A DNA stretch of 64,000 bases, taken from Ignavibacteria bacterium. GTDB lineage: Bacteria; Bacteroidota; Ignavibacteria; Tepidaquicellales; OLB5. Positions 1-64,000 of the stretch are shown piece by piece. A program made the translations under genes and the position numbers. Location of the stretch: positions 1 to 64,000 of the forward strand of contig JAUQWS010000122.1 in the NCBI GenBank assembly GCA_030835025.1. Direction: 5' to 3'. Each line of letters starts with the position of its first letter. Within the stretch, counting starts at the first letter, position 1. The notes under the pieces are model-generated. The model was not told the DNA's origin, searched no databases, and saw nothing but the letters and a program-made list of their open reading frames with translations.

Positions 1-255
1 CTGGTTCAGATCTTCGTAATATGCAATTCTTTTTGCGTCAGGTTCCTTCGTCATTATCTTGTCAAATGCTATTCCCCTGAAGGTGTAAATATTGGTGTCG
101 TTAACGCTGAATTCCACGCCCCATTTGTTCAATTCTTCACAGTCTCTTTGATGGAGCGCCTTTACAAGCGGTGTATAGTCTTCCATTTGGTGTGCCTCTT
201 TGCAGCCAAAAACAAAAGTTCCCAATAATAGTGCTGCTAAACAGGATCTTTTCAT
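1..255 (-). CDS. Putative lipoprotein, N-terminal part (runs off left edge)
   Basis: Read directly on minus strand: MKRSCLAALLLGTFVFGCKEAHQMEDYTPLVKALHQRDCEELNKWGVEFSVNDTNIYTFRG...; lipobox-like LLLGTFVFGC; open to window edge. Not in the ORF track. Confidence 0.7.
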   Translation of the reverse strand, partial: MKRSCLAALLLGTFVFGCKEAHQMEDYTPLVKALHQRDCEELNKWGVEFSVNDTNIYTFRGIAFDKIMTKEPDAKRIAYYEDLNQ

Positions 256-257
256 AA

Positions 258-1361
258 TTATCCGAATAATTTTCCAAACAAACCGGTTTTTTGTTTCGCA
301 GCAAGCTTTGAAACCGCTTCGCTTCTATCTGCCTGTAATTTCTTAATAACATCTTTTTTTAGATTCGTATTTTTGACAAGGGCTAAACGCACATTTTCAT
401 CCTTATCCTCAGCAAGCATTAATTGAAGATCTGCAGGAATATCAATACCATATTCTGCTGCGGTCTCTTTGAGTTCCGGAGCATGTGAGCCGATACCAAG
501 TTTAAGGTTATCATAAAAATGTTTCTGAATTTTTGTGATATCCATATTAAAACTTACTTGTTCGTTATTCTTGGCTTTTAGCAGATGTTTTACCCAGATA
601 AGAAGAGATTCATCTATGAAGGGTTTTTCGAAATACTCTTTGATGAAATTATTAAAGTGTTTGCTGTAAATTGATAGAGCTGTGACTCTAAGAAAATATT
701 CAATTGAGCCTTTTATGTCATCTTCGGTAAGATCCAGCAGCACAAAAAGCGGCTGTACTTCTTTGTTCGGGTGAAGCTTTGTCCAGATATTATCCGGAAG
801 ATAATTCTCGTTATCGCAGTAATGGCATTTTATTGTACGTTTAGTATCACCGGTCAGTTCAAGCCCCGCTCCGCAAGTCATGCATTTAAAAACCAGCATT
901 GAATCTTTATCAATGTCCTTTTCGGCAAAATCCGCACCGTGTGAATCATTAATTACGCCGATGGCATTAGGGTGAAATTCCCTTATTTCAGCATCAGCTT
1001 TCCTTACCGGCATTTTATGGCTGCAGGCAGAGCAGATCACAGGTTTACCTTCTTCGATGGCTTTCAGCAGTAAGCCGGTTTCCAAAACGTTATTGCATTC
1101 CTCGCATGAACAGGGCATTGATGAATAAAAGAGTTTATAAGCCCCTGTTCCTCCCATTTGTTCAATGCTTCCGGAAAGGAATCCGTTCATGTACTGTACT
1201 TTATCCATAAAACCAAACATTCTATCCTGCAGGACACTTCGAACGTTTATGGTTTTGCCGCAATTCTGGCACGTATCAAAATCAACTATGCCTGATACAG
1301 CATGATTACTGTTGCAGCCCGGGCAGACTATCTGTATCCTGAAAGCTGAACATTTGATCAA
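258..1361 (-). CDS. Multi zinc-ribbon protein with C-terminal helical region, unknown function
   Basis: 367-aa ORF with paired Cys motifs CPGC/CQNC, CSCEEC/CSAC and CMTC/CHYC; 4-bp overlap with upstream gene. Confidence 0.8.
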   Translation of the reverse strand: MIKCSAFRIQIVCPGCNSNHAVSGIVDFDTCQNCGKTINVRSVLQDRMFGFMDKVQYMNGFLSGSIEQMGGTGAYKLFYSSMPCSCEECNNVLETGLLLKAIEEGKPVICSACSHKMPVRKADAEIREFHPNAIGVINDSHGADFAEKDIDKDSMLVFKCMTCGAGLELTGDTKRTIKCHYCDNENYLPDNIWTKLHPNKEVQPLFVLLDLTEDDIKGSIEYFLRVTALSIYSKHFNNFIKEYFEKPFIDESLLIWVKHLLKAKNNEQVSFNMDITKIQKHFYDNLKLGIGSHAPELKETAAEYGIDIPADLQLMLAEDKDENVRLALVKNTNLKKDVIKKLQADRSEAVSKLAAKQKTGLFGKLFG

Positions 1362-1825
1362 TAAAAAACCGTTCCTTCCCTTAGATGTTTCGGATTAAAT
1401 TCCCTGAGGTCTTTACCCGTTTCGATTACAGATTTCAAGTTGGCAAAGAAGAACGTCCATCCTATCTGGCAGCTCATATGCGTGCCAATTTTGAACCGTT
1501 CACCGGATGGGATCCTGTACTGCTTCAGATTTACTATACAATCCTTCCCGGATTTTCTGAATTTCACCTCACAAATACAGCCTGCAAACGTGAACCTGAA
1601 GAGCGAGTTTTTCCTTACAGCAAGCACTTTGCCCCGTTCTTTGGCTCCAATAACCCACATAAATACATATTCACCGCCCTTTTTGAGCTCAACTTTTGCA
1701 CCTGTTAAGAACCACTTGCATAGAAGTTTTGGTTCGGTCCACATTTTAAACAGTTTCTCAGGCGAGCCTTTAAAGGCTGCCTGAAGAGTGAATTGAGACC
1801 AGTCATACTTGAATTTCTTTGCCAT
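1358..1825 (-). CDS. SRPBCC/AHSA1-like domain protein
   Basis: KAAFKGSPEKLFKMWTEPKLLCKWFLTGAKVELKKGGEYVF... typical START/AHSA1 fold sequence. Confidence 0.75.
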   Translation of the reverse strand: MAKKFKYDWSQFTLQAAFKGSPEKLFKMWTEPKLLCKWFLTGAKVELKKGGEYVFMWVIGAKERGKVLAVRKNSLFRFTFAGCICEVKFRKSGKDCIVNLKQYRIPSGERFKIGTHMSCQIGWTFFFANLKSVIETGKDLREFNPKHLREGTVFY

Positions 1826-1908
1826 AGATAACAGTGACAGTTAATAACATTAAAAAGCCGCTTGTGTCCACAAAGTTATGACATAATTAAATCGTAATCA
1901 ACAAATTA

Positions 1909-1933
1909 AAAAGACAGGTCGTGCCTGTCTTTT
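1909..1933 (-). terminator. Hairpin terminator downstream of DUF3098-like gene
   Basis: aaaagacaggtcgtgcctgtctttt stem with T/A flanks. Confidence 0.6.
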
Positions 1934-1971
1934 GCAGTATCAAAATATGAAGTGAATGCTACTTCAATAAA

Positions 1972-2286
1972 TCAGCTTGTTTTTACATTTGAGCTTGCAG
2001 TTTCAGAGACCTCCTCTGCAGGAGTTTCAGCAATCTCAGATTTTGGCTTCTTGAGGATGCCATAGGGAATCACAACGCAGTATCCTGCAACCAGCAATAT
2101 GGGCGCAATAACAGTAGGCAGGAATCCATCTACAGAATTCTGGCTCATTAATATATACCCAATTACCAGAAGAAGGACTCCGAGTCCGATAATCATGAAA
2201 TTCTCACGCTCAAGGGGAAATGAAAATTCCTTTTTCTTAGTGAACTTTGATGATTGATGCTTCTTACTCTTTGCTTTTGTTTGCAT
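1972..2286 (-). CDS. DUF3098-like small membrane protein
   Basis: FPLERENFMIIGLGVLLLVIGYILMS... two TM segments; resembles DUF3098 family. Confidence 0.65.
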   Translation of the reverse strand: MQTKAKSKKHQSSKFTKKKEFSFPLERENFMIIGLGVLLLVIGYILMSQNSVDGFLPTVIAPILLVAGYCVVIPYGILKKPKSEIAETPAEEVSETASSNVKTS

Positions 2287-2367
2287 AGATAGTTGTTTAA
2301 TTTTATTCTGTTTTCAAACTACTTTCAATCCAAATCCAATCCGGTTTACGGAAGCTTCATGCCGGAT

Positions 2368-3738
2368 TCACGCTTTGGCAAGCTCATCGTAGAATATCGC
2401 GCTTGTCAATATACCGTTCTGGAAATTATTCAGATTCAAATGCTCATCCGGAGAGTGCGCGTTTTCATCAGGCAAACCGAATCCAAGCAGAACAGTATCA
2501 GCGTCCAGCATTTCTTTGAAGGTAAGCACTATTGGTATCGATCCGCCCTCGCGAATAAATACAGGCTCCTTACCGAATCCCTGTGCCATTGCTTTTGAGG
2601 CTGCTTTCATCCATTTGGTGTCAATCGGAGTCATTGCACCTTTGCCATGATGCAGTCCCGAGATCTTCACTTTAACAGTTTTGGGTGTTATCTTCCTGAC
2701 GAAAGCCGAGAACAATTTTTCTATTTTATCAGGGTCCTGGTTTGGTACAAGTCTCATACTGATCTTGGCAAATGCTTTTGAAGGAAGCACGGTTTTGGCT
2801 CCTTCACCCATAAATCCGCCCCAAATGCCGTTACAGTCAAGTGTGGGCCGTGCCCAGGTTCTTTCCAGTGTAGTATAGCCTTCTTCACCAAAGAGCTCTT
2901 CAACATCAAGTCCTTTGGCATATTTTTTATCACTGAACGGGAGTTTAGCAAACCCCTCCTTTTCTTCTTTATCAAGAGGCACAACGTCATCATAAAACCC
3001 ATCTATCAGGATCTTACCTTTGTCATCCTTCAGCTTCGCAATAATGTGCGCCAGTGCATTTATCGGATTATCAACTGCTCCGCCGTACTGGCCTGAGTGC
3101 AGGTCGCGGTTAGGCCCGGTCACCTCAAGCTGCATATAGCATAAACCTCTTAGTGCATAACCTATAGCGGGCACATCCTTATCATACATGGAAGTATCGG
3201 ATATAACCACAACATCACATTTCAAAAGGTCTTTATGCCCTGAAATGAAATCTCCCAAGTGAACGCTTCCAATTTCCTCTTCGCCTTCAACGATCAATTT
3301 AATATTGACCGGCAGCGATCCGTTTTTTGCCAGATGAGCTTCAAGTGCTTTCATGTGGATCATGACCTGTCCTTTATCATCTGCTGAACCGCGTGCATAG
3401 ATGTTCTCACCTCTTACTTCAGCTTCAAAAGGCGGCGATGTCCATAATTCGATCGGATCGACCGGCTGAACGTCATAATGTCCGTAAACAAGTATTGTCG
3501 GTTTATCCTTTCCTGCATTAAGCCAGTCCGCATATACTACCGGGTGACCGTCAGTCGGGTAAATTGCTACATTCTGAAGTCCTATCTTTTCGAGATGGCT
3601 TTTAATGTATTCAGCGCATTCCAGAACATCCTTTTTGTTTTCCGGATTTGTGCTGATACTGGGAAAGCTTAAGAAATGTTTAAGCTCCGTTAAATATCTA
3701 TCTTTGTTTTCCTTAATAAAATTAGTAATGTTGCTCAT
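2368..3738 (-). CDS. M20-family dipeptidase/deacylase
   Basis: ILVYGHYDVQPVDPIELWTSPPFEAEVRGENIYARGSADDKGQ; EGEEEIGS; internal start MSNITNFIKENK at 3738 preferred over 3873 because the longer ORF overlaps the TPR gene. Confidence 0.88.
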   Translation of the reverse strand: MSNITNFIKENKDRYLTELKHFLSFPSISTNPENKKDVLECAEYIKSHLEKIGLQNVAIYPTDGHPVVYADWLNAGKDKPTILVYGHYDVQPVDPIELWTSPPFEAEVRGENIYARGSADDKGQVMIHMKALEAHLAKNGSLPVNIKLIVEGEEEIGSVHLGDFISGHKDLLKCDVVVISDTSMYDKDVPAIGYALRGLCYMQLEVTGPNRDLHSGQYGGAVDNPINALAHIIAKLKDDKGKILIDGFYDDVVPLDKEEKEGFAKLPFSDKKYAKGLDVEELFGEEGYTTLERTWARPTLDCNGIWGGFMGEGAKTVLPSKAFAKISMRLVPNQDPDKIEKLFSAFVRKITPKTVKVKISGLHHGKGAMTPIDTKWMKAASKAMAQGFGKEPVFIREGGSIPIVLTFKEMLDADTVLLGFGLPDENAHSPDEHLNLNNFQNGILTSAIFYDELAKA

Positions 3739-3742
3739 TATC

Positions 3743-5221
3743 TTATTGTCCGTTCCCGCAGAATTTCTTGACCTGTTCCTGTGCAAACGAATCGGTTGGT
3801 TCAAATTCCAGGTATTTTTTGTAATCTGCGCATGCTTCTGCGTTTTTGGAAATTCCCGCGTAATTGTTTGCACGCCATAGCCAACCGGAGCTGATGTTCG
3901 GATTGAGCTCTATACTCTTTGTAAGGATCAATATTCCCTCGTTGAACTGATTCAGGTAGAAATATGAAATTCCGGCATAAACATAAGCTGCCACATTAAG
4001 AATACCGAGATCTATTGCCTTGTTCAGCTTTATGAGCGCTTCATCATATTTTTTTTCTTTAAACAATATCTTTCCGTATTCAAAATAAACGTTCTCGTCG
4101 GCTGAATCAAGCGAAACAGCTTTGTCAAGCAATTCATATGCCTTTGAATACTCTTCTTTATCTGCAGGGATCTTGGACCATTTCATATAATCTTCAGAAT
4201 TAAGGTCTTCCAGTTTTACCTTGGTGAAAAATTCCTCAGCTTTTGTGTATTCCTTTTTTTCGATGTAAACATATGCAGAATACTTGTTGGCCTCGCTGTA
4301 ATCTGGGTCCTTTGCAAGCACTTCGTTCAGAATTTCAAGTGCCTTGTCATATTCGGCTTTACCATAAAAGGATTTAGCAAGGTATGTTTTGCCGCGCGGA
4401 GAACCAGGAAGCAATTTGTCGTATCTTTCAAAAGCTTCTATGGCATCGTTGAATTTATCGAGCAGATAGAAGATAAGTCCCTTTTTAAAATATGCCGGTG
4501 CGAAATTATTATCAGCATCAGCTGATTTAATGTAATTTTCAAGGGCTATGCTGTATTTCTTCTGCTTAAATGCTATTTCACCTATTCCGTAAATAGCGGG
4601 GGCAAAGTTGGGCTTGTACTTAAGAGCGAGCTCATAATTGGATTTTGCAGGATCAAAAGCGCCTCTTGCCAGATAGGCATCACCAAGACCAACATATATG
4701 ATCGGGTTCTTATCATCAAATAGCTTTGCCTGTGTCATTGAAGCAATTGCCTTATCAACTTTTCCGTCGGCTATAAAATTTTCTGCTTCTGCCGAAAGCA
4801 CATTAATGATAGTCGATATCTCTTCCTTATCAAGATCGTCTTTTGTTTTGTTAAGCGGAAGGAACTTCTTTGATTTTTCGAACTCAGCTGCAGCATCGCT
4901 GTATTTCTTCTGCGATGTATATATTTCTCCCAGAACAGAATAAGCCTCAGGACGCTCATCATCTTTCTTAACAGCGTCCTTCAGGAATTTCATGGCATCT
5001 TTTTCGGATCCCGTATTGAAAAGTGCGATCCCGTAATATAGGTTGGCGTCATATGAATCTTTGGATACACTTTTCAAAAGGTTCAGTGCGCTTACATAAT
5101 CGCCTGATCTGACAGCCGCAATACCTTTATCAAGATTATCCTGCGCTATTATATTTGAATTCACTGCAAATGCAATGATAAGAAAAGCATAAAGTCCCCT
5201 TAATATGTATTTAGTCATCAT
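3743..5221 (-). CDS. Tetratricopeptide repeat protein, secreted/periplasmic
   Basis: Signal-like N-terminus; many TPR units (e.g. AEAYSVLGEIYTSQKKYSDAAAEFEKSKK). Confidence 0.85.
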   Translation of the reverse strand: MMTKYILRGLYAFLIIAFAVNSNIIAQDNLDKGIAAVRSGDYVSALNLLKSVSKDSYDANLYYGIALFNTGSEKDAMKFLKDAVKKDDERPEAYSVLGEIYTSQKKYSDAAAEFEKSKKFLPLNKTKDDLDKEEISTIINVLSAEAENFIADGKVDKAIASMTQAKLFDDKNPIIYVGLGDAYLARGAFDPAKSNYELALKYKPNFAPAIYGIGEIAFKQKKYSIALENYIKSADADNNFAPAYFKKGLIFYLLDKFNDAIEAFERYDKLLPGSPRGKTYLAKSFYGKAEYDKALEILNEVLAKDPDYSEANKYSAYVYIEKKEYTKAEEFFTKVKLEDLNSEDYMKWSKIPADKEEYSKAYELLDKAVSLDSADENVYFEYGKILFKEKKYDEALIKLNKAIDLGILNVAAYVYAGISYFYLNQFNEGILILTKSIELNPNISSGWLWRANNYAGISKNAEACADYKKYLEFEPTDSFAQEQVKKFCGNGQ

Positions 5222-5248
5222 ACCTGTATGATTATTAGTTTTGTAGTA

Positions 5249-6190
5249 TTAGTTAAGCTGAATAATTTTTACCGGCTGCGTAACAGGTACCAGACCTGAT
5301 TTAAGAACAATACGCTGACCGTCGTAAGAAACCAAAAAACTTGTAAATCCAACAGAGAGGTTCATGGAGTAATCGGTTGACATTATGAACGCTTCTGTTA
5401 CAAGCGGGTAAGTACCGTTTGCTATATAACCCTGGTGCAGGCTCACATAATTGCCTACTGCTAGAGTCTGCGGGTCAACGGCTGCTATTTTCAGCGGTTT
5501 CACGCTTTCATCAAGGGTATCATTTGAAACTGTTACCCAAGCCATTGAAATAAAACCGACTGCATATTCGTTGTTCTTTATCTCGCTCATCATTTGAGCG
5601 GAAGTACTGCACACCTGGTCACCCGGAGAAAACTCTGCACCTGCAAGGACTTTTGATCTGAATATATCATGAATCGAAGCATTCTTGCGCGCTATGAAAA
5701 CTTTGATCTTGCCTTCATATACATTCTTATTATCACCATCAAGCATTGCCCATTCGGTTTGTTCGCCAGTGAAGATCCTTTTCAGTTCATTAAAATTGAG
5801 TTTTGATAAAGGATTCTTGGGGTTAACTATCACGCCGATGCCGTCGAGTGCAAACCTGGTCTTTTTTACTTCAATTTTATTTGATGCAAAGATCTCTGCT
5901 TCTTCTTTTGTCAGATCTCTGCCTGCAACAATTGTCTTATAGGTCCCGTTATTAAGATCTGCGATAATTTCTTTTGATGTTTTTACATTAAGGGTAACTT
6001 TTGCATCTGTATTCAGCCTCATAAATTCCGCAGCTTCCTGTTTCATCAGAGGTGATATGCCTTCATCAATTCCGGCTGTTAGTTCACCGGTTGTTGAAGT
6101 GGATTTCTTAACGGTATAATCGCAGGCAGAAAATATTACAGTAAGCGCCGTTAAAATTACTAATGCCGGTATTAATATTTTCGTTTTCAT
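5249..6190 (-). CDS. PstS-like phosphate-type substrate-binding protein
   Basis: TGELTAGIDEGISPLMKQEAAEFMRLNTDAKVTLNVKTSKEIIADL...; N-terminal lipoprotein-type signal (ILTALTVIFSAC). Confidence 0.75.
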   Translation of the reverse strand: MKTKILIPALVILTALTVIFSACDYTVKKSTSTTGELTAGIDEGISPLMKQEAAEFMRLNTDAKVTLNVKTSKEIIADLNNGTYKTIVAGRDLTKEEAEIFASNKIEVKKTRFALDGIGVIVNPKNPLSKLNFNELKRIFTGEQTEWAMLDGDNKNVYEGKIKVFIARKNASIHDIFRSKVLAGAEFSPGDQVCSTSAQMMSEIKNNEYAVGFISMAWVTVSNDTLDESVKPLKIAAVDPQTLAVGNYVSLHQGYIANGTYPLVTEAFIMSTDYSMNLSVGFTSFLVSYDGQRIVLKSGLVPVTQPVKIIQLN

Positions 6191-6223
6191 ATCTACTTAA
6201 ACAAATTTTGGCGGGGTTTCGTT

Positions 6224-6475
6224 CTAAAGCATTCTCTTGTTATCATCTTCATCGTCATCATAATATCTCAGTTTCCGCGGCTTTTCCTTCAATTTCAGGT
6301 ACACATTATACGTCCTGAATATTCCGTACAGAACCAGAATACCGCCTAAGATCCAGCGCAGGAATTCCCTGTCTCTAAACAGCTCGGAAGTATTATAGGA
6401 ACCTGATAAAATAAGAATTCCCATCACCATAAAGATGAGGGAAATTCCTAATGTAAAATAATTATATACTTTCAA
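6224..6475 (-). CDS. Small membrane protein
   Basis: Two hydrophobic segments, acidic/basic C-terminus; located between pstS-like and tonB genes. Confidence 0.6.
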   Translation of the reverse strand: MKVYNYFTLGISLIFMVMGILILSGSYNTSELFRDREFLRWILGGILVLYGIFRTYNVYLKLKEKPRKLRYYDDDEDDNKRML

Positions 6476-6537
6476 GTATTCTTACAAAACCATAAACAAA
6501 ACTTTGCGGACCCTAAAACAATCCCTGCAATTCAGGC

Positions 6538-7338
6538 TTAATTCTTCAGCTTGAAATTGAATGGAACAGTAACCCAGACTTTTACGGGTTTGCCATTCTG
6601 CAATCCCGGTGTAAACTGGAGATCATTTGCCTTATCTCGAACTTCATCATGAAACGCATCGGGACCGCTTACAGAGCCGACCTTTATTACATTTCCATCG
6701 GGTCCAACCAGTACCTTCACAGTAACTCTTCCCTCTATACCTGCTTCTCTTGCTATGTCAGGATATTTCATTGAAGATCTGACCTGAGCAAGATTAACAC
6801 ACTCGGGAGCTTTTTCAACCTCGAATGACTGGAATACAGTCTTCTCTTCAACAACTTTTTCTTTCTTCTCTATCTTCTCTTCAATTTTCTTTTCTTCAAC
6901 TTTTACATTGCCCGAAAACTGGAATTTCCCCGAGTCCTGATTGCCAACCGGAGTTTTTATTTCTTCAAGCTGCTGCTGTGTTTTGATTGTCTGTTCTTCA
7001 GCTTTTTCCTTTGCAACCGGTTCTGGCATTAAAGCAGTAAGATCTTTAGGCGGAGCGACCGGGGGTTCTTCAATTTTTGGCGGCGGCGGTTCTTCTTCAT
7101 CGTTTGCAGACGGAGGTGGTTCCAGATCGGTTACGTTAATTATCCTCTGCTGGACATCGCTCTTTTTCTGGTCTTCCAGTTTGCTTAGATAATTTGCAAA
7201 AAGGTAAGTGCCAATTATAAATCCATGTATAAGTATTGCAAAGATCAATCCTCTCTGCAAGTACTTTTGGTATGTTTTCTTTAGCTCACTTGCTCCGTAT
7301 CCTGTATCCTGCAGGATCTCTATATTATCGGTAACCAT
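6538..7338 (-). CDS. TonB family energy transducer
   Basis: N-terminal TM, Pro-rich linker (PPPSANDEEEPPPPKIEEPPVAPP), C-terminal YPDIAREAGIEGRVTVKVLVGPDGNVIKV...VWVTVPFNFKLKN. Confidence 0.9.
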   Translation of the reverse strand: MVTDNIEILQDTGYGASELKKTYQKYLQRGLIFAILIHGFIIGTYLFANYLSKLEDQKKSDVQQRIINVTDLEPPPSANDEEEPPPPKIEEPPVAPPKDLTALMPEPVAKEKAEEQTIKTQQQLEEIKTPVGNQDSGKFQFSGNVKVEEKKIEEKIEKKEKVVEEKTVFQSFEVEKAPECVNLAQVRSSMKYPDIAREAGIEGRVTVKVLVGPDGNVIKVGSVSGPDAFHDEVRDKANDLQFTPGLQNGKPVKVWVTVPFNFKLKN

Positions 7339-7567
7339 TGTACCTCCGTTAAATGATGAAACTATTTATAGAACTCTTAAGACTTATACAAAAAATGTAC
7401 GCGATTTGTTCCTGTTTTTGCGTGTTTGGGACTGCATTATAGACAAAAAAGACAATAAATTCAAGACTTATTTACCCAAAATTGACCAAAATCAATCAAA
7501 ACTGATAAAAACAGAACAACAAACGAAAAACCGGGTATGCCACTGAAAAAAGAGAAGTTAAACAGAA

Positions 7568-7867
7568 CTACTTTACTTCACCGATGAAAAAATCAACATT
7601 ATTCTTCGCAAAATTCACTATATCCCTTGCTGAGGCCTTCCCTTCGGGTGTTGCCATTGCGGCATTAAATGAATCCATATCATCATAATACATTTCAGCC
7701 ATAATATAATACTGCTGTTCTGTGCCAGGCATCGGATTCAACTTAGATACCTCTGATCTTATCAAACCCGGGATCGCAGCAACAAGCGGCATATGTTTTT
7801 CGAAATAGTGCTTATCGAAAAGTTCCTTATCAGCGGGTGTCTTGTACATTGCAACCAATTTAATCAT
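7568..7867 (-). CDS. EthD-family protein
   Basis: MIKLVAMYKTPADKELFDKHYFEKHMPLVAAIPGL, typical EthD motif. Confidence 0.8.
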   Translation of the reverse strand: MIKLVAMYKTPADKELFDKHYFEKHMPLVAAIPGLIRSEVSKLNPMPGTEQQYYIMAEMYYDDMDSFNAAMATPEGKASARDIVNFAKNNVDFFIGEVK

Positions 7868-7923
7868 TGATTTCTTCCTCGGTTTACCTTAAAAATTCTA
7901 ATTAATATATTGTTTATTCCCTG

Positions 7924-9063
7924 CTACCTATCGGGCGGAAAATAGGGCAAAATCCCGATTGGATTATAAACATACTTCTTTATCATATCAGGATCTACAG
8001 GGAGCTGAACGCTACCGCTGATCGTGGAATCCTGCCCGCCGTTTTCAAAAACCTGCGCAAATTCGGTTTCCTGAATTTCCTTGATCCTGCTATTCCCTGC
8101 AGCATAATTGTAATTCAGCCTGTCAATCCGGTTCTCTATTTTTGCAACTGCAAAAGGGAGCATTTGTTTTTCGGGAATATTATCTGTTGAACTTACGTTA
8201 ATTCCGCTTCTTGGTATAACCGTGCCGTCAATCACAAACCTTTTAGGAGGATTTATGAAGTACTTTCCTTCCAATAGCGAGGCTAAATTGTAGGCAAGCA
8301 TGCTATTATAGTCTTCCTTCGTGTATTCAGCGTCGTTCTGAAATCCTTCAGGCGCAAATGCGACCGTCCGTGTGCTCTTGCCTTTGTGCGAGAGTACAAG
8401 CGTTCCAATATCACATTGTTTGAAAAGAACTCTAACATCTTCATTTCGCATTCTTATGCAACCGTGAGAAGAAGGCCTAACTCCCAGGTGACCGTAATAA
8501 CCCGTTCCGGGGAGTCCGTGAAAGCCAATGCCCATATTATACGGCATATAGTAATTCATCCTGGCATTATTGAATTGGGACGAAAGATGAACTTCTTCCT
8601 TCAGGAAAATTGCGTAAAGCCCCGGGCGTGATTCAACGCTTTTGCTTGCATAAGGCTGACCTGTTGAAACGGGATAGCTAATTGTTCTTCCATCCCTGTA
8701 ATGCGCATAAAGCATCTGTAGATCAATTCTCAGTTCAAGCCAAAGTTCACCTTTAGTATAAACAGTATCCCGCAGTTTCTTTGAAAACTCCTCGGCAGCA
8801 AGTAAAGCCGAAAAATTTATCTTTGGTTCCTTTTTTTTGCTGTCCTCTGTAATTTCGCGGTCCAGTGAATTTCTACCGATTCTTTTTTCTTTTAATACAG
8901 AATCCTGTGAGAAGCCGACAAACAGAAAAACGCTCATCAGCAGCGGAAAAACAAACATGAACCTGCTTTCAGTTTTCACTGAATTTCCGGATTCGCTTTC
9001 TATCTGCAAATCCGGAGCAGTTTCGTCTGCCGGCTGCTGTGTATTTTCTGCCTGTTCGCCCAT
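7924..9063 (-). CDS. L,D-transpeptidase (YkuD domain)
   Basis: GFHGLPGTGYYGHLGVRPSSHGCIRMRNEDV catalytic HGCIRM motif; N-terminal TM segment. Confidence 0.88.
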   Translation of the reverse strand: MGEQAENTQQPADETAPDLQIESESGNSVKTESRFMFVFPLLMSVFLFVGFSQDSVLKEKRIGRNSLDREITEDSKKKEPKINFSALLAAEEFSKKLRDTVYTKGELWLELRIDLQMLYAHYRDGRTISYPVSTGQPYASKSVESRPGLYAIFLKEEVHLSSQFNNARMNYYMPYNMGIGFHGLPGTGYYGHLGVRPSSHGCIRMRNEDVRVLFKQCDIGTLVLSHKGKSTRTVAFAPEGFQNDAEYTKEDYNSMLAYNLASLLEGKYFINPPKRFVIDGTVIPRSGINVSSTDNIPEKQMLPFAVAKIENRIDRLNYNYAAGNSRIKEIQETEFAQVFENGGQDSTISGSVQLPVDPDMIKKYVYNPIGILPYFPPDR

Positions 9064-9073
9064 AAATTGAAAT

Positions 9074-10351
9074 TTAATTCAAAACCGCGCTTTCAAGCCA
9101 TGCCGTGGTAATTGACTTGGGCCTTGTAATAGGCTCGCCAACTGCCCTGCTTAATATTAACTGAGAACATATGCCAAGTGATCTTGATACACTGAATAGA
9201 ACCGTATAGTAATCAACTTCTTTTATACCGTAATGATACACCAATGAACCCGTTGCCGCATCTACGTTGGGCCAGGGATCTTTTGCCTTACCCTGCTCAA
9301 TAAGTATTTGAGGTACAATGTTGAAAAGTTTTTCAACAGCAATGAACCTTTCATCATTCGGAATATATTTCTTCCCGAAATCAAGCATTGCGGTAAAACG
9401 CGGGTCAGTCACCCTAAGCACTGCATGGCCGTAGCCCGGAATGACGAGTCCTTTATCAAGCCTCTCCTGTGCAAACTCTCTAAGCTGTTCATCCGTCGGA
9501 GCCCCGCCGAAATGATCAATGAGTTCAAGAACGAATTTCAGGCATTCCTGGTTTGCCAGCCCGTGAAGCGGACCTGCAAGGCCGTTCAATCCTGCAGCAA
9601 GCGAATAATACGCATCTGATAAGGCTGAGCCCACGACGTGCGATGTGAATGCACTTACATTACCGCTCTCGTGATCGCTGTGTGCCACCATGTAAAGCCG
9701 CATAAGCTTATACCATTCATCGGTATTATTATTTACTCCAAGCATGTGCGCATAATTTGCGCCCCAATCCAGCCCCTTTTTCGGTTTTATGAGATCACCC
9801 TTGCCGAACCTCGTCCTGTAAATTGCAGCTGCTATTACAGGGATCTTCGCGATAAGATCGAGCGAGTCTTCGAGTGTATAATCCCAATACAGATCTTTCT
9901 TTAGACCCTTATCGTATTCGCGTTTGAACTTCGATTCATGCTGCAATGCTGTGATAAGCGAGCTAAGCATGCTCATCGGGTGTGTATCTTTGGGGAAAGC
10001 TTTAAGGAGATTCCAGATATAAACCGGAACCTCTGCGCGGCTGTTAAGATCTTCACTGAGATCTTTGGTTTCTGCCTCGGATGGCAGCTCACCGGTAAGC
10101 ATGAGCCACAAAATTTCCTCGGGAAGCTTTTCTGTTAGATCCAGAATGGGAAATCCGCGGATTATCAATCCGGTTTCAAGCCCTACTTCAGAAGTATCGC
10201 AGATAAGTGATTTTACTCCTCTCATTCCTCCCAGTATCTGCTCAACAGTAACTTCAGAAATTACCTTTGCGCCGTGATTCTTTCCCAAATTCCGCACTCG
10301 TTCGCGCAAATCCGGAATTTGAGAAGAAAGTTTTGTCTTCAGCAATGACAT
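9074..10351 (-). CDS. Citrate synthase, eukaryotic/mitochondrial-like type
   Basis: HSDHESGNVSAFTSHVVGSALSDAYYSLAAGLNGLAGPLHGLANQE; PGYGHAVLRVTDPRF. Confidence 0.92.
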   Translation of the reverse strand: MSLLKTKLSSQIPDLRERVRNLGKNHGAKVISEVTVEQILGGMRGVKSLICDTSEVGLETGLIIRGFPILDLTEKLPEEILWLMLTGELPSEAETKDLSEDLNSRAEVPVYIWNLLKAFPKDTHPMSMLSSLITALQHESKFKREYDKGLKKDLYWDYTLEDSLDLIAKIPVIAAAIYRTRFGKGDLIKPKKGLDWGANYAHMLGVNNNTDEWYKLMRLYMVAHSDHESGNVSAFTSHVVGSALSDAYYSLAAGLNGLAGPLHGLANQECLKFVLELIDHFGGAPTDEQLREFAQERLDKGLVIPGYGHAVLRVTDPRFTAMLDFGKKYIPNDERFIAVEKLFNIVPQILIEQGKAKDPWPNVDAATGSLVYHYGIKEVDYYTVLFSVSRSLGICSQLILSRAVGEPITRPKSITTAWLESAVLN

Positions 10352-10567
10352 CTTAATTGAATTTTCTCCTTTTCTTAAATATGATTTCTAAGGTTGAACT
10401 ACGAATATATTTGAATTTGGAATAATTAAAAAGGTTAAAAGAGGTGAATTTCAGTGGTTTATGGAGGCACTAATACTTTGTTACTTTCGCGAAAAGCGTC
10501 TCGATTTGGCGTGATTAAAGGTACAATATGTAACTTATTGATAAAACGTAATATAAGTGCCGTGAGT

Positions 10568-11245
10568 TCATTTTGAGCCGTCTGCGAGGTTGAAAAGTAG
10601 TGTGGATATAAGCGGAGTTACAAGCGTAATCACTCCGATACCAGGCCATTTCCTGCCCTTGGCGATCAGATAAATACCCCCGGCGTCGCCGATCAGTGTA
10701 CCCAGTATCCCCAGCAGTATTTCTCCTTTGGCTCCGTTTTTTTTTGCTGCCATATTTACGCCGAATGGTGTTCCTATTGCGTGGCCGATGCTCATCATTA
10801 CCATTACAACATCAACTGTAGTTTCGTTTCCGCTTTGCGATGTATCACCAGCCGTGTGCGCAAATGAACCGAGCATCCCGCCGATAAGTCCGCCAAGTAT
10901 TCCCATTCCGCCGCCAAGAACATACTCAAATACAAGATCATCGGCTTCCCATCTGCCGTATCTCTTCTTTTTTGATTTGTTAAGAGTAAGAGCATTGTCG
11001 AATCTCGTACCGCTGCTATCTGAAGCATGCAGGTCAGTTTTGTTTTTATTGCTTAGTGAATCACCGGAAATAACTGTGCCTGTGGAATCACCTGAATTAT
11101 TTTTTCTTTCATTCAGCCATTTTTCATAAGCTGATCTTAATTTTATGCTGAGTGAATCCGTTGGGGTTTTAGTTGAATCCTGCTGGGACATAATACATGA
11201 TGTGCCCAGAAGCAGCGCGATCAATATGTATGAAATTCTGTTCAT
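10568..11245 (-). CDS. Hypothetical membrane protein with signal peptide
   Basis: Gly-rich TM segments (GGGMGILGGLIGGMLGSF). Confidence 0.65.
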   Translation of the reverse strand: MNRISYILIALLLGTSCIMSQQDSTKTPTDSLSIKLRSAYEKWLNERKNNSGDSTGTVISGDSLSNKNKTDLHASDSSGTRFDNALTLNKSKKKRYGRWEADDLVFEYVLGGGMGILGGLIGGMLGSFAHTAGDTSQSGNETTVDVVMVMMSIGHAIGTPFGVNMAAKKNGAKGEILLGILGTLIGDAGGIYLIAKGRKWPGIGVITLVTPLISTLLFNLADGSK

Positions 11246-11332
11246 GCAGCTTAATGCATTAGCAAAGTTTAAACTTTAATTATACAAAAAGCAATGAATT
11301 TTAAACATTCAAAAAAGGGTTAAAAGGAGCTG

Positions 11333-12013
11333 TCAATCACGTTTTTTGCGGCAAACCATTCTGATAAACGGAATATTTTTTAAAAGGCAGAATTCTTCCT
11401 GGTTTGTTTTTATTTTAATATCCCACTTGCTGTCATCAACATACGCAAAATCAAATCCGCCATGTTTACTGATTGCAGCCATTTGGAATTCATCCACTTC
11501 GTGAACATCTGTCATTAGATAAAGCTTCCCTGATGGTTTGAGCACGCGGTGAATTTCGGCCAGCAGTTCAACCGAAAATGCACGGCGCTTATAATGCCTT
11601 TTTTTTACCCAAGGATCGGGGAAGAAGTAATACACCTTAGATAATGAACTGCTCTTTATAAACTCAAATCCGTTGACTGCACTGTACCACAGGGCTTTTA
11701 CGTTCTTTAAACGTTCGCCCTGTATTACGCCGTCTATCCAGCTGACAGCATTTCGCCTCACTTCAAATCCGAGGTAATTGTGTTTTGAATCTTTAAGTGC
11801 AGATTCTATCAGGAATCTTCCAAGTCCGCAGCCAATATCAAGATACGACGGCGGTTTGCCGTCAGAAAAGAAGTCTGACCACTTAACGCTTTTTAATACA
11901 GGCGGGTATTCGAAATTGCTGCCTCTAAGCTGTTTCAGCGGGAAGTAGAGTATGGGATTTGCATGGTGCCTGATCCTCGGGAGCGGGTATTTAGTGTAAT
12001 CAATTGTCTTCAT
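11333..12013 (-). CDS. trmB: tRNA (guanine-N7)-methyltransferase
   Basis: YLDIGCGLGRFLIESA; YYFFPDPWVKKRHYKRR; internal start MKTIDYTKYP at 12013 likely. Confidence 0.88.
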   Translation of the reverse strand: MKTIDYTKYPLPRIRHHANPILYFPLKQLRGSNFEYPPVLKSVKWSDFFSDGKPPSYLDIGCGLGRFLIESALKDSKHNYLGFEVRRNAVSWIDGVIQGERLKNVKALWYSAVNGFEFIKSSSLSKVYYFFPDPWVKKRHYKRRAFSVELLAEIHRVLKPSGKLYLMTDVHEVDEFQMAAISKHGGFDFAYVDDSKWDIKIKTNQEEFCLLKNIPFIRMVCRKKRD

Positions 12014-12095
12014 AGCAGCCTGGCAGTAATACAAATTTAATAATAGGCTTCAACAAAAAAAGGACGCTTACGCGCCCCTGTTTAAAAACCTCACA

Positions 12096-12213
12096 GTTCC
12101 ACCTCCCCCAACCCCCTCCTTGATAAGGAGGGGACTTTTGGGCTACCGATAATCTATGTCCGCCCCTCCTTATTAAGAAGGGGCAGTTTCGGCTTCAGCC
12201 GAAACGGGGTGGT
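12096..12213. repeat. Composite palindromic repeat copy A (three hairpins)
   Basis: gttccacctcccccaaccccctccttgataaggaggggacttttgggctaccgataatctatgtccgcccctccttattaagaaggggcagtttcggcttcagccgaaacggggtggt; about a dozen differences by eye from copy B. Confidence 0.9.
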
Positions 12214-12590
12214 GTTCCACTTATTTCTACCCGCTCCTTCACTTTGCTCTCAATCCTTGATAACACATTCTTCAATTCATTAAGGATTTCATCATTGGTA
12301 AAGCGTATGAACTCGATTCCGGTAAGGGCTATATCCTCTTCTCTGTTTTTGTCATATTCAAATGCATTCTTCCTTTCATGTGATTCTCCATCGATTTCAA
12401 TCGCAAGCTTTAGTTTCGGACAATAGAAATCCACGATATAGTTACCTATACCATGCTGCCTTCTGAATTTGAAACCTAACAAATGTTTACTCTTAAGTTT
12501 TTCCCATAACAGTTTTTCCTGAAGAGTAGAGTGATTTCGGAGGAATTTCCTGGTTGGGGTTTGACTTGATCTGTTTAGTATTCTTTCCAT
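12195..12590 (-). CDS. DUF559 domain protein (Vsr/PD-(D/E)XK-like endonuclease fold)
   Basis: ATRKFLRNHSTLQEKLLWEKLKSKHLLGFKFRRQHGIGNYIVDFYCPKLKLAIEIDGESHERK...DKNREEDIALTGIEFIRFTNDEI, hallmark DUF559 sequence; C-terminus GTPPRFG* encoded by repeat copy A. Confidence 0.88.
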   Translation of the reverse strand: MERILNRSSQTPTRKFLRNHSTLQEKLLWEKLKSKHLLGFKFRRQHGIGNYIVDFYCPKLKLAIEIDGESHERKNAFEYDKNREEDIALTGIEFIRFTNDEILNELKNVLSRIESKVKERVEISGTPPRFG

Positions 12591-12596
12591 TTTGTT

Positions 12597-12715
12597 GTTC
12601 CACCTCCCCTAAATCCCCTCCTTGGTAAGGAGGGGACTTTTGGACTACCGATAATCTCTATCCGCCCCTCCTTAGTAAGGAGGAGCAGTTTCGGCTCTAG
12701 CCGAAACGGGGTGGT
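12597..12715. repeat. Composite palindromic repeat copy B
   Basis: gttccacctcccctaaatcccctccttggtaaggaggggacttttggactaccgataatctctatccgcccctccttagtaaggaggagcagtttcggctctagccgaaacggggtggt; same orientation as copy A. Confidence 0.9.
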
Positions 12716-12741
12716 CAATTAATAAATTGCAGCACATCGGT

Positions 12742-12783
12742 GTTCTACCTCCCCCAACCCCTCCTTACTAAGGAGGGGGCTTC
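12742..12783. repeat. Partial composite repeat copy C (first hairpin only)
   Basis: gttctacctcccccaacccctccttactaaggagggggcttc, matches 5' part of copies A/B. Confidence 0.75.
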
Positions 12784-12785
12784 AG

Positions 12786-13889
12786 CTACACATCTACACT
12801 CAACTGGCCTCTTTCAAGATCAAGCAGCCACTGCTTGCGCCACACGCCTCCTCCGTAGCCGCCAAGCTTTCCGTTTTTGTTCACTACTCTGTGGCACGGC
12901 AGGATAATCGCAATCCTGTTCATTCCGTTTGCTGTGCCCACAGCGCGTGATGCGCCTTTATGCCCCGCCTTTTCCGCAAGCTCAATATATGAAAGCGTTT
13001 TGCCGTACGGAATTCTGCGCAGTTCGTTCCACACTTTCTCCTGAAAATCAGTGCCGGGGTATATAAGCGGAACCCTGAACGTCTTAAGCCTGCCTGCAAA
13101 ATATTCTTTGAACTCAGCTATTGCCTGCTCAATATGTTCGTTGGTTCCGGGAACAATTGTTGAATCAAATCTCTTCCGCAGTGTTTTGATCTGGTATTCC
13201 AGCATCCTGCGGTCGGTGAATTCAACAAGGCAAACTCCTTTTGATGTTGCTCCGATAAGAAGCGGCCCGAGCGGTGACTCCATCATTGTTGTAACAACTG
13301 CATCGCTTGATCTTGATTTGCCGGGCGGCTTGCCGAATACTTTACCGAATGCTTCGCGGAAACCGCTGTGTGATTCATACCCGTTACCGAATATGACATC
13401 ATCAAGCGAACTCCCGTCTCTTATCTGTGCAAGAGCCGTACCAAGCCTGCGGGAGCGCTGGTAGGCGTGGAAGGTTATGCCGTAATTCTTCAGGAAATAT
13501 CTCCTTGCCTTTTCCGGCTGAATTCCCATTTTGCGAAGCTCACCATCGCGTAGTTTTTTACCTTCGGAGGAATCCACGGCTGCAAGAAGTTTCTTAACCC
13601 AATCGGGATGGGTGCCGGCAAGCTCCATAGGCCTGCATTTTTTGCATGCGCGGAATCCGGCGAACATTGCCTCTCTTGCTGTCGGATAAAATTTAATATT
13701 CGATTCCTTAGGCTTACGCGCAGAGCAGCTCGGGCGGCAGAAGATATTGGTGCTCTTTACAGCCACGTAAAAAATGCCGTCGTAAGATTTATCGCTTGAA
13801 TAGACGGCTCGCTTCATTTCGCCCGCGGGGGGCAGGGATTTAAGGAATCCTCTCGGCTCACCATGAAAATTACTGCTGTCAGTGCTCAT
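12786..13889 (-). CDS. ada: Bifunctional Ada: methylphosphotriester Zn domain, AraC HTH and O6-alkylguanine-DNA methyltransferase
   Basis: KSTNIFCRPSCSARKPKESNIKFYPTAREAMFAGFRACKKCRP; active site AIILPCHRVVNKNGKLGGYGGG; internal start MSTDSS at 13889. Confidence 0.9.
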   Translation of the reverse strand: MSTDSSNFHGEPRGFLKSLPPAGEMKRAVYSSDKSYDGIFYVAVKSTNIFCRPSCSARKPKESNIKFYPTAREAMFAGFRACKKCRPMELAGTHPDWVKKLLAAVDSSEGKKLRDGELRKMGIQPEKARRYFLKNYGITFHAYQRSRRLGTALAQIRDGSSLDDVIFGNGYESHSGFREAFGKVFGKPPGKSRSSDAVVTTMMESPLGPLLIGATSKGVCLVEFTDRRMLEYQIKTLRKRFDSTIVPGTNEHIEQAIAEFKEYFAGRLKTFRVPLIYPGTDFQEKVWNELRRIPYGKTLSYIELAEKAGHKGASRAVGTANGMNRIAIILPCHRVVNKNGKLGGYGGGVWRKQWLLDLERGQLSVDV

Positions 13890-14074
13890 TTTAAAGATCT
13901 CGCCCCTTTTGGGTACGGTTGCTGTATAATTTAGTGTTCTCATAACATAACAAAAATAGGATATAATGTAAATCCATTCCACCGAAAACTGAACATGTAA
14001 TCAATGAAATAAACCGCCAAGGGCGCCAAAAAATCAAATGCTGTGCCGCGAATTGAAACGAATTATTTTTCTTT

Positions 14075-14102
14075 GTCACCCCTGCGCAGGCAGGGGTCTA
14101 GA
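14075..14102. repeat. Short dispersed palindromic repeat
   Basis: gtcacccctgcgcaggcaggggtctaga, hairpin cccctgcgcaggcagggg. Confidence 0.45.
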
Positions 14103-14176
14103 GGGAAAACCACACAGAAGGTAAATGTACGAAATCATTTGAATCTGCAATCTACCATTTTGTCAATAGCTTGATC

Positions 14177-14857
14177 CTATATCATCGTCATAGCTGAATT
14201 ATCCTTCAGCCATTTTTCACGTTTTTTGTGATCGGGCATAAGTTCGGTCATTCTGGCATAGAAGCGTTTTGAGTGATCCTTTATCTCAAGGTGAACAAGC
14301 TCGTGAATTATGACATAATCTATCATCTCCGGCGGCATTATCACAAGCCGCCATGAAAAGTTAATGTTACCCCGGGGAGAGCAGGAACCCCATCTGGTCT
14401 TCGCCCCGTTTATCCTGATGCTCTTATATTTATATCCAAATGCTTCGGCGATCTCTGCAGTGCGGGCAGTGATGTATTTCTTAGCGAATTGCTTGTAGAA
14501 CCATTCAATGTAATGCTTTGGTGATTCAAGGCATTTTTCGGTTATTCTAAGCAGGCCATCTTTTGTCAGGCTTATCTTTGCAGTATTGCCTGCTGAAATT
14601 TCAAGCTTATAGGTTTTGCCTGCAAAGATGAATTCTTCACCCTCGGCGAACTCCTTAGGTCTGAATTTTTCTTTGATCTCACGGAAACGCGCTTGTTTTT
14701 TTTCTATCCATCCGCGTTTTTCTTCGATGAAACGCTCAACATAGCTGAGAGAAACTCCGTACGGGATCTTAACAGTAAGCGTCGCATCGCTGTTCACATG
14801 CAGAGCGATAGTACGCCTGCTGGAACGGATTATGTTGTATTTGATGCTGCCGGGCAT
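14177..14857 (-). CDS. YgjP/DUF45-type metallopeptidase
   Basis: IIHELVHLEIKDHSKRFYARMTELMPDHKKREKWL; KTRWGSCSPRGNINFSWRLVIMPPEMIDYV. Confidence 0.88.
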   Translation of the reverse strand: MPGSIKYNIIRSSRRTIALHVNSDATLTVKIPYGVSLSYVERFIEEKRGWIEKKQARFREIKEKFRPKEFAEGEEFIFAGKTYKLEISAGNTAKISLTKDGLLRITEKCLESPKHYIEWFYKQFAKKYITARTAEIAEAFGYKYKSIRINGAKTRWGSCSPRGNINFSWRLVIMPPEMIDYVIIHELVHLEIKDHSKRFYARMTELMPDHKKREKWLKDNSAMTMI

Positions 14858-14948
14858 AAAAAGTTATTGCACAAAATTAGAATTATTGTGAATCAAAAGC
14901 AAAAGGATTCAACATCAGAGGTTCAGAAAGACAGAGTGAAATAGAAAA

Positions 14949-14966
14949 GGGAGGCTCTAGCCTCCC
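14949..14966 (-). terminator. Hairpin terminator downstream of class II RNR gene
   Basis: gggaggctctagcctccc; followed by T-rich run on minus strand. Confidence 0.55.
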
Positions 14967-14997
14967 CAATTCGTAATTCGTAATTTCTAATTGCCTC

Positions 14998-17900
14998 CTA
15001 TGAGCAGCCCGATGTATCACCGCAGGTTGTGCATTTTAAGCACGTGCCGTTGCGGACCATAGTTACACTGCCGCAGGACGAGCAGATATCTCCGGTATAG
15101 CCTTTAAGCTTTGCCTGGCGTATCTTATCGTTCTCTTCCTTGGTGCTGCTGCCGCCTGAGTTCTTCATTTTTGCCGCTCCCGTCATCTGTATTCCAAGCG
15201 CTCCGCCTGTTACAGTCTGCTGAGCCGAAAGGCTTGGCTCATTTACCAAAAGCGGATTATTTGTGTTGCTTACAGGCTTGGTTTTATCCTGCTCTGTAAT
15301 ATGATCTCCCGGCTTAAGTTTATTTGCCGGCTCATCAATAATACGCTCTGAGTAAATCTCCTCTTCATCAAAATCAGCCTCGGTATCAAGCTTGCTTATT
15401 GCATCTATGGGGCTTGTCCTTAATTCATGCTCCTGCGAAATATGCGCAAGATCGTTGCGGCTAAGGTATGTTACGGCAAGCTCGCGGAAGATGTAATCAA
15501 TAAGCGAGGTCGTCATTTTAATGTTGGGGTTGCCGATAACTATTCCATTAGGCTCAAACCTTGTGTATACAAACGCGTCTACAAATTCCTCAAGCGGCAC
15601 GCCGTGCTGCAGCCCCAGCGAAACTGATATGGCAAAACAGTTCATAAGGCTTCTGAAAGCCGCACCTTCGCGGTGCATATCGATAAATATCTCTCCAAGC
15701 TGTCCGTTTTCGTACTCACCTGTCCTTAAATATACAGAATGTATTCCAATTTTCGCCTTTTGTGTATAACCGCGGCGGCGGAACGGCAATTTCCTGCGTT
15801 TTGCAATATACCGGTGTATAATGCGCTCGGCTATCCTTATAATATCGTTCGGTTTGCCGGCGGCTTCGGTCATTTCCTCGGCTTCGTGCTTTCCGTCCTC
15901 ATCATCCGATACGCTGTTAAGCGGCTGCGAAAGCTTGGAGCCATCGCGGTAAAGCGCATTTGCCTTAATGCCCAGCTTCCATGAAAGCATATAAGCATGC
16001 TTCATATCCTCTATGGAAGCTTCATTGGGCAGGTTGATGGTTTTGCTGATAGCGCCGCTGATGAACGGCTGTGCGGCAGCCATTATTTTAATATGCGCAT
16101 CAGCACTGATGAACCGGGTGCCCTTTTTGCCGCACTTGTTGGCGCAGTCAAAAACGGCGTAATGCTCTTCTTTAAGATGCGGAGCGCCTTCAACAGTCAT
16201 AGAGCCGCAGACGAAATCATTTGCCTCTTCTATCTGCTCTTTAGTAAAGCCAAGCGCCTTTAATATGCTGAAACTGTAATCATCAAGCTGTTCATCCGAA
16301 AATCCGAGAGTATCCTTGCAGAAATCAGCCCCTAATGAATACTTGTTGAAAACGAAACTTATGTCAAATGCCGATGGAAGCGATTTTTCTACCTGCGCAA
16401 TTACATCTGCAGTAAAGCCCTTTTCTGCCAGTGATTGCGGATTGATGTGCGGGCAGCCGATCAATGAACCGTGCCCTGTGCCGTATTTGACAATATCGTG
16501 AATTTCCGCTTCGGTGTAGCCAAGCTTCTTTAATGCGGGCGGAACGCATTCATTGATAATTTTGAAATACCCGCCTCCTGCCAGCTTTTTGAACTTAACA
16601 AGCGCAAAATCAGGCTCAACACCCGTTGTATCACAATCCATAACCAATCCAATTGTACCTGTGGGCGCAATAACCGTAACCTGTGCATTACGGTATCCGT
16701 AACGCTCACCAAGATCCAGTGCAAGATCAGAATCCTCTCTTGCAGCCTTAAGGAGCACGTCAGGGCAGTATTTCTTGTTAATACCTACCGGATAGATGGA
16801 AAGTCCTTCATACTCTTCGTTTGATACGTTATAAGCAGCGCGGCGATGGTTCTTCATCACGCGAAGCATGCTTTGCTCATTTTCCTTGTAACGCGGGAAC
16901 GAGCCAAGCTCCTTAGCCATTTCCGCAGAAGTTGCATATGAGCGCATGTGCAAAATTGCAGTAAGCGCACCCGTTATTGCAAGCGCTTCGTTTGAATCAT
17001 ACGGAATACCCTGCAGCATAAGCAGCGCGCCAAGGTTTGCATAGCCAAGCCCAAGTGTACGGTAGTCATACGAGAGCTTTGCAATTTCTTTGCTTGGGAA
17101 CTGCGCCATTAGAACACTTATTTCAAGTACAATTGTCCACAGCCTTGCTGCATGGCGGTAATTTTGAACATCGAATTGGGCACGCTCCTGATCGTAAAAC
17201 TTCACCAGATTAAGCGAAGCCAGGTTGCAGGCAGTATCATCCAGAAACATGTACTCACTGCAGGGATTAGAGGCCTTAATTTCGCCGCCTGAAGGGCAGG
17301 TATGCCATTCATTAATAGTGTTGTGGTACTGGATTCCGGGATCGGCGCAAGCCCAGGCGCTGTAGGCTATCTGCTCCCAAAGCTCAGAAGCTTTCAGAAC
17401 CTTGCAGGGAACCGGGTCACGGCCTTCTTTTTTGGCTTTTGCCAGCTCCACGCGCCAATAGAGGTTCCACATTCCGTCATTTTCGACGGCTTTCATAAAC
17501 TCGTTGGTCGCACGGATGCTGTTATTTGAATTCTGCCCGGATACGGTCAGATAAGCCTCGCTGTTCCAGTCAGTATCGTAAGTGGGTATATAGATCTCTT
17601 TCACGCCAAGCTTTGCAAGCTGGATGACTCTTTCAATATAATTTTCCGGAATGAGCGATTTGCGTGCATCGCCAATAGCCCTGGCAAGATGCTTGTTCTG
17701 TTTTCTATCGAACGGGTCATTTTCGGGGTGAACTTCGTAGCATGCCTTGATGATGTTATTGAGGTGCAGATTCAGCAGCTTGGATCCTATGACAAGATCG
17801 GCAACTTTCTGCTCTTCATTAACTTTCCAGTTGATATACTCTTCAATATCGGGATGGTCGAGGTCAAGCGTCACCATCTTCGCAGCTCGCCGAGTTGTTC

Positions 17901-18714
17901 CCCCTGATTTTATAGCTCCGGCGCTTCTATCACCAATTTTAAGGAAAGACATCAAGCCTGAGGATTTTCCGCCGCCGCTTAAAGGCTCATTAGCGCCTCT
18001 TATATTGGAGAAGTTAGAACCCGTACCTGAGCCATATTTAAAAAGCCTTGCTTCGCGCACCCAAAGATCCATAATGCCGCCCTCGTTGACCAGGTCATCG
18101 CTGACTGACTGAATGAAACATGCGTGCGGCTGCGGATGGGTGTATGCATCTTCGGACTGCCTGAGCTCGCCGGAATCACCGTCAACATAATAATGTCCCT
18201 GCGAGGGGCCCGATATTCCGTAAGCCCAGTTTAGACCGGTATTGAACCATTGGGGAGAGTTAGGTGCTGCCATTTGTTTGGCAAGCATATAGCAATGCTC
18301 TATATAAAAGCTTTTGGCATCCTCTTCTGTATCAAAATAACCGTATTTCCAGCCCCAGTAGGTCCAGCAGCCGGCAAGGCGGTTAAAAACCTGCCTTGAA
18401 TCCTTTTCGCCTGTGTACCTTTCGGCTTCGGAAATATCCTTCATGGCGTCAAGATCAGCGTGCGAAGCCTGGAGCCACATGGGGACGCCTTCTTCGTGAT
18501 TCTTTTTCAGTATTTTGGGGACTCCCGCCTTGCGGAAATATTTCTGCGCAATGATATCTGTAGCAACCTGTGACCATGCCTTCGGCACAACGATATCGAT
18601 CATTTCAAATACGATCGATCCGTCCGGATTCCTTATTACTGATGTGCGTTTTTCGAATTCAATATTCTCGTATGGGTTTATCGTATCTCCGGCAAACAGT
18701 CTATCTATCTTCAT
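14998..18714 (-). CDS. nrdJ: Adenosylcobalamin-dependent (class II) ribonucleoside-diphosphate reductase
   Basis: 1238 aa; [39 protein letters not shown]-terminal [22 protein letters not shown]. Confidence 0.92.
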
Positions 18715-19369
18715 GCGGTAAGTGATTAAAAAAATTACTGAATAAAACCTGGTTAAAAAATTAATGCTCCGCTAATCTTTGCTGAATGTATCTTCGTTAC
18801 ATTTAGAATTTGTACGGGGAGCCTTACAATTTTCAGGAAATTTATGTGTCCTTCGTTCTTGTGGATTCAAAATTAACTGAACTGAAATTTAAATGCAAAT
18901 TCATTCCAAAGAAAAAAAATTCACGAAACACTTGACAATCTGCAAAGCCTTGTTAGTTCGCTATTTCTCCGAACTGCGCAGTCAAACCTTTTGCGAAAAA
19001 AAATTTCAGGGCTGCTCAGGGAGCCTAGTGAAAATCGTTAGTTTTCCTTTCCGGATTTTTCGGACGCCAATTAATGCCAAAAAGCTCAAATCGCTCCAAA
19101 GCCGAAACAAAAACAATAAACATGTGCACATAGATAAATACATTGGATAAAATTTCGGACTTTAATTTTTCAACTCAAAAAAATATTCGTGATGATCTGA
19201 AATGTTTTGGTTGAAGTTTGATATAGAATAGAATTCAGGTTCAGCAGAGCTTGGGTAAGCATGCAGATTTGTTGTATATGAAACTTCCGTGCTTTCCAAC
19301 TAACAGAACTAAAAGTTGCAGGTGATTACAGGGGGTGATTCCAGGATGTGAGATTACCCTTTAAAACGC

Positions 19370-19398
19370 AAAAAGGCACTCAAAAGAGCGCCTTTTTG
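19370..19398 (-). terminator. Hairpin terminator downstream of kamA-like gene
   Basis: aaaaaggcactcaaaagagcgccttttt-type stem. Confidence 0.65.
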
Positions 19399-19414
19399 TG
19401 CGAAATTCAATTAT

Positions 19415-20542
19415 TTACTGCAATACCGGAAGCTGTACTTTCTTTTTCTTCTTCTTCGGCATTTTTTCAATGTTCCTGCCGCGCTTTAGCACAATATGTT
19501 CTTCCTGTACGTCAGGATACTCGTATACTTCGTTCTTAAAGTTGCGGAGTATTATTTTTTCCTTATCGCGGGCAAGTACATATTCAGGCAGGAGCGGAAT
19601 TTTTCCGCCGCCGCCGGGAGCGTCAATTACGAATTGCGGCACGGCGAGTCCCGAAATATGCCCGCGCAGGTTATCCATAATTTCCAAACCAACATCTATT
19701 GGTGTGCGGAAATGATTTGCACCTTTGGTAAGATCAGCCTGGTAAATGTAATACGGTCTTACCCTTATGCCGAGGAGCTTCTTCATCAGCTCTTTCATTA
19801 CTTCCGGGTCATCGTTGACTCCTTTCAGCAGAACCGTCTGGCAGCCGACGGGTATACCGGCATCAACGAGCATTGTGCATGCTTTGGTGCTTTCGGCAGT
19901 GATCTCCCAGGGGTGATTAAAATGCGTGTTAACGTAAATCGGGTGGTATTTCTTTAACATATCACATAGCTGGGGAGTTATCCTTTGCGGCAGTACGCAC
20001 GGCATTTTTGTGCCAAGTCTGATTATGGTGATATGCTTGATCTCTCTTAAGCGTGCAAGGACTTTTTCAAGCATTGCATCGGTCAGCATAAGCGGGTCGC
20101 CGCCGGAAAGTATCACATCATTAATTTCCGTATGCTGCTCAAGGTAATTAAATGCTGCTTCAAGGTCCTTCATGTTGATCTTGCTGGAGTCACCCACTTT
20201 GCGCTTCCTTGTGCAGAACCTGCAGTACAAACCGCACTGGCTGGTGGTTAAAAACAGCGCGCGGTCAGGATAGCGGTGGGTTATGTTGGGAACCGGGCTC
20301 ATTTCATCTTCATTAAGCGGGTCTTCTGCGGCATCAACATCGTACAATTCCACTTCATCGGGTACTGCCTGAAGCCAGATGGGGTCACCGGGATACCTGA
20401 TGAGGCTGAGGTAATAGGGATTGACCCTTGCCTGGAAGAAATCATCCAGTTTTTCTGCAACTTCTCTTTTGATACTAAACTTCTCGACAAGCTGATCTAC
20501 TGAGCTAACGCTTTGTTTTAGCAGCTGCTGCCAGAGTTCCAT
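19415..20542 (-). CDS. kamA: KamA-family radical SAM protein (lysine 2,3-aminomutase-like)
   Basis: CGLYCRFCTRKRKVGD (CxxxCxxC), ILSGGDPLMLTD, RVRPYYIYQADLTKGANHFRTPID, VIDAPGGGGKIPLLPEY. Confidence 0.92.
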   Translation of the reverse strand: MELWQQLLKQSVSSVDQLVEKFSIKREVAEKLDDFFQARVNPYYLSLIRYPGDPIWLQAVPDEVELYDVDAAEDPLNEDEMSPVPNITHRYPDRALFLTTSQCGLYCRFCTRKRKVGDSSKINMKDLEAAFNYLEQHTEINDVILSGGDPLMLTDAMLEKVLARLREIKHITIIRLGTKMPCVLPQRITPQLCDMLKKYHPIYVNTHFNHPWEITAESTKACTMLVDAGIPVGCQTVLLKGVNDDPEVMKELMKKLLGIRVRPYYIYQADLTKGANHFRTPIDVGLEIMDNLRGHISGLAVPQFVIDAPGGGGKIPLLPEYVLARDKEKIILRNFKNEVYEYPDVQEEHIVLKRGRNIEKMPKKKKKKVQLPVLQ

Positions 20543-20671
20543 AAAATATTGACTCCTTGTTTAGTTTTTGGATTCCCTTGCTTCCCTATATAGGGCCCGC
20601 CCGGGTTTCACAGGGCACTCCGCCGGAGGTTCATTTTCCTTTATGATATCCTCTTTTTTGCCGGAATCACC

Positions 20672-21166
20672 TTACCCCGGGGAGACTTTCTCCCGGAGGT
20701 ACTTACGGTAGATATAAAGATCATCTGCCGTTCTGTAAAAATCTTTTATGATAGTCTGAACTTCATAGCCGTTTTTTGTGTAGAACCTGCGTTCATTTTC
20801 GTATTCCGGCTTCCCGCTCGTTTCTATCAGTATAAGCTTTGCTCCGCTTTTCTGAAGGTCTTCTTCCATATGCTTTACCAGTTGGCTGCCAAGACCCTTT
20901 CCATGGATCAATGGATCAACGGCTATCCAGTACAGGTCATATGTCCCTTCAGTCAGCGGCCTTCTTCCGTAACAAATATAGCCTGCTGCTTTCTTCGTCT
21001 CATCGTTCTCTATCACATAAGTAATGTAATCAGTCTGCCTTGCGTCGTTCAGATATATGTCAATGAGCTCTAATGCTACTTTTATCTCGTCTTCGTTAAA
21101 ATGCCCCGTATCCTCAATTATCCGCCTTAATTCGTATCTATCACCAGTTTCAAGCTTTCTTATCAT
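20672..21166 (-). CDS. GNAT N-acetyltransferase
   Basis: YWIAVDPLIHGKGLGSQLVKHMEEDLQKSGAKLILIETSG. Confidence 0.88.
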   Translation of the reverse strand: MIRKLETGDRYELRRIIEDTGHFNEDEIKVALELIDIYLNDARQTDYITYVIENDETKKAAGYICYGRRPLTEGTYDLYWIAVDPLIHGKGLGSQLVKHMEEDLQKSGAKLILIETSGKPEYENERRFYTKNGYEVQTIIKDFYRTADDLYIYRKYLREKVSPG

Positions 21167-21232
21167 CGTTTTGAAACCTCTTCCTTAAAATCCAGCACTT
21201 GTAATCTGCAACTTGTAACTTGCAACCTGTAA

Positions 21233-22306
21233 CTATTTGACTCCCCACCTCTTAAGTGCAAAACCAATTATCTGCTGTATAAGGTAACTGTATTCCCAGC
21301 CATGTGCCTTTGCGCTGCGTGTGAATCCCGTATCCTCGGGTACATCGCTTGCAATATCGGGATTCGGGTTCAGCTCTAGAACATAAGCTACCCCGTCTTT
21401 GAGCCTCATGTCAACTCTGGCATAGTCAGCGGCTCCGAGCAGCCTGTATACTTTCTTCGCAGTATCCTGAATGACTTTAACTTCCTTATCGGTCAGGTTC
21501 TGCGCAGGGCAAACAGCCTTGGTATTTTCAAACTCAACAGTCTTATACATCCATTTGCTGTTATAGCTGATTATCTTCGGATAATCCTCAGGCAATCCCG
21601 TAAAATCTATTTCACTTATAGGAAACGTTATCAGCTCATCATTGCCGACGACCGATACATTTATTTCCCTGCCTTCGATATATTCTTCAACAAGTGCAGG
21701 CTGTTTATGTTCTTCCAGCACATATTCTATCCGCTGTATTAATGCCTTTTCGTTAGTTACAACCGATTCATTAGTAATTCCGATACTTGCGTCCTCACGC
21801 GAGGGTTTCACTATCATAGGAAATCTGTATCCGTCGCCGTTCATGTGTATCTTGGATGTGTTCGTCACAAAATGACGCGCTGTAGGTATCTTGTTCTGAT
21901 TGAGCAGTGATTTTACCAGCGGTTTGTTGAGAGCAAGCCCTAATGAGAAAGCCCGTGAGCCGGTGTATGGAATTTTCAAAAGCTCAAACAGTCCGGCAAT
22001 ATTCATTTCCTGAGTAGGATCGCCATCTACGCTTTCGCACAGATTAAAAATTATGTCCGGCTTGTTTTCGTTCAGTTCATTGATGAGCTTGTTTATATCA
22101 AGCGCAACGGGAATTATCTTCGTATTATGTTCTAAGGGAGCCAGAGCCCGCTCAACGCTCTTAACTTCATCCAGCACACCATACTCGCTCATATCAATAG
22201 CTTCATCAAGCTGATCAATATCAACACCGGTTCCCTCGTATATGGGTCCCTGCGCATACTGCACCGGATCGTTGAAGATTATTGATATGTTTAGTTTCTT
22301 ACTCAT
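21233..22306 (-). CDS. D-Ala-D-Ala-ligase-like ATP-grasp protein 1
   Basis: FPMIVKPSREDASIGI; EEYIEGREINVSVVGN; ARVDMRLKDGVAYVLELNPNPDI; start MSKKLNISIIF at 22306 (longer ORF start lies in a repeat). Confidence 0.85.
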   Translation of the reverse strand: MSKKLNISIIFNDPVQYAQGPIYEGTGVDIDQLDEAIDMSEYGVLDEVKSVERALAPLEHNTKIIPVALDINKLINELNENKPDIIFNLCESVDGDPTQEMNIAGLFELLKIPYTGSRAFSLGLALNKPLVKSLLNQNKIPTARHFVTNTSKIHMNGDGYRFPMIVKPSREDASIGITNESVVTNEKALIQRIEYVLEEHKQPALVEEYIEGREINVSVVGNDELITFPISEIDFTGLPEDYPKIISYNSKWMYKTVEFENTKAVCPAQNLTDKEVKVIQDTAKKVYRLLGAADYARVDMRLKDGVAYVLELNPNPDIASDVPEDTGFTRSAKAHGWEYSYLIQQIIGFALKRWGVK

Positions 22307-22371
22307 CTCAAATTGCGATCCCGATTTATCGGGAGGAGCAATCTCACTTTCTTTTTTACTTTTTGTTTTCA

Positions 22372-22400
22372 GATCCTGAAACAAGTTCAGGGTGACGATC
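22372..22400. repeat. Short dispersed intergenic palindromic repeat
   Basis: gatcctgaaacaagttcagggtgacgatc; imperfect hairpin cctgaa..ttcagg. Confidence 0.45.
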
Positions 22401-22429
22401 AATTCATTTCACGTTTCACATTTCACGTT

Positions 22430-23509
22430 TCACTTCTTTATGCCATATCTTTCAATCGCCAGATTCAGAACACTTTGTATCAATCCGTCGTAATCAATCC
22501 CAACTTCACGAGCCGCTTTTGGGAAGCAGGAGTTATCATCGGGATCCGGAAGTATCCCCGGCAGCGGATTAATTTCAATTATGTACGGATTATCATTACT
22601 GTCGCACCTTACATCCATTCTTGCCCAGTCTCTAATACGCAATGCTTTATATGCCTGTTTGCAGATCTCTTCGATCCTTTTAGTCAGCTTTTCGCTTATC
22701 TTTGCAGGACATGTGAATATATCAAGCTTGTTTTCCCTGGTATCAAAGTACCATTTCACTTCGTAAGAATAAATCTTGGGGAAATCCTTAGGCAAGCAAT
22801 CCAGATTTATTCCAACAATCGGCAAAACCCGCACATTATCGCCATTTCCAAGCAATGCCACGGTGAATTCCCGCCCATCGAGGAAGTCCTCTATTATAGA
22901 GTGCTGGTTGTAATTCTGCTTAATTCTTGTTATTTCCCTATTTAGCTCTTCGTTGGTATGAACCACACTACTATTATATATGCCCTTTGAGGAGCCTTCA
23001 TGAAGAGGCTTTACAAAAGCCGGATAATTGACCTTTGGCGAGCCGTTAACATGGCTATCAGTTATGAAAAATCCGGGATTGGGCACTCCGTAATAGGTCA
23101 GAATTTCCTTGCAGCGTGATTTATCGTGGCAGTTTCCAATTGTAATGGGATCACTTGCTGTGTAGGGAATGTTGAGCATCTCGAGCATTGCGGGAATATG
23201 TGATTCGCGTGATGCGCCGCCGAAACCTTCAGCCATGTTGAAAACTATATCAGGTTTTGTAACTCTCAGCTTTTCGTAAGCACTTTCATCAGCTTCTATC
23301 CGGATAACTTCATGCCCTGCTTTTTTGATTGCGCTTTCGACAGCCGATATCGTTTCCTCGTCGTCCCACTCGGCATAAACATCACTCAGGCGATTTTGAT
23401 AGTTGCTGACCAAATTGTCATCAACATATTTTTTTTGCTGAGAGTTTTCTGCAACTATTGCAGATACGTCAGCTTCTTTTTTTATATTGTAAGTAAATCC
23501 TACGCGCAA
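22430..23509 (-). CDS. D-Ala-D-Ala-ligase-like ATP-grasp protein 2
   Basis: YPAFVKPLHEGSSKGIYNSSVV; EDFLDGREFTVALLGNGDNVRVLPI; ARMDVRCDSNDNPYIIEINPLPGILPD. Confidence 0.87.
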   Translation of the reverse strand: MRVGFTYNIKKEADVSAIVAENSQQKKYVDDNLVSNYQNRLSDVYAEWDDEETISAVESAIKKAGHEVIRIEADESAYEKLRVTKPDIVFNMAEGFGGASRESHIPAMLEMLNIPYTASDPITIGNCHDKSRCKEILTYYGVPNPGFFITDSHVNGSPKVNYPAFVKPLHEGSSKGIYNSSVVHTNEELNREITRIKQNYNQHSIIEDFLDGREFTVALLGNGDNVRVLPIVGINLDCLPKDFPKIYSYEVKWYFDTRENKLDIFTCPAKISEKLTKRIEEICKQAYKALRIRDWARMDVRCDSNDNPYIIEINPLPGILPDPDDNSCFPKAAREVGIDYDGLIQSVLNLAIERYGIKK

Positions 23510-23980
23510 AAAAATATTTTGCTTATCTCCTTACTTTCTTTTTTGATGAGCTAATTTTTTTATCCGCATACAGCTTGAATAATTGTTATCATCAAAAATT
23601 CACTGCAAATATAACATTCTAGCACTCATAATCAAGAGGTTAGAGAAAAAAAATGAAATTTTTTTTTGAGGAACCGGAACAAGAAAAAATTATTGTTGAT
23701 GAAAATAATTTTCATGCTGTAAGAAAAATTTTTCATTGGTGAAAAAGCTGCTGAATAGATTTCAAACGTTAAAATAAAATTTTTTCTGCTTGATAGATTA
23801 CAAAATGTTCCCAAGCCGGGGCTTGAGAACAATAATAAACATAAAAACCCCGGAGTGTGCTTGTGACAAACACTTGATCCAGGTTTATTCACAGTTATGA
23901 AAACAATGGTAATGCTGTAATGAATTGAATGTACAATCAATTAACGGTATTTTTACGGCTAATATAAAGGATAATGTATA

Positions 23981-25054
23981 ATGTTTGATAAGCTTGAAAA
24001 AGTAAAGCAGCGCTACAATGAAATTGCCGAACTGCTGAATAAACCCGAAACGGTCAATAACCAGAAGGAATACCGGAAGCTTTCAAAGGAATACTCTGAC
24101 TTAACCGAGATAGTAAACGCATATGACGAATATATCAAAGTTAAAAGACAGCTTGAAGAAAATAAGAAACTGTTATATGAAACCAGTGATGCGGAAATGA
24201 AAGAACTTGCGGCTGCCGAACAGGAGGACCTGCAATCGAGATTCGATAAGCTTGAAGCAGATATTAAAGAGCTTCTTGTTCCCAAGGATCCCAATGATTC
24301 CAAAAACGCAATGCTCGAGATACGCGCCGGTACCGGAGGGGATGAAGCTGCACTGTTTGCCGCTGATCTTTACAGAATGTACTCGCGCTACGCCGAAAAA
24401 GCGGGGTGGAAGATGGAAATAGTCACCTATAATGAATCCTCAGGACTCGGAGGACTGAAAGAAGTAATTGTGAGCGTAACAGGCAAAGATATTTACGGAG
24501 CCTTAAAATATGAAAGCGGAGTTCACCGCGTACAGCGTGTACCGGAAACGGAAACACAGGGCAGGGTTCACACTTCAGCCGCTTCAGTTGCTGTTCTGCC
24601 GGAAGCGGATGAAGTTGATATAGAAATTAATCCTGTTGACCTAAAAATTGATGTATTCCGTTCAGGCGGAGCGGGGGGACAGAATGTTAACAAGGTTGAA
24701 ACAGCAATCAGGATAACGCATATACCCACCGGAGTAGTTGTACAGTGCCAGGACGAGCGCTCACAGCTTAAGAACAAGCAAAAAGCGATGAAAGTCCTGC
24801 GTTCAAGGCTGCTGGAGGCTGAAATTGAGAAGCAAAACCAGTTAACATCCCAAAAGAGAAAGCTTATGGTTGGTTCCGGCGACAGGAGCGACAAGATACG
24901 CACCTATAACTTTCCGCAAAACAGGCTGACGGACCACCGCATTGGACTGACGATGTACAATCTTTCACAGATAATGGAAGGCGACCTTGAAGAGCTGTTC
25001 GAAAAGCTTAAAATAGCAGATAGAGCAGAGAAGCTTTCGGAAGAAAACGTTTGA
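23981..25054 (+). CDS. prfA: Peptide chain release factor 1
   Basis: GGQ region [30 protein letters not shown]1-type [16 protein letters not shown]. Confidence 0.95.
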
Positions 25055-25108
25055 TTCAATTATCAATTAGCAATATAGAATAGTCAATAAACAAAATTCA
25101 GAGCAACA

Positions 25109-25771
25109 ATGCAGAGAGTAAAAATTTTTGAAGCAGCACACAAAGGATTAAGAAACGCCCTTTCCCAATTTTCATTCATGCTTGGCAAATGTGATTTCAA
25201 CAGCAAACAGGACGTTGAAAAACTTCACTCGCTTGGCAAGGATCTTTTCATGATGCTTTCAACTCATGCAAATGACGAGAATTCAATAATCCTCGCAGAG
25301 CTGGAGGCAAGGGCAGCCGGCTCATCAAAACATGACATGGATGACCACGAGAGGCTTGAGAAAGACCAGGACGCAATGGAAAAACTTCTGGATGAAATAA
25401 AGGAAGTATCATCTAAAGGCGGCAATGCCGAAGAAAAAGGCGCAGAACTCTACATGAGATTCGCGAAATTCCACGGTGATTATCTTCTGCATACTGTTGC
25501 TGAAGAGACTGATACACAGCGTTTGCTTTGGGAGAATTTTACAGATCCGGAATTACATTCCATCAGAGGCAGGATAATCAGCAAATTCACACCGGAAACA
25601 TTTGAAAAATGGCAAAGCTTCATCATGCCTGCAATTACTCATAATGACCGCACAATGATGCTTCGGGGAATGAAAGCCGCTGCTCCCCCGCAATTTGAAA
25701 AACTGATGGTGATGGCAGAGAAATACCTGCCGAAAGATGAATTTGATAAGTTGAACAAAAGTGTGAATTAA
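25109..25771 (+). CDS. Hemerythrin-like domain protein
   Basis: MLSTHANDENSIILAELEARAAG; FHGDYLLHTVAEETD, His/Glu spacing of hemerythrin HHE family. Confidence 0.65.
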   Translation: MQRVKIFEAAHKGLRNALSQFSFMLGKCDFNSKQDVEKLHSLGKDLFMMLSTHANDENSIILAELEARAAGSSKHDMDDHERLEKDQDAMEKLLDEIKEVSSKGGNAEEKGAELYMRFAKFHGDYLLHTVAEETDTQRLLWENFTDPELHSIRGRIISKFTPETFEKWQSFIMPAITHNDRTMMLRGMKAAAPPQFEKLMVMAEKYLPKDEFDKLNKSVN

Positions 25772-25795
25772 TTGTTCTGAAAACCATACCGTGTC

Positions 25796-25848
25796 TCTCC
25801 CCTCTCCTTAGTAAGGGGAGGGGCAGGGGGGTGAGGTTGTTACTAAGG
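25796..25848. repeat. G/C-rich palindromic repeat related in composition to copies A-C
   Basis: ctcccctctccttagtaaggggaggggcaggggggtgaggtt. Confidence 0.55.
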
Positions 25849-25904
25849 ATTTTTCATAACAGAGATACCCAGTAAAGGAAGTAAAATAAATTTAAATCAC
25901 ATTA

Positions 25905-26168
25905 ATGAACGTAGAAACCATTAAAACGGGAAAATGCCCGGTATGCGGCTCGAATGAAGTTTACGATAACCGCGGAGTATCAGCAGCCAATCACCGCAAG
26001 TTCATCCTTGTATCGGCAGTAAAAAGCTTCACTGTGGATGTCTATGTTTGTATTAATTGCGGTTACTTTAAGGAATTCCTGCGCGATGATGATATGATAA
26101 ACGAAAAGCTGAAAGCAAAAGTCAAACAGAAATGGAACAAAACTTCGGAGAAAACAAATGCAAGATGA
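25905..26168 (+). CDS. Small zinc-ribbon protein 1
   Basis: GKCPVCGSNEVYDNRG...VYVCINCGYFKEF. Confidence 0.75.
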   Translation: MNVETIKTGKCPVCGSNEVYDNRGVSAANHRKFILVSAVKSFTVDVYVCINCGYFKEFLRDDDMINEKLKAKVKQKWNKTSEKTNAR

Positions 26169-26400
26169 TTCACTGAGATCGGGAAAATGTCCGAAATGCG
26201 GGTCAAATGATGTGTACACTGATAGAGAGCTCCCCAAGCGAGGCGAGAGAATGCAGCTTGTAGTATCATCATGGAAATGGTTCTTTCTGGATACTTATGT
26301 GTGTTTAAGCTGCGGCCATTTTGAAGAATTCGTCCGTGAAACTGAATTGCGGGATGAAAAGACAATTGAGAAGATAAGGGAAACATGGAAGAAGCTATAG
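26158..26400 (+). CDS. Small zinc-ribbon protein 2 (paralogue of the preceding ORF)
   Basis: GKCPKCGSNDVYTDRE...TYVCLSCGHFEEFVRE; 11-bp overlap with preceding ORF. Confidence 0.75.
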   Translation: MQDDSLRSGKCPKCGSNDVYTDRELPKRGERMQLVVSSWKWFFLDTYVCLSCGHFEEFVRETELRDEKTIEKIRETWKKL

Positions 26401-26510
26401 GCAAATATTCACTTTGATCAAATGATTTTTTCTCACTTGTAACAATTTTCATATCAAACTATTTTGCCTTATGCCATTATCATACGAACCAGTAACCTGT
26501 TACCTGCTGC

Positions 26511-27758
26511 TTGGAACCTAAACCTTCCAAACAAGATCCTTTCCTCGCGCTGCGTTTCGCAGAGTTCCGCTATTATTTCCTCATAAATTTTTTCGTTACT
26601 GCCGGACTCCTTATTCAGGAAGTTATAATCGGCTATGAACTCTACCGCATTACTCACGACCCGCTTGCAATCGGTATGGTCGGGCTCGCCGAAGCGCTGC
26701 CTTTCATATTAATGTCTTTATTCGGCGGGCATTATGCAGATAAGCTGAGCAAGAAGAAGATCATGATATGGTCGCTCAGCTTCACAACATTTGCCTCGGT
26801 TGTGCTGTTAGTGCTATCTTTTGAACTGCTTAAGAGTGATCACCCGGGTGACTTAAAATATGTAATTTGGAGTGTCTTCATTTTCATCGGGCTGTGCAAA
26901 GCTTTCTTCTTCCCCGCAGTAACGTCAATAAAACCGTATCTTGTGCCTAGGGAAGCCTATGCGAACTCCAGCACATGGGGAAGCGCATCATGGCAATCCG
27001 CAGTTGTTATCGGTCCGGGAGTCTCGGGATTCCTTTATAACATATTTGGCTTTTCGGGAACTCTGCTTTTCGTAATTGCGATAATCTTCCTATCCATAAT
27101 GGCATCACTCGGTATCAAAGACCGCAAGCCGGATGCGATGCAAGAAGGAACAATGCTTGAGAAGATCAAAGATGGATTCAGTTATGTAAAGAAGACCAAA
27201 GTAATATTTTATTCAATATCGCTCGATATGTTCAGTGTTATGTTCGGGGGAGTGGTTGCGATACTCCCGGTATTTGCTGAAGATATCCTTCACGTCGGGC
27301 CTGACGGGCTGGGCATTCTCCGTGCAGCTCCATCGGTAGGGGCTGTGCTTGTGCTGCTTGTTCTTTCAAAATTCTCTCCCATGAACCGCGCATGGCGAAA
27401 CCTGCTTTGGTCTGTCACGGGATTCGGTATCGGAACGCTGGTTTTCGCTTTCTCTGAAAACTTCATATTATCTGTTGCAGCATTATTTTTGACCGGTGCT
27501 TTTGACAGCATAAGCGTGGTAATACGCGCAACGCTCTTGCAGCTCTTAGTGCCGGTCAATATGCGTGGCAGGGTAAATGCGATTAACGGTATATTTCTCA
27601 GTACATCAAATGAGGTTGGTGCATTTGAATCAGGCTTAGCTGCAAAATTACTTGGAACTGTCCCCTCCGTTGTATTTGGCGGAATAATGACACTTGTTGT
27701 TACAGCATGGATCTTCATAAAAAGCCGCGGACTCCTGAAGAAGGATTATTCAAGCTAA
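26511..27758 (+). CDS. MFS transporter
   Basis: 12-TM-like hydrophobic protein, LFGGHYADKLSKKKIMIW; TTG start. Confidence 0.85.
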   Translation: MEPKPSKQDPFLALRFAEFRYYFLINFFVTAGLLIQEVIIGYELYRITHDPLAIGMVGLAEALPFILMSLFGGHYADKLSKKKIMIWSLSFTTFASVVLLVLSFELLKSDHPGDLKYVIWSVFIFIGLCKAFFFPAVTSIKPYLVPREAYANSSTWGSASWQSAVVIGPGVSGFLYNIFGFSGTLLFVIAIIFLSIMASLGIKDRKPDAMQEGTMLEKIKDGFSYVKKTKVIFYSISLDMFSVMFGGVVAILPVFAEDILHVGPDGLGILRAAPSVGAVLVLLVLSKFSPMNRAWRNLLWSVTGFGIGTLVFAFSENFILSVAALFLTGAFDSISVVIRATLLQLLVPVNMRGRVNAINGIFLSTSNEVGAFESGLAAKLLGTVPSVVFGGIMTLVVTAWIFIKSRGLLKKDYSS

Positions 27759-27830
27759 TAGGTTTTTGAATTGTAATAAGGTTCAAATACAAAGAGTTGC
27801 AGCTGATGATTTTTAATAAGAAAAATTCAT

Positions 27831-27838
27831 TAGATTTG
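27831..27838 (+). promoter_or_regulatory. Bacteroidota-type -7 element TAGATTTG
   Basis: Matches TAnnTTTG, ~60 bp upstream of cupin gene. Confidence 0.4.
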
Positions 27839-27899
27839 TAAAGTTCAAATAAAAATCGCCGCAACTTGAAGGTCGTGGTTACAAAAAAGCATTTTACAA

Positions 27900-28244
27900 A
27901 TGGATTTCACAAATACAGAACTTAAACATATTGACTGGAGCAATATCGAACCCGTTACTCGCCAGGGCGAAAGCGGAACTGCAATATGGAAAGAGATCAT
28001 ATTTCCAGGCTTCAGGGCAGCGGTAGCAGAAATTTCTCCCGGCTACAAGTCAGCAGAACCGTGCTCAAGGGGGCATATTCTATACTGCATTGAAGGCGAG
28101 CTTACCGTGAAATTTGAGGATGGCAGAGAATTCAGGCTCAGGAAAGGGGAATCGCTTATACACGGCGCAGGTGAACCTCATATTTCGCTTACTGGCGCGC
28201 ATTCTGCTAAGATATTTGTGGTTGACCAGAACATCGGGTCATAA
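27900..28244 (+). CDS. Cupin-fold protein
   Basis: HILYCIEGELTVKFEDGREFRLRKGESLIHGAGEPH. Confidence 0.8.
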   Translation: MDFTNTELKHIDWSNIEPVTRQGESGTAIWKEIIFPGFRAAVAEISPGYKSAEPCSRGHILYCIEGELTVKFEDGREFRLRKGESLIHGAGEPHISLTGAHSAKIFVVDQNIGS

Positions 28245-28261
28245 TAAACTGTTAAGCTATT

Positions 28262-28858
28262 ATGGATAAGCCGCTAATTATATTAATTGCTGCCATGATC
28301 ATAGCAGCTCTAGCCGTGCCGGCAGCAAGCCAAACACCATTTACTAATATCAAATTCAGAGTAATTGATAATCCCGGAAACGAGAACCCGGCCGGGAAGT
28401 TAACTATATATGAAAAGGTCTGCGAATTTGATTATGAGCCAAAAGTTCCTTCAGGTGATTACTGGTTCGGACTCGATACATCACAGTTGAATTGGGACGC
28501 GCTACCTGACAGCATGTACAAAAGGCTAAACTGCAAAGAGCACGTAATCGATAGCCAGGAGGTTAATTATTCCGTTCAGCATATGGCTTGGGAAGAGATC
28601 TTCAGGTACAAGATTGTAAGGATTAACTATCTCGGAATTGCTGATTCTATGACGATTGTATTCCCGATACTTGTTAAATCATTTGTTACTTTTCTGGATC
28701 TCGGTCAGATATCTTTTACACCGGGCTATTTTGAACTGACAGGTATAATAAAATATTCAACAAATACCGAATCAAAGAAAGTAAGCTTTTCGTTTCCAAC
28801 TGATCACAGGTGGGAAAGTATGGATTACGCAAACCGTAAGATCAGAATTGAAGAGTAA
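28262..28858 (+). CDS. Secreted hypothetical protein
   Basis: Signal peptide MDKPLIILIAAMIIAALAVPAASQ. Confidence 0.65.
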   Translation: MDKPLIILIAAMIIAALAVPAASQTPFTNIKFRVIDNPGNENPAGKLTIYEKVCEFDYEPKVPSGDYWFGLDTSQLNWDALPDSMYKRLNCKEHVIDSQEVNYSVQHMAWEEIFRYKIVRINYLGIADSMTIVFPILVKSFVTFLDLGQISFTPGYFELTGIIKYSTNTESKKVSFSFPTDHRWESMDYANRKIRIEE

Positions 28859-28997
28859 ATTGCATTAATTTCTGCGTTTATCTAAAATTACTATTGAAAC
28901 CCCAATTAAAATGCGGGTGTTTTACAATTAACAGTGCTGTATTACGGGCGTGTATCGTCAAATCTGCAATTACCCGAAACCGGAGAAGGAGGGGAAA

Positions 28998-29315
28998 ATG
29001 AACACACCTCTTGAAATAGCAAAAGATTATTACGAAGCATGGGAAACAAAGGACCGCTCAAAATTAAAGCTTTTCAGCGGACTCGAATTCCGGAGTCCCG
29101 ATGCGGATTTTCACTTCGCAGAGGATTTTCTGACCGCCTGCTGGCAATTTGCAGGAACTAAGATGGAAAACAAAAAATTTGTTACACAGGGAGACACTGT
29201 TTGCATAAGGTATGAGATAACCTCTCCGGACGGCACAAAAAAACCTTATGTTGAGTGGATGGTAGTAGATGAAGGAGAAATAAAATCCATAGAAGTATTC
29301 TACGATGTGAGATAA
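28998..29315 (+). CDS. SnoaL/NTF2-like protein
   Basis: TPLEIAKDYYEAWETKDRSKLKLF...; start ATG at 28998 after aggagggg. Confidence 0.65.
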   Translation: MNTPLEIAKDYYEAWETKDRSKLKLFSGLEFRSPDADFHFAEDFLTACWQFAGTKMENKKFVTQGDTVCIRYEITSPDGTKKPYVEWMVVDEGEIKSIEVFYDVR

Positions 29316-29392
29316 AGACCGCTTTTGTCTGCTTACCCGTGAAGCTGATACAACATATAAAAGCTTAAACTGTGAAATTTAATTTTAAGTGT

Positions 29393-29400
29393 TAACTTTG
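29393..29400 (+). promoter_or_regulatory. Bacteroidota-type -7 element TAACTTTG
   Basis: TAnnTTTG 31 bp upstream of the oxidoreductase start. Confidence 0.5.
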
Positions 29401-29430
29401 CAAAATAATATTTTCTAAGGAGAACAATCT

Positions 29431-30081
29431 ATGAAAATCGGAATTATCGGTTCGGGGGTAGTTGGCAAAGCACTTGGTGCCGGGTTTGCAGATAGCGGCC
29501 ACGAAGTGATGCTGGGCACACGCACTCCGGATGCAGAAAAGATACAAGCCTGGGTGAAGGATACCGGCAAAGGAGTTAAAGCCGGCACATTTGAAGAAAC
29601 TGCCAGGTTCGGCGAGATCATTGTGCTATGCCCGTTGTTTCGTGCCGTAGAAGATATCATCTCTCTGGCGGGCAAAGAGAACTTCAAGGGAAAGATAGTA
29701 ATAGATACTACAAACCCGCTATCGGACGAACCCCCGGTAAACGGTGTTCTGAAATACGTGAAGACCCCGCAGGGTTCTGCAGGAGAGTTCATTCAGCAGC
29801 TTTTGCCTTCAGCGCATGTAGTAAAGGCATTTAACAGTGTTGGAAATATGTTCATGTATAAACCGGAATTCAGGGACGGGCAGCCGACAATGTTCATATG
29901 CGGAAACGACGCCGGCTCCAAGAAGAAGGTGACTGAAATTCTTGCTGATTTCGGATGGGACGTTCTGGACTGTGGCTCTATCGAGGCATCAAACGCACTT
30001 GAAGGATTGTGCATAATTTGGTGCGCAAGGGGATTTCTTGAGGGCAAATGGGATCATGCATTTAAACTCTTGAAAAATTGA
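29431..30081 (+). CDS. NAD(P)-binding reductase (F420-dependent NADP reductase-like)
   Basis: MKIGIIGSGVVGKALGAGFADSGHEVMLGTRTP; VIDTTNPLSDEPP; VKAFNSVGNMFM. Confidence 0.85.
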   Translation: MKIGIIGSGVVGKALGAGFADSGHEVMLGTRTPDAEKIQAWVKDTGKGVKAGTFEETARFGEIIVLCPLFRAVEDIISLAGKENFKGKIVIDTTNPLSDEPPVNGVLKYVKTPQGSAGEFIQQLLPSAHVVKAFNSVGNMFMYKPEFRDGQPTMFICGNDAGSKKKVTEILADFGWDVLDCGSIEASNALEGLCIIWCARGFLEGKWDHAFKLLKN

Positions 30082-30110
30082 GTTAACTTTGCACATACAA
30101 ATAAATCCGG

Positions 30111-30140
30111 AAAGAGGCCTTAGGACCTCTTTCTTTTTTT
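30111..30140 (+). terminator. Rho-independent terminator
   Basis: aaagaggccttaggacctctttcttttttt. Confidence 0.75.
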
Positions 30141-30155
30141 AGAAGGAATTCAGTA

Positions 30156-30653
30156 ATGTTGGAAGAACTCTTTAAGCTTGTTTCGGGCCAGTCACAGGAA
30201 CAGATCGTTGATAACCCTGGCATTCCAAATGACCACAATGAAGCAGCTATACAGACTACAACAGACTCTATATTTGATACATTGAAGTCACAAGTTGCAT
30301 CCGGCAACGGTGCAGATGTGCTGAACTTGCTTGGCGGAAAGTCAAATGTTCAGGGAAATCCATTAGTGGGGGACTTAACAACTAATGTAACCAACGGACT
30401 GATGGAAAAACTCGGAATAGACAGCCCGATAGCAAAGCAGGTTGCAGCATCGCTTGTTCCGGTCGTTCTTGAAAAATTGATAGGCAAGACAAATGACCCG
30501 GGTGATAACAGTTTTGACCTGAATTCGATCTTCGGATCGCTCACCGGCGGCAAATCAAGCGGATTTGACATGAACAGTTTGCTGGGCGGCGAAAAGGAAA
30601 AAGAGAGCGGTTCTGACCTTGGCAGTATATTTAATATGTTATCCGGTAAATAG
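30156..30653 (+). CDS. DUF937-like protein
   Basis: LTTNVTNGLMEKLGIDSPIAKQVAASLVPVVLEKLIGKTNDP, Gly/Asn-rich C-terminus. Confidence 0.55.
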   Translation: MLEELFKLVSGQSQEQIVDNPGIPNDHNEAAIQTTTDSIFDTLKSQVASGNGADVLNLLGGKSNVQGNPLVGDLTTNVTNGLMEKLGIDSPIAKQVAASLVPVVLEKLIGKTNDPGDNSFDLNSIFGSLTGGKSSGFDMNSLLGGEKEKESGSDLGSIFNMLSGK

Positions 30654-30664
30654 AAAATACATCC

Positions 30665-31381
30665 ATGAAATTTCTGTTGAGTTTTTTGATCTCAGTTGTT
30701 CTTTTCACATCCTGCGGTAAGGATAATAAGACTAATCATTCTGTAAGGGATTCAGAAAAAACTGATTCTCAAACTGATCCCCAGGGCTCGCTAAGCAGCA
30801 CAGGTTCAAAAACGGGTGACGACGGGCTCAGGAACATTTCTTACGAACCGGGCAAGTTACCAGCTTCGGTAAAATACAGCGGCAAGGTAGTTGCAGGCGC
30901 AAAATGGGATGACAAAAACGGGAACAATCTTCTTATTATTACAGAGACTGAAGAGGTTAAACAGAAGGAAGATTTCCGGATGAAAGAGCTCTTTGCATAT
31001 CAATTTATCGTAAACGGGGAAGAAACAAAGCTGCTTTGGAGGCTTAATGACCTGATCAAAGATTGCCCATTAGATATTACACTAAGCTTCATTCCGAAGT
31101 CTCTCACAATTACCGATCTTGATAATAACGGAATAGCAGAGAATACTTTAATATATAAGATGTCGTGCAAAGGTGATGTTTCGCCCGATGATATGAAGCT
31201 TATTATGCATGAAGCCGAAACAAAGTATGCAATACGCGGCATGATGCTTCTGGAGACTCCCGAAGGAAAATTCGGCAATGATATGAAAGTTGACCCCTCT
31301 TTTGATAGCGCACCGAAAGAGTTTTTGCCTTATGCCAAAGAAGAGTGGGAGAAATTTAAAACTGAAAAACTGGGGAATTAG
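30665..31381 (+). CDS. Putative lipoprotein, unknown function
   Basis: MKFLLSFLISVVLFTSCGK lipobox. Confidence 0.7.
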   Translation: MKFLLSFLISVVLFTSCGKDNKTNHSVRDSEKTDSQTDPQGSLSSTGSKTGDDGLRNISYEPGKLPASVKYSGKVVAGAKWDDKNGNNLLIITETEEVKQKEDFRMKELFAYQFIVNGEETKLLWRLNDLIKDCPLDITLSFIPKSLTITDLDNNGIAENTLIYKMSCKGDVSPDDMKLIMHEAETKYAIRGMMLLETPEGKFGNDMKVDPSFDSAPKEFLPYAKEEWEKFKTEKLGN

Positions 31382-31417
31382 CTCGATTCCGGCAGGGGAC
31401 GGAACTATTCATTCAAG

Positions 31418-32029
31418 CTAATTCAAACAGTAATATTCCTGCAGTGAGTTCTTCTGAAGCGCAAAAAGAGACCGCAGGTTCAGGTGGTTGGTCAATGTCT
31501 TATTCAGAGCTTCTTCGCTTCCGCGGATGAGAAGGTCATATTTTTCAAGGTCATTCAGCCCGATCGAGTTGGCTATTAAATAAAAACCCACTCCGGGGAA
31601 TTTTGTAAGGTCAAGCTTTAACACTCTTTCATTATATTTCTCAAACGCACTTATCAACGCTGCAGATGCACACACGGAGTACTTATTCAGAAGCTCAATA
31701 TCTGCGTACGGATACATTCTATCGGGATGTTCATCAAAGTAATTCACGATGCTGAAGATGTCAATTCCCTTGACGGCAATATCAGCCTCGCCATTAGGAT
31801 ATTTGGCAAGCACTTTTTCAAGCTTCACATATGAGCCTGTACCGGGAAGGCTGCCTGTGGTTAAAAATGGTATTCCGAACTTGTTATCGAATTTCTCAAG
31901 ATCTTCAAACAAATTTCTGTAACGCTTTTCAAAAATGTGCAGAAATCTCGTCTCACCGGGCAGAACAACAATACCAAGCGGGAACATCGGAATATTACTG
32001 GTTACTGTATGTTCTTCTTTATTTAACAT
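31418..32029 (-). CDS. Lon N-terminal (LON substrate-binding) domain protein
   Basis: IPMFPLGIVVLPGETRFLHIFEKRYRNLFEDL. Confidence 0.85.
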   Translation of the reverse strand: MLNKEEHTVTSNIPMFPLGIVVLPGETRFLHIFEKRYRNLFEDLEKFDNKFGIPFLTTGSLPGTGSYVKLEKVLAKYPNGEADIAVKGIDIFSIVNYFDEHPDRMYPYADIELLNKYSVCASAALISAFEKYNERVLKLDLTKFPGVGFYLIANSIGLNDLEKYDLLIRGSEEALNKTLTNHLNLRSLFALQKNSLQEYYCLN

Positions 32030-32100
32030 TTTCTTTCAAAATAATTTCATATTTTAAAAGGAAATTTGCTGCTAAAAGGTTTCAAAATATATCCACTAAT

Positions 32101-33027
32101 TTGAAGAACGTAATTATATTTTTCCTGAGTTTTCTAAGCATATGTTTTACTTCGTTTTGCAATGGAGCAGACATTAACGGGACCATCACGATTGACGGCA
32201 TTGAACGCGAATATATCCTGCATCTGCCTAAGTCATACGCAGGGGATATCCCGCTTCCGCTGGTAATGGTTTTTCACGGCGGAGGTGGAACAGCAAAGCA
32301 GATAAAGTCGCATACTGGATTCAACAAGCTGGCGGATAAGGAGAATTTTATAGTCGTTTATCCCAATTCCGTGGATAAGAACTGGAGCGATGGCAGAATT
32401 GGTGATAAACTGCCGATGGAGCGCGATGATGTAAAGTTCATTTCAAACCTGATAGATACGTTAAGCGCAAAATACAGGATTGATACAAAACGGGTTTTTT
32501 CAACGGGAATTTCCAACGGCGGATTCTTCTCTTTTTATCTTGCACTTAAACTCTCGGGCAAGATTCTTGCGGTCGCGCCGGTCACTGCAAATATTCCCGA
32601 GAACCTGAAGGATAGTTATAAGCCTGAATATCCTGTTTCACTTTTGCTCATCAACGGTACGGATGACCCGCTGGTAAAGTATGAGGGCGGTTTTGTCGGA
32701 TTCAAAGATGACGAAGGCGGAAGGGGCAGAAGCGTATCCACTGATAGTACAATTAAGATATGGCTGGAAAACAACAAATGTGCTACAGGCAGTTCAGTTG
32801 AGAAAATACCCGATGTAAATAAGAAAGATGACTGCAGTGCCTCCAGATACACATACACCGGCTGCGTTGATAATACAGAAGTTGTACTGGTTAAGATCAC
32901 CGGGGGAGGCCATACCTGGCCCGGTGCGTCGCAATACCTTCCGAAGTTCATAGTTGGTAAGGTTTGCCGTGATTTCAGGGCAACTGAGGTTATATGGGAT
33001 TTCTTCAAAAACAGTAAAAGCAGGTAG
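32101..33027 (+). CDS. PHB depolymerase-like esterase (LpqC family)
   Basis: VMVFHGGGGTAKQIKSHTGFNKLADKENFIVVYPNSVDKNWSDGR; GISNGGFFSF; GGGHTWPG; TTG start at 32101 followed by signal peptide. Confidence 0.82.
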   Translation: MKNVIIFFLSFLSICFTSFCNGADINGTITIDGIEREYILHLPKSYAGDIPLPLVMVFHGGGGTAKQIKSHTGFNKLADKENFIVVYPNSVDKNWSDGRIGDKLPMERDDVKFISNLIDTLSAKYRIDTKRVFSTGISNGGFFSFYLALKLSGKILAVAPVTANIPENLKDSYKPEYPVSLLLINGTDDPLVKYEGGFVGFKDDEGGRGRSVSTDSTIKIWLENNKCATGSSVEKIPDVNKKDDCSASRYTYTGCVDNTEVVLVKITGGGHTWPGASQYLPKFIVGKVCRDFRATEVIWDFFKNSKSR

Positions 33028-33116
33028 AGTCTTTTTCGGAAATTTTCCGCATATTATGAATCTGTTCTTCTGCAAATACTTCTGAGACATTTTTTCCTTG
33101 AAACATATCCGCAACT

Positions 33117-33425
33117 ATGAATGTTATTGAATTCAAAGCCACGCTTAAAGCTAAACGGCCGCCGCTGAATATTCATCCTTTATTAACAGCACTTTGGTAC
33201 GATGCTAAAGGTGACTGGAATAAAGCACACCTTATAACACAGGAAATATTGACCCCCGAAGCTTCAAGAGTACATGCTTACCTCCACAGAAAAGAAGGGG
33301 ATATGTTAAATGCCGAATACTGGCACAGGCATGCGGGGACAAATTTACCTGAGGTGACAATTGAAGAGGAGTGGGAATTGCTTGTTGAAAAAATGCTTTC
33401 TGTACAAACTGCAAATGACTTATAA
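33117..33425 (+). CDS. Conserved-looking ~100-aa protein of unknown function
   Basis: HPLLTALWYDAKGDWNKAHLITQE...HAYLHRKEGDMLNAEYWHRHAG. Confidence 0.75.
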   Translation: MNVIEFKATLKAKRPPLNIHPLLTALWYDAKGDWNKAHLITQEILTPEASRVHAYLHRKEGDMLNAEYWHRHAGTNLPEVTIEEEWELLVEKMLSVQTANDL

Positions 33426-33431
33426 AATCAA

Positions 33432-33932
33432 ATGATCGAAGTCAAAATCCGAAAACTGAATATCAAGGACTGGAAGCCCGTAAGCGAAATATACCGGCTT
33501 GGTATCGAAACAGGGTATGCAACTTTCGAGAAAAATGTTCCTTCGTGGATCGAGTGGGATAGAAAACATCTTCCGCTGTGCCGGTTTGTTGCGGAATATG
33601 AAAACGAAGTTGTGGGCTGGGCAGCTCTTTCACCTGTATCAGATAGAGATGCATATAAGGGCGTTGCTGAGCTTAGCCTTTATGTTGCTCCCGCGTTCAT
33701 AAGAAAAGGCATCGGCAAACAACTGCTTAAGGAACTGATAGAGGAAAGCGAGAAAAAAGGCATTTGGACCCTTCAGGCGACAATGTTCCCCAAGAACACA
33801 GCAAGCGTTCATCTGCATGAGCTTTGCGGATTCAGGAAAGTGGGGCTGCGCGCAAAGATAGCAAAACTGGATGGTAAGTGGCGTGATACAGTTCTGTATG
33901 AAAGAAGAAGCAGGATGAGATCATACAAATGA
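33432..33932 (+). CDS. GNAT acetyltransferase (phosphinothricin acetyltransferase-like)
   Basis: ELSLYVAPAFIRKGIGKQLLKELIEESEKKGIWTLQATMFPKNTASVHLHELCGFRKVG. Confidence 0.87.
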   Translation: MIEVKIRKLNIKDWKPVSEIYRLGIETGYATFEKNVPSWIEWDRKHLPLCRFVAEYENEVVGWAALSPVSDRDAYKGVAELSLYVAPAFIRKGIGKQLLKELIEESEKKGIWTLQATMFPKNTASVHLHELCGFRKVGLRAKIAKLDGKWRDTVLYERRSRMRSYK

Positions 33933-34510
33933 ACCGGAAGCTGTATGTCAAAAACATGGTTTGCGGCCGCTGCATAAAGTCGGTCAAAGATACCCTGCTT
34001 GCACTTGGAATAGATTACATATCTGTAACGCTAGGGGAAGTTGAACTAGCCTCGCCGGTTTCACCCGAAAAACTGGAAAAGCTACGCCTGACACTTCTCG
34101 ATAGCGGTTTCGAGTTAATAGATGACGCAAAGACTAAACTGATCGAGCAGGTTAAGACTCTCATAATACGCTCTATTTATGATAACGATAAGCCGGAGAC
34201 AATAAATTATTCTGATCATCTATCCAAACAAACCGGTAAGCCTTATACAGCCTTAAGCGCTCTTTTTTCTTCTGTAGAAAACATAACTATAGAGAAATTC
34301 ATAATATCGCAGAAGATCGAGCGTGCAAAAGAACTGCTGGTCTACGGGGAGCTTACTTTAAGCGAAATAGCTTACAGGCTCGGATACAGCAGCTCTCAGC
34401 ACCTTTCGAATCAATTCAAGAAAACTACGGGTTTCACTCCAAGCTATTTTAAAGAGCTGAAGGAGAAAAAACGCCAATCCATTGATAAAATCACCAATTC
34501 TGCCCCTTAA
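33929..34510 (+). CDS. AraC-type regulator with N-terminal HMA-like (CGRC) domain
   Basis: N-term MNRKLYVKNMVCGRCIKSVKDTLLALG; C-term LTLSEIAYRLGYSSSQHLSNQFKKTTGFTPSYFKEL. Confidence 0.85.
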   Translation: MNRKLYVKNMVCGRCIKSVKDTLLALGIDYISVTLGEVELASPVSPEKLEKLRLTLLDSGFELIDDAKTKLIEQVKTLIIRSIYDNDKPETINYSDHLSKQTGKPYTALSALFSSVENITIEKFIISQKIERAKELLVYGELTLSEIAYRLGYSSSQHLSNQFKKTTGFTPSYFKELKEKKRQSIDKITNSAP

Positions 34511-34564
34511 AGATCTTATACAACTTTATTAAAATCCTGTAACGCAACGGGCTTAATCATGAGC

Positions 34565-34572
34565 TATTTTTG
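34565..34572 (+). promoter_or_regulatory. Bacteroidota-type -7 element TATTTTTG
   Basis: TAnnTTTG 32 bp upstream of the HMA-MauE start. Confidence 0.45.
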
Positions 34573-34603
34573 TACCGTTAATAACTTTAGAAAGGTACAA
34601 TAA

Positions 34604-35338
34604 ATGGTCCATACATATAAAGTCAGCGGAATGACCTGCAATCACTGCACAGAAACCGTTAAGAAGACTCTTGAAAGCATTGAGGGAATCGAAAAAGCCG
34701 AGGTAACACTCGACCCGCCTCAGGCTGTTGTTAAAATGCAGCAGCATATCGAAACCGGATTTATGAACAAGATGCTTGCCGAAGCCGGTGAGTTCTCACT
34801 TCTTGAAACCGGTGGAAATCATTCAGTTGCATCAGCTCAGGGTCAGACAGCAGAAAAGAAGGCGTTTTTCACAGCCTACAAGCCAATACTTCTGGTATTT
34901 TCATATATAACAGGTGCTGCTGTTTTGAATGAAACATATCACGGCAGTTTTGACATTATGCGCTTCATGCATATGTTCATGGGTGGCTTCTTCCTGATAT
35001 TTTCATTTTTCAAAATGCTTGACCTTAAGGGTTTTGCATATTCATACATGTCATATGATATCATTGCAAATAAATGGATCGGATGGGGATATGTTTATCC
35101 GTTCATTGAGCTTGCTTTGGGACTCGCATACCTCTTCCATTTTCAGATCACTGCAGCAGGTATTGTAACAATACTTGTAATGGGTGTGAGCAGTGTCGGG
35201 GTGATCCAAAGCCTTCTTGCCAAAAAGAAATTTCAGTGTGCATGTCTGGGTACGGTATTTAACCTGCCGATGTCTAACATAACTTTGACAGAAGACCTTT
35301 TAATGGTAACAATGTCAGCAGTTATGTTTGTAATTTAA
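34604..35338 (+). CDS. HMA domain fused to MauE/DoxX-like membrane domain
   Basis: VSGMTCNHCTETVKKTLESIEGI followed by ~4 TM segments and QCACLGTVFNLPMS. Confidence 0.82.
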   Translation: MVHTYKVSGMTCNHCTETVKKTLESIEGIEKAEVTLDPPQAVVKMQQHIETGFMNKMLAEAGEFSLLETGGNHSVASAQGQTAEKKAFFTAYKPILLVFSYITGAAVLNETYHGSFDIMRFMHMFMGGFFLIFSFFKMLDLKGFAYSYMSYDIIANKWIGWGYVYPFIELALGLAYLFHFQITAAGIVTILVMGVSSVGVIQSLLAKKKFQCACLGTVFNLPMSNITLTEDLLMVTMSAVMFVI

Positions 35339-35363
35339 ACAATTAAAAGGAGAATATACAAAA

Positions 35364-36794
35364 TTGGGTTTAATAAAAATTGCATTAACTCTGATCTCGC
35401 TGGTTGCTCTTGTAGCTTTCTCCCAGGATGACCACCGTCATATGCATCACGGGAATGAAAATGATTCAAACAGAATGGTTGTTGATTCACTTGTCAAAAC
35501 GGATTCTTCAAATATGCAGCACAATAATCATGATATGATGAACATGAATCAGCATAATCCTGATGAAGAGGGTATGCCGCATTCGTATTCCTTAAGCCTG
35601 CCGATGAACCGCAACGGCTCCGGAACAGGCTGGCTACCTGATTCCTCGCCCATGAGCGGATATATGATTCATTCAGGAAAATGGATGTTCATGTTTCATG
35701 GAAGTATCTTTTTTCGCTACACCTCAAGCGATATCACCAAAGAGGGCTCGCGCGGGCTTTCAAAATGGGATGCACCGAACTGGTTCATGGGTATGGCACA
35801 AACAAAAATCGGCAATAACGGGTTATTCAAATTCGGATTAATGATGTCTCTTGACCGGCTTACAGAGGGAGGAAACGGATACCCGCTGCTTTACCAGTCC
35901 GGTGAAACATGGGAAGGCAAACCACTGGTTGACAGGCAGCATCCGCATGATCTCTTCAGTGAGCTCAGTATTGCATACACTCAGCGCTTGAGCAAGGATG
36001 TTGATATAACGGGTTACTTCGGGTATCCGGGCGAGCCGGCGCTTGGACCGGTTGCATTTATGCACAGGGTTTCAAGCTCAAACAATCCGGATGCACCGCT
36101 ATCGCACCATTGGCAGGACGCATCGCACATAACTTTTGGAGTTGGCACGCTTGGCTTAAGATACGGGATATTCAAAGCAGAAGGCTCGATCTTCACCGGC
36201 AGCGAGCCTGATGAGAACAGGTACAACTTCGATAAAGCAAAATTCGATTCATACAGTTATAGGCTTTCGGTAAATCCGGTAAATGACCTTGCTTTTCAGT
36301 TCTCTCAGGGATTCATCAAATCACCCGAGGCGCTGGAACCAGATGCTGATGTAACAAGAACCACCGCTTCGGTTATTCACAGCCGTAAATTTTCGGGTAT
36401 CATGAACATTAACACAACCGCTGCATGGGGATTGAATGACAAAGGGCACGGACACAAAGAACACTCCTTTCTGCTTGAAAGCAACCTGCGGGTAAAAAGG
36501 GCTGCAATATACGGCAGGTATGAGTTTGTTCAGAAGGGCCCTGAAGAACTTTCTCTAAGCGGATTTGAACATGACGCAAAGTTCAGCATTAACGCTTTGA
36601 CTTTAGGGGCAAATTACAGGCTTTTCAGTTTTTCAAACACAGATCTTTCAATTGGTTTACAGGGAAGTATATACTTCACTCCAAAAGAATTGCAGCCGAT
36701 CTACGGAAAGAATCCGCTTTCGGCCCAGATGTATTTGAAACTGAATCCAGGTGTTATGTTTGGCAGTGCCAAAACCAATATTCACAAACATTAA
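35364..36794 (+). CDS. His/Met-rich outer-membrane beta-barrel-like protein, putative metal handling
   Basis: N-term DDHRHMHHGNENDSN...NMQHNNHDMMNMNQHNPDEEGMPH; alternating-residue strands and conserved QHPHDLF; TTG start. Confidence 0.7.
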   Translation: MGLIKIALTLISLVALVAFSQDDHRHMHHGNENDSNRMVVDSLVKTDSSNMQHNNHDMMNMNQHNPDEEGMPHSYSLSLPMNRNGSGTGWLPDSSPMSGYMIHSGKWMFMFHGSIFFRYTSSDITKEGSRGLSKWDAPNWFMGMAQTKIGNNGLFKFGLMMSLDRLTEGGNGYPLLYQSGETWEGKPLVDRQHPHDLFSELSIAYTQRLSKDVDITGYFGYPGEPALGPVAFMHRVSSSNNPDAPLSHHWQDASHITFGVGTLGLRYGIFKAEGSIFTGSEPDENRYNFDKAKFDSYSYRLSVNPVNDLAFQFSQGFIKSPEALEPDADVTRTTASVIHSRKFSGIMNINTTAAWGLNDKGHGHKEHSFLLESNLRVKRAAIYGRYEFVQKGPEELSLSGFEHDAKFSINALTLGANYRLFSFSNTDLSIGLQGSIYFTPKELQPIYGKNPLSAQMYLKLNPGVMFGSAKTNIHKH

Positions 36795-36807
36795 GTTATA
36801 TTTGCAG

Positions 36808-37275
36808 ATGAATAATCAAATGGACCACATTCATACTGAACACAACGATAAAGAAGTATCATACTTCCGCCTGGCATTCAGCGCCACACTGCATTGTTTG
36901 CTTGGCTGCGGGCTTGGTGAAGTTGCCGGCATGATAATCGGCACAATGCTCGCCATGGATAACCACTCAACAATGATACTTGCTATAATACTCGGATTCA
37001 TCGGCGGATTCGGGCTTGGTATTATTCCACTTAAACGCGCAGGCTTTTCATGGAAGTTCGCAATAAAACAAGTTTTCATTGCTGAGGGATTGAGTATCGC
37101 TGTTATGGAAACTTTTGAAGTGCTGGTACAGGTCTATACGCCCGGAGTTATGGAGGCGGGACTCACAGATGCAATCTTCTGGTACGGAATGCTTCTTGGT
37201 TTAATTGCGGGATTTATTGCAGCATATCCGATAAACTATATTTTTGTCAAAAAAGGTGTCCGGCATATGCATTAA
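36808..37275 (+). CDS. DUF4396-like membrane protein
   Basis: HCLLGCGLGEVAGMIIGTML...GFIGGFGLGIIPLKRAGFSWKFAIKQVFIAEGLSIAVMETFE. Confidence 0.75.
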   Translation: MNNQMDHIHTEHNDKEVSYFRLAFSATLHCLLGCGLGEVAGMIIGTMLAMDNHSTMILAIILGFIGGFGLGIIPLKRAGFSWKFAIKQVFIAEGLSIAVMETFEVLVQVYTPGVMEAGLTDAIFWYGMLLGLIAGFIAAYPINYIFVKKGVRHMH

Positions 37276-37361
37276 TTGTACTATTACCCCCTGCAATCCC
37301 TATCCTGAAACGTTTCGTATATTCATATGGTTATAAAATAATACACAGCAAAGGCACTACA

Positions 37362-38033
37362 ATGTTTAAATATATAGTCATATTTTCGCTTTTGACCGCA
37401 GCAATTTTGGGGTGCTCACTTAAGCAAGGATTCCAAACCGTAAAGACATCATCAAATTCAGATAACGATAAAATGACAGACACAATGAAACTTGAAACTG
37501 CAGTACTGGCCGGAGGCTGTTTCTGGTGCATAGAGACTATTTTTCAGGACTTAAAAGGGGTTGAAAAAGTTGAGTCAGGCTATTCCGGCGGGACTACAAA
37601 ATTCCCGACCTACCAGGAAGTATGCACCGGCACAACAGGCCACGCCGAGGTCATAAGGCTTGAGTTCGATCCATCGGTTATAACATATGAGCAGTTACTC
37701 ACTGTTTTCTTCCATGTTCACGACCCGACTACTCTCAACCGCCAGGGCGCAGATGCCGGCACTCAATACCGCTCAGCGATTTTTTATGCTAATGACCAGC
37801 AGAAGAAAACTGCAGAGAAAGTAATTGCCGATATAACCGCTTCTAAGCTGTGGGATGACCCGATAGTAACAGAGGTAACCGTGCTAAAGGATTATTACAA
37901 AGCTGAAGATTATCACCAGGATTATTTCAATAATAATCCCGGAAATTCATACTGCTCAATAGTCATCGCACCCAAAGTCAAGAAATTCTATAAGGAATTT
38001 GGCTACCTTCTCAAAGAGAACGTAGAAAAGTAA
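37362..38033 (+). CDS. msrA: Peptide-methionine (S)-S-oxide reductase MsrA, lipoprotein form
   Basis: AVLAGGCFWCIETIFQDLKGVEKVESGYSGG; YHQDYF; N-terminal lipobox AAILGCS. Confidence 0.93.
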   Translation: MFKYIVIFSLLTAAILGCSLKQGFQTVKTSSNSDNDKMTDTMKLETAVLAGGCFWCIETIFQDLKGVEKVESGYSGGTTKFPTYQEVCTGTTGHAEVIRLEFDPSVITYEQLLTVFFHVHDPTTLNRQGADAGTQYRSAIFYANDQQKKTAEKVIADITASKLWDDPIVTEVTVLKDYYKAEDYHQDYFNNNPGNSYCSIVIAPKVKKFYKEFGYLLKENVEK

Positions 38034-38110
38034 TTGTTGTTTTAAAGTGAGAGAGGCAGCAGTCCTCTCTCATAGTATTATACAAGATTTCATTTTTCTT
38101 CTTAATCCCC

Positions 38111-38118
38111 TATCTTTG
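38111..38118 (+). promoter_or_regulatory. Bacteroidota-type -7 element TATCTTTG
   Basis: TAnnTTTG 21 bp upstream of the SMR gene. Confidence 0.5.
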
Positions 38119-38138
38119 TAAAATTCAAAAAGAAAAAA

Positions 38139-38459
38139 ATGAGCTGGATATACCTTTTAATAGCCGGAGTATTTGAAATAAGCTTCGCGCTCTCGCTGAA
38201 ATATTCCGAAAGCTTTACAAGACTTTGGCCAACTATAGGTTTCATAGTATTCACTATCTTAAGCTATTTTTTTCTTAATAAAGCGCTTGGAACAATACCG
38301 CTTGGCACGGCGTATGCAATATGGACGGGTATCGGCGCCTGCGGTATTGCAGTTATCGGCATCATTTTTCTTAAAGAACCCGCCGATTTCTGGCGTATAT
38401 TTTTCATTTTGACACTGATCTCGTCAATAATCGGGCTAAAGCTGGTATCAAATAATTGA
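38139..38459 (+). CDS. SMR-family small multidrug/guanidinium exporter
   Basis: MSWIYLLIAGVFEISFALSLKYSESFTRLWPTIGFI; PLGTAYAIWTGIGACGIAVIGIIFLKEP. Confidence 0.92.
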   Translation: MSWIYLLIAGVFEISFALSLKYSESFTRLWPTIGFIVFTILSYFFLNKALGTIPLGTAYAIWTGIGACGIAVIGIIFLKEPADFWRIFFILTLISSIIGLKLVSNN

Positions 38460-38464
38460 ACAAT

Positions 38465-39040
38465 ATGAAACTACAATTCCCGGCAGCTTTGCTTTTTGTA
38501 TTCTTCGCTTACAGCAATCTTTACACACAGGATCTCAATTTAAACCTGAAGCTGAAAGATAACACAACATTCAAAACCCAGGTGCGATCGTATAAGAAGG
38601 CTGACCTGCCGATTTCGCTGTATTTGCTGGGTATAGCTTCGCTTATCAGCCCGATGGTTGTATTTGAGGATAAGAAAGTATACTTCGCACTTACTAAAGA
38701 ACTTTCTGTTGGCAAGTTCCCCTACGGCAGGCTGTCGTTTGAGTATTCTTACGTCTTTCGTGACTCTAATACAAGTCACCTGCGGTTTGCATATAATTAT
38801 GATATTGTTCTTCTTGCCAGCGATTTTGTTGGCGTCATAGCATCTCCGGGTGCCGGTTATTTTACGGATACAAAGAAAAATGGATGGTTTCTGCATGCAT
38901 CTGCCGGGCCGTTTTTCGGAATAAGCGAATTTTTTGTACTCCACCCGTATTTCAGGTACCGCCACACCTTCATAAAAGATAAAAACAAATCTGATATTAA
39001 CGATATCTCGCTTGGCGCAGCCTTCATTATTTTCTTCTGA
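38465..39040 (+). CDS. Hypothetical outer-membrane/secreted protein
   Basis: Signal peptide then aromatic beta-strand-like sequence; ATG at 38465. Confidence 0.6.
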   Translation: MKLQFPAALLFVFFAYSNLYTQDLNLNLKLKDNTTFKTQVRSYKKADLPISLYLLGIASLISPMVVFEDKKVYFALTKELSVGKFPYGRLSFEYSYVFRDSNTSHLRFAYNYDIVLLASDFVGVIASPGAGYFTDTKKNGWFLHASAGPFFGISEFFVLHPYFRYRHTFIKDKNKSDINDISLGAAFIIFF

Positions 39041-39130
39041 AAATCTTAAGAACATAATAGAGTAACGAAATTTTTACCCTTATATTCAACAATTTTTCAT
39101 ATATTTACGAAATAATTAATACACAAATTT

Positions 39131-40342
39131 ATGGAACCTCCTGTATCATATCCTCAATCAGACAGTTATCAGGGCAGAAAAATCTACGGCAAAAAATCAG
39201 GCTGCGCAGGCCTTGGCTGTTTTGGAATTATCGGCGCAATAGTAGTAATCGCAGTTATTGCAGTTATTGGTTACTTCTTCGCATTACCGGCACTTACACC
39301 TAACAGCGTCAGCGGTTCGTTTCTTGATGCGGTAATAGTCCCGACCAAAAGCGGTGAACAGCGGGTATGGGTTCTGACCGACGGCTCGTTTAATTTTATA
39401 CAGACAACTAAATCCCCGGGGAGAACTTCAACCGGAAGGGAATGTTATTTCTGCAAAACGTGGACATATATAATTGACCCGAAAGATAAATCAGTTGAAA
39501 AGAAGATAAAGACCGAGTATGAGGATATCATTACAACAATTGAATTATATTATAGCGAGGGCAAAGTATGGACCTTTACACGCGAATATGGCGAGAATGA
39601 GCCAAAAATAGAGGCTTTTGACGCAGAAACGGGCGAGAAAGTGATGGATACCAAGGAATTTATTTCAAAATTCCCTGAGCTATCTGCAGGCCTGACAGAA
39701 GTGCATTATGATGCAAAAGAGCTTTCCTTAAGGCTGAAAACCAAAGACGGAAGAGAGGGAGTTTACAACCTTGAAGACGGAAAACTTTATAAGAATGCTG
39801 CTGATTTCAGAAGATCCTGGGAAAAAGACTCAACAGAAATGGTTATCGGGGTGCTAACCCCCGAGGATAACTCCTCGAGTCCGAGGAAAAAACTATACAA
39901 GGCAACCGGACCAAATTCCATAATAAAAGATAACATGTCCAGCCTTGTATCCTACATTGGCAGAGAAGACCACCCGTTCATGAAGGAAAAAGTAAAATCT
40001 CAGTTAATGTCTGAAAAGGTTTTCCTGGAAGGTATACTTTACTATACAGATAAAGACTGCGCGATAATAATTCACCTTGATAAACTCGGCAAGAAATCAA
40101 ACAGGCTGATAACATGTGTTGACCTGAAAACCGGAAAAGAAAAATGGACTATCCAGCCCGATGAAATGTTTGATGAAATGAAAATTGATGAAGAAGATGA
40201 TACTTTTTCAAGCCTGTTTTTCACGAAGGATAATATTGATGTTAAAAGACGCGGCGGGCTTGTACTTCTTCAGCTTAAGAACAAAGGTATAATAGGGTAT
40301 GACTTTGAAACCGGTAAAAAGCTGTGGGAAATGGATATTTAA
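39131..40342 (+). CDS. Membrane-anchored protein, unknown function
   Basis: Single TM (CFGIIGAIVVIAVIAVIGYFF) with large extracytoplasmic PQQ-blade-like end (GIIGYDFETGKKLWEMDI). Confidence 0.65.
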   Translation: MEPPVSYPQSDSYQGRKIYGKKSGCAGLGCFGIIGAIVVIAVIAVIGYFFALPALTPNSVSGSFLDAVIVPTKSGEQRVWVLTDGSFNFIQTTKSPGRTSTGRECYFCKTWTYIIDPKDKSVEKKIKTEYEDIITTIELYYSEGKVWTFTREYGENEPKIEAFDAETGEKVMDTKEFISKFPELSAGLTEVHYDAKELSLRLKTKDGREGVYNLEDGKLYKNAADFRRSWEKDSTEMVIGVLTPEDNSSSPRKKLYKATGPNSIIKDNMSSLVSYIGREDHPFMKEKVKSQLMSEKVFLEGILYYTDKDCAIIIHLDKLGKKSNRLITCVDLKTGKEKWTIQPDEMFDEMKIDEEDDTFSSLFFTKDNIDVKRRGGLVLLQLKNKGIIGYDFETGKKLWEMDI

Positions 40343-40364
40343 TAATTCTAATTAATTCTTTTTG

Positions 40365-40844
40365 ATGAAGAAAATAATCAAGTATATACTGATAATATTG
40401 ATCATAGGATTTATTGCTATACAGTTCGTAAACAGGCCTGATAAATCCACAACAACCGAAGTTACGCCGGCTCATATAACTAAGCAGCTGCAGGTTCCGG
40501 CGAATGTTGAAGCCATTTTCAAACGCTCATGTTATGACTGCCACAGCAACCATACAACGTGGCCGTGGTACAGCAGTGTTGCCCCGGCATCGTGGCTTGT
40601 AGCTGATGATGTTGCCAGCGGCAGGAAGAAAATGAATTTCAGCGACTGGACCGCGTTATCTGAGTCAAAGCGCGAATCCAGGCTTAACGAGATCTGTGAA
40701 GAGATAAAAGCAGACGAAATGCCTTTGCCGAAGTATCTTATTCTGCACGGTGATGCAAAGCTATCGCAGGCAGATAAAGATATAATATGTGCATGGGTAG
40801 AACGTGAGTTGAAGAAAATAGAAGATGCAAACGAGAATAAATAA
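40365..40844 (+). CDS. Heme-binding (haem_bd) domain protein
   Basis: FKRSCYDCHSNHTTWPWYSSVAPASWLVADDVASGRKKMNFSDW. Confidence 0.85.
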   Translation: MKKIIKYILIILIIGFIAIQFVNRPDKSTTTEVTPAHITKQLQVPANVEAIFKRSCYDCHSNHTTWPWYSSVAPASWLVADDVASGRKKMNFSDWTALSESKRESRLNEICEEIKADEMPLPKYLILHGDAKLSQADKDIICAWVERELKKIEDANENK

Positions 40845-40859
40845 TTCAGGCATTAAGAA

Positions 40860-41231
40860 TTGGCCGAAGCAGTATTAAATAAACCGAAACAGAAAGTAAA
40901 GCTCGAGTTTACTCTGTGCCACCGTAAACCGGAGCGGTCTTTCTTCTATAAAGGAAAACAATTCCCTGTGTGTGCGCGCTGTACGGGCTTTTACGCCGGT
41001 TACATTGCACTTCCCGTATTTACATTCTCAATTTGGGAGCCCGGATTGCTGTGGATAGGTTTGCTAATGGTTCCTGCTTTGATTGACGGACTGACACAGG
41101 CATTTATGGGGCGTGAAAGCACTAACTGGCTGCGGTTTGCAACGGGTATACTTGCCGGGACCGGCGCAATAGCATTTGCTGCGGTGATCGGAAAGTGGAT
41201 AGGGCACTTAATACTCCTTGTTATAAAATGA
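40860..41231 (+). CDS. DUF2085 membrane protein
   Basis: LCHRKPERSFFYKGKQFPVCARCTGFYAGYI; TTG start. Confidence 0.8.
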   Translation: MAEAVLNKPKQKVKLEFTLCHRKPERSFFYKGKQFPVCARCTGFYAGYIALPVFTFSIWEPGLLWIGLLMVPALIDGLTQAFMGRESTNWLRFATGILAGTGAIAFAAVIGKWIGHLILLVIK

Positions 41232-41294
41232 TCACAGGAATAATTCCCGGAATAAATAATATCCATAAACACAAACTCTAAAGGAGAGAATAAC

Positions 41295-41531
41295 ATGGAA
41301 CCAACAACACCGCCTCCAGCACCGCCGGTCGATTCAGGAAGCAGCCAGGAAGATTTGAGTGTAATACTCAAGATAGTTTCCTTCTGTATACCGCTTGTAG
41401 GAGCAATATTATGGTTTATAAACAAGGATAAGAACCCGAAGGCTGCTAAATCAGCTTGCACTTTTGCACTGATCGGTTTCGGTCTTGGAATTGTAATAAA
41501 CATAATTGTTGCTATAACGGGCAATATGTAA
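41295..41531 (+). CDS. Small DUF4190-like membrane protein
   Basis: Pro-rich N-term plus two TM segments. Confidence 0.6.
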   Translation: MEPTTPPPAPPVDSGSSQEDLSVILKIVSFCIPLVGAILWFINKDKNPKAAKSACTFALIGFGLGIVINIIVAITGNM

Positions 41532-41550
41532 CATTATTTACTGATTTTAA

Positions 41551-41579
41551 GGTGCTTCTTCTGTTTGAGAAGAAGCACC
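41551..41579. terminator. Long perfect stem-loop (12-bp stem), possible terminator
   Basis: ggtgcttcttctgtttgagaagaagcacc; no clear T tract on plus strand. Confidence 0.5.
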
Positions 41580-41681
41580 CGGTTTATCCGGTTAAAAGCT
41601 TACCTCAGAATATCCTGTTGCTGAAAATTTCACAATGTTCGTGAACCTCCAAAAATTCTGTATTTATTACTTCTGATCTTA

Positions 41682-42137
41682 ATGAGAAACCTGTTTAAAG
41701 AAACATTTGTACCTTTTTCAACTGAAGAGATCTTTGATTTTTTCAGTAAACCCGAGAATCTGAACCTGTTGACTCCCGATTCGCTTCGGTTCAGGATACT
41801 CTCCGCACTTCCCCTTGAAATGAAGCAGGGTACGATCATTGATTACTCCATAAAACTTGGAGCGATCCCATTCAAGTGGCGCACTGAAATTACCGCATGG
41901 GAGCCGCCTTTCAGATTTGTTGATACGCAGTTAAAAGGTCCATACAGGGTTTGGATTCATGAACACACTTTCATACCAAAGGACTCGGGCACAATTGTAA
42001 GGGACTCCGTTTCATATCTTGCGCCGGGATGGATAATTGAACCGGTCATACACAGACTGTTAATTAAAAATAAACTGGAAGATATTTTTGATTACAGAGA
42101 AAAAAAATTAAAAAGTATATTTAAGGATAATGACTGA
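41682..42137 (+). CDS. SRPBCC-family protein
   Basis: FVPFSTEEIFDFFSKPENLNLLTPDSLRFRILS. Confidence 0.8.
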   Translation: MRNLFKETFVPFSTEEIFDFFSKPENLNLLTPDSLRFRILSALPLEMKQGTIIDYSIKLGAIPFKWRTEITAWEPPFRFVDTQLKGPYRVWIHEHTFIPKDSGTIVRDSVSYLAPGWIIEPVIHRLLIKNKLEDIFDYREKKLKSIFKDND

Positions 42138-42672
42138 TAAAGAACTTCATGCCCTCCGCTTCCCTATTGGTGAATTTGTATCAAAAACGGAACACACAGC
42201 TGAAGAAATTTCCGCTTACATCAGCACTATTGAAGCTTTTCCGCAGAAAATCCGCGCTGAAATTGAGGGATTAACGGACGAACAGCTTGATACTCCCTAC
42301 CGCCTCGGCGGTTGGACGGTTAGGCAGGTTGTTCATCACGTTGCTGATAGCCATTTGAACAGTTATCTCAGGTTCAAACTTGCATTGACCGAGGACACAC
42401 CAACTATCAAGCCGTACTTTGAAGACCGGTGGGCTGAGCTGCCTGAAGCAAAGTCGGGACTGGTTGAGCTGTCTCTTCCGCTTTTAGAATCACTCCACAA
42501 ACGGTGGGTTACAATGCTTCGCTCCATTTCCCCAAAGCAAATGAAACGAAAATTCTATCACCCGGAGCAGAAGAAGGAATTTTCTCTTGACTGGCTGATG
42601 AGTTTGTACGGCTGGCACTGTGCGCATCATCTGGCACACATTACCGAATTAAAGAAGAGAATGAATTGGTAG
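42130..42672 (+). CDS. DinB/YfiT-like putative metal-dependent hydrolase
   Basis: YRLGGWTVRQVVHHVADSHLNSYLRFKLALTED; WHCAHHLAHITELK. Confidence 0.88.
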   Translation: MTDKELHALRFPIGEFVSKTEHTAEEISAYISTIEAFPQKIRAEIEGLTDEQLDTPYRLGGWTVRQVVHHVADSHLNSYLRFKLALTEDTPTIKPYFEDRWAELPEAKSGLVELSLPLLESLHKRWVTMLRSISPKQMKRKFYHPEQKKEFSLDWLMSLYGWHCAHHLAHITELKKRMNW

Positions 42673-42813
42673 GTGTGTCAGTTGTTTTGAAAGCGGATAT
42701 TTTAAGTACATATTTTAACTAATGTTTTCATTGAAAAAACTGCTTATACTAACAACATTGTTATTTTGACATTTGAGCTTTGACATTTGACATTAAGTAC
42801 ACATAATTTCAGA

Positions 42814-43092
42814 ATGACGGAACGAATTTTTATAGATATCATCGGCTGGACAGGTTCCGTGTGTGTGTTGCTGGCGTATTTTCTGATAAGTCTGCATAAG
42901 ATAACGGCCGGCTCGAGGCTTTACCAGTTGTTAAACATCCTTGGCAGCTTGATGCTGATAGTTAACACCTTTTTCTACAGTGCATATCCTTCAACATTTG
43001 TAAATATTGTTTGGCTCTTAATTGCTATATTTGCACTTGTAAACATTTACAGAACGAACACACAAAATGACAGAACTTCCGGGCAAAGCTGA
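42814..43092 (+). CDS. CBU_0592-like small membrane protein
   Basis: IIGWTGSVCVLLAYFLISLHKITAGSRLYQLLNILGSLMLIVNTFFY. Confidence 0.75.
   Translation: MTERIFIDIIGWTGSVCVLLAYFLISLHKITAGSRLYQLLNILGSLMLIVNTFFYSAYPSTFVNIVWLLIAIFALVNIYRTNTQNDRTSGQS
43026..43033 (+). promoter_or_regulatory. Bacteroidota-type -7 element TATATTTG
   Basis: TAnnTTTG 34 bp upstream of the threonine dehydratase start. Confidence 0.4.
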
Positions 43093-44014
43093 ACTTTCCG
43101 GTATTGCAGATAATATAAAACCTTATATCCACAGGACTCCCGTTTTAACATCAACGTCTTTGAACAATCTGACGGGATGCGATCTTTACTTTAAGTGTGA
43201 GAATTTTCAGAAGACAGGCTCTTTTAAAATTCGCGGCGCTATGAATGCAGTGCTATCGCTTGGCAAAGATGAACTTAAAAGAGGAATCGCCACGCATTCA
43301 TCGGGCAATTTTGCACAGGCTGCCGCCTACGCAGCACTAATGGCGGGGACAAAGGCAATTATCGTAATGCCTGAGGGAGTTGTTGAGGCAAAGCGTGATG
43401 CAGTTTTAAGTTATGGAGCCGAGATCATCTATTCCGGCAATAAACCTGAAGACCGTGAGAATAAATGCAGGGAAGTCATAGAAAAAACCGGAGCGGTATT
43501 TATTCATCCTTCAAATGATTTAAATGTCATTAAAGGGCATTCATCCTGCGCCATTGAATTGATCAGCGACACTGAAGATCTGGATGTTTTGCTCTGTCAG
43601 GTTGGCGGCGGGGGTTTGATTAGCGGTATTTCGCTCGGATTCCGTAATTTCTCGCCAAAAACAAAAATAGTTGCGGGTGAACCGCTGGGTGCTGATGATG
43701 CATATCAAAGCCTTAAAGCGGGCAAGATAATTCCGCAAAGAAATCCCGATACAATAGCAGACGGACTCAGAACATCACTTGGTGATGTTACATTCCCAAT
43801 TATAAAAGAACTGGTGAGTGAAGTTGTACGGGTAAGCGAAGACGAGATTATATCCGCAATGAAACTGCTGTGGCAGAGGCTTAAAATAGTTGTTGAGCCT
43901 TCCGGCGCTGTTTCTTTTGCAGCTTTGATGCAAAAAGCTGAAGATTATAAGAACAAAAAGGCCGGAATCATAATCTCCGGCGGTAATGCGGACCTTTCCC
44001 GTCTGCCTTTTTAA
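43067..44014 (+). CDS. PLP-dependent threonine dehydratase / serine racemase-type
   Basis: CENFQKTGSFKIRGAMNAV; VGGGGLISGI; IISGGNADL. Confidence 0.88.
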   Translation: MTELPGKAELSGIADNIKPYIHRTPVLTSTSLNNLTGCDLYFKCENFQKTGSFKIRGAMNAVLSLGKDELKRGIATHSSGNFAQAAAYAALMAGTKAIIVMPEGVVEAKRDAVLSYGAEIIYSGNKPEDRENKCREVIEKTGAVFIHPSNDLNVIKGHSSCAIELISDTEDLDVLLCQVGGGGLISGISLGFRNFSPKTKIVAGEPLGADDAYQSLKAGKIIPQRNPDTIADGLRTSLGDVTFPIIKELVSEVVRVSEDEIISAMKLLWQRLKIVVEPSGAVSFAALMQKAEDYKNKKAGIIISGGNADLSRLPF

Positions 44015-44038
44015 TTACGTAAAATTTTTGTTACTCAA

Positions 44039-44536
44039 ATGACCGAAGAGAATTATAACAGTAATGAGTTCTATCACGGCATTTTGCTTGATAAAACCCC
44101 TTCTGAAATATTTTCATTCGCTGCAACGGGGGGCGGACTTGAAAAGTGGTTTATCGGCAAGGCTGAATTCAGATCACCTGATAATATTAAAAGGAACCAG
44201 GGCGAAATAGCTCAGGCAGGAGATAAGTTTCAAATTGACTGGCTTGCCAAAGATCTTAGCGTAAACGGCGAAGTGATTGAAGTCAAAGATAATTCCGTGT
44301 TCAGATTCACTTTCGGTCCCTTATTTATTGTTACCATTATCGTAAAACAACATGGGGCAAGAACCCTCTTCACCCTGAAGCAGGAATACGCCCCAGGCGC
44401 TGCAAGGAATGATTTCGCGCATATCAACTGCTGCGTTTGCTGGGCCTTTTTTGTAACAAACCTCAAATCAGTTGCAGAGCATGGCATTGATCTTCGTGAA
44501 ACCGGATCTGAAGATGAGTCACTTGTGAACAGATAG
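44039..44536 (+). CDS. SRPBCC/AHSA1-like protein
   Basis: DKTPSEIFSFAATGGGLEKWFIGKAEF...CCVCWAFFVTNLKSVAEHGIDLRE; resembles 1358..1825. Confidence 0.78.
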   Translation: MTEENYNSNEFYHGILLDKTPSEIFSFAATGGGLEKWFIGKAEFRSPDNIKRNQGEIAQAGDKFQIDWLAKDLSVNGEVIEVKDNSVFRFTFGPLFIVTIIVKQHGARTLFTLKQEYAPGAARNDFAHINCCVCWAFFVTNLKSVAEHGIDLRETGSEDESLVNR

Positions 44537-44583
44537 TAAATAAATGTCCGCCCTGCGAGCGGACGCGACAGGAAATCGAAAAC

Positions 44584-44610
44584 AAAAAAAGGGGTCGTTG
44601 ACCCCTTTTT
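44584..44610. terminator. Bidirectional terminator between convergent genes
   Basis: aaaaaaaggggtcgttgacccctttt. Confidence 0.8.
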
Positions 44611-44633
44611 AGATTTACTATTTGAATCTGATC

Positions 44634-45614
44634 CTAATATAATTTTACACTGAATTTTTCAACCTGGTTTTTGACAGCGGGAATTGATCTTAAGTAATCA
44701 TAAATTGCGCCAAGATCCTCTTCAGTCATTCCGGCATAAACAGTCCACGGCATAGCAGTCTGGAACTGGCCGGGTGTGTACGGAGTGGTATATGCAGGAT
44801 CAGTACACATCTTGAAGCGATTGATGAACTGGTCTTTTGTCCACAATCCAAGCCCTGTTTCATTGTCGGGTGTCAGGTTTGCAGTTCTGACGACAGTATT
44901 TCCCGGCAATTTTATCTCTATTCCGCCTGTCAAATACTTGCCGGGTATCGGCTCGCCTTTATCGGACGGTGTATGGCAATCAGTGCATGAAGCCATTGTC
45001 ACAAGGTATTTGCCGTAATCAACGGAATTGCTCTTATCAGGTTTCAGCGTGAACTCTTTCTTGGTCGGAATAGTCTTCATAATCATGCTCATCGGGAAAT
45101 TCGGCTTCGACGGCGGCGGATCGTTCTGGATTGCAGGAAGTGTCCTTAAGTACGCTATAACAGAATATATGTCTTCCTTATCCATCTTTCCGTAGACCAG
45201 GTATGGCATTATCGGGAAAAGCGCATGGCCGTCTTTGCTGATACCTTCGGTTATTGCACGCAATATCTCGCCGTCTGTCCATGTGCCCAATGCGTATGGA
45301 GTAATATTCCTTGCATAGAATGTTCCCGGGAGCCCGAATTCTTCATCAAATTTATCGCCGCCCTTACCTTCTGTTCCGGGTTTTACCGGACCGGAAAGCT
45401 TTGTGAAATCCCTTTCAGAGTGACAATCTACACATGCAGCCACATGGTTGAATATGTATTTGCCTTTTGCGATTCTTTTCGGTGTAAGCTCAATTTTCAG
45501 CTCTTCCACCTGTTCAACCTTCGGGAATACCTGGTTGAAGTATACATATCCCGAAATTCCAAGAAGTGCTATGACAACCAGGAAGATCTTGAATATTTTA
45601 AATAGTTTTTTCAT
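44634..45614 (-). CDS. Di-heme cytochrome c
   Basis: Two CxxCH motifs (CVDCH, CTDCH); N-terminal TM anchor. Confidence 0.88.
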   Translation of the reverse strand: MKKLFKIFKIFLVVIALLGISGYVYFNQVFPKVEQVEELKIELTPKRIAKGKYIFNHVAACVDCHSERDFTKLSGPVKPGTEGKGGDKFDEEFGLPGTFYARNITPYALGTWTDGEILRAITEGISKDGHALFPIMPYLVYGKMDKEDIYSVIAYLRTLPAIQNDPPPSKPNFPMSMIMKTIPTKKEFTLKPDKSNSVDYGKYLVTMASCTDCHTPSDKGEPIPGKYLTGGIEIKLPGNTVVRTANLTPDNETGLGLWTKDQFINRFKMCTDPAYTTPYTPGQFQTAMPWTVYAGMTEEDLGAIYDYLRSIPAVKNQVEKFSVKLY

Positions 45615-45747
45615 TGTTTTCCTTTTTTGTTTTTTATTTATTAATCTTGATTTAATACTCTTTTGTTTTCTCTTTCTGTGTCTCCCTCCTTTATGCTTTT
45701 GCGGGAGACTTCAGAAAGAATTACCGGGGGAGGTAATTTATACTTTG

Positions 45748-47856
45748 TTATTTTACCAGAATCATTTTCTTTGTATCGCTGAAATTCATACCGTCATTTC
45801 CGGTTACATCAAGCCTGTAGAAATAGACGCCTGAAGCCAGGTTTGAGGCGTCATATGCTATTTCATACTTTCCGCCATTCTGCTTTGCATTAACAAGTTC
45901 ATTCACTTTCCTTCCTGTTACATCAAATACAGTTAATTTAACCTGTGAATTATTGCTGATCACTTGGTATTTGATATTTGTTACCGGGTTAAACGGATTC
46001 GGAAAATTCTGCTCAAGCCTGAATTCAGATGGAATTCCATTTTCAATCATTCCGGTTGGAATTGCTGCGGGAGTGTATTTCATCATTACTCCTTCTTCGC
46101 CAAACATAAAGAGTCTATCCGTTGAGGCGATGCTGAAAGTCCTGAAGGTCTGATTTGTTAAAGATGATTCTTTGATCCAGTTTGTGCCTGCATTGGTTGT
46201 CTTGAACAGCTCACCGCCGCTTCCAATAGCGAATCCGTAATTTGAGTTAATAAATTTTATATCATTTATTGTATAATTGGTTAGTCCCGGGCTCAAGCTC
46301 CAGTTCGCTCCTGCATTTGTTGACCTGATAACAGTTCCTAAGTTACCTGAGGCATATATATTATTCACGTCTGTTGATGTTATGCTCATTAATGTGTTAG
46401 AGGTTCCTGAAGGAATAGAATCCCAGTTTGAGCCTGCATTTATTGTTCTATATAAAGCTCCGCTTTGCCCGCAAGCGAATCCTGTATTGCCGTTAACAAA
46501 GGTTATTCCATACAGGTACCCGTTGTTTAAACCCGTCTGGTATAAGATCCAGTTTGCACCGTCATTAGTTGTTTTGTATATTTTACCCTGGTTGCCTGCA
46601 GCAAACCCTGTTCCGTTTGAATTAAAATATAAACACCATGAAGAAAAACCTGCCGCTATTTGCGTGTAGCTCCAGTTGCTGCCGGCATCTGTGGTGATTC
46701 CCAGCATTCCGCTTGAAGAGAGGGCATATCCCTTTTGGCTGTTAATGAACTGTATATCATAAATATAGCTGCTGGTATTGTTAACCATTTGTGTCCAGTT
46801 AAGCCCGCCATCGGTTGTCTTCATGAATTTATTTGCAAATGCTCCGATGTATCCGGTATTCTGGTCAGTAAACCAGCTTGAATAGATTGTTCCGGTAGGA
46901 GATGTAACCGGGTATTCCCAGTTTGCACCGCTGTTGGTTGATTTATAAACTCTTCCGCCTTCACCAACTGCTACAAAGCTGTTTGTATAATTATTGGTAA
47001 TGGCCCGTACAACTGCAAATGGTATGTAAGTCGGAGTCCAGTTGAGCCCTGCATTTGTTGATCTCCAGATAGTACCGCTCTCTCCAACGGCAGCACCTAT
47101 CGGGCCTGTGAAAGATATATCATATATACCGGATGAACCAACGGACTGGCTCATCATGAATGATGCACCCCAGTCGGTTGTTTTCATAATCCTTCCGCCT
47201 GTCCCAACTACATATCCCGTGCCATCGGTTTGAAAGTAAGTCCTGAAAAGTGCTGAGGTCGTACCAGTTGAAACACTATCCCATGTTGATCCTGCATTGG
47301 TTGTCCTTGCAAAATATCCGTTATCACCAGTTATGAATCCGGTCGTTTTGTTTATGAAGAGAACTGAATTCAAAAACCTGTTCACCGGTAAAGAATAGCT
47401 TACCCAGCTGGCACCGTAATTAGTGGTCTTAAGCAGTGTACTGTTAGCACCAACTACGTATCCTGTATCCTTGCTGGTGAAATAGATACCCCTCAATGAT
47501 CTGTTGACTCCGGTATTCAGAAGCGACCATGTGTTTCCTGCGTCGAGGGATCTAAGTACTCCGCCGCTATCAGCGCAGGCGTACATTTCATTTATCCACC
47601 CGAAAGAAATTCCGAAAATGTTTCTTTTGGTGTTTGTGGGTTTTATTACCCATGTTGAACCAAGATCCGTAGTCTTCATTATTGTACCATAGGCTCCAAC
47701 TGCAAAACCTTCAAAATTGCCTGTCATGTTAACATCATAAAGACTGTTACCCTGCGGCTTGGGTGATATCCACTCCCAGCTCTGGCTGAAAGTATTCACT
47801 CCTGAAACAAAAACTGCAAACACTATAATTAATATCTTTCTGAACAATTTTTTCAT
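45748..47856 (-). CDS. YCF48/BNR-repeat secreted protein with type IX sorting tail
   Basis: Many '...GxIxKTTDxGxxW' blades; C-term NFPNPFNPVTNIKYQ...SGVYFYRLDV...KKMILVK. Confidence 0.9.
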   Translation of the reverse strand: MKKLFRKILIIVFAVFVSGVNTFSQSWEWISPKPQGNSLYDVNMTGNFEGFAVGAYGTIMKTTDLGSTWVIKPTNTKRNIFGISFGWINEMYACADSGGVLRSLDAGNTWSLLNTGVNRSLRGIYFTSKDTGYVVGANSTLLKTTNYGASWVSYSLPVNRFLNSVLFINKTTGFITGDNGYFARTTNAGSTWDSVSTGTTSALFRTYFQTDGTGYVVGTGGRIMKTTDWGASFMMSQSVGSSGIYDISFTGPIGAAVGESGTIWRSTNAGLNWTPTYIPFAVVRAITNNYTNSFVAVGEGGRVYKSTNSGANWEYPVTSPTGTIYSSWFTDQNTGYIGAFANKFMKTTDGGLNWTQMVNNTSSYIYDIQFINSQKGYALSSSGMLGITTDAGSNWSYTQIAAGFSSWCLYFNSNGTGFAAGNQGKIYKTTNDGANWILYQTGLNNGYLYGITFVNGNTGFACGQSGALYRTINAGSNWDSIPSGTSNTLMSITSTDVNNIYASGNLGTVIRSTNAGANWSLSPGLTNYTINDIKFINSNYGFAIGSGGELFKTTNAGTNWIKESSLTNQTFRTFSIASTDRLFMFGEEGVMMKYTPAAIPTGMIENGIPSEFRLEQNFPNPFNPVTNIKYQVISNNSQVKLTVFDVTGRKVNELVNAKQNGGKYEIAYDASNLASGVYFYRLDVTGNDGMNFSDTKKMILVK

Positions 47857-47900
47857 GCTGTTTAAATACTTCCTCTTTTTTTATGATTAATAGTTCTTTT

Positions 47901-48116
47901 TTATTTCACATCCCATGTCTTGCCGCCATCGGTCGATTTAGCGATCGTGCCGAATCCAACGACATTGTACTTTACATTTTCTGTGTTCATGTTATTGCCG
48001 GGGATCTCTTTATCTTTAACAGATGCAACCCCTTCCCAGCTATGGCTTACAACACCGCCAATTGAAACAATCCCTGCAAGGACTGCAAATAAGATCGGTT
48101 TTATTGATTTTTTCAT
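47901..48116 (-). CDS. Short protein with a single terminal BNR/YCF48 motif
   Basis: MKKSIKPILFAVLAGIVSIGGVVSHSWEGVAS...GFGTIAKSTDGGKTWDVK. Confidence 0.55.
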   Translation of the reverse strand: MKKSIKPILFAVLAGIVSIGGVVSHSWEGVASVKDKEIPGNNMNTENVKYNVVGFGTIAKSTDGGKTWDVK

Positions 48117-48240
48117 TATGGTTAAATTTTTATTGTTATTTATTATTTGTTATCTACTATTTGTTGTTTGATTAAATCCTTCATCCCCCTGGGCAATGTT
48201 TGCTTCGGGGGAATCGGGATAAGTATTACCTGGAGGGTAA

Positions 48241-48330
48241 TTACTTAAGCTTGTAGTTCTTGTACATCAGGTACACTTCTGATACGATGAGTGTTCCGAT
48301 GATAGAGAATATTGCAAATATTGTGATCAT
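48241..48330 (-). CDS. 29-aa putative membrane peptide
   Basis: Read directly: MITIFAIFSIIGTLIVSEVYLMYKNYKLK*. Confidence 0.4.
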   Translation of the reverse strand: MITIFAIFSIIGTLIVSEVYLMYKNYKLK

Positions 48331-48352
48331 TTTTTTTTCTTCTTTCTATTAT

Positions 48353-48550
48353 TTAATAAATTCTTATTTCCAGATTTTGCTTCAGCGGACTTTTTTGAAC
48401 CGGTAGTTCTTGCTTTTGCCGGATTTCCTTTTTTGACTCTTCGTTCAGCTTTGGGGTGTTTTCCATCACCATCCACTGCATCCCCAGGATCGAGAGCAGT
48501 ATCAGAACGAAAAAAAGTGTCAACAGGTGTTTTAATATTTTATGATGCAT
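48353..48550 (-). CDS. Small single-TM protein
   Basis: MHHKILKHLLTLFFVLILLSILGMQWMVMENTPKL... Confidence 0.45.
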   Translation of the reverse strand: MHHKILKHLLTLFFVLILLSILGMQWMVMENTPKLNEESKKEIRQKQELPVQKSPLKQNLEIRIY

Positions 48551-48733
48551 ATTTTATTGTCATTTAATTTTGATGAACAAAGATAGCCCTCAATTGGCGG
48601 CAGAAAAAATCGAGTTTTTCCATAAATTAAAGCCCGCATAGGGCCAAGTGACTTTGTAAGTTGTAAAAAACGCTAAAAATCCTTAAATTTGGCAAGATTC
48701 TACCCTACGACTCAAGTGAAAATTTAAAGCCAG

Positions 48734-50266
48734 TTGAAAACAGTCAGCGACGATCTGTACCGGTTAATAAAGAGCCTTAATAAGTCAGAAAAGGGCTATT
48801 TCAAGAAATTTGCAGCAAAAAGTGCTTCCGGCAGCCGGCAAAACTATATTTTGCTATTTGATGCGATTGACGAACTGGAAAGTTATGACGAGAACCTATT
48901 AAAGAAGAAACTTAAAGACCCCTCACTGGTTAAGCAACTTGCCGTATATAAAGTCTACCTTTTCAACCTGATACTGAAATCACTGCATCTTTACGGCGCG
49001 TATGAAAATTCGGAATCAAGGCTTTCGGAAATGCTGATAAATGTCAAGACCCTTGTTTCGAAGCATTTGTATAAGGAAGCGGATAAGGTGCTGAAGAAAG
49101 CAAAGGAGCTGGCCCTGAAGTTTGATAAAACAAAATTCCTCTACGAAATCCTCGGCACAGAAAGACATATCCTTATGCTTATGCCGGGCAAGAATGCACT
49201 GGAAAAGAGAAGGAAAATATTTGAAGAGCAGCAGGCATTGCTTAAGTATATCAGTGATTTCCATATTCAGAGCTGGCTGTGCGACCAGATGACGATCTTT
49301 GTTGATTACGAGGCTGACTACAAAACCGCAGAAAACGCGGCTAAGATAGAGGAGATAATGTCAAATCCCTACCTTGCTGATGAAAACATACCGCAGGGTT
49401 ACTATTCCAAAATGAATTTTTATCATACACATCTGATTTACAGTGGTTCTCAAAACAATAATAACAAAATCTTTTATTACCTGAAGAAAGAGATCGATTT
49501 CTACGAAACAAATATCCCTTTTGTGGAAGAGAATCCCATCAACTATGCTTCCGCGCTCATAAATTTCATGCTTTTTTCAAGCTATGAGAAAAGACAAAAG
49601 GATGTAGATACTGCAATTGCAAAATTGAATACCTTAAAGAAAAGACTCAAGAACAAGATACCCCGTGAAACTGAAATGCAGATCTTTTTCCACGCATCAA
49701 ATGTGGAAATGATAATCTTTGAAAAAAACTGTGATATACACAAAGGCAGGCTTAAGGCAAAGCAGATAGAGCGTGACCTTGCCGCATACGGCAATGACGT
49801 GCCGGTGAATATTAAAGCGCTTATGCTTGTAAACCTTGCCTGTTTTTATTTGATCGATGATGATCATGATTCAGCATTGGAATCGGTCAATTTAGTCCTG
49901 AATGATCCTAAGCTAAGTTTAAGGAACGATGTGATAGAGATCGCCCGGCTGCTGCAGCTATTGATCCATTATGAACTTGGGAATTATGATCTGCTGGAGT
50001 ATCTTGCAGAATCTGCTCGCAAGTTCTTTAAGGCTAAGAAACATTCACCAAAGCTTGAAAACATTCTTGTTGATTTCTTCAGGAATGCAGTGAAGCACCC
50101 GGCAGATGAACATAAAGAGCTTTTTGATGAGCTTGCATTCAGGCTCAAGGCATCGCTGAAAGATCTTTCCGGCAATACTCCGCAGGTTTATTTTGATTTT
50201 GTTTCGTGGGCAGAAAGCAAGGCAGACGGCAAAAAACTTGTAGAACTTATCAGAAGTAAAGTTTAA
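48734..50266 (+). CDS. ~510-aa protein of unknown function, tandem paralogue 1
   Basis: KTVSDDLYRLIKSLNKSEKGYFKKFAAKSA...; long helical body; TTG start. Confidence 0.82.
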   Translation: MKTVSDDLYRLIKSLNKSEKGYFKKFAAKSASGSRQNYILLFDAIDELESYDENLLKKKLKDPSLVKQLAVYKVYLFNLILKSLHLYGAYENSESRLSEMLINVKTLVSKHLYKEADKVLKKAKELALKFDKTKFLYEILGTERHILMLMPGKNALEKRRKIFEEQQALLKYISDFHIQSWLCDQMTIFVDYEADYKTAENAAKIEEIMSNPYLADENIPQGYYSKMNFYHTHLIYSGSQNNNNKIFYYLKKEIDFYETNIPFVEENPINYASALINFMLFSSYEKRQKDVDTAIAKLNTLKKRLKNKIPRETEMQIFFHASNVEMIIFEKNCDIHKGRLKAKQIERDLAAYGNDVPVNIKALMLVNLACFYLIDDDHDSALESVNLVLNDPKLSLRNDVIEIARLLQLLIHYELGNYDLLEYLAESARKFFKAKKHSPKLENILVDFFRNAVKHPADEHKELFDELAFRLKASLKDLSGNTPQVYFDFVSWAESKADGKKLVELIRSKV

Positions 50267-50267
50267 A

Positions 50268-51803
50268 ATGAAAACAGTTAGTGATGATCTCTTCCGCCTG
50301 ATAAAGGCGCTGAACAAGTCCGAAAAGGGATACTTCAAGAAATTTGCCGCTAAAAATGCCGCGGGAAGCAAGGCAAACTACATTGTGCTCTTTGATGCCA
50401 TCGAAAAGATGGAAAGTTATGATGAAGACCTGCTTCGCAAAGAGCTTACGGGCGAGCCCATACTGAAACAGCTTGCTGTTTATAAGGTATACCTTTTCAA
50501 TCTTATACTTAAATCGATGAACCAGTACGGCGCCTTTGAAAGTTCTGCCAGCCGCATACGGGAACACCTTGAAAACTCTAAAACTCTTTCGGCAAAGGCG
50601 CTTTTCAGGGAAGCAATGAAACAGCTTAAGAAAGCCAAAGAGATTGCACTGAAATTCGGCCATCTTAACCTGTTGCTGGAGATCCTCACTGCGGAAAGGA
50701 GCATCATAACAGTTTCGCCTGATAAGCATATTCTTGAAAACAGGCAAAAGATCTACAGGGAGCAGAGAACTGCTGCACTTAGACTGATAAAAACTTTTGA
50801 GTACAGCTGGCTTTCTGACCAGATGGTTATTTGCGTTGAACAGCAGGGTGATTTTGCCAAAGAAGACCGTTTGAAGGAAATGGAAAAGATCATGTCTTCA
50901 CCCCTGATAAGTGATCCCAGCCTGGCTGAAGACATCAATATGAAATTCTATATGCTGCATACCCGGCTCTTCTATCAGCTTGGCAAAAATAACCTTAAGG
51001 AAGTAAGCAATATACTCCGCGAAGAATTAGAACTGCAGGAAAGCAACAGGCATTTTATAGATGATAATCCAAAGAATTATGCAAGCGCGCTGATAAATTT
51101 TCTTTTGTTTTCGCATATAACAGGCGTTAGGAGCGACGTGCTTGAAGCAGTTGTAAAGCTTAACCGCCTGAGAAAGAAGTTAAAGAACAAAGTGCCATTG
51201 AGTCTTGAACTGCACATACTTTTCCATGCTGCAAATACAGAACTGCTTATTTATCGCAACATCTGCGATATGAAAAGAGGCAGAAATGTCATGAAGAGGA
51301 TCGAATCCGAGCTCCCGAAGTATTCCTCCGAAGTTCCGCCCCAGCTCAGAATTTCATTGCTCAGCAATGCAGCAAGTTTCCGCTTCATTGATGAAGATTA
51401 TGATGCAGCATTAAAGCTGAATAACAAGCTGCTTGATGAATCAAGCCTTACATTTAAAAGTGATGTTCACTTTTTTGGGCGATTATTCGATCTGATCATT
51501 CATTATGAGCTTGGTAATATTGACCTGCTTGAGTATCATTTGAACAATACTTACAAATTCCTTAGAGATAAAGGGGCTCTGCATAAACCGGAAAGCCTCG
51601 TTATTGAAGGCCTGAAGATGGCAGTGAAATCCGCACCCGGAGAGGCCGGAGAAATTTTTGGTGAACTGCACCACAAGCTAAGACGCCTTAAAACCGATGC
51701 ACATATCGAGAATCTTTTCAGCATGTTTGATCTTGTTTCATGGGCAAAATCAAAAGCAGAAAGTAAAACCCTGATAGAAGTTTTAAAAGAGAAAAAAACA
51801 TAA
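50268..51803 (+). CDS. ~511-aa protein of unknown function, tandem paralogue 2
   Basis: MKTVSDDLFRLIKALNKSEKGYFKKFAAKNA...; 1-bp gap from paralogue 1. Confidence 0.85.
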   Translation: MKTVSDDLFRLIKALNKSEKGYFKKFAAKNAAGSKANYIVLFDAIEKMESYDEDLLRKELTGEPILKQLAVYKVYLFNLILKSMNQYGAFESSASRIREHLENSKTLSAKALFREAMKQLKKAKEIALKFGHLNLLLEILTAERSIITVSPDKHILENRQKIYREQRTAALRLIKTFEYSWLSDQMVICVEQQGDFAKEDRLKEMEKIMSSPLISDPSLAEDINMKFYMLHTRLFYQLGKNNLKEVSNILREELELQESNRHFIDDNPKNYASALINFLLFSHITGVRSDVLEAVVKLNRLRKKLKNKVPLSLELHILFHAANTELLIYRNICDMKRGRNVMKRIESELPKYSSEVPPQLRISLLSNAASFRFIDEDYDAALKLNNKLLDESSLTFKSDVHFFGRLFDLIIHYELGNIDLLEYHLNNTYKFLRDKGALHKPESLVIEGLKMAVKSAPGEAGEIFGELHHKLRRLKTDAHIENLFSMFDLVSWAKSKAESKTLIEVLKEKKT

Positions 51804-51860
51804 TATTTCATTAATTTGTGTTATTGTTGTTAATCATAACAATTAGAATATAATCTACAA

Positions 51861-52799
51861 ATGAAGATCATAAACAGGTTCATTTTACTTGTAATATTCA
51901 GTGTATCAGGAATATTTGCCCAGCTTTCAGGCGAGCTTAAAATTGCCTACAATGTGCTGGATAATCCGGAAGAAGGAGACTATGAGATCTATGTAATGGA
52001 CCTTAGCGGCAATAACAAGAAGAATATCTCCAATTCAAAAGGTACAGACTGGGTTTACCTCGGATTCAGAGATAAGCTGTATTTTGTATCTGATAGAGAT
52101 ACGGTGCACGGAAAGTATTTCCTGTATGAAATGGATGCAGATGGCGGCAATGTAAAGCGCATTACAAATTACAGTGTTGATGACAGCTGGCTGGGAGTAA
52201 GATACGAAGGCCTTGAGCTGATCGTTGCATCAAGTCATGAAGGAAGGCGGGCATTTTACATAATTGATGCCTCAAGCGGCGAGATACACGAAAAAGTCAC
52301 CCCACCCCTTGCTTACATTAATGACCCGATATTTTCTCCCGATGGAGGAATAGTTATTTTCAGAGGGTGTAAGGATGATTATGATAAATACCGCAAGGAT
52401 TTTGATGAGCTGTACACAATGAGTCCGGACGGAAGCGCTCTTGATAAGCTGACAAAATACCCAGCAAATGATACTTCAGCCTCGTGGCGCGAGTATCACG
52501 CAGGACCGCCATCGTGGATACCGGGTACGGAGAAGATCTCGTTTACTTCGTATAGGGAAGGCAATTACAATATATATTCAGTAAATCTTGATGGCACGGG
52601 ATTGAAAAAGCTGACATCAAGCCCGAACGATGAGGGCTGGCATGCGTGGTCACCTGACGGCGAAATGGTGGTTTACGACGGAACGGACCGGAATGTCAAT
52701 TATGATATTTATATAATGGACGCCAATGGTGAGAATGTGAACAGGCTTACCAACGAAAAGAAGGTCGAGCAAGCCCCGGTCTTTGTAAGAACAAAATAG
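51861..52799 (+). CDS. TolB/PD40-like beta-propeller secreted protein
   Basis: YEIYVMDLSGNNKKNISNSKGTDW; NIYSVNLDGTGLKKLTSSPNDEGWHAWSPDGEMVVYDG. Confidence 0.85.
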   Translation: MKIINRFILLVIFSVSGIFAQLSGELKIAYNVLDNPEEGDYEIYVMDLSGNNKKNISNSKGTDWVYLGFRDKLYFVSDRDTVHGKYFLYEMDADGGNVKRITNYSVDDSWLGVRYEGLELIVASSHEGRRAFYIIDASSGEIHEKVTPPLAYINDPIFSPDGGIVIFRGCKDDYDKYRKDFDELYTMSPDGSALDKLTKYPANDTSASWREYHAGPPSWIPGTEKISFTSYREGNYNIYSVNLDGTGLKKLTSSPNDEGWHAWSPDGEMVVYDGTDRNVNYDIYIMDANGENVNRLTNEKKVEQAPVFVRTK

Positions 52800-52898
52800 C
52801 AGGATTAAGGAAGCACAGGATGTAACTTTAGGTTAATTTGCATATAATTTACTTTGTCCTTTTACAAAAAAGGAAACGAATAACAAATTCTGATCGTA

Positions 52899-53291
52899 AT
52901 GAAAGCATTAATAATCATTTTCTCTGCAATAATAACCGTAAACGTCATATGCCAGGATGATACAGAGCCGAAATTCGAAATGAAGACCTATTACTTTGTA
53001 TTTCTGAACGCCGTTCCCAACCGGCCTGATTTAGATTCAGCCCGTGCTATGGAAATACAGGCAGGGCACATGGCAAATATGAACGAAATGTTCAAGGCGG
53101 GTAAATTAAGACTCGCGGGTCCGTTTATGGATGGCGGTGAGATGCGCGGTATATGGATACTTGATGTTGCGACTGAAGAAGAAGCTAAGGAGCTTTGCAG
53201 TAAGGATCCGGCAGTAATAAACGGAAGGCTTATTCCGGTGATAAAAAAATGGTACGGTCCGGCGGGATTGAAAATAGAACCTAAGCAATAA
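52899..53291 (+). CDS. YCII-related protein with signal peptide
   Basis: IQAGHMANMNEMFKAGKLRLAGPFMDGGEMRGIWIL. Confidence 0.8.
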   Translation: MKALIIIFSAIITVNVICQDDTEPKFEMKTYYFVFLNAVPNRPDLDSARAMEIQAGHMANMNEMFKAGKLRLAGPFMDGGEMRGIWILDVATEEEAKELCSKDPAVINGRLIPVIKKWYGPAGLKIEPKQ

Positions 53292-53293
53292 AT

Positions 53294-53716
53294 TTACACT
53301 TTGTCATAGTTCCTGTAAACCATTCCGGCAACTTTCCGGAATCCGAATTTTTCGTAATAGACTGCAAGTTCATCATCGCAGCAGATATCGATCATGTAAA
53401 GATCATTCAGAATCCCGATCATTCTCTTAACCAGCTCACCGCCGATCCCTCTCTTACGATACTCAGGCAAGACTTCAAGAAGCGGAATATATGCACTTAA
53501 TGTCTTATCGGTTATTGCGTTTATAAAACCAACGACCTTTCCGTTATTATCGTCAAAGGCGATCAATACGTGTTCGCTGTTCTTAAGTAAAGCAAGCCTC
53601 TTATCCGGGTTTGGGGGATTTGGCCACTTCTCAAAAAACCCAAGCAAATCTTCTGGCTTAAGTCCCTCTATTTCGTATCTATATAGGATCACAATATTTT
53701 CATCATTCAAGCACAT
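53294..53716 (-). CDS. GNAT acetyltransferase
   Basis: AYIPLLEVLPEYRKRGIGGELVKRMIGIL. Confidence 0.88.
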   Translation of the reverse strand: MCLNDENIVILYRYEIEGLKPEDLLGFFEKWPNPPNPDKRLALLKNSEHVLIAFDDNNGKVVGFINAITDKTLSAYIPLLEVLPEYRKRGIGGELVKRMIGILNDLYMIDICCDDELAVYYEKFGFRKVAGMVYRNYDKV

Positions 53717-54608
53717 CCTTCAAAGCCTTATTTACATCTACATACCTGAAATGATATCCCAGGTCCAAAAGATTCTTCGGCATTGCCTTCCTGCCTTTTA
53801 GCACAACCTCTGCCATTTCGCCTGCAATGATCTTTACTGCAAAAGCGGGAGCCGGAAAAAAAGCAGGACGATGAAGAATTCTTCCGATATTCACCGCAAG
53901 TTCTTTCATTGTAACCGGATTAGGTGCGGCTGCATTTATCGCACCGTTTACCGAGCTGTTATCTGCAGAATAAAGGTATATCCCTGTTATATCATCTATA
54001 TGAATCCATGAAACGTATTGTTTTCCGCCGCCAATAGGTCCCCCAACAAAAAACCGGAACGGCTGCACCAGCTTTTTGACTGCCTCGGATTCTTTTGCAA
54101 GTACAAACCCGGTTCGTACTCTCACTACTCTAACGCCAAACTGCTCGGCTTTGCGGGCTTCAGTTTCCCAGTCACGGGTGAGTCTGGCAGGGAAGCTGTT
54201 TGCCGGCGGGGAGTCTTCATAAACATCCTTATCACCGCAGTCACCGTAGTAATCAACCCCCGAGGCGCTTAGGAATACTTCGGGCTTCTGCGGCATTACA
54301 GAAATAAGCTCAACTATCCTGCCGGTGGTATTTATTCTTGAATCATAAAATTCTTTTTTTGTCTTCCTGTTCCATCTTTTTGAACCCAGATTAGCTCCTG
54401 CAAGGTTTATTACTGCATCGATCTTTTCATTCTTAAGCAGGTAGAGTTCTTTTAATGCAATTACCTTTTTGGCACCCGGAAGCTTTCCGGCTGCATCGGC
54501 TGGCCGGGTTGAAACTGCTATGAATTCATCACCACGCAAAGCTATTGCCTGCGTAATTGATCTGCCGATGAGGCCGGTTGCACCTGTTATTAAGAATGTT
54601 TTTGCCAA
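53703..54608 (-). CDS. TIGR01777-type NAD-dependent epimerase
   Basis: FLITGATGLIGRSITQAI; AGANLGSKRWNRKTKKEFYDSRINTT; VRTGFVLAKE. Confidence 0.9.
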   Translation of the reverse strand: MAKTFLITGATGLIGRSITQAIALRGDEFIAVSTRPADAAGKLPGAKKVIALKELYLLKNEKIDAVINLAGANLGSKRWNRKTKKEFYDSRINTTGRIVELISVMPQKPEVFLSASGVDYYGDCGDKDVYEDSPPANSFPARLTRDWETEARKAEQFGVRVVRVRTGFVLAKESEAVKKLVQPFRFFVGGPIGGGKQYVSWIHIDDITGIYLYSADNSSVNGAINAAAPNPVTMKELAVNIGRILHRPAFFPAPAFAVKIIAGEMAEVVLKGRKAMPKNLLDLGYHFRYVDVNKALKDVLE

Positions 54609-54661
54609 TTATTTGCTTTTGCAGAGACAGGTCACAGACACATCTCTACTTAATATATAAT

Positions 54662-55432
54662 TCAATTCAGCGCGCCAAGTTCCCTTAATATCTTTTCTGT
54701 TATTTCACGGCGAGCCAGCGCAAAAGTATCGGTTTCCCTCTCACTTTCGATATTCGTTGCGTAAAAATAGACATTTCCTCCTTTTTCAACCCAGCCGACC
54801 AGCCAGCCGATGTTATTGCCGTCCTGGAATCCCCATCCGGTCTTGCCGCGCAGCACCTGCTCTGAGGTAACGTCCAGAATGATTATCTTCTCAACTATAT
54901 CAACTGACCGTTTCGATACCGGAAGTTCGCCGGAGCGCATTCGTTTAAGGAAATCTATTTGTTCCATTTGTGATATCCGGAAATTTCCTTCGAGCCAGAA
55001 TTTATCAATTCCCACCGAAATATCTTTATTTCCGTAATTCAGTTTTTCCAGCATTTCTTTCATCCTCACTTCACCCACGCGTCTGGCAAGCTCCTGGTAG
55101 TACGGAACAGATGACACTTTTATGGCTTCTTTCAAAGAAAGATCTTTATCCCATTGTTCCCTTCTTTTCTTTCCGTCCCATGAAATAACAAAATTCTCAT
55201 CCTCAATTACGCCGGTTTCCAATCCTATAATAGAATTCGGTATTTTGAAAGTTGATGCAGGTATAAATCCCTTATAGCAGCGCGTTGAATCATAATAAGT
55301 GTATTTATCGTTATTCAGGTCATACATAACGAAAGAACCCGTAACACTATATTCTTCAAAATACTTCTTAAGATCCTGTGCACCTGAATTGACAACAACA
55401 AAAAATATTAATAGAAAAATCACCCTTTTCAT
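54662..55432 (-). CDS. Class D (OXA-type) beta-lactamase
   Basis: PASTFKIPNS (STFK), SSVPYYQ (SxV), KLNYGNKD (YGN), RGKTGWG (KTG); signal peptide. Confidence 0.9.
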   Translation of the reverse strand: MKRVIFLLIFFVVVNSGAQDLKKYFEEYSVTGSFVMYDLNNDKYTYYDSTRCYKGFIPASTFKIPNSIIGLETGVIEDENFVISWDGKKRREQWDKDLSLKEAIKVSSVPYYQELARRVGEVRMKEMLEKLNYGNKDISVGIDKFWLEGNFRISQMEQIDFLKRMRSGELPVSKRSVDIVEKIIILDVTSEQVLRGKTGWGFQDGNNIGWLVGWVEKGGNVYFYATNIESERETDTFALARREITEKILRELGALN

Positions 55433-55486
55433 TTGTATATATAATTTAGTATTTAATAGTGTTATGAATATTCAAATATTGCGGTA

Positions 55487-56674
55487 ATGGAATACTCTCC
55501 TGAACACAAAAATACCTTAATAAATTTTGATTTGAAATCTTTTCTTGAAACATTTTCCGGAAAAGACATTCAGAAGATTAAGAAACAATATCCTGAGCTA
55601 TACAGGTTATTGGCAGATCAGGTAGATATTTATCCGAAAGCCGGCAAAAAACTTCCATCATTTACCGCAAACTACTGCTTTTTCACAAGGAAAGGTTTTG
55701 AACAGTCAACAGGTGAAACATTGGCGGAATTCAAGGCTTCATTGTTTAAGGGGCAATTGCTGATAGATCTTACCGGCGGACTTGGAGCAGATGACGCGGC
55801 TTTTTCGCGATCATTTTCAAAGGTCATTTCTGTTGACAGCAACAAAGAGCTTAATTTGATTGCCCGAATTAACTTTGACAGACTTGGCTTAAGGAATATC
55901 GAAAGAATCGATTCAACTGCAGAAGATTTCATAAAAACTGCCGGGAATGCCGACCTGATATATTTGGATCCTGACAGAAGAACAGGAAGTACTCGCTCTG
56001 TAACCCTTGCTGATTCGGTTCCGCCTGTTCCTGATATACTGGACCGTCTTTTTGAGTTGTCCGATTCGGTTTTACTCAAGTTATCACCCATTATTGACTT
56101 AACATATCTTAAAAAAAATCTTACCGAAATTGAAAAGTTATATGTTATCTCACTTGAAAACGAAGTCAAAGAAATTCTTGCTCAACTCAAAAAGGGGTAT
56201 TCAAGCGAGCCGGAGATAATTGCCGTTGACCTCAAACCGGGAATGAAGAGGGATTTGTTTTCATCTTTTGTTCATATTGGAATGGAAACCGAAGGTCCAA
56301 CAGGAGGCGAATACTTCTATGAACCTGCAAAATGTATAATAAAAGCGGGGTTGACTGAGAAATATATGGTTTACATGAATTTGAAAAGAATCGGAAAAGT
56401 CTCTCCTTACATGACCGGAGACAGGCTTATTAACAATTTTATGGGCAGGGTATTCTGTACCCAATACTGTGCTGTTTTTGCCAAATCACATTTCAGAAAA
56501 TACATCAAGGATAACTCAATACAAAAGGCGAACTTATCAAGAAGAGATTTTCCCGAAACCGTTGAAGAAATCCGCAAGCAATACAGGATTTCCGATGGCG
56601 GTAATGAATACCTGTACTTCACAACAAATGCTGACGGAGAGAAGGTGTTTTATCATTGCAGAAAATTGCCGTAA
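55487..56674 (+). CDS. SAM-dependent methyltransferase with THUMP-like C-terminal domain
   Basis: LIDLTGGLGADDAAFSRSFSKVISVDSN; ADLIYLDPDRR. Confidence 0.8.
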   Translation: MEYSPEHKNTLINFDLKSFLETFSGKDIQKIKKQYPELYRLLADQVDIYPKAGKKLPSFTANYCFFTRKGFEQSTGETLAEFKASLFKGQLLIDLTGGLGADDAAFSRSFSKVISVDSNKELNLIARINFDRLGLRNIERIDSTAEDFIKTAGNADLIYLDPDRRTGSTRSVTLADSVPPVPDILDRLFELSDSVLLKLSPIIDLTYLKKNLTEIEKLYVISLENEVKEILAQLKKGYSSEPEIIAVDLKPGMKRDLFSSFVHIGMETEGPTGGEYFYEPAKCIIKAGLTEKYMVYMNLKRIGKVSPYMTGDRLINNFMGRVFCTQYCAVFAKSHFRKYIKDNSIQKANLSRRDFPETVEEIRKQYRISDGGNEYLYFTTNADGEKVFYHCRKLP

Positions 56675-56750
56675 AAAAATGGGGCGCAGCCTTGAACACA
56701 TCTGCACCCCGGGATATTAGAGGAGAACTCTTGATTTATCTTAAAAAATC

Positions 56751-58256
56751 CTATTTTATAAGCATCATCTTTTTTGTTAGAGAAAGACCTGCCGTCTTCA
56801 GCGTATAGAAATATATGCCGCTTGGATAATTTGCCGCATTCCAGCTGATTTCATAGTTTCCTGCACTCATATTCCTGTTCAGGATCTGTTCTACAAGCTT
56901 ACCTGTTATATCATAAACACTTAGTGTTACATTCTGTGAACCAGTAAGCCCGAAACTTATGGTTGTAACAGGGTTAAACGGATTAGGATAATTCTGCCCC
57001 AATTTTATTTCACCTGGAACAGTATTATTTCCAATATTCCCCGTAAGTAATTCACTTAGCTTCACAAGATAAACATCACCTACACCCTGGCCATATGACC
57101 ACGCCCAGCCGGTAACAATATATGAACCTGCCTGAGGCGACACTACAGAAAATGCGCGGTCATCACTGGAGCCTCCTATGGTCCTTGACCAAAGTGAATC
57201 ACCTGCAGAATTTGTCCTGATAACATACATATCATAGCTGCTTGTTTCAGTAGATGACATTCCTGCAATTATGTATCCGCCATCCGGGAGCTGCAGAATG
57301 GATTCACCCTGTTCAGCGTCCACCGTTCCGTAGATCTTCTTCCATGTAAGATTACCGCTAGCATCAAGCTTTGTTATCAGAACATCGGTATCTGTTTCAA
57401 AAGAAGATTCTGTGCCTGTGAATATAAATCCTCCGTCCGGAGTGGGCTGAATATCATAACACTCACTTTGCCAGGAACCGGGGTAAACATTGCTCCACAC
57501 TGCATTTCCCAGATTGTCAGTTCTGATAACGTAAGAAGCCCAGGGTGTGCTGTGAGTAAATCCGCCGATTATGTACCCGCCGTCATTAAGCTGCTGAACT
57601 GATAACGCAACATCACCGCCTTCGTTTTGCCTGAAAAACACTTTTTTCCACTCAACATTGCCGTTCATATCGGTCTTTATGATATACATATCATAATTGC
57701 CGAATTGTCCGTGCATAAGCCAGGTTTGTCCGGCTACAACATACCCGCCATCGGAAGTCTGCCACACGGAGTGTCCTCTGTCATCATCTCCAAAACCATA
57801 GTCATAATGCTGCTGCCATTGTACATTACCGGCATTATCTGTTTTAATTACAATCGGATCGAAAATCTGCGGACTTACTTCAGTCATTCCCGCTATTACG
57901 AATCCTCCGTCAGCAGTCTGCCTGACTGAACGGCCTATATCATTTATCCCGGTATTATATACCCGGCTCCACAGCTCATTACCCTGCGCGTTTGTTTTCA
58001 TCAGCAGAATGTCTTTGCGTTCATTTGCGCTTTTGAAACCGGTTATGACTGTTTCGCCATTGCCCGTATGTACCATCGATTCACCGCCATCCTGTCCGGG
58101 TCCGCCGAAAGTCTGCGTCCACTGTACAAACTGGGAGTTTACTGAAACCGCTGACACCAGCAAGATAAAAGCCGCTGATATTATATTATTTAGTTTTTTG
58201 TTTATTATTGTTTTCATTCTTTTATCGCTAATGAAATTTTCAATTTCCCCTCTCAT
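56751..58256 (-). CDS. Secreted beta-propeller-like protein with type IX sorting tail
   Basis: Repeats 'Q(T/L)xDGGyiiaG...(I/V)(I/V)(K/R)T(D/N)..GN..W'; tail NYPNPFNPVTTISFG...SGIYFYTL...KKMMLIK. Confidence 0.85.
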   Translation of the reverse strand: MRGEIENFISDKRMKTIINKKLNNIISAAFILLVSAVSVNSQFVQWTQTFGGPGQDGGESMVHTGNGETVITGFKSANERKDILLMKTNAQGNELWSRVYNTGINDIGRSVRQTADGGFVIAGMTEVSPQIFDPIVIKTDNAGNVQWQQHYDYGFGDDDRGHSVWQTSDGGYVVAGQTWLMHGQFGNYDMYIIKTDMNGNVEWKKVFFRQNEGGDVALSVQQLNDGGYIIGGFTHSTPWASYVIRTDNLGNAVWSNVYPGSWQSECYDIQPTPDGGFIFTGTESSFETDTDVLITKLDASGNLTWKKIYGTVDAEQGESILQLPDGGYIIAGMSSTETSSYDMYVIRTNSAGDSLWSRTIGGSSDDRAFSVVSPQAGSYIVTGWAWSYGQGVGDVYLVKLSELLTGNIGNNTVPGEIKLGQNYPNPFNPVTTISFGLTGSQNVTLSVYDITGKLVEQILNRNMSAGNYEISWNAANYPSGIYFYTLKTAGLSLTKKMMLIK

Positions 58257-58294
58257 TGCAGAGAGGGGGTTGAAATTTGCTTAAGAAGATGTCT

Positions 58295-59587
58295 TTATTT
58301 TACCAGCATCATCTTTTTTGTTGAGGTGAATCCCTCTGTTTTCAAAGTATAGAAATATATTCCGCTTGGATAGCCGGAAGCCTGCCAATCGGCTTTATAT
58401 GAACCCGCTTCAAGATTTTCACTTACGAGATTTTCAACTTCTTTGCCTGTAATATCATACACTTTAAGGCTTACAAATCCACCTGATGCTATATTAAACT
58501 CAATATTTGTGGTCGGGTTGAATGGATTCGGATAGTTTTGATTCAGAGAAAAATTATCCGGAATGTTGGAGGATATTGTACTGATTCCAACTGTACCGGT
58601 TCTGACTATGATCTTTCCGCCTAAACCAACTGCCCAGCCCTTATTGATATCCGGGAAATGGACATCTTCAAGCTCTGTTGTAACTCCGCTTGGCTCGGTG
58701 AACCAGCTGGTTCCGGTATTGGTAGTCATATAAACAGCACCAGCGTTTCCAACTGCCCAGCCGGTATTAATATTAGAAAAATGAATGGCATCGATTCCCT
58801 GGTTAATTCCGCTGCTTCGGGGTAACCAGGTTGAACCGCCATTGTTTGTATAGATTATTGTGCTGTTCTGTCCGCCGATGTATCCGATCAAATCGCTTAG
58901 CATGAAAATATTATGCAGATCACTTCCCGTACCTGAGTTTTGCGGTGAATAGGAAGTCCCGCCGTTATTGCTTGCCTGGATCACTCCGCCTTCGCCGACG
59001 ATCCATGACCTGGTATTGCTGAACGCAGCAGAACCTCTGTATCTCACGGTTCCGGTTGTAACAACGCTCCAGCTTATACCGTTGTTTGTTGAGCGCAGTA
59101 TGACTCCATCCCTGCCGCCTGCATAAACCATTTGTCCTGTTCCGAACGATACTGATGCAAGGTTGCTTGTGGTACCGCTTGCAATCAGGGTCCAGTTCAA
59201 TCCACCGTTTGTGGAGCGGAATATTCTTCCATTATCGCCAACCATGATCCCAAGCTGTGTGCCTGAGAAAGTTATGTCATGAAGGTCTTCATTTGTTATT
59301 CCGTTTATTGATAGCCATGAGTTTCCTGCATTTGTTGTATATCTGAATGTACCAACATCACCAACTGCAAAACCCTTGAACACGTCCACAAAGTAAACGG
59401 AATGCAGTGTGTTTGTTGTGTTGCTGGTTTGCTGCACCCAGGACACTGCACCCGAAAATTTAACGAGAGTCAGGATCGCTGCTGCAACAATGACGAATCT
59501 TAAGATGACCGGTATTGATTTTTTCTGTTTCATTTTGTTTCTCCGCTGGAATTCTTGCCAGTTTTTATTTTTATTTTGATGCTTCAA
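58295..59587 (-). CDS. YCF48/BNR-repeat protein with type IX sorting tail
   Basis: 'GxIxRSTNxGxxW' blades; NYPNPFNPTTNIEFN...KKMMLVK. Confidence 0.88.
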   Translation of the reverse strand: MKHQNKNKNWQEFQRRNKMKQKKSIPVILRFVIVAAAILTLVKFSGAVSWVQQTSNTTNTLHSVYFVDVFKGFAVGDVGTFRYTTNAGNSWLSINGITNEDLHDITFSGTQLGIMVGDNGRIFRSTNGGLNWTLIASGTTSNLASVSFGTGQMVYAGGRDGVILRSTNNGISWSVVTTGTVRYRGSAAFSNTRSWIVGEGGVIQASNNGGTSYSPQNSGTGSDLHNIFMLSDLIGYIGGQNSTIIYTNNGGSTWLPRSSGINQGIDAIHFSNINTGWAVGNAGAVYMTTNTGTSWFTEPSGVTTELEDVHFPDINKGWAVGLGGKIIVRTGTVGISTISSNIPDNFSLNQNYPNPFNPTTNIEFNIASGGFVSLKVYDITGKEVENLVSENLEAGSYKADWQASGYPSGIYFYTLKTEGFTSTKKMMLVK

Positions 59588-59675
59588 TTTTTTGCGCTTT
59601 GGTTATTATTTTCTCCGCTAATACCCGCTGCGCAAGTCTTGAATTAAGCTGACAAGACTGCGATTGCTCTCTGCC

Positions 59676-60398
59676 CTAATCAGGCTCTCCGTCTTTATTG
59701 TCATCCTGGAACGCACTCTTGAACGATGTCATTATATTTGCGTCTATTAACGCTGCATTTGAAGCCAGGTTTGGATTCAGCACATTGCTGCCGCTTCTAA
59801 ACCATGTTGTTTTGTTAAAAACCACCGTGAGGTTCTGCTTTTTTAAATTAATGTTTGTTGACTTATTGAAATTTGCCACAACCTCTAAACTCTGTTTTGA
59901 TCTGTATACAAACGGCGCTCCGTTATATGTACCCCTTATTATCATAGAGTACCTTAGGTTCTCTGCGGTACCTTCTCTGAACTCTGCATCCGGAATGGTT
60001 TCTGTTTCACCCGCTTTATGTATCTGAAACTTGGCTTTCGTGTAAATATCCCTAACAATGTAACCGTTCAGAATTTCGCTTAAACCTCCGTTCAGGTTCA
60101 TATTAACAACAAAGGGACCTGAATGGTGAAGTTGATTTAAACCATCCCTTTCGCGCTCATACTGAATGTTTGTAAGCAGTACTTTAACCTCTGTGATAAC
60201 GACCACGTCAACAGGGTTACCCGATGCATTGTCATCAGCTTTCATATTTATGGAAAGCTCTGTTGCTCCGCTTGGGACAAGTATTCCGCCTGCCGGGTCG
60301 CAGCCCTGGAAAAATGCCATCAATACCGGAACAACAAATGGCAATATGTACGATAGTACAGGTTTAAATAATTTGTTTAATATTTCTGCTCTTAACAT
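59676..60398 (-). CDS. Putative lipoprotein (DUF4382-like), paralogue 1
   Basis: AFFQGCDPAGG lipobox; DAEFREGTAENLRYSMIIRGTYNGAPFVYRSKQSLEV. Confidence 0.65.
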   Translation of the reverse strand: MLRAEILNKLFKPVLSYILPFVVPVLMAFFQGCDPAGGILVPSGATELSINMKADDNASGNPVDVVVITEVKVLLTNIQYERERDGLNQLHHSGPFVVNMNLNGGLSEILNGYIVRDIYTKAKFQIHKAGETETIPDAEFREGTAENLRYSMIIRGTYNGAPFVYRSKQSLEVVANFNKSTNINLKKQNLTVVFNKTTWFRSGSNVLNPNLASNAALIDANIMTSFKSAFQDDNKDGEPD

Positions 60399-60412
60399 TC
60401 TTTTAAGCTCTC

Positions 60413-60997
60413 CTATTTTGAAGTAGTTATTTTATTTGTTTCCGAAAATTCGTTTGATACTATTGAGTAATAATAAACATCACCCGGAAATTTTGAGACA
60501 TTCCATTTTATATCGTGAGATCCTGCACCAAAGCTGCTTCTTGCAAGTTCGTCAACCGTTTTGCCCTGTGAATCATATATTTTAATGCTAACAAATCCGG
60601 GATTCAGAAGCGAGAACTTTATTCCGACTAAAGATACTTCGGTAGCCGCAAAGTCATCTGCCGGCATAAAACCACTGCCAAAATCATCTTTGCTGCCTCC
60701 GGACCGGGGATTTAATTTCTTTTTACTGCTCTTTTTATCCTCTATGCTGTTTATTCTTATTTCCCTGATCTGCCACGGCGCGGGTGAGTGCCGATTAACC
60801 CAGCTCAAACCGCCATCGGTAGTGCTGTATAGTACTTTGCCGCTCTCATCAACTGCCGAGCCGTTGTTCTCATCAATGAAAAAAATTGTCTTTGTCTCTT
60901 CTCCTGTAACAGGACCGGCGGTGTTTCTTTGCTGTGAACTGACTGTAAATGAAACAAGTATCAGCAGCGGCAGCATATATTTGTTTATTATTCTCAT
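60413..60997 (-). CDS. Short one-blade YCF48-like protein with divergent sorting tail
   Basis: KTIFFIDENNGSAVDESGKVLYSTTDGGLSWVNRH...; C-term VSIKIYDSQGKTVDELARSSFGAGSHDIKWNVSKFPGDVYYYSI. Confidence 0.65.
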   Translation of the reverse strand: MRIINKYMLPLLILVSFTVSSQQRNTAGPVTGEETKTIFFIDENNGSAVDESGKVLYSTTDGGLSWVNRHSPAPWQIREIRINSIEDKKSSKKKLNPRSGGSKDDFGSGFMPADDFAATEVSLVGIKFSLLNPGFVSIKIYDSQGKTVDELARSSFGAGSHDIKWNVSKFPGDVYYYSIVSNEFSETNKITTSK

Positions 60998-61115
60998 TTC
61001 TTGTTTTCTTGCGGTTATACTTTGTTGTTTCTTTTTTATTCCCCCGGGCTCTTTCGCCCGGGGTTTAATTTATGATAGTCCTTTTGCTTTTTGGCTTTAC
61101 ATTTTTGTCTTATGG

Positions 61116-61835
61116 TCAATTACCGTCAGGTAATCCGTTCTTATCATCATCTTTAAATGCACGTCTGAATGAATTCTTAAGATTATCGTCAATGATATCG
61201 GTGTTCTCAGGATTACCCGGATCGATAATGACCGTGCCGTTTTTGAACCATAAACCTGGGTTTACAGCTATTGTTATGTTTCTGCTTCCGTTTCCCGTAA
61301 CAATTGGTGTTGCAAGATTAATAACCATGTTCACGGATTTCCTAGACTTAAATACAAAACTGTTTCCGTTATAAGTACCCTTGATAATGAATGAATATCT
61401 CTGGTTCCCGCTGGAGCCTTCGCGGAACTCCGGATCAGGGATCTGCTCTGTATCTTCGGGCTTGTGGATCTTGAACTTAATTTTATTCCACGTACCGCTA
61501 GGAAGATTGCCTGATGTTACGGTTACAACTGCTCCGCCGGTGTTGAAATAGATAACAAATGGTGTAATCCTGATGTGCTGACTGGTACCCGAAGGTTCGG
61601 TTTCAAGCTCAACTTCGGTAATGAGTGCTTTTGCTTCGGTGATGCTTATTTCTGCGGGATTAGTTGCAGAATTATCCAGCATAACACTTACAGATGTATT
61701 GCCATCGGTTCCGTTACTGCCTGTTGAGCTGTTGACGGCAGAGCTGTTTTCACCGCAGCCCGATGCCATAGCAAGCAGTGTGATAAAAAGCGCTGCCAGG
61801 AGAACTGTGCTTCTGAGAGATCTGTTTGATTTCAT
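61116..61835 (-). CDS. Putative lipoprotein (DUF4382-like), paralogue 2
   Basis: LLAMASGCGENSS lipobox; DPEFREGSSGNQRYSFIIKGTYNGNSFVFKSRKSVNM. Confidence 0.65.
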   Translation of the reverse strand: MKSNRSLRSTVLLAALFITLLAMASGCGENSSAVNSSTGSNGTDGNTSVSVMLDNSATNPAEISITEAKALITEVELETEPSGTSQHIRITPFVIYFNTGGAVVTVTSGNLPSGTWNKIKFKIHKPEDTEQIPDPEFREGSSGNQRYSFIIKGTYNGNSFVFKSRKSVNMVINLATPIVTGNGSRNITIAVNPGLWFKNGTVIIDPGNPENTDIIDDNLKNSFRRAFKDDDKNGLPDGN

Positions 61836-61836
61836 G

Positions 61837-62022
61837 TTAATTCCTTCTTTCTTTTTTGATTTTTGTACCTTCGTAAAATTTCTCTTTATTTATGTAGCTC
61901 TCCCTAATAGCCCTTTTATATGACCTGTCATTTACAACAAACATCTTTCCGTTAACAAATATCCAGATGTACGGATCGTGTTTTTCTATATGACAGTTTT
62001 CCCACCTGCTTTTTAAGCTCAT
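61837..62022 (-). CDS. 61-aa basic protein, unknown
   Basis: MSLKSRWENCHIEKHDPYIWIFVNGKMFVVNDRSYKRAIRESYINKEKFYEG... Confidence 0.45.
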   Translation of the reverse strand: MSLKSRWENCHIEKHDPYIWIFVNGKMFVVNDRSYKRAIRESYINKEKFYEGTKIKKERRN

Positions 62023-62023
62023 C

Positions 62024-62173
62024 TTATTCTCCGATTCCGAGTAGGCTTAATGCGCTGAATATGTATCCCGATACAACAGGGATGGAAAGCAGAATGGGGA
62101 GTGTTACTGCTGCCACGATCACTGCAAATACTATGCTCCTTAGTGATCTTGTTACAACATCCTGAAGCTGCAT
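62024..62173 (-). CDS. 49-aa small membrane protein
   Basis: Read directly: MQLQDVVTRSLRSIVFAVIVAAVTLPILLSIPVVSGYIFSALSLLGIGE*; 1-bp gap to the next ORF. Confidence 0.45.
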   Translation of the reverse strand: MQLQDVVTRSLRSIVFAVIVAAVTLPILLSIPVVSGYIFSALSLLGIGE

Positions 62174-62211
62174 GATAGTATTCCCCCTTAATTAAAGTTT
62201 TTGAATTGATG

Positions 62212-63843
62212 CTATTTAATTAATATCATTTTTCTGGTTTCTGCAAAATCCGGAGTCTCAAGCCTGTAAAAGTAAATTCCGCTTGAAACACCGCTGCCAT
62301 CAAATCGGACGTTGTATGAACCGGGCACCAGGTTTTCATTCATAAGTACCGCCGTTTCACTGCCCAGATTATCAAAAACAGTCAGTTTAACGTGCCCGCT
62401 TTTGGGCAGTTGGAAACTGATATTTGTAACCGGGTTGAACGGATTAGGATAGTTCTGCATTAATGCATAATTATCGGGAATTTCAGAACCGTTTCCGTTA
62501 TTGCCCGTAAAACCACTTCCGCTGTATTTTAAAGTAAGAAAATCAGAACCGTTTGCGCTCACACTGTTCCCTGTAACGTAAACATTTCCTACATCATCAA
62601 CTTTGACGCATGTTGCACCGTCGTTTAAATTGCTTGCACCGTTAAATTTCGTAACCCACAGCTCGGTGCCTGCTGAATTGTATTTCACGGTGGTATAATC
62701 ATATATCGCTCCGAATGTTACCTCTTTGCCGGTCACGTAGACATTTCCTGCCTGATCGACTGCCACTGAGTTCGGCATATCATAATTGTTTTCAGGCCCG
62801 TTGTATCTTGCTGCCCACAGCTGAATACCCTGCTGATCATATTTTATTGTTGCATAATCAATGCTGGTACCGTTGCCCGGGCTCCTTCCTGTTACGTAAG
62901 TATTTCCGTTGTTATCCAGTACTATCATAGCCGGAATATCTGAATTGTTAAGCGGGCCGTTATATGTTGCCAGCCATAGTTGCTGACCTGAACTGCTATA
63001 CTTTATTGTTACGTAATCATTCAGGGTTGCGGTTGAATAGCATGAACCTGTTACATAGATGTTACCTGAGCCGTCAATAGTCATCGATTCAGCAACATCT
63101 GAGTAATTTGCGGGACCATTGTGCCTTACAGCCCACTGTTCTGCACCGTTTGAGTTATATTTTATGGTTAAATAATCTTCTGAACCTATCACATTTGCAG
63201 ATTGGCTTGTGCCGGTTACAAAAACATTTCCATTATTATCAACAACTATTCCTTCCGGAGAGTCAAAGGCATTTCCGGGACCGTTGTATCTGACTGCCCA
63301 CTGCTGTATTCCCGCAGAGTTATATTTTATTGTCGCGTAATCCAGGGATGTCCCGCTGCCGTTACTCAAGCCGGTTACATATACGTTGCCAAAATTATCA
63401 GCAATTACTTTCAAAGCCTTGTCGTTATTATTTCCGGGACCATTATACCTTGCATCCCACTGCATTACGCCGTCTGAATTATACTTAACCGTGGCAAAAT
63501 CATCAAATCCGGTAATCGATCTGCTTGACCCGGTAACATAAATGTTACCTGAATTATCCGATGCTATCCACCTGGCGTCATCTTCACCGTGGGCTGGCCC
63601 GTCATATCTTGCTTCCCACAGCAAGGCGCCTGCGGAATTATACTTCAGTGTTGTATAATCCCAGCCGGTCGTGCCCCTGCTGCTTCCTGTAACATAGACG
63701 TTTCCTGAGTTATCCACGATCAGGTTTCTTGCTGAATCAATAAAATTTGTCGGGCCGTCGTATCTTGCCGCCCACTGCTGCGTAACCTGTGCTGCCGTTG
63801 TGAAACTGAGGGCAATAAAAAGTGTGATAAATGTGACTTTCAT
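62212..63843 (-). CDS. SBBP-type beta-propeller secreted protein with type IX sorting tail
   Basis: About eight repeats '(W)ARYnGP...D....v.vDnxGNVYVTGxS...DY.TiKYNSxG'; tail NYPNPFNPVTNISFQ...[23 protein letters not shown]. Confidence 0.9.
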   Translation of the reverse strand: MKVTFITLFIALSFTTAAQVTQQWAARYDGPTNFIDSARNLIVDNSGNVYVTGSSRGTTGWDYTTLKYNSAGALLWEARYDGPAHGEDDARWIASDNSGNIYVTGSSRSITGFDDFATVKYNSDGVMQWDARYNGPGNNNDKALKVIADNFGNVYVTGLSNGSGTSLDYATIKYNSAGIQQWAVRYNGPGNAFDSPEGIVVDNNGNVFVTGTSQSANVIGSEDYLTIKYNSNGAEQWAVRHNGPANYSDVAESMTIDGSGNIYVTGSCYSTATLNDYVTIKYSSSGQQLWLATYNGPLNNSDIPAMIVLDNNGNTYVTGRSPGNGTSIDYATIKYDQQGIQLWAARYNGPENNYDMPNSVAVDQAGNVYVTGKEVTFGAIYDYTTVKYNSAGTELWVTKFNGASNLNDGATCVKVDDVGNVYVTGNSVSANGSDFLTLKYSGSGFTGNNGNGSEIPDNYALMQNYPNPFNPVTNISFQLPKSGHVKLTVFDNLGSETAVLMNENLVPGSYNVRFDGSGVSSGIYFYRLETPDFAETRKMILIK

Positions 63844-63891
63844 TTTTTTACCGTTTATTGCTTTTTGATTATAGATTATTGAATTATTGAA

Positions 63892-64000
63892 TTATTTTAT
63901 TAAAATCATTTTTCTTGTTTCAGTAAAGCCTGAAGTCTCAAGCCTGTAAAAGTAGATTCCGCTCGAGAGTCTGCTTCCGTCAAAATCTACTCTGTATGAA
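63892..64000 (-). CDS. C-terminus of another type IX cargo protein (runs off right edge)
   Basis: Minus strand reads ...[35 protein letters not shown]. Confidence 0.75.

Follow-up and report, generated by a model that had tools for sequence, protein, structure and literature searches.

What is a nuclease gene doing between two copies of a hairpin-rich repeat, and do gene and repeats belong together? The question is raised by a locus in a 64,000-nucleotide stretch of an Ignavibacteria bacterium genome (contig JAUQWS010000122.1, hereafter the window), in which a gene of DUF559, a widespread and uncharacterised nuclease family whose E. coli member is YcjD, sits between direct repeats. A preliminary description, made from the letters of the DNA alone, had pointed to a resemblance with REP elements and their RAYT transposases, an endonuclease gene taking the place of the transposase, and had suggested that repeat and gene may be, or have been, a mobile unit. 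The locus is laid out as follows.

11333–12034, minus strand: trmB, downstream neighbour of the unit (Pfam Methyltransf_4; conserved insertion context)
12096–12213, plus strand: repeat copy A, two inverted putative intrastrand-triplex motifs in a REPIN-like unit
12195–12590, minus strand: DUF559 nuclease gene, 131 aa (PF04480, E 1.3e-31; AlphaFold2 model; Foldseek)
12597–12715, plus strand: repeat copy B, 89–90% identical to A over the compared stretch, with the DUF559 ribosome-binding site at its end
12742–12782, plus strand: half copy with a single triplex motif, 88% identical to copy A, third strand 8/8
12786–13982, minus strand: ada-type methyltransferase, upstream neighbour (Pfam; the insert lies between the ada stop and the ada terminator)

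The ORF between the repeats matches the PF04480 profile with 109 bits against a curated cut-off of 20.6, and so belongs to DUF559 as first proposed. Its ribosome-binding site, GGGGAGGTGG (about 12600–12609, minus strand), is the end of repeat copy B, and its final codons (VEISGTPPRFG) run into repeat copy A; gene and repeats are thus one physical unit. The genes adjoining the element are trmB and ada, with neither a Y1 gene nor a DNA-modification methylase there, and an Rfam scan of 11000–14000 returned just a non-significant StyR-143 match, with no intron near the locus. A hairpin, GGGGCGCGTAAGCGTCC, followed by T7 at 12055–12076 (minus strand) is probably the ada terminator, parted from ada by the inserted unit.

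The two direct repeats (118–119 bp), the partial third copy and the three palindromes in each full copy were all found as first described. The remark that several of the differences between the copies fall in hairpin loops was also borne out: of the 12 bases that differ between A and B, 4 lie in the loops (8 bases in all), 2 in the stems (54), 2 in the tags (14) and 4 elsewhere (33). Folded as single-stranded DNA, copy B scored 5.9 s.d. better than shuffles. The elements within the repeats are these.

12101–12108, minus strand: third-strand tag of A1, GGGGAGGT (8/8 triads, 4-nt second loop)
12113–12133: hairpin A1, pyrimidine/purine, CCCCTCCTT-NNN-AAGGAGGGG
12163–12183: hairpin A2 (copy A, motif 2)
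12186–12205: small hairpin GTTTCGGCT..AGCCGAAAC, occupying the 22-nt second loop that separates A2 from its tag
12206–12213, plus strand: third-strand tag of A2, GGGGTGGT (7/8 triads)
12602–12609, minus strand: third-strand tag of B1, GGGGAGGT, overlapping the ribosome-binding site region (8/8 triads)
12615–12635: hairpin B1 (copy B, motif 1)
12665–12685: hairpin B2 (copy B, motif 2)
12708–12715, plus strand: third-strand tag of B2, GGGGTGGT (7/8 triads)
12747–12754: tag of the half copy
12758–12778: hairpin of the half copy

Each motif consists of a hairpin (5' arm pyrimidine, 3' arm purine) and a one-sided tag, GGGGWGGT or ACCWCCCC, and the tag GGGG[A/T]GGT is the mirror image of the purine arm of its hairpin. 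This is the layout predicted for an intrastrand triplex, in which the tag would fold back as the third strand. Three of the window motifs, with 8/8 triads and loops of 3–5 nt, obey the class II purine triplex rule (a hairpin and a mirror-image third strand, with C-G*G and T-A*A/T triads and loops of 1–6 nt); the other two have 7/8 triads and a 22-nt loop that holds a small TTTCGGCT..AGCCGAAA hairpin and exceeds the strict loop limit. Given that this loop is itself a small hairpin, the three palindromes come down to two triplex motifs, one of them with a structured loop. The ends of the unit are weakly inverted (ACCWCCCC/GGGGWGGT). Intrastrand triplex motifs, under the names TM, PIT or boxC, are present in more than 260 genomes and have been linked to genome instability, with no mobility gene reported near the E. 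coli motif TM_ECO and no mention of DUF559 or of an endonuclease (Holder et al. 2015, PMC4666352).

An AlphaFold2 model of the window protein (pLDDT 83) gave 3hrl, a Neisseria gonorrhoeae DUF559 protein, as best Foldseek match (E 4e-7), followed by the catalytic domain of I-Bth0305I (3r3p, E 5e-4), then AbaSI/PvuRts1I and, weakly, E. coli Vsr; the sequence search found 3hrl alone (E 1.7e-16). I-Bth0305I is the EDxHD homing endonuclease reportedly described by Taylor et al. in 2011. Residues E25, D54, E65, D67, H71 and D80 are all there in the window protein, E25, D54, D67, H71 and D80 are conserved in alignments A1/A3, and with the residue correspondence drawn by inspection the model has the predicted catalytic fold and residues of an EDxHD homing endonuclease. 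As modelled, the enzyme is closer to a homing endonuclease than to a transposase, and we infer that it acts as a nuclease. DUF559 has been placed in the EDxHD homing family before (PMC9403480), and YcjD in the PD-(D/E)XK superfamily (PMC1189080).

The pairing of gene and repeat recurs well beyond the window. Its own genome has four DUF559 matches, three of them free-standing, and each of these three lies within direct repeats that belong to a palindrome family of its own. A genome-wide search, which the preliminary description had called for, located the window repeat CCCCTCCTTNNNAAGGAGGGG (at most 3 mismatches) at 17 places against 0 for a reversed control, and the other two families are each nearly confined to their own DUF559 locus. 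Among 148 related genomes, mostly draft or metagenome-assembled, 97 contain DUF559, in up to 10 copies each. A direct repeat linking the left and right flanks (raw score at least 30, loci with full flanks) was detected at 35% of 77 DUF559 loci versus 2.8% of 218 other ORFs from the same 8-kb stretches, and a C/G-rich hairpin lies near 60% of the DUF559 genes versus 9% of controls (Fisher 7e-19). Such a hairpin also lies near 73% of DUF559 genes versus 14% of controls (70 with full flanks) in a pan-bacterial set of 80 named loci, which was found with a narrower alignment and is biased to window-like DUF559. These named loci come from Cyanobacteria, Chloroflexi, the candidate phyla radiation, Bacteroidetes, Proteobacteria, Nitrospirae, Acidobacteria, Planctomycetes and others. 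For virus-borne relatives (IMG/VR) the figures are 7% versus 5% of controls.

Counted by triplex motif, 59% (n = 76) and 76% (n = 71) of the free-standing DUF559 genes had one nearby in two surveys, and 24–41% had none by the criteria used; PF05635, a size-matched, small and patchy accessory family, had none at 26 genes (0/26). The nesting seen computationally in the window is in this way part of a pairing of DUF559 with triplex repeats that spans at least a dozen bacterial groups. In the open-access literature we found no paper linking DUF559 with palindromic or triplex repeats. On the Photobacterium plasmid pGJ3-1 (L418), 14 triplex motifs of two types are strung out directly downstream of DUF559 (about 2900–4500), and Sinorhizobium K101, one of six plasmid-collection records, contained no triplex motif by our search.

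The REP-like layout invites the explanation that the repeats owe their movement to a Y1 transposase of the RAYT/IS200 type, with DUF559 no more than a regulator or hitch-hiker. Y1_Tnp is indeed common in the class (120 of 148 genomes) and the layout is REP/REPIN-like, yet genomes G102, G103 and G105 have palindrome copies and no Y1_Tnp match, and G028 has 153 palindrome copies, seven DUF559 matches and no Y1_Tnp match. Spread by a RAYT is very unlikely in view of G028, and the ORFs beside the window element are trmB and ada. The REP-like layout lacking a Y1 transposase, as the preliminary description saw it, fits these genomes. The window palindrome itself occurs in 41 of the 97 genomes with DUF559 versus 4 of the 51 in which DUF559 was not detected (p 9e-6).

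From one phylum to another, repeat and nuclease diverge together. The 5' arm is pyrimidine in 293 and purine in 5 of the 403 hairpins located near DUF559 (103 and 39 for hairpins near control genes). The triad rule holds at 85% or better in 76% of 262 strict hairpins versus 4.8% with shuffled flanks, and perfectly in 67% versus 0.4%. The tag matches its own hairpin arm more closely than it does the average arm from other loci (218 of 222 cases), and from family to family arm and tag vary in step, which leaves the three-stranded register conserved but not the sequence. Among DUF559 pairs below 60% identity that span different phyla or groups, protein and repeat similarity were correlated, with rho 0.32 versus 0.08±0.04 after within-group permutation of the repeats (p at most 0.0005), and in the tree the window protein clusters with six of the DUF559 proteins from G028, whose palindrome is the same as that of the window. 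The tag of the gene-nearest motif faces the gene in 58 versus 23 cases upstream and 41 versus 26 downstream, as expected if the gene lies between whole units and not inside one.

This co-divergence bears on another account, in which the triplex repeats serve as landing pads prone to recombination, with DUF559 an accessory gene captured between them by chance. In E. coli, triplex motifs go together with rearrangement (PMC4666352), and the triad rule also holds for 64% of the hairpins close to neighbouring control ORFs, which would speak for such capture; the latter is also as expected if these hairpins are dispersed copies. Chance capture leaves it hard to see why the accessory family PF05635 should stand at 0/26, why each of three standalone DUF559 genes in one genome should have its own repeat family, and why protein and repeat should co-diverge across phyla. 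We consider a passenger role unlikely.

Sites with and without the unit were then compared between related genomes. The ada–trmB order is retained in the same genus and family, and DUF559 is absent from each of the 12 loci of the family in which both genes could be seen; at one of them, in G002, the site holds a repeat-only copy. In G006 a short ada–trmB spacer carries the same ada terminator as the window, which puts the window insert after the ada stop but ahead of that terminator. Empty sites of this kind were what the preliminary description had proposed looking for; the locus is not always occupied, and the flanking of DUF559 by repeats in related genomes far exceeds chance, so that neither of the outcomes it had named as fatal to mobility came about. 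The mobility of the repeat and DUF559 unit is supported, by comparative genomics.

Empty, repeat-only and occupied states are seen in uvrC as well, among genomes of one genus. One linker of uvrC is empty in G000, G006, G009 and G012, has in-frame repeats and no DUF559 in G002, and holds an in-frame repeat-DUF559-repeat in G005, G008 and G010; the G011 contig ends inside repeats. UvrC is 96% identical over the query between G006 and G010, and yet occupancy differs, a pattern consistent with homing into an unoccupied allele. In the window's own genome rsmG carries in frame a solo motif of about 39 bp; in relatives the same region has different palindromes in two cases and a short linker alone in 12, as if the RsmG loop were a tolerated landing site. 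The two palindromes in this loop (L154 and L155, rsmG of G007 and G001) are in frame and of different families.

Further in-frame copies of DUF559, with translated repeats on their flanks, lie in leuS, in hsdR of 4 genomes (immediately ahead of the Walker A motif), in metH, hsdM and rnhA of 2 genomes each (in rnhA at the N-terminus) and in a type ISP enzyme, with representatives confirmed by Pfam. Insertions in the same host site are monophyletic in the tree for hsdR, uvrC, metH, hsdM and rnhA, as expected of homing lineages, although vertical descent could also give this result. In one further frame (L373, G116:C325, 3132–4250, minus strand) DUF559 takes the position of an intein homing endonuclease, with TLWLTPDHRVL before it and FDLEIESAHSFITDVCVVHNC after it; the Intein_splicing match of this frame is weak (E 8e-4, below the Pfam cut-off).

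These sites also weigh on the idea that DUF559 is an immobile host repair nuclease, Vsr-like or structure-specific, with repeats that act as regulators or terminators of its gene. The DUF559 protein VsrA of Caulobacter acts in a DNA-damage response and is linked to a cytosine methyltransferase (PMC12907096), from which it follows that some members may have host roles, and the window repeat does provide the DUF559 ribosome-binding site. Under this idea one would hardly expect solo copies at a distance from every DUF559 gene, some of them in frame in rsmG and uvrC, a copy number as patchy as 0–10 per genome, or DUF559 in frame within unrelated proteins, and we judge it quite unlikely as a general account. 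A restriction or defence nuclease whose repeats mark self DNA is more improbable still: the in-frame hosts include several restriction-modification proteins (hsdR, hsdM, type ISP) and two loci have DUF559 beside AbiE-like genes, but leuS, metH, uvrC and rnhA are among the hosts as well, and the free-standing window unit adjoins trmB and ada and no DNA-modification methylase.

The two loci just mentioned (L241, 3271–5541, and L244, 3921–6054, both Geobacteraceae) hold DUF559 and two AbiE-like genes, presumably an AbiEi/AbiEii pair, within triplex boundaries downstream of mutS. They had been considered as one unit at two sites, that is, as proof of transposition, and were set aside because both follow mutS and one contig ends in repeat. 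Chance, a terminator-only role, RAYT-driven spread and a pure defence role were likewise considered and set aside; passenger and host repair roles of DUF559 are possible, each at the low probability given above.

Does the pairing extend to well-studied bacteria? In E. coli, ycjD, the DUF559 gene, lies between sapF and fabI, and K-12-type strains have CCCCTCTGGGGAGAGGGTTAGGGTGAGGGG directly downstream of it, which we read as the E. coli triplex motif TM_ECO/boxC; the strict hairpin rule misses it, and it is visible by eye and by pattern search. A sapF–ycjD–fabI query matched over at least 80% of its length in 3334 of 5426 complete genomes. Strains that lack ycjD have the eef efflux operon at the site (PMC12817139), which rules them out as clean empty sites. 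At the sapF–ycjD–fabI loci L413–L414 and L421–L422 the uncharacterised gene ycjD sits in a degenerate triplex-repeat array whose length differs between strains. The 3hrl locus of N. gonorrhoeae has triplex-type direct repeats on its flanks; downstream of the DUF559 ORF (L415) there are three tandem units of about 281 bp with two triplex motifs each. The idea can therefore be tested in a laboratory strain, E. coli K-12 having ycjD and repeats alike.

On balance, we think it fairly probable that the unit is a selfish mobile element, in which a nuclease of the Vsr/EDxHD fold spreads its cognate triplex repeats. Such an element would have two parts, a free-standing DUF559 nuclease with a homing-endonuclease-like fold and a family-specific repeat of two inverted triplex motifs, each a homopyrimidine/homopurine hairpin with a mirror-image tag. 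DUF559 would most likely recognise its own repeat family, as a hairpin or triplex in single-stranded DNA, and/or an unoccupied target, and then cut; host repair would copy the repeat, with or without the gene, to new places; and recombination between the direct repeats would delete the gene and leave repeat-only copies. The landing places would be intergenic DNA or in-frame linkers of conserved proteins. The nesting, the cognate co-divergence, the conserved triplex rule, the empty, repeat-only and full states and the in-frame insertions are computational results; recognition of folded DNA, cutting as the driver and the route into unrelated sites are what we infer. The last is the weakest point of the selfish-element proposal, since nucleases of the DUF559 fold are hydrolytic and cannot join DNA, and insertion at unrelated sites therefore needs an unexplained host step.

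Hundreds of bacterial genomes contain triplex repeats, which are linked to rearrangement, and no mobility activity was reported near the E. coli copies (PMC4666352). The results suggest DUF559 as the long-missing partner that may spread these common repeats, a concrete candidate enzyme family that is spread over many phyla and carried by 97 of the 148 related genomes. They would also offer a function for the domain, possibly as a nuclease guided by DNA shape, and a reason for its presence inside unrelated conserved proteins. A bolder reading, which we hold only tentatively and think doubtful as it stands, is that the whole family consists of pan-bacterial, structure-guided nucleases which recognise their own triplex DNA and move themselves and their repeats, even in frame into essential genes. 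If that were true, DUF559 would be the source of many triplex/boxC repeats in bacterial genomes, and the element would form a class apart from HUH, DDE and recombinase transposition as well as from intron or intein homing.

Set against known systems, the repeats have the DNA architecture of the TM/PIT/boxC motifs, of which the E. coli one lies directly downstream of ycjD, and the nuclease link is the new part. With REP/REPIN elements and their RAYT (TnpA_REP) they share short hairpins with a one-sided conserved tag in inverted pairs, an enzyme gene nested between copies, cognate specificity and dispersed non-autonomous copies. The RAYT enzyme, however, is an HUH Y1 transposase, whereas the gene nested here is DUF559, of Vsr/EDxHD fold, with no such transposase beside the repeats; the REP tag is GTAG/CGTC and here a mirror-repeat third strand, and the present units also lie in frame in protein genes. 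Palindromic repeats in frame in protein genes are also known as Rickettsia palindromic elements, which differ in sequence and for which we know of no DUF559 partner. From Vsr and Caulobacter VsrA, of the same fold superfamily and domain family as the window protein, DUF559 as found here differs in that their function is tied to cytosine methylation and not to flanking repeats. Its likeness to I-Bth0305I and other EDxHD homing endonucleases lies in the fold, in the in-frame and intein-associated positions and in the use of the same host site in several genomes; unlike them, DUF559 is not in a group I intron, stands in an intein-like setting in one frame only, has no extra DNA-binding domains and is flanked by cognate triplex repeats.
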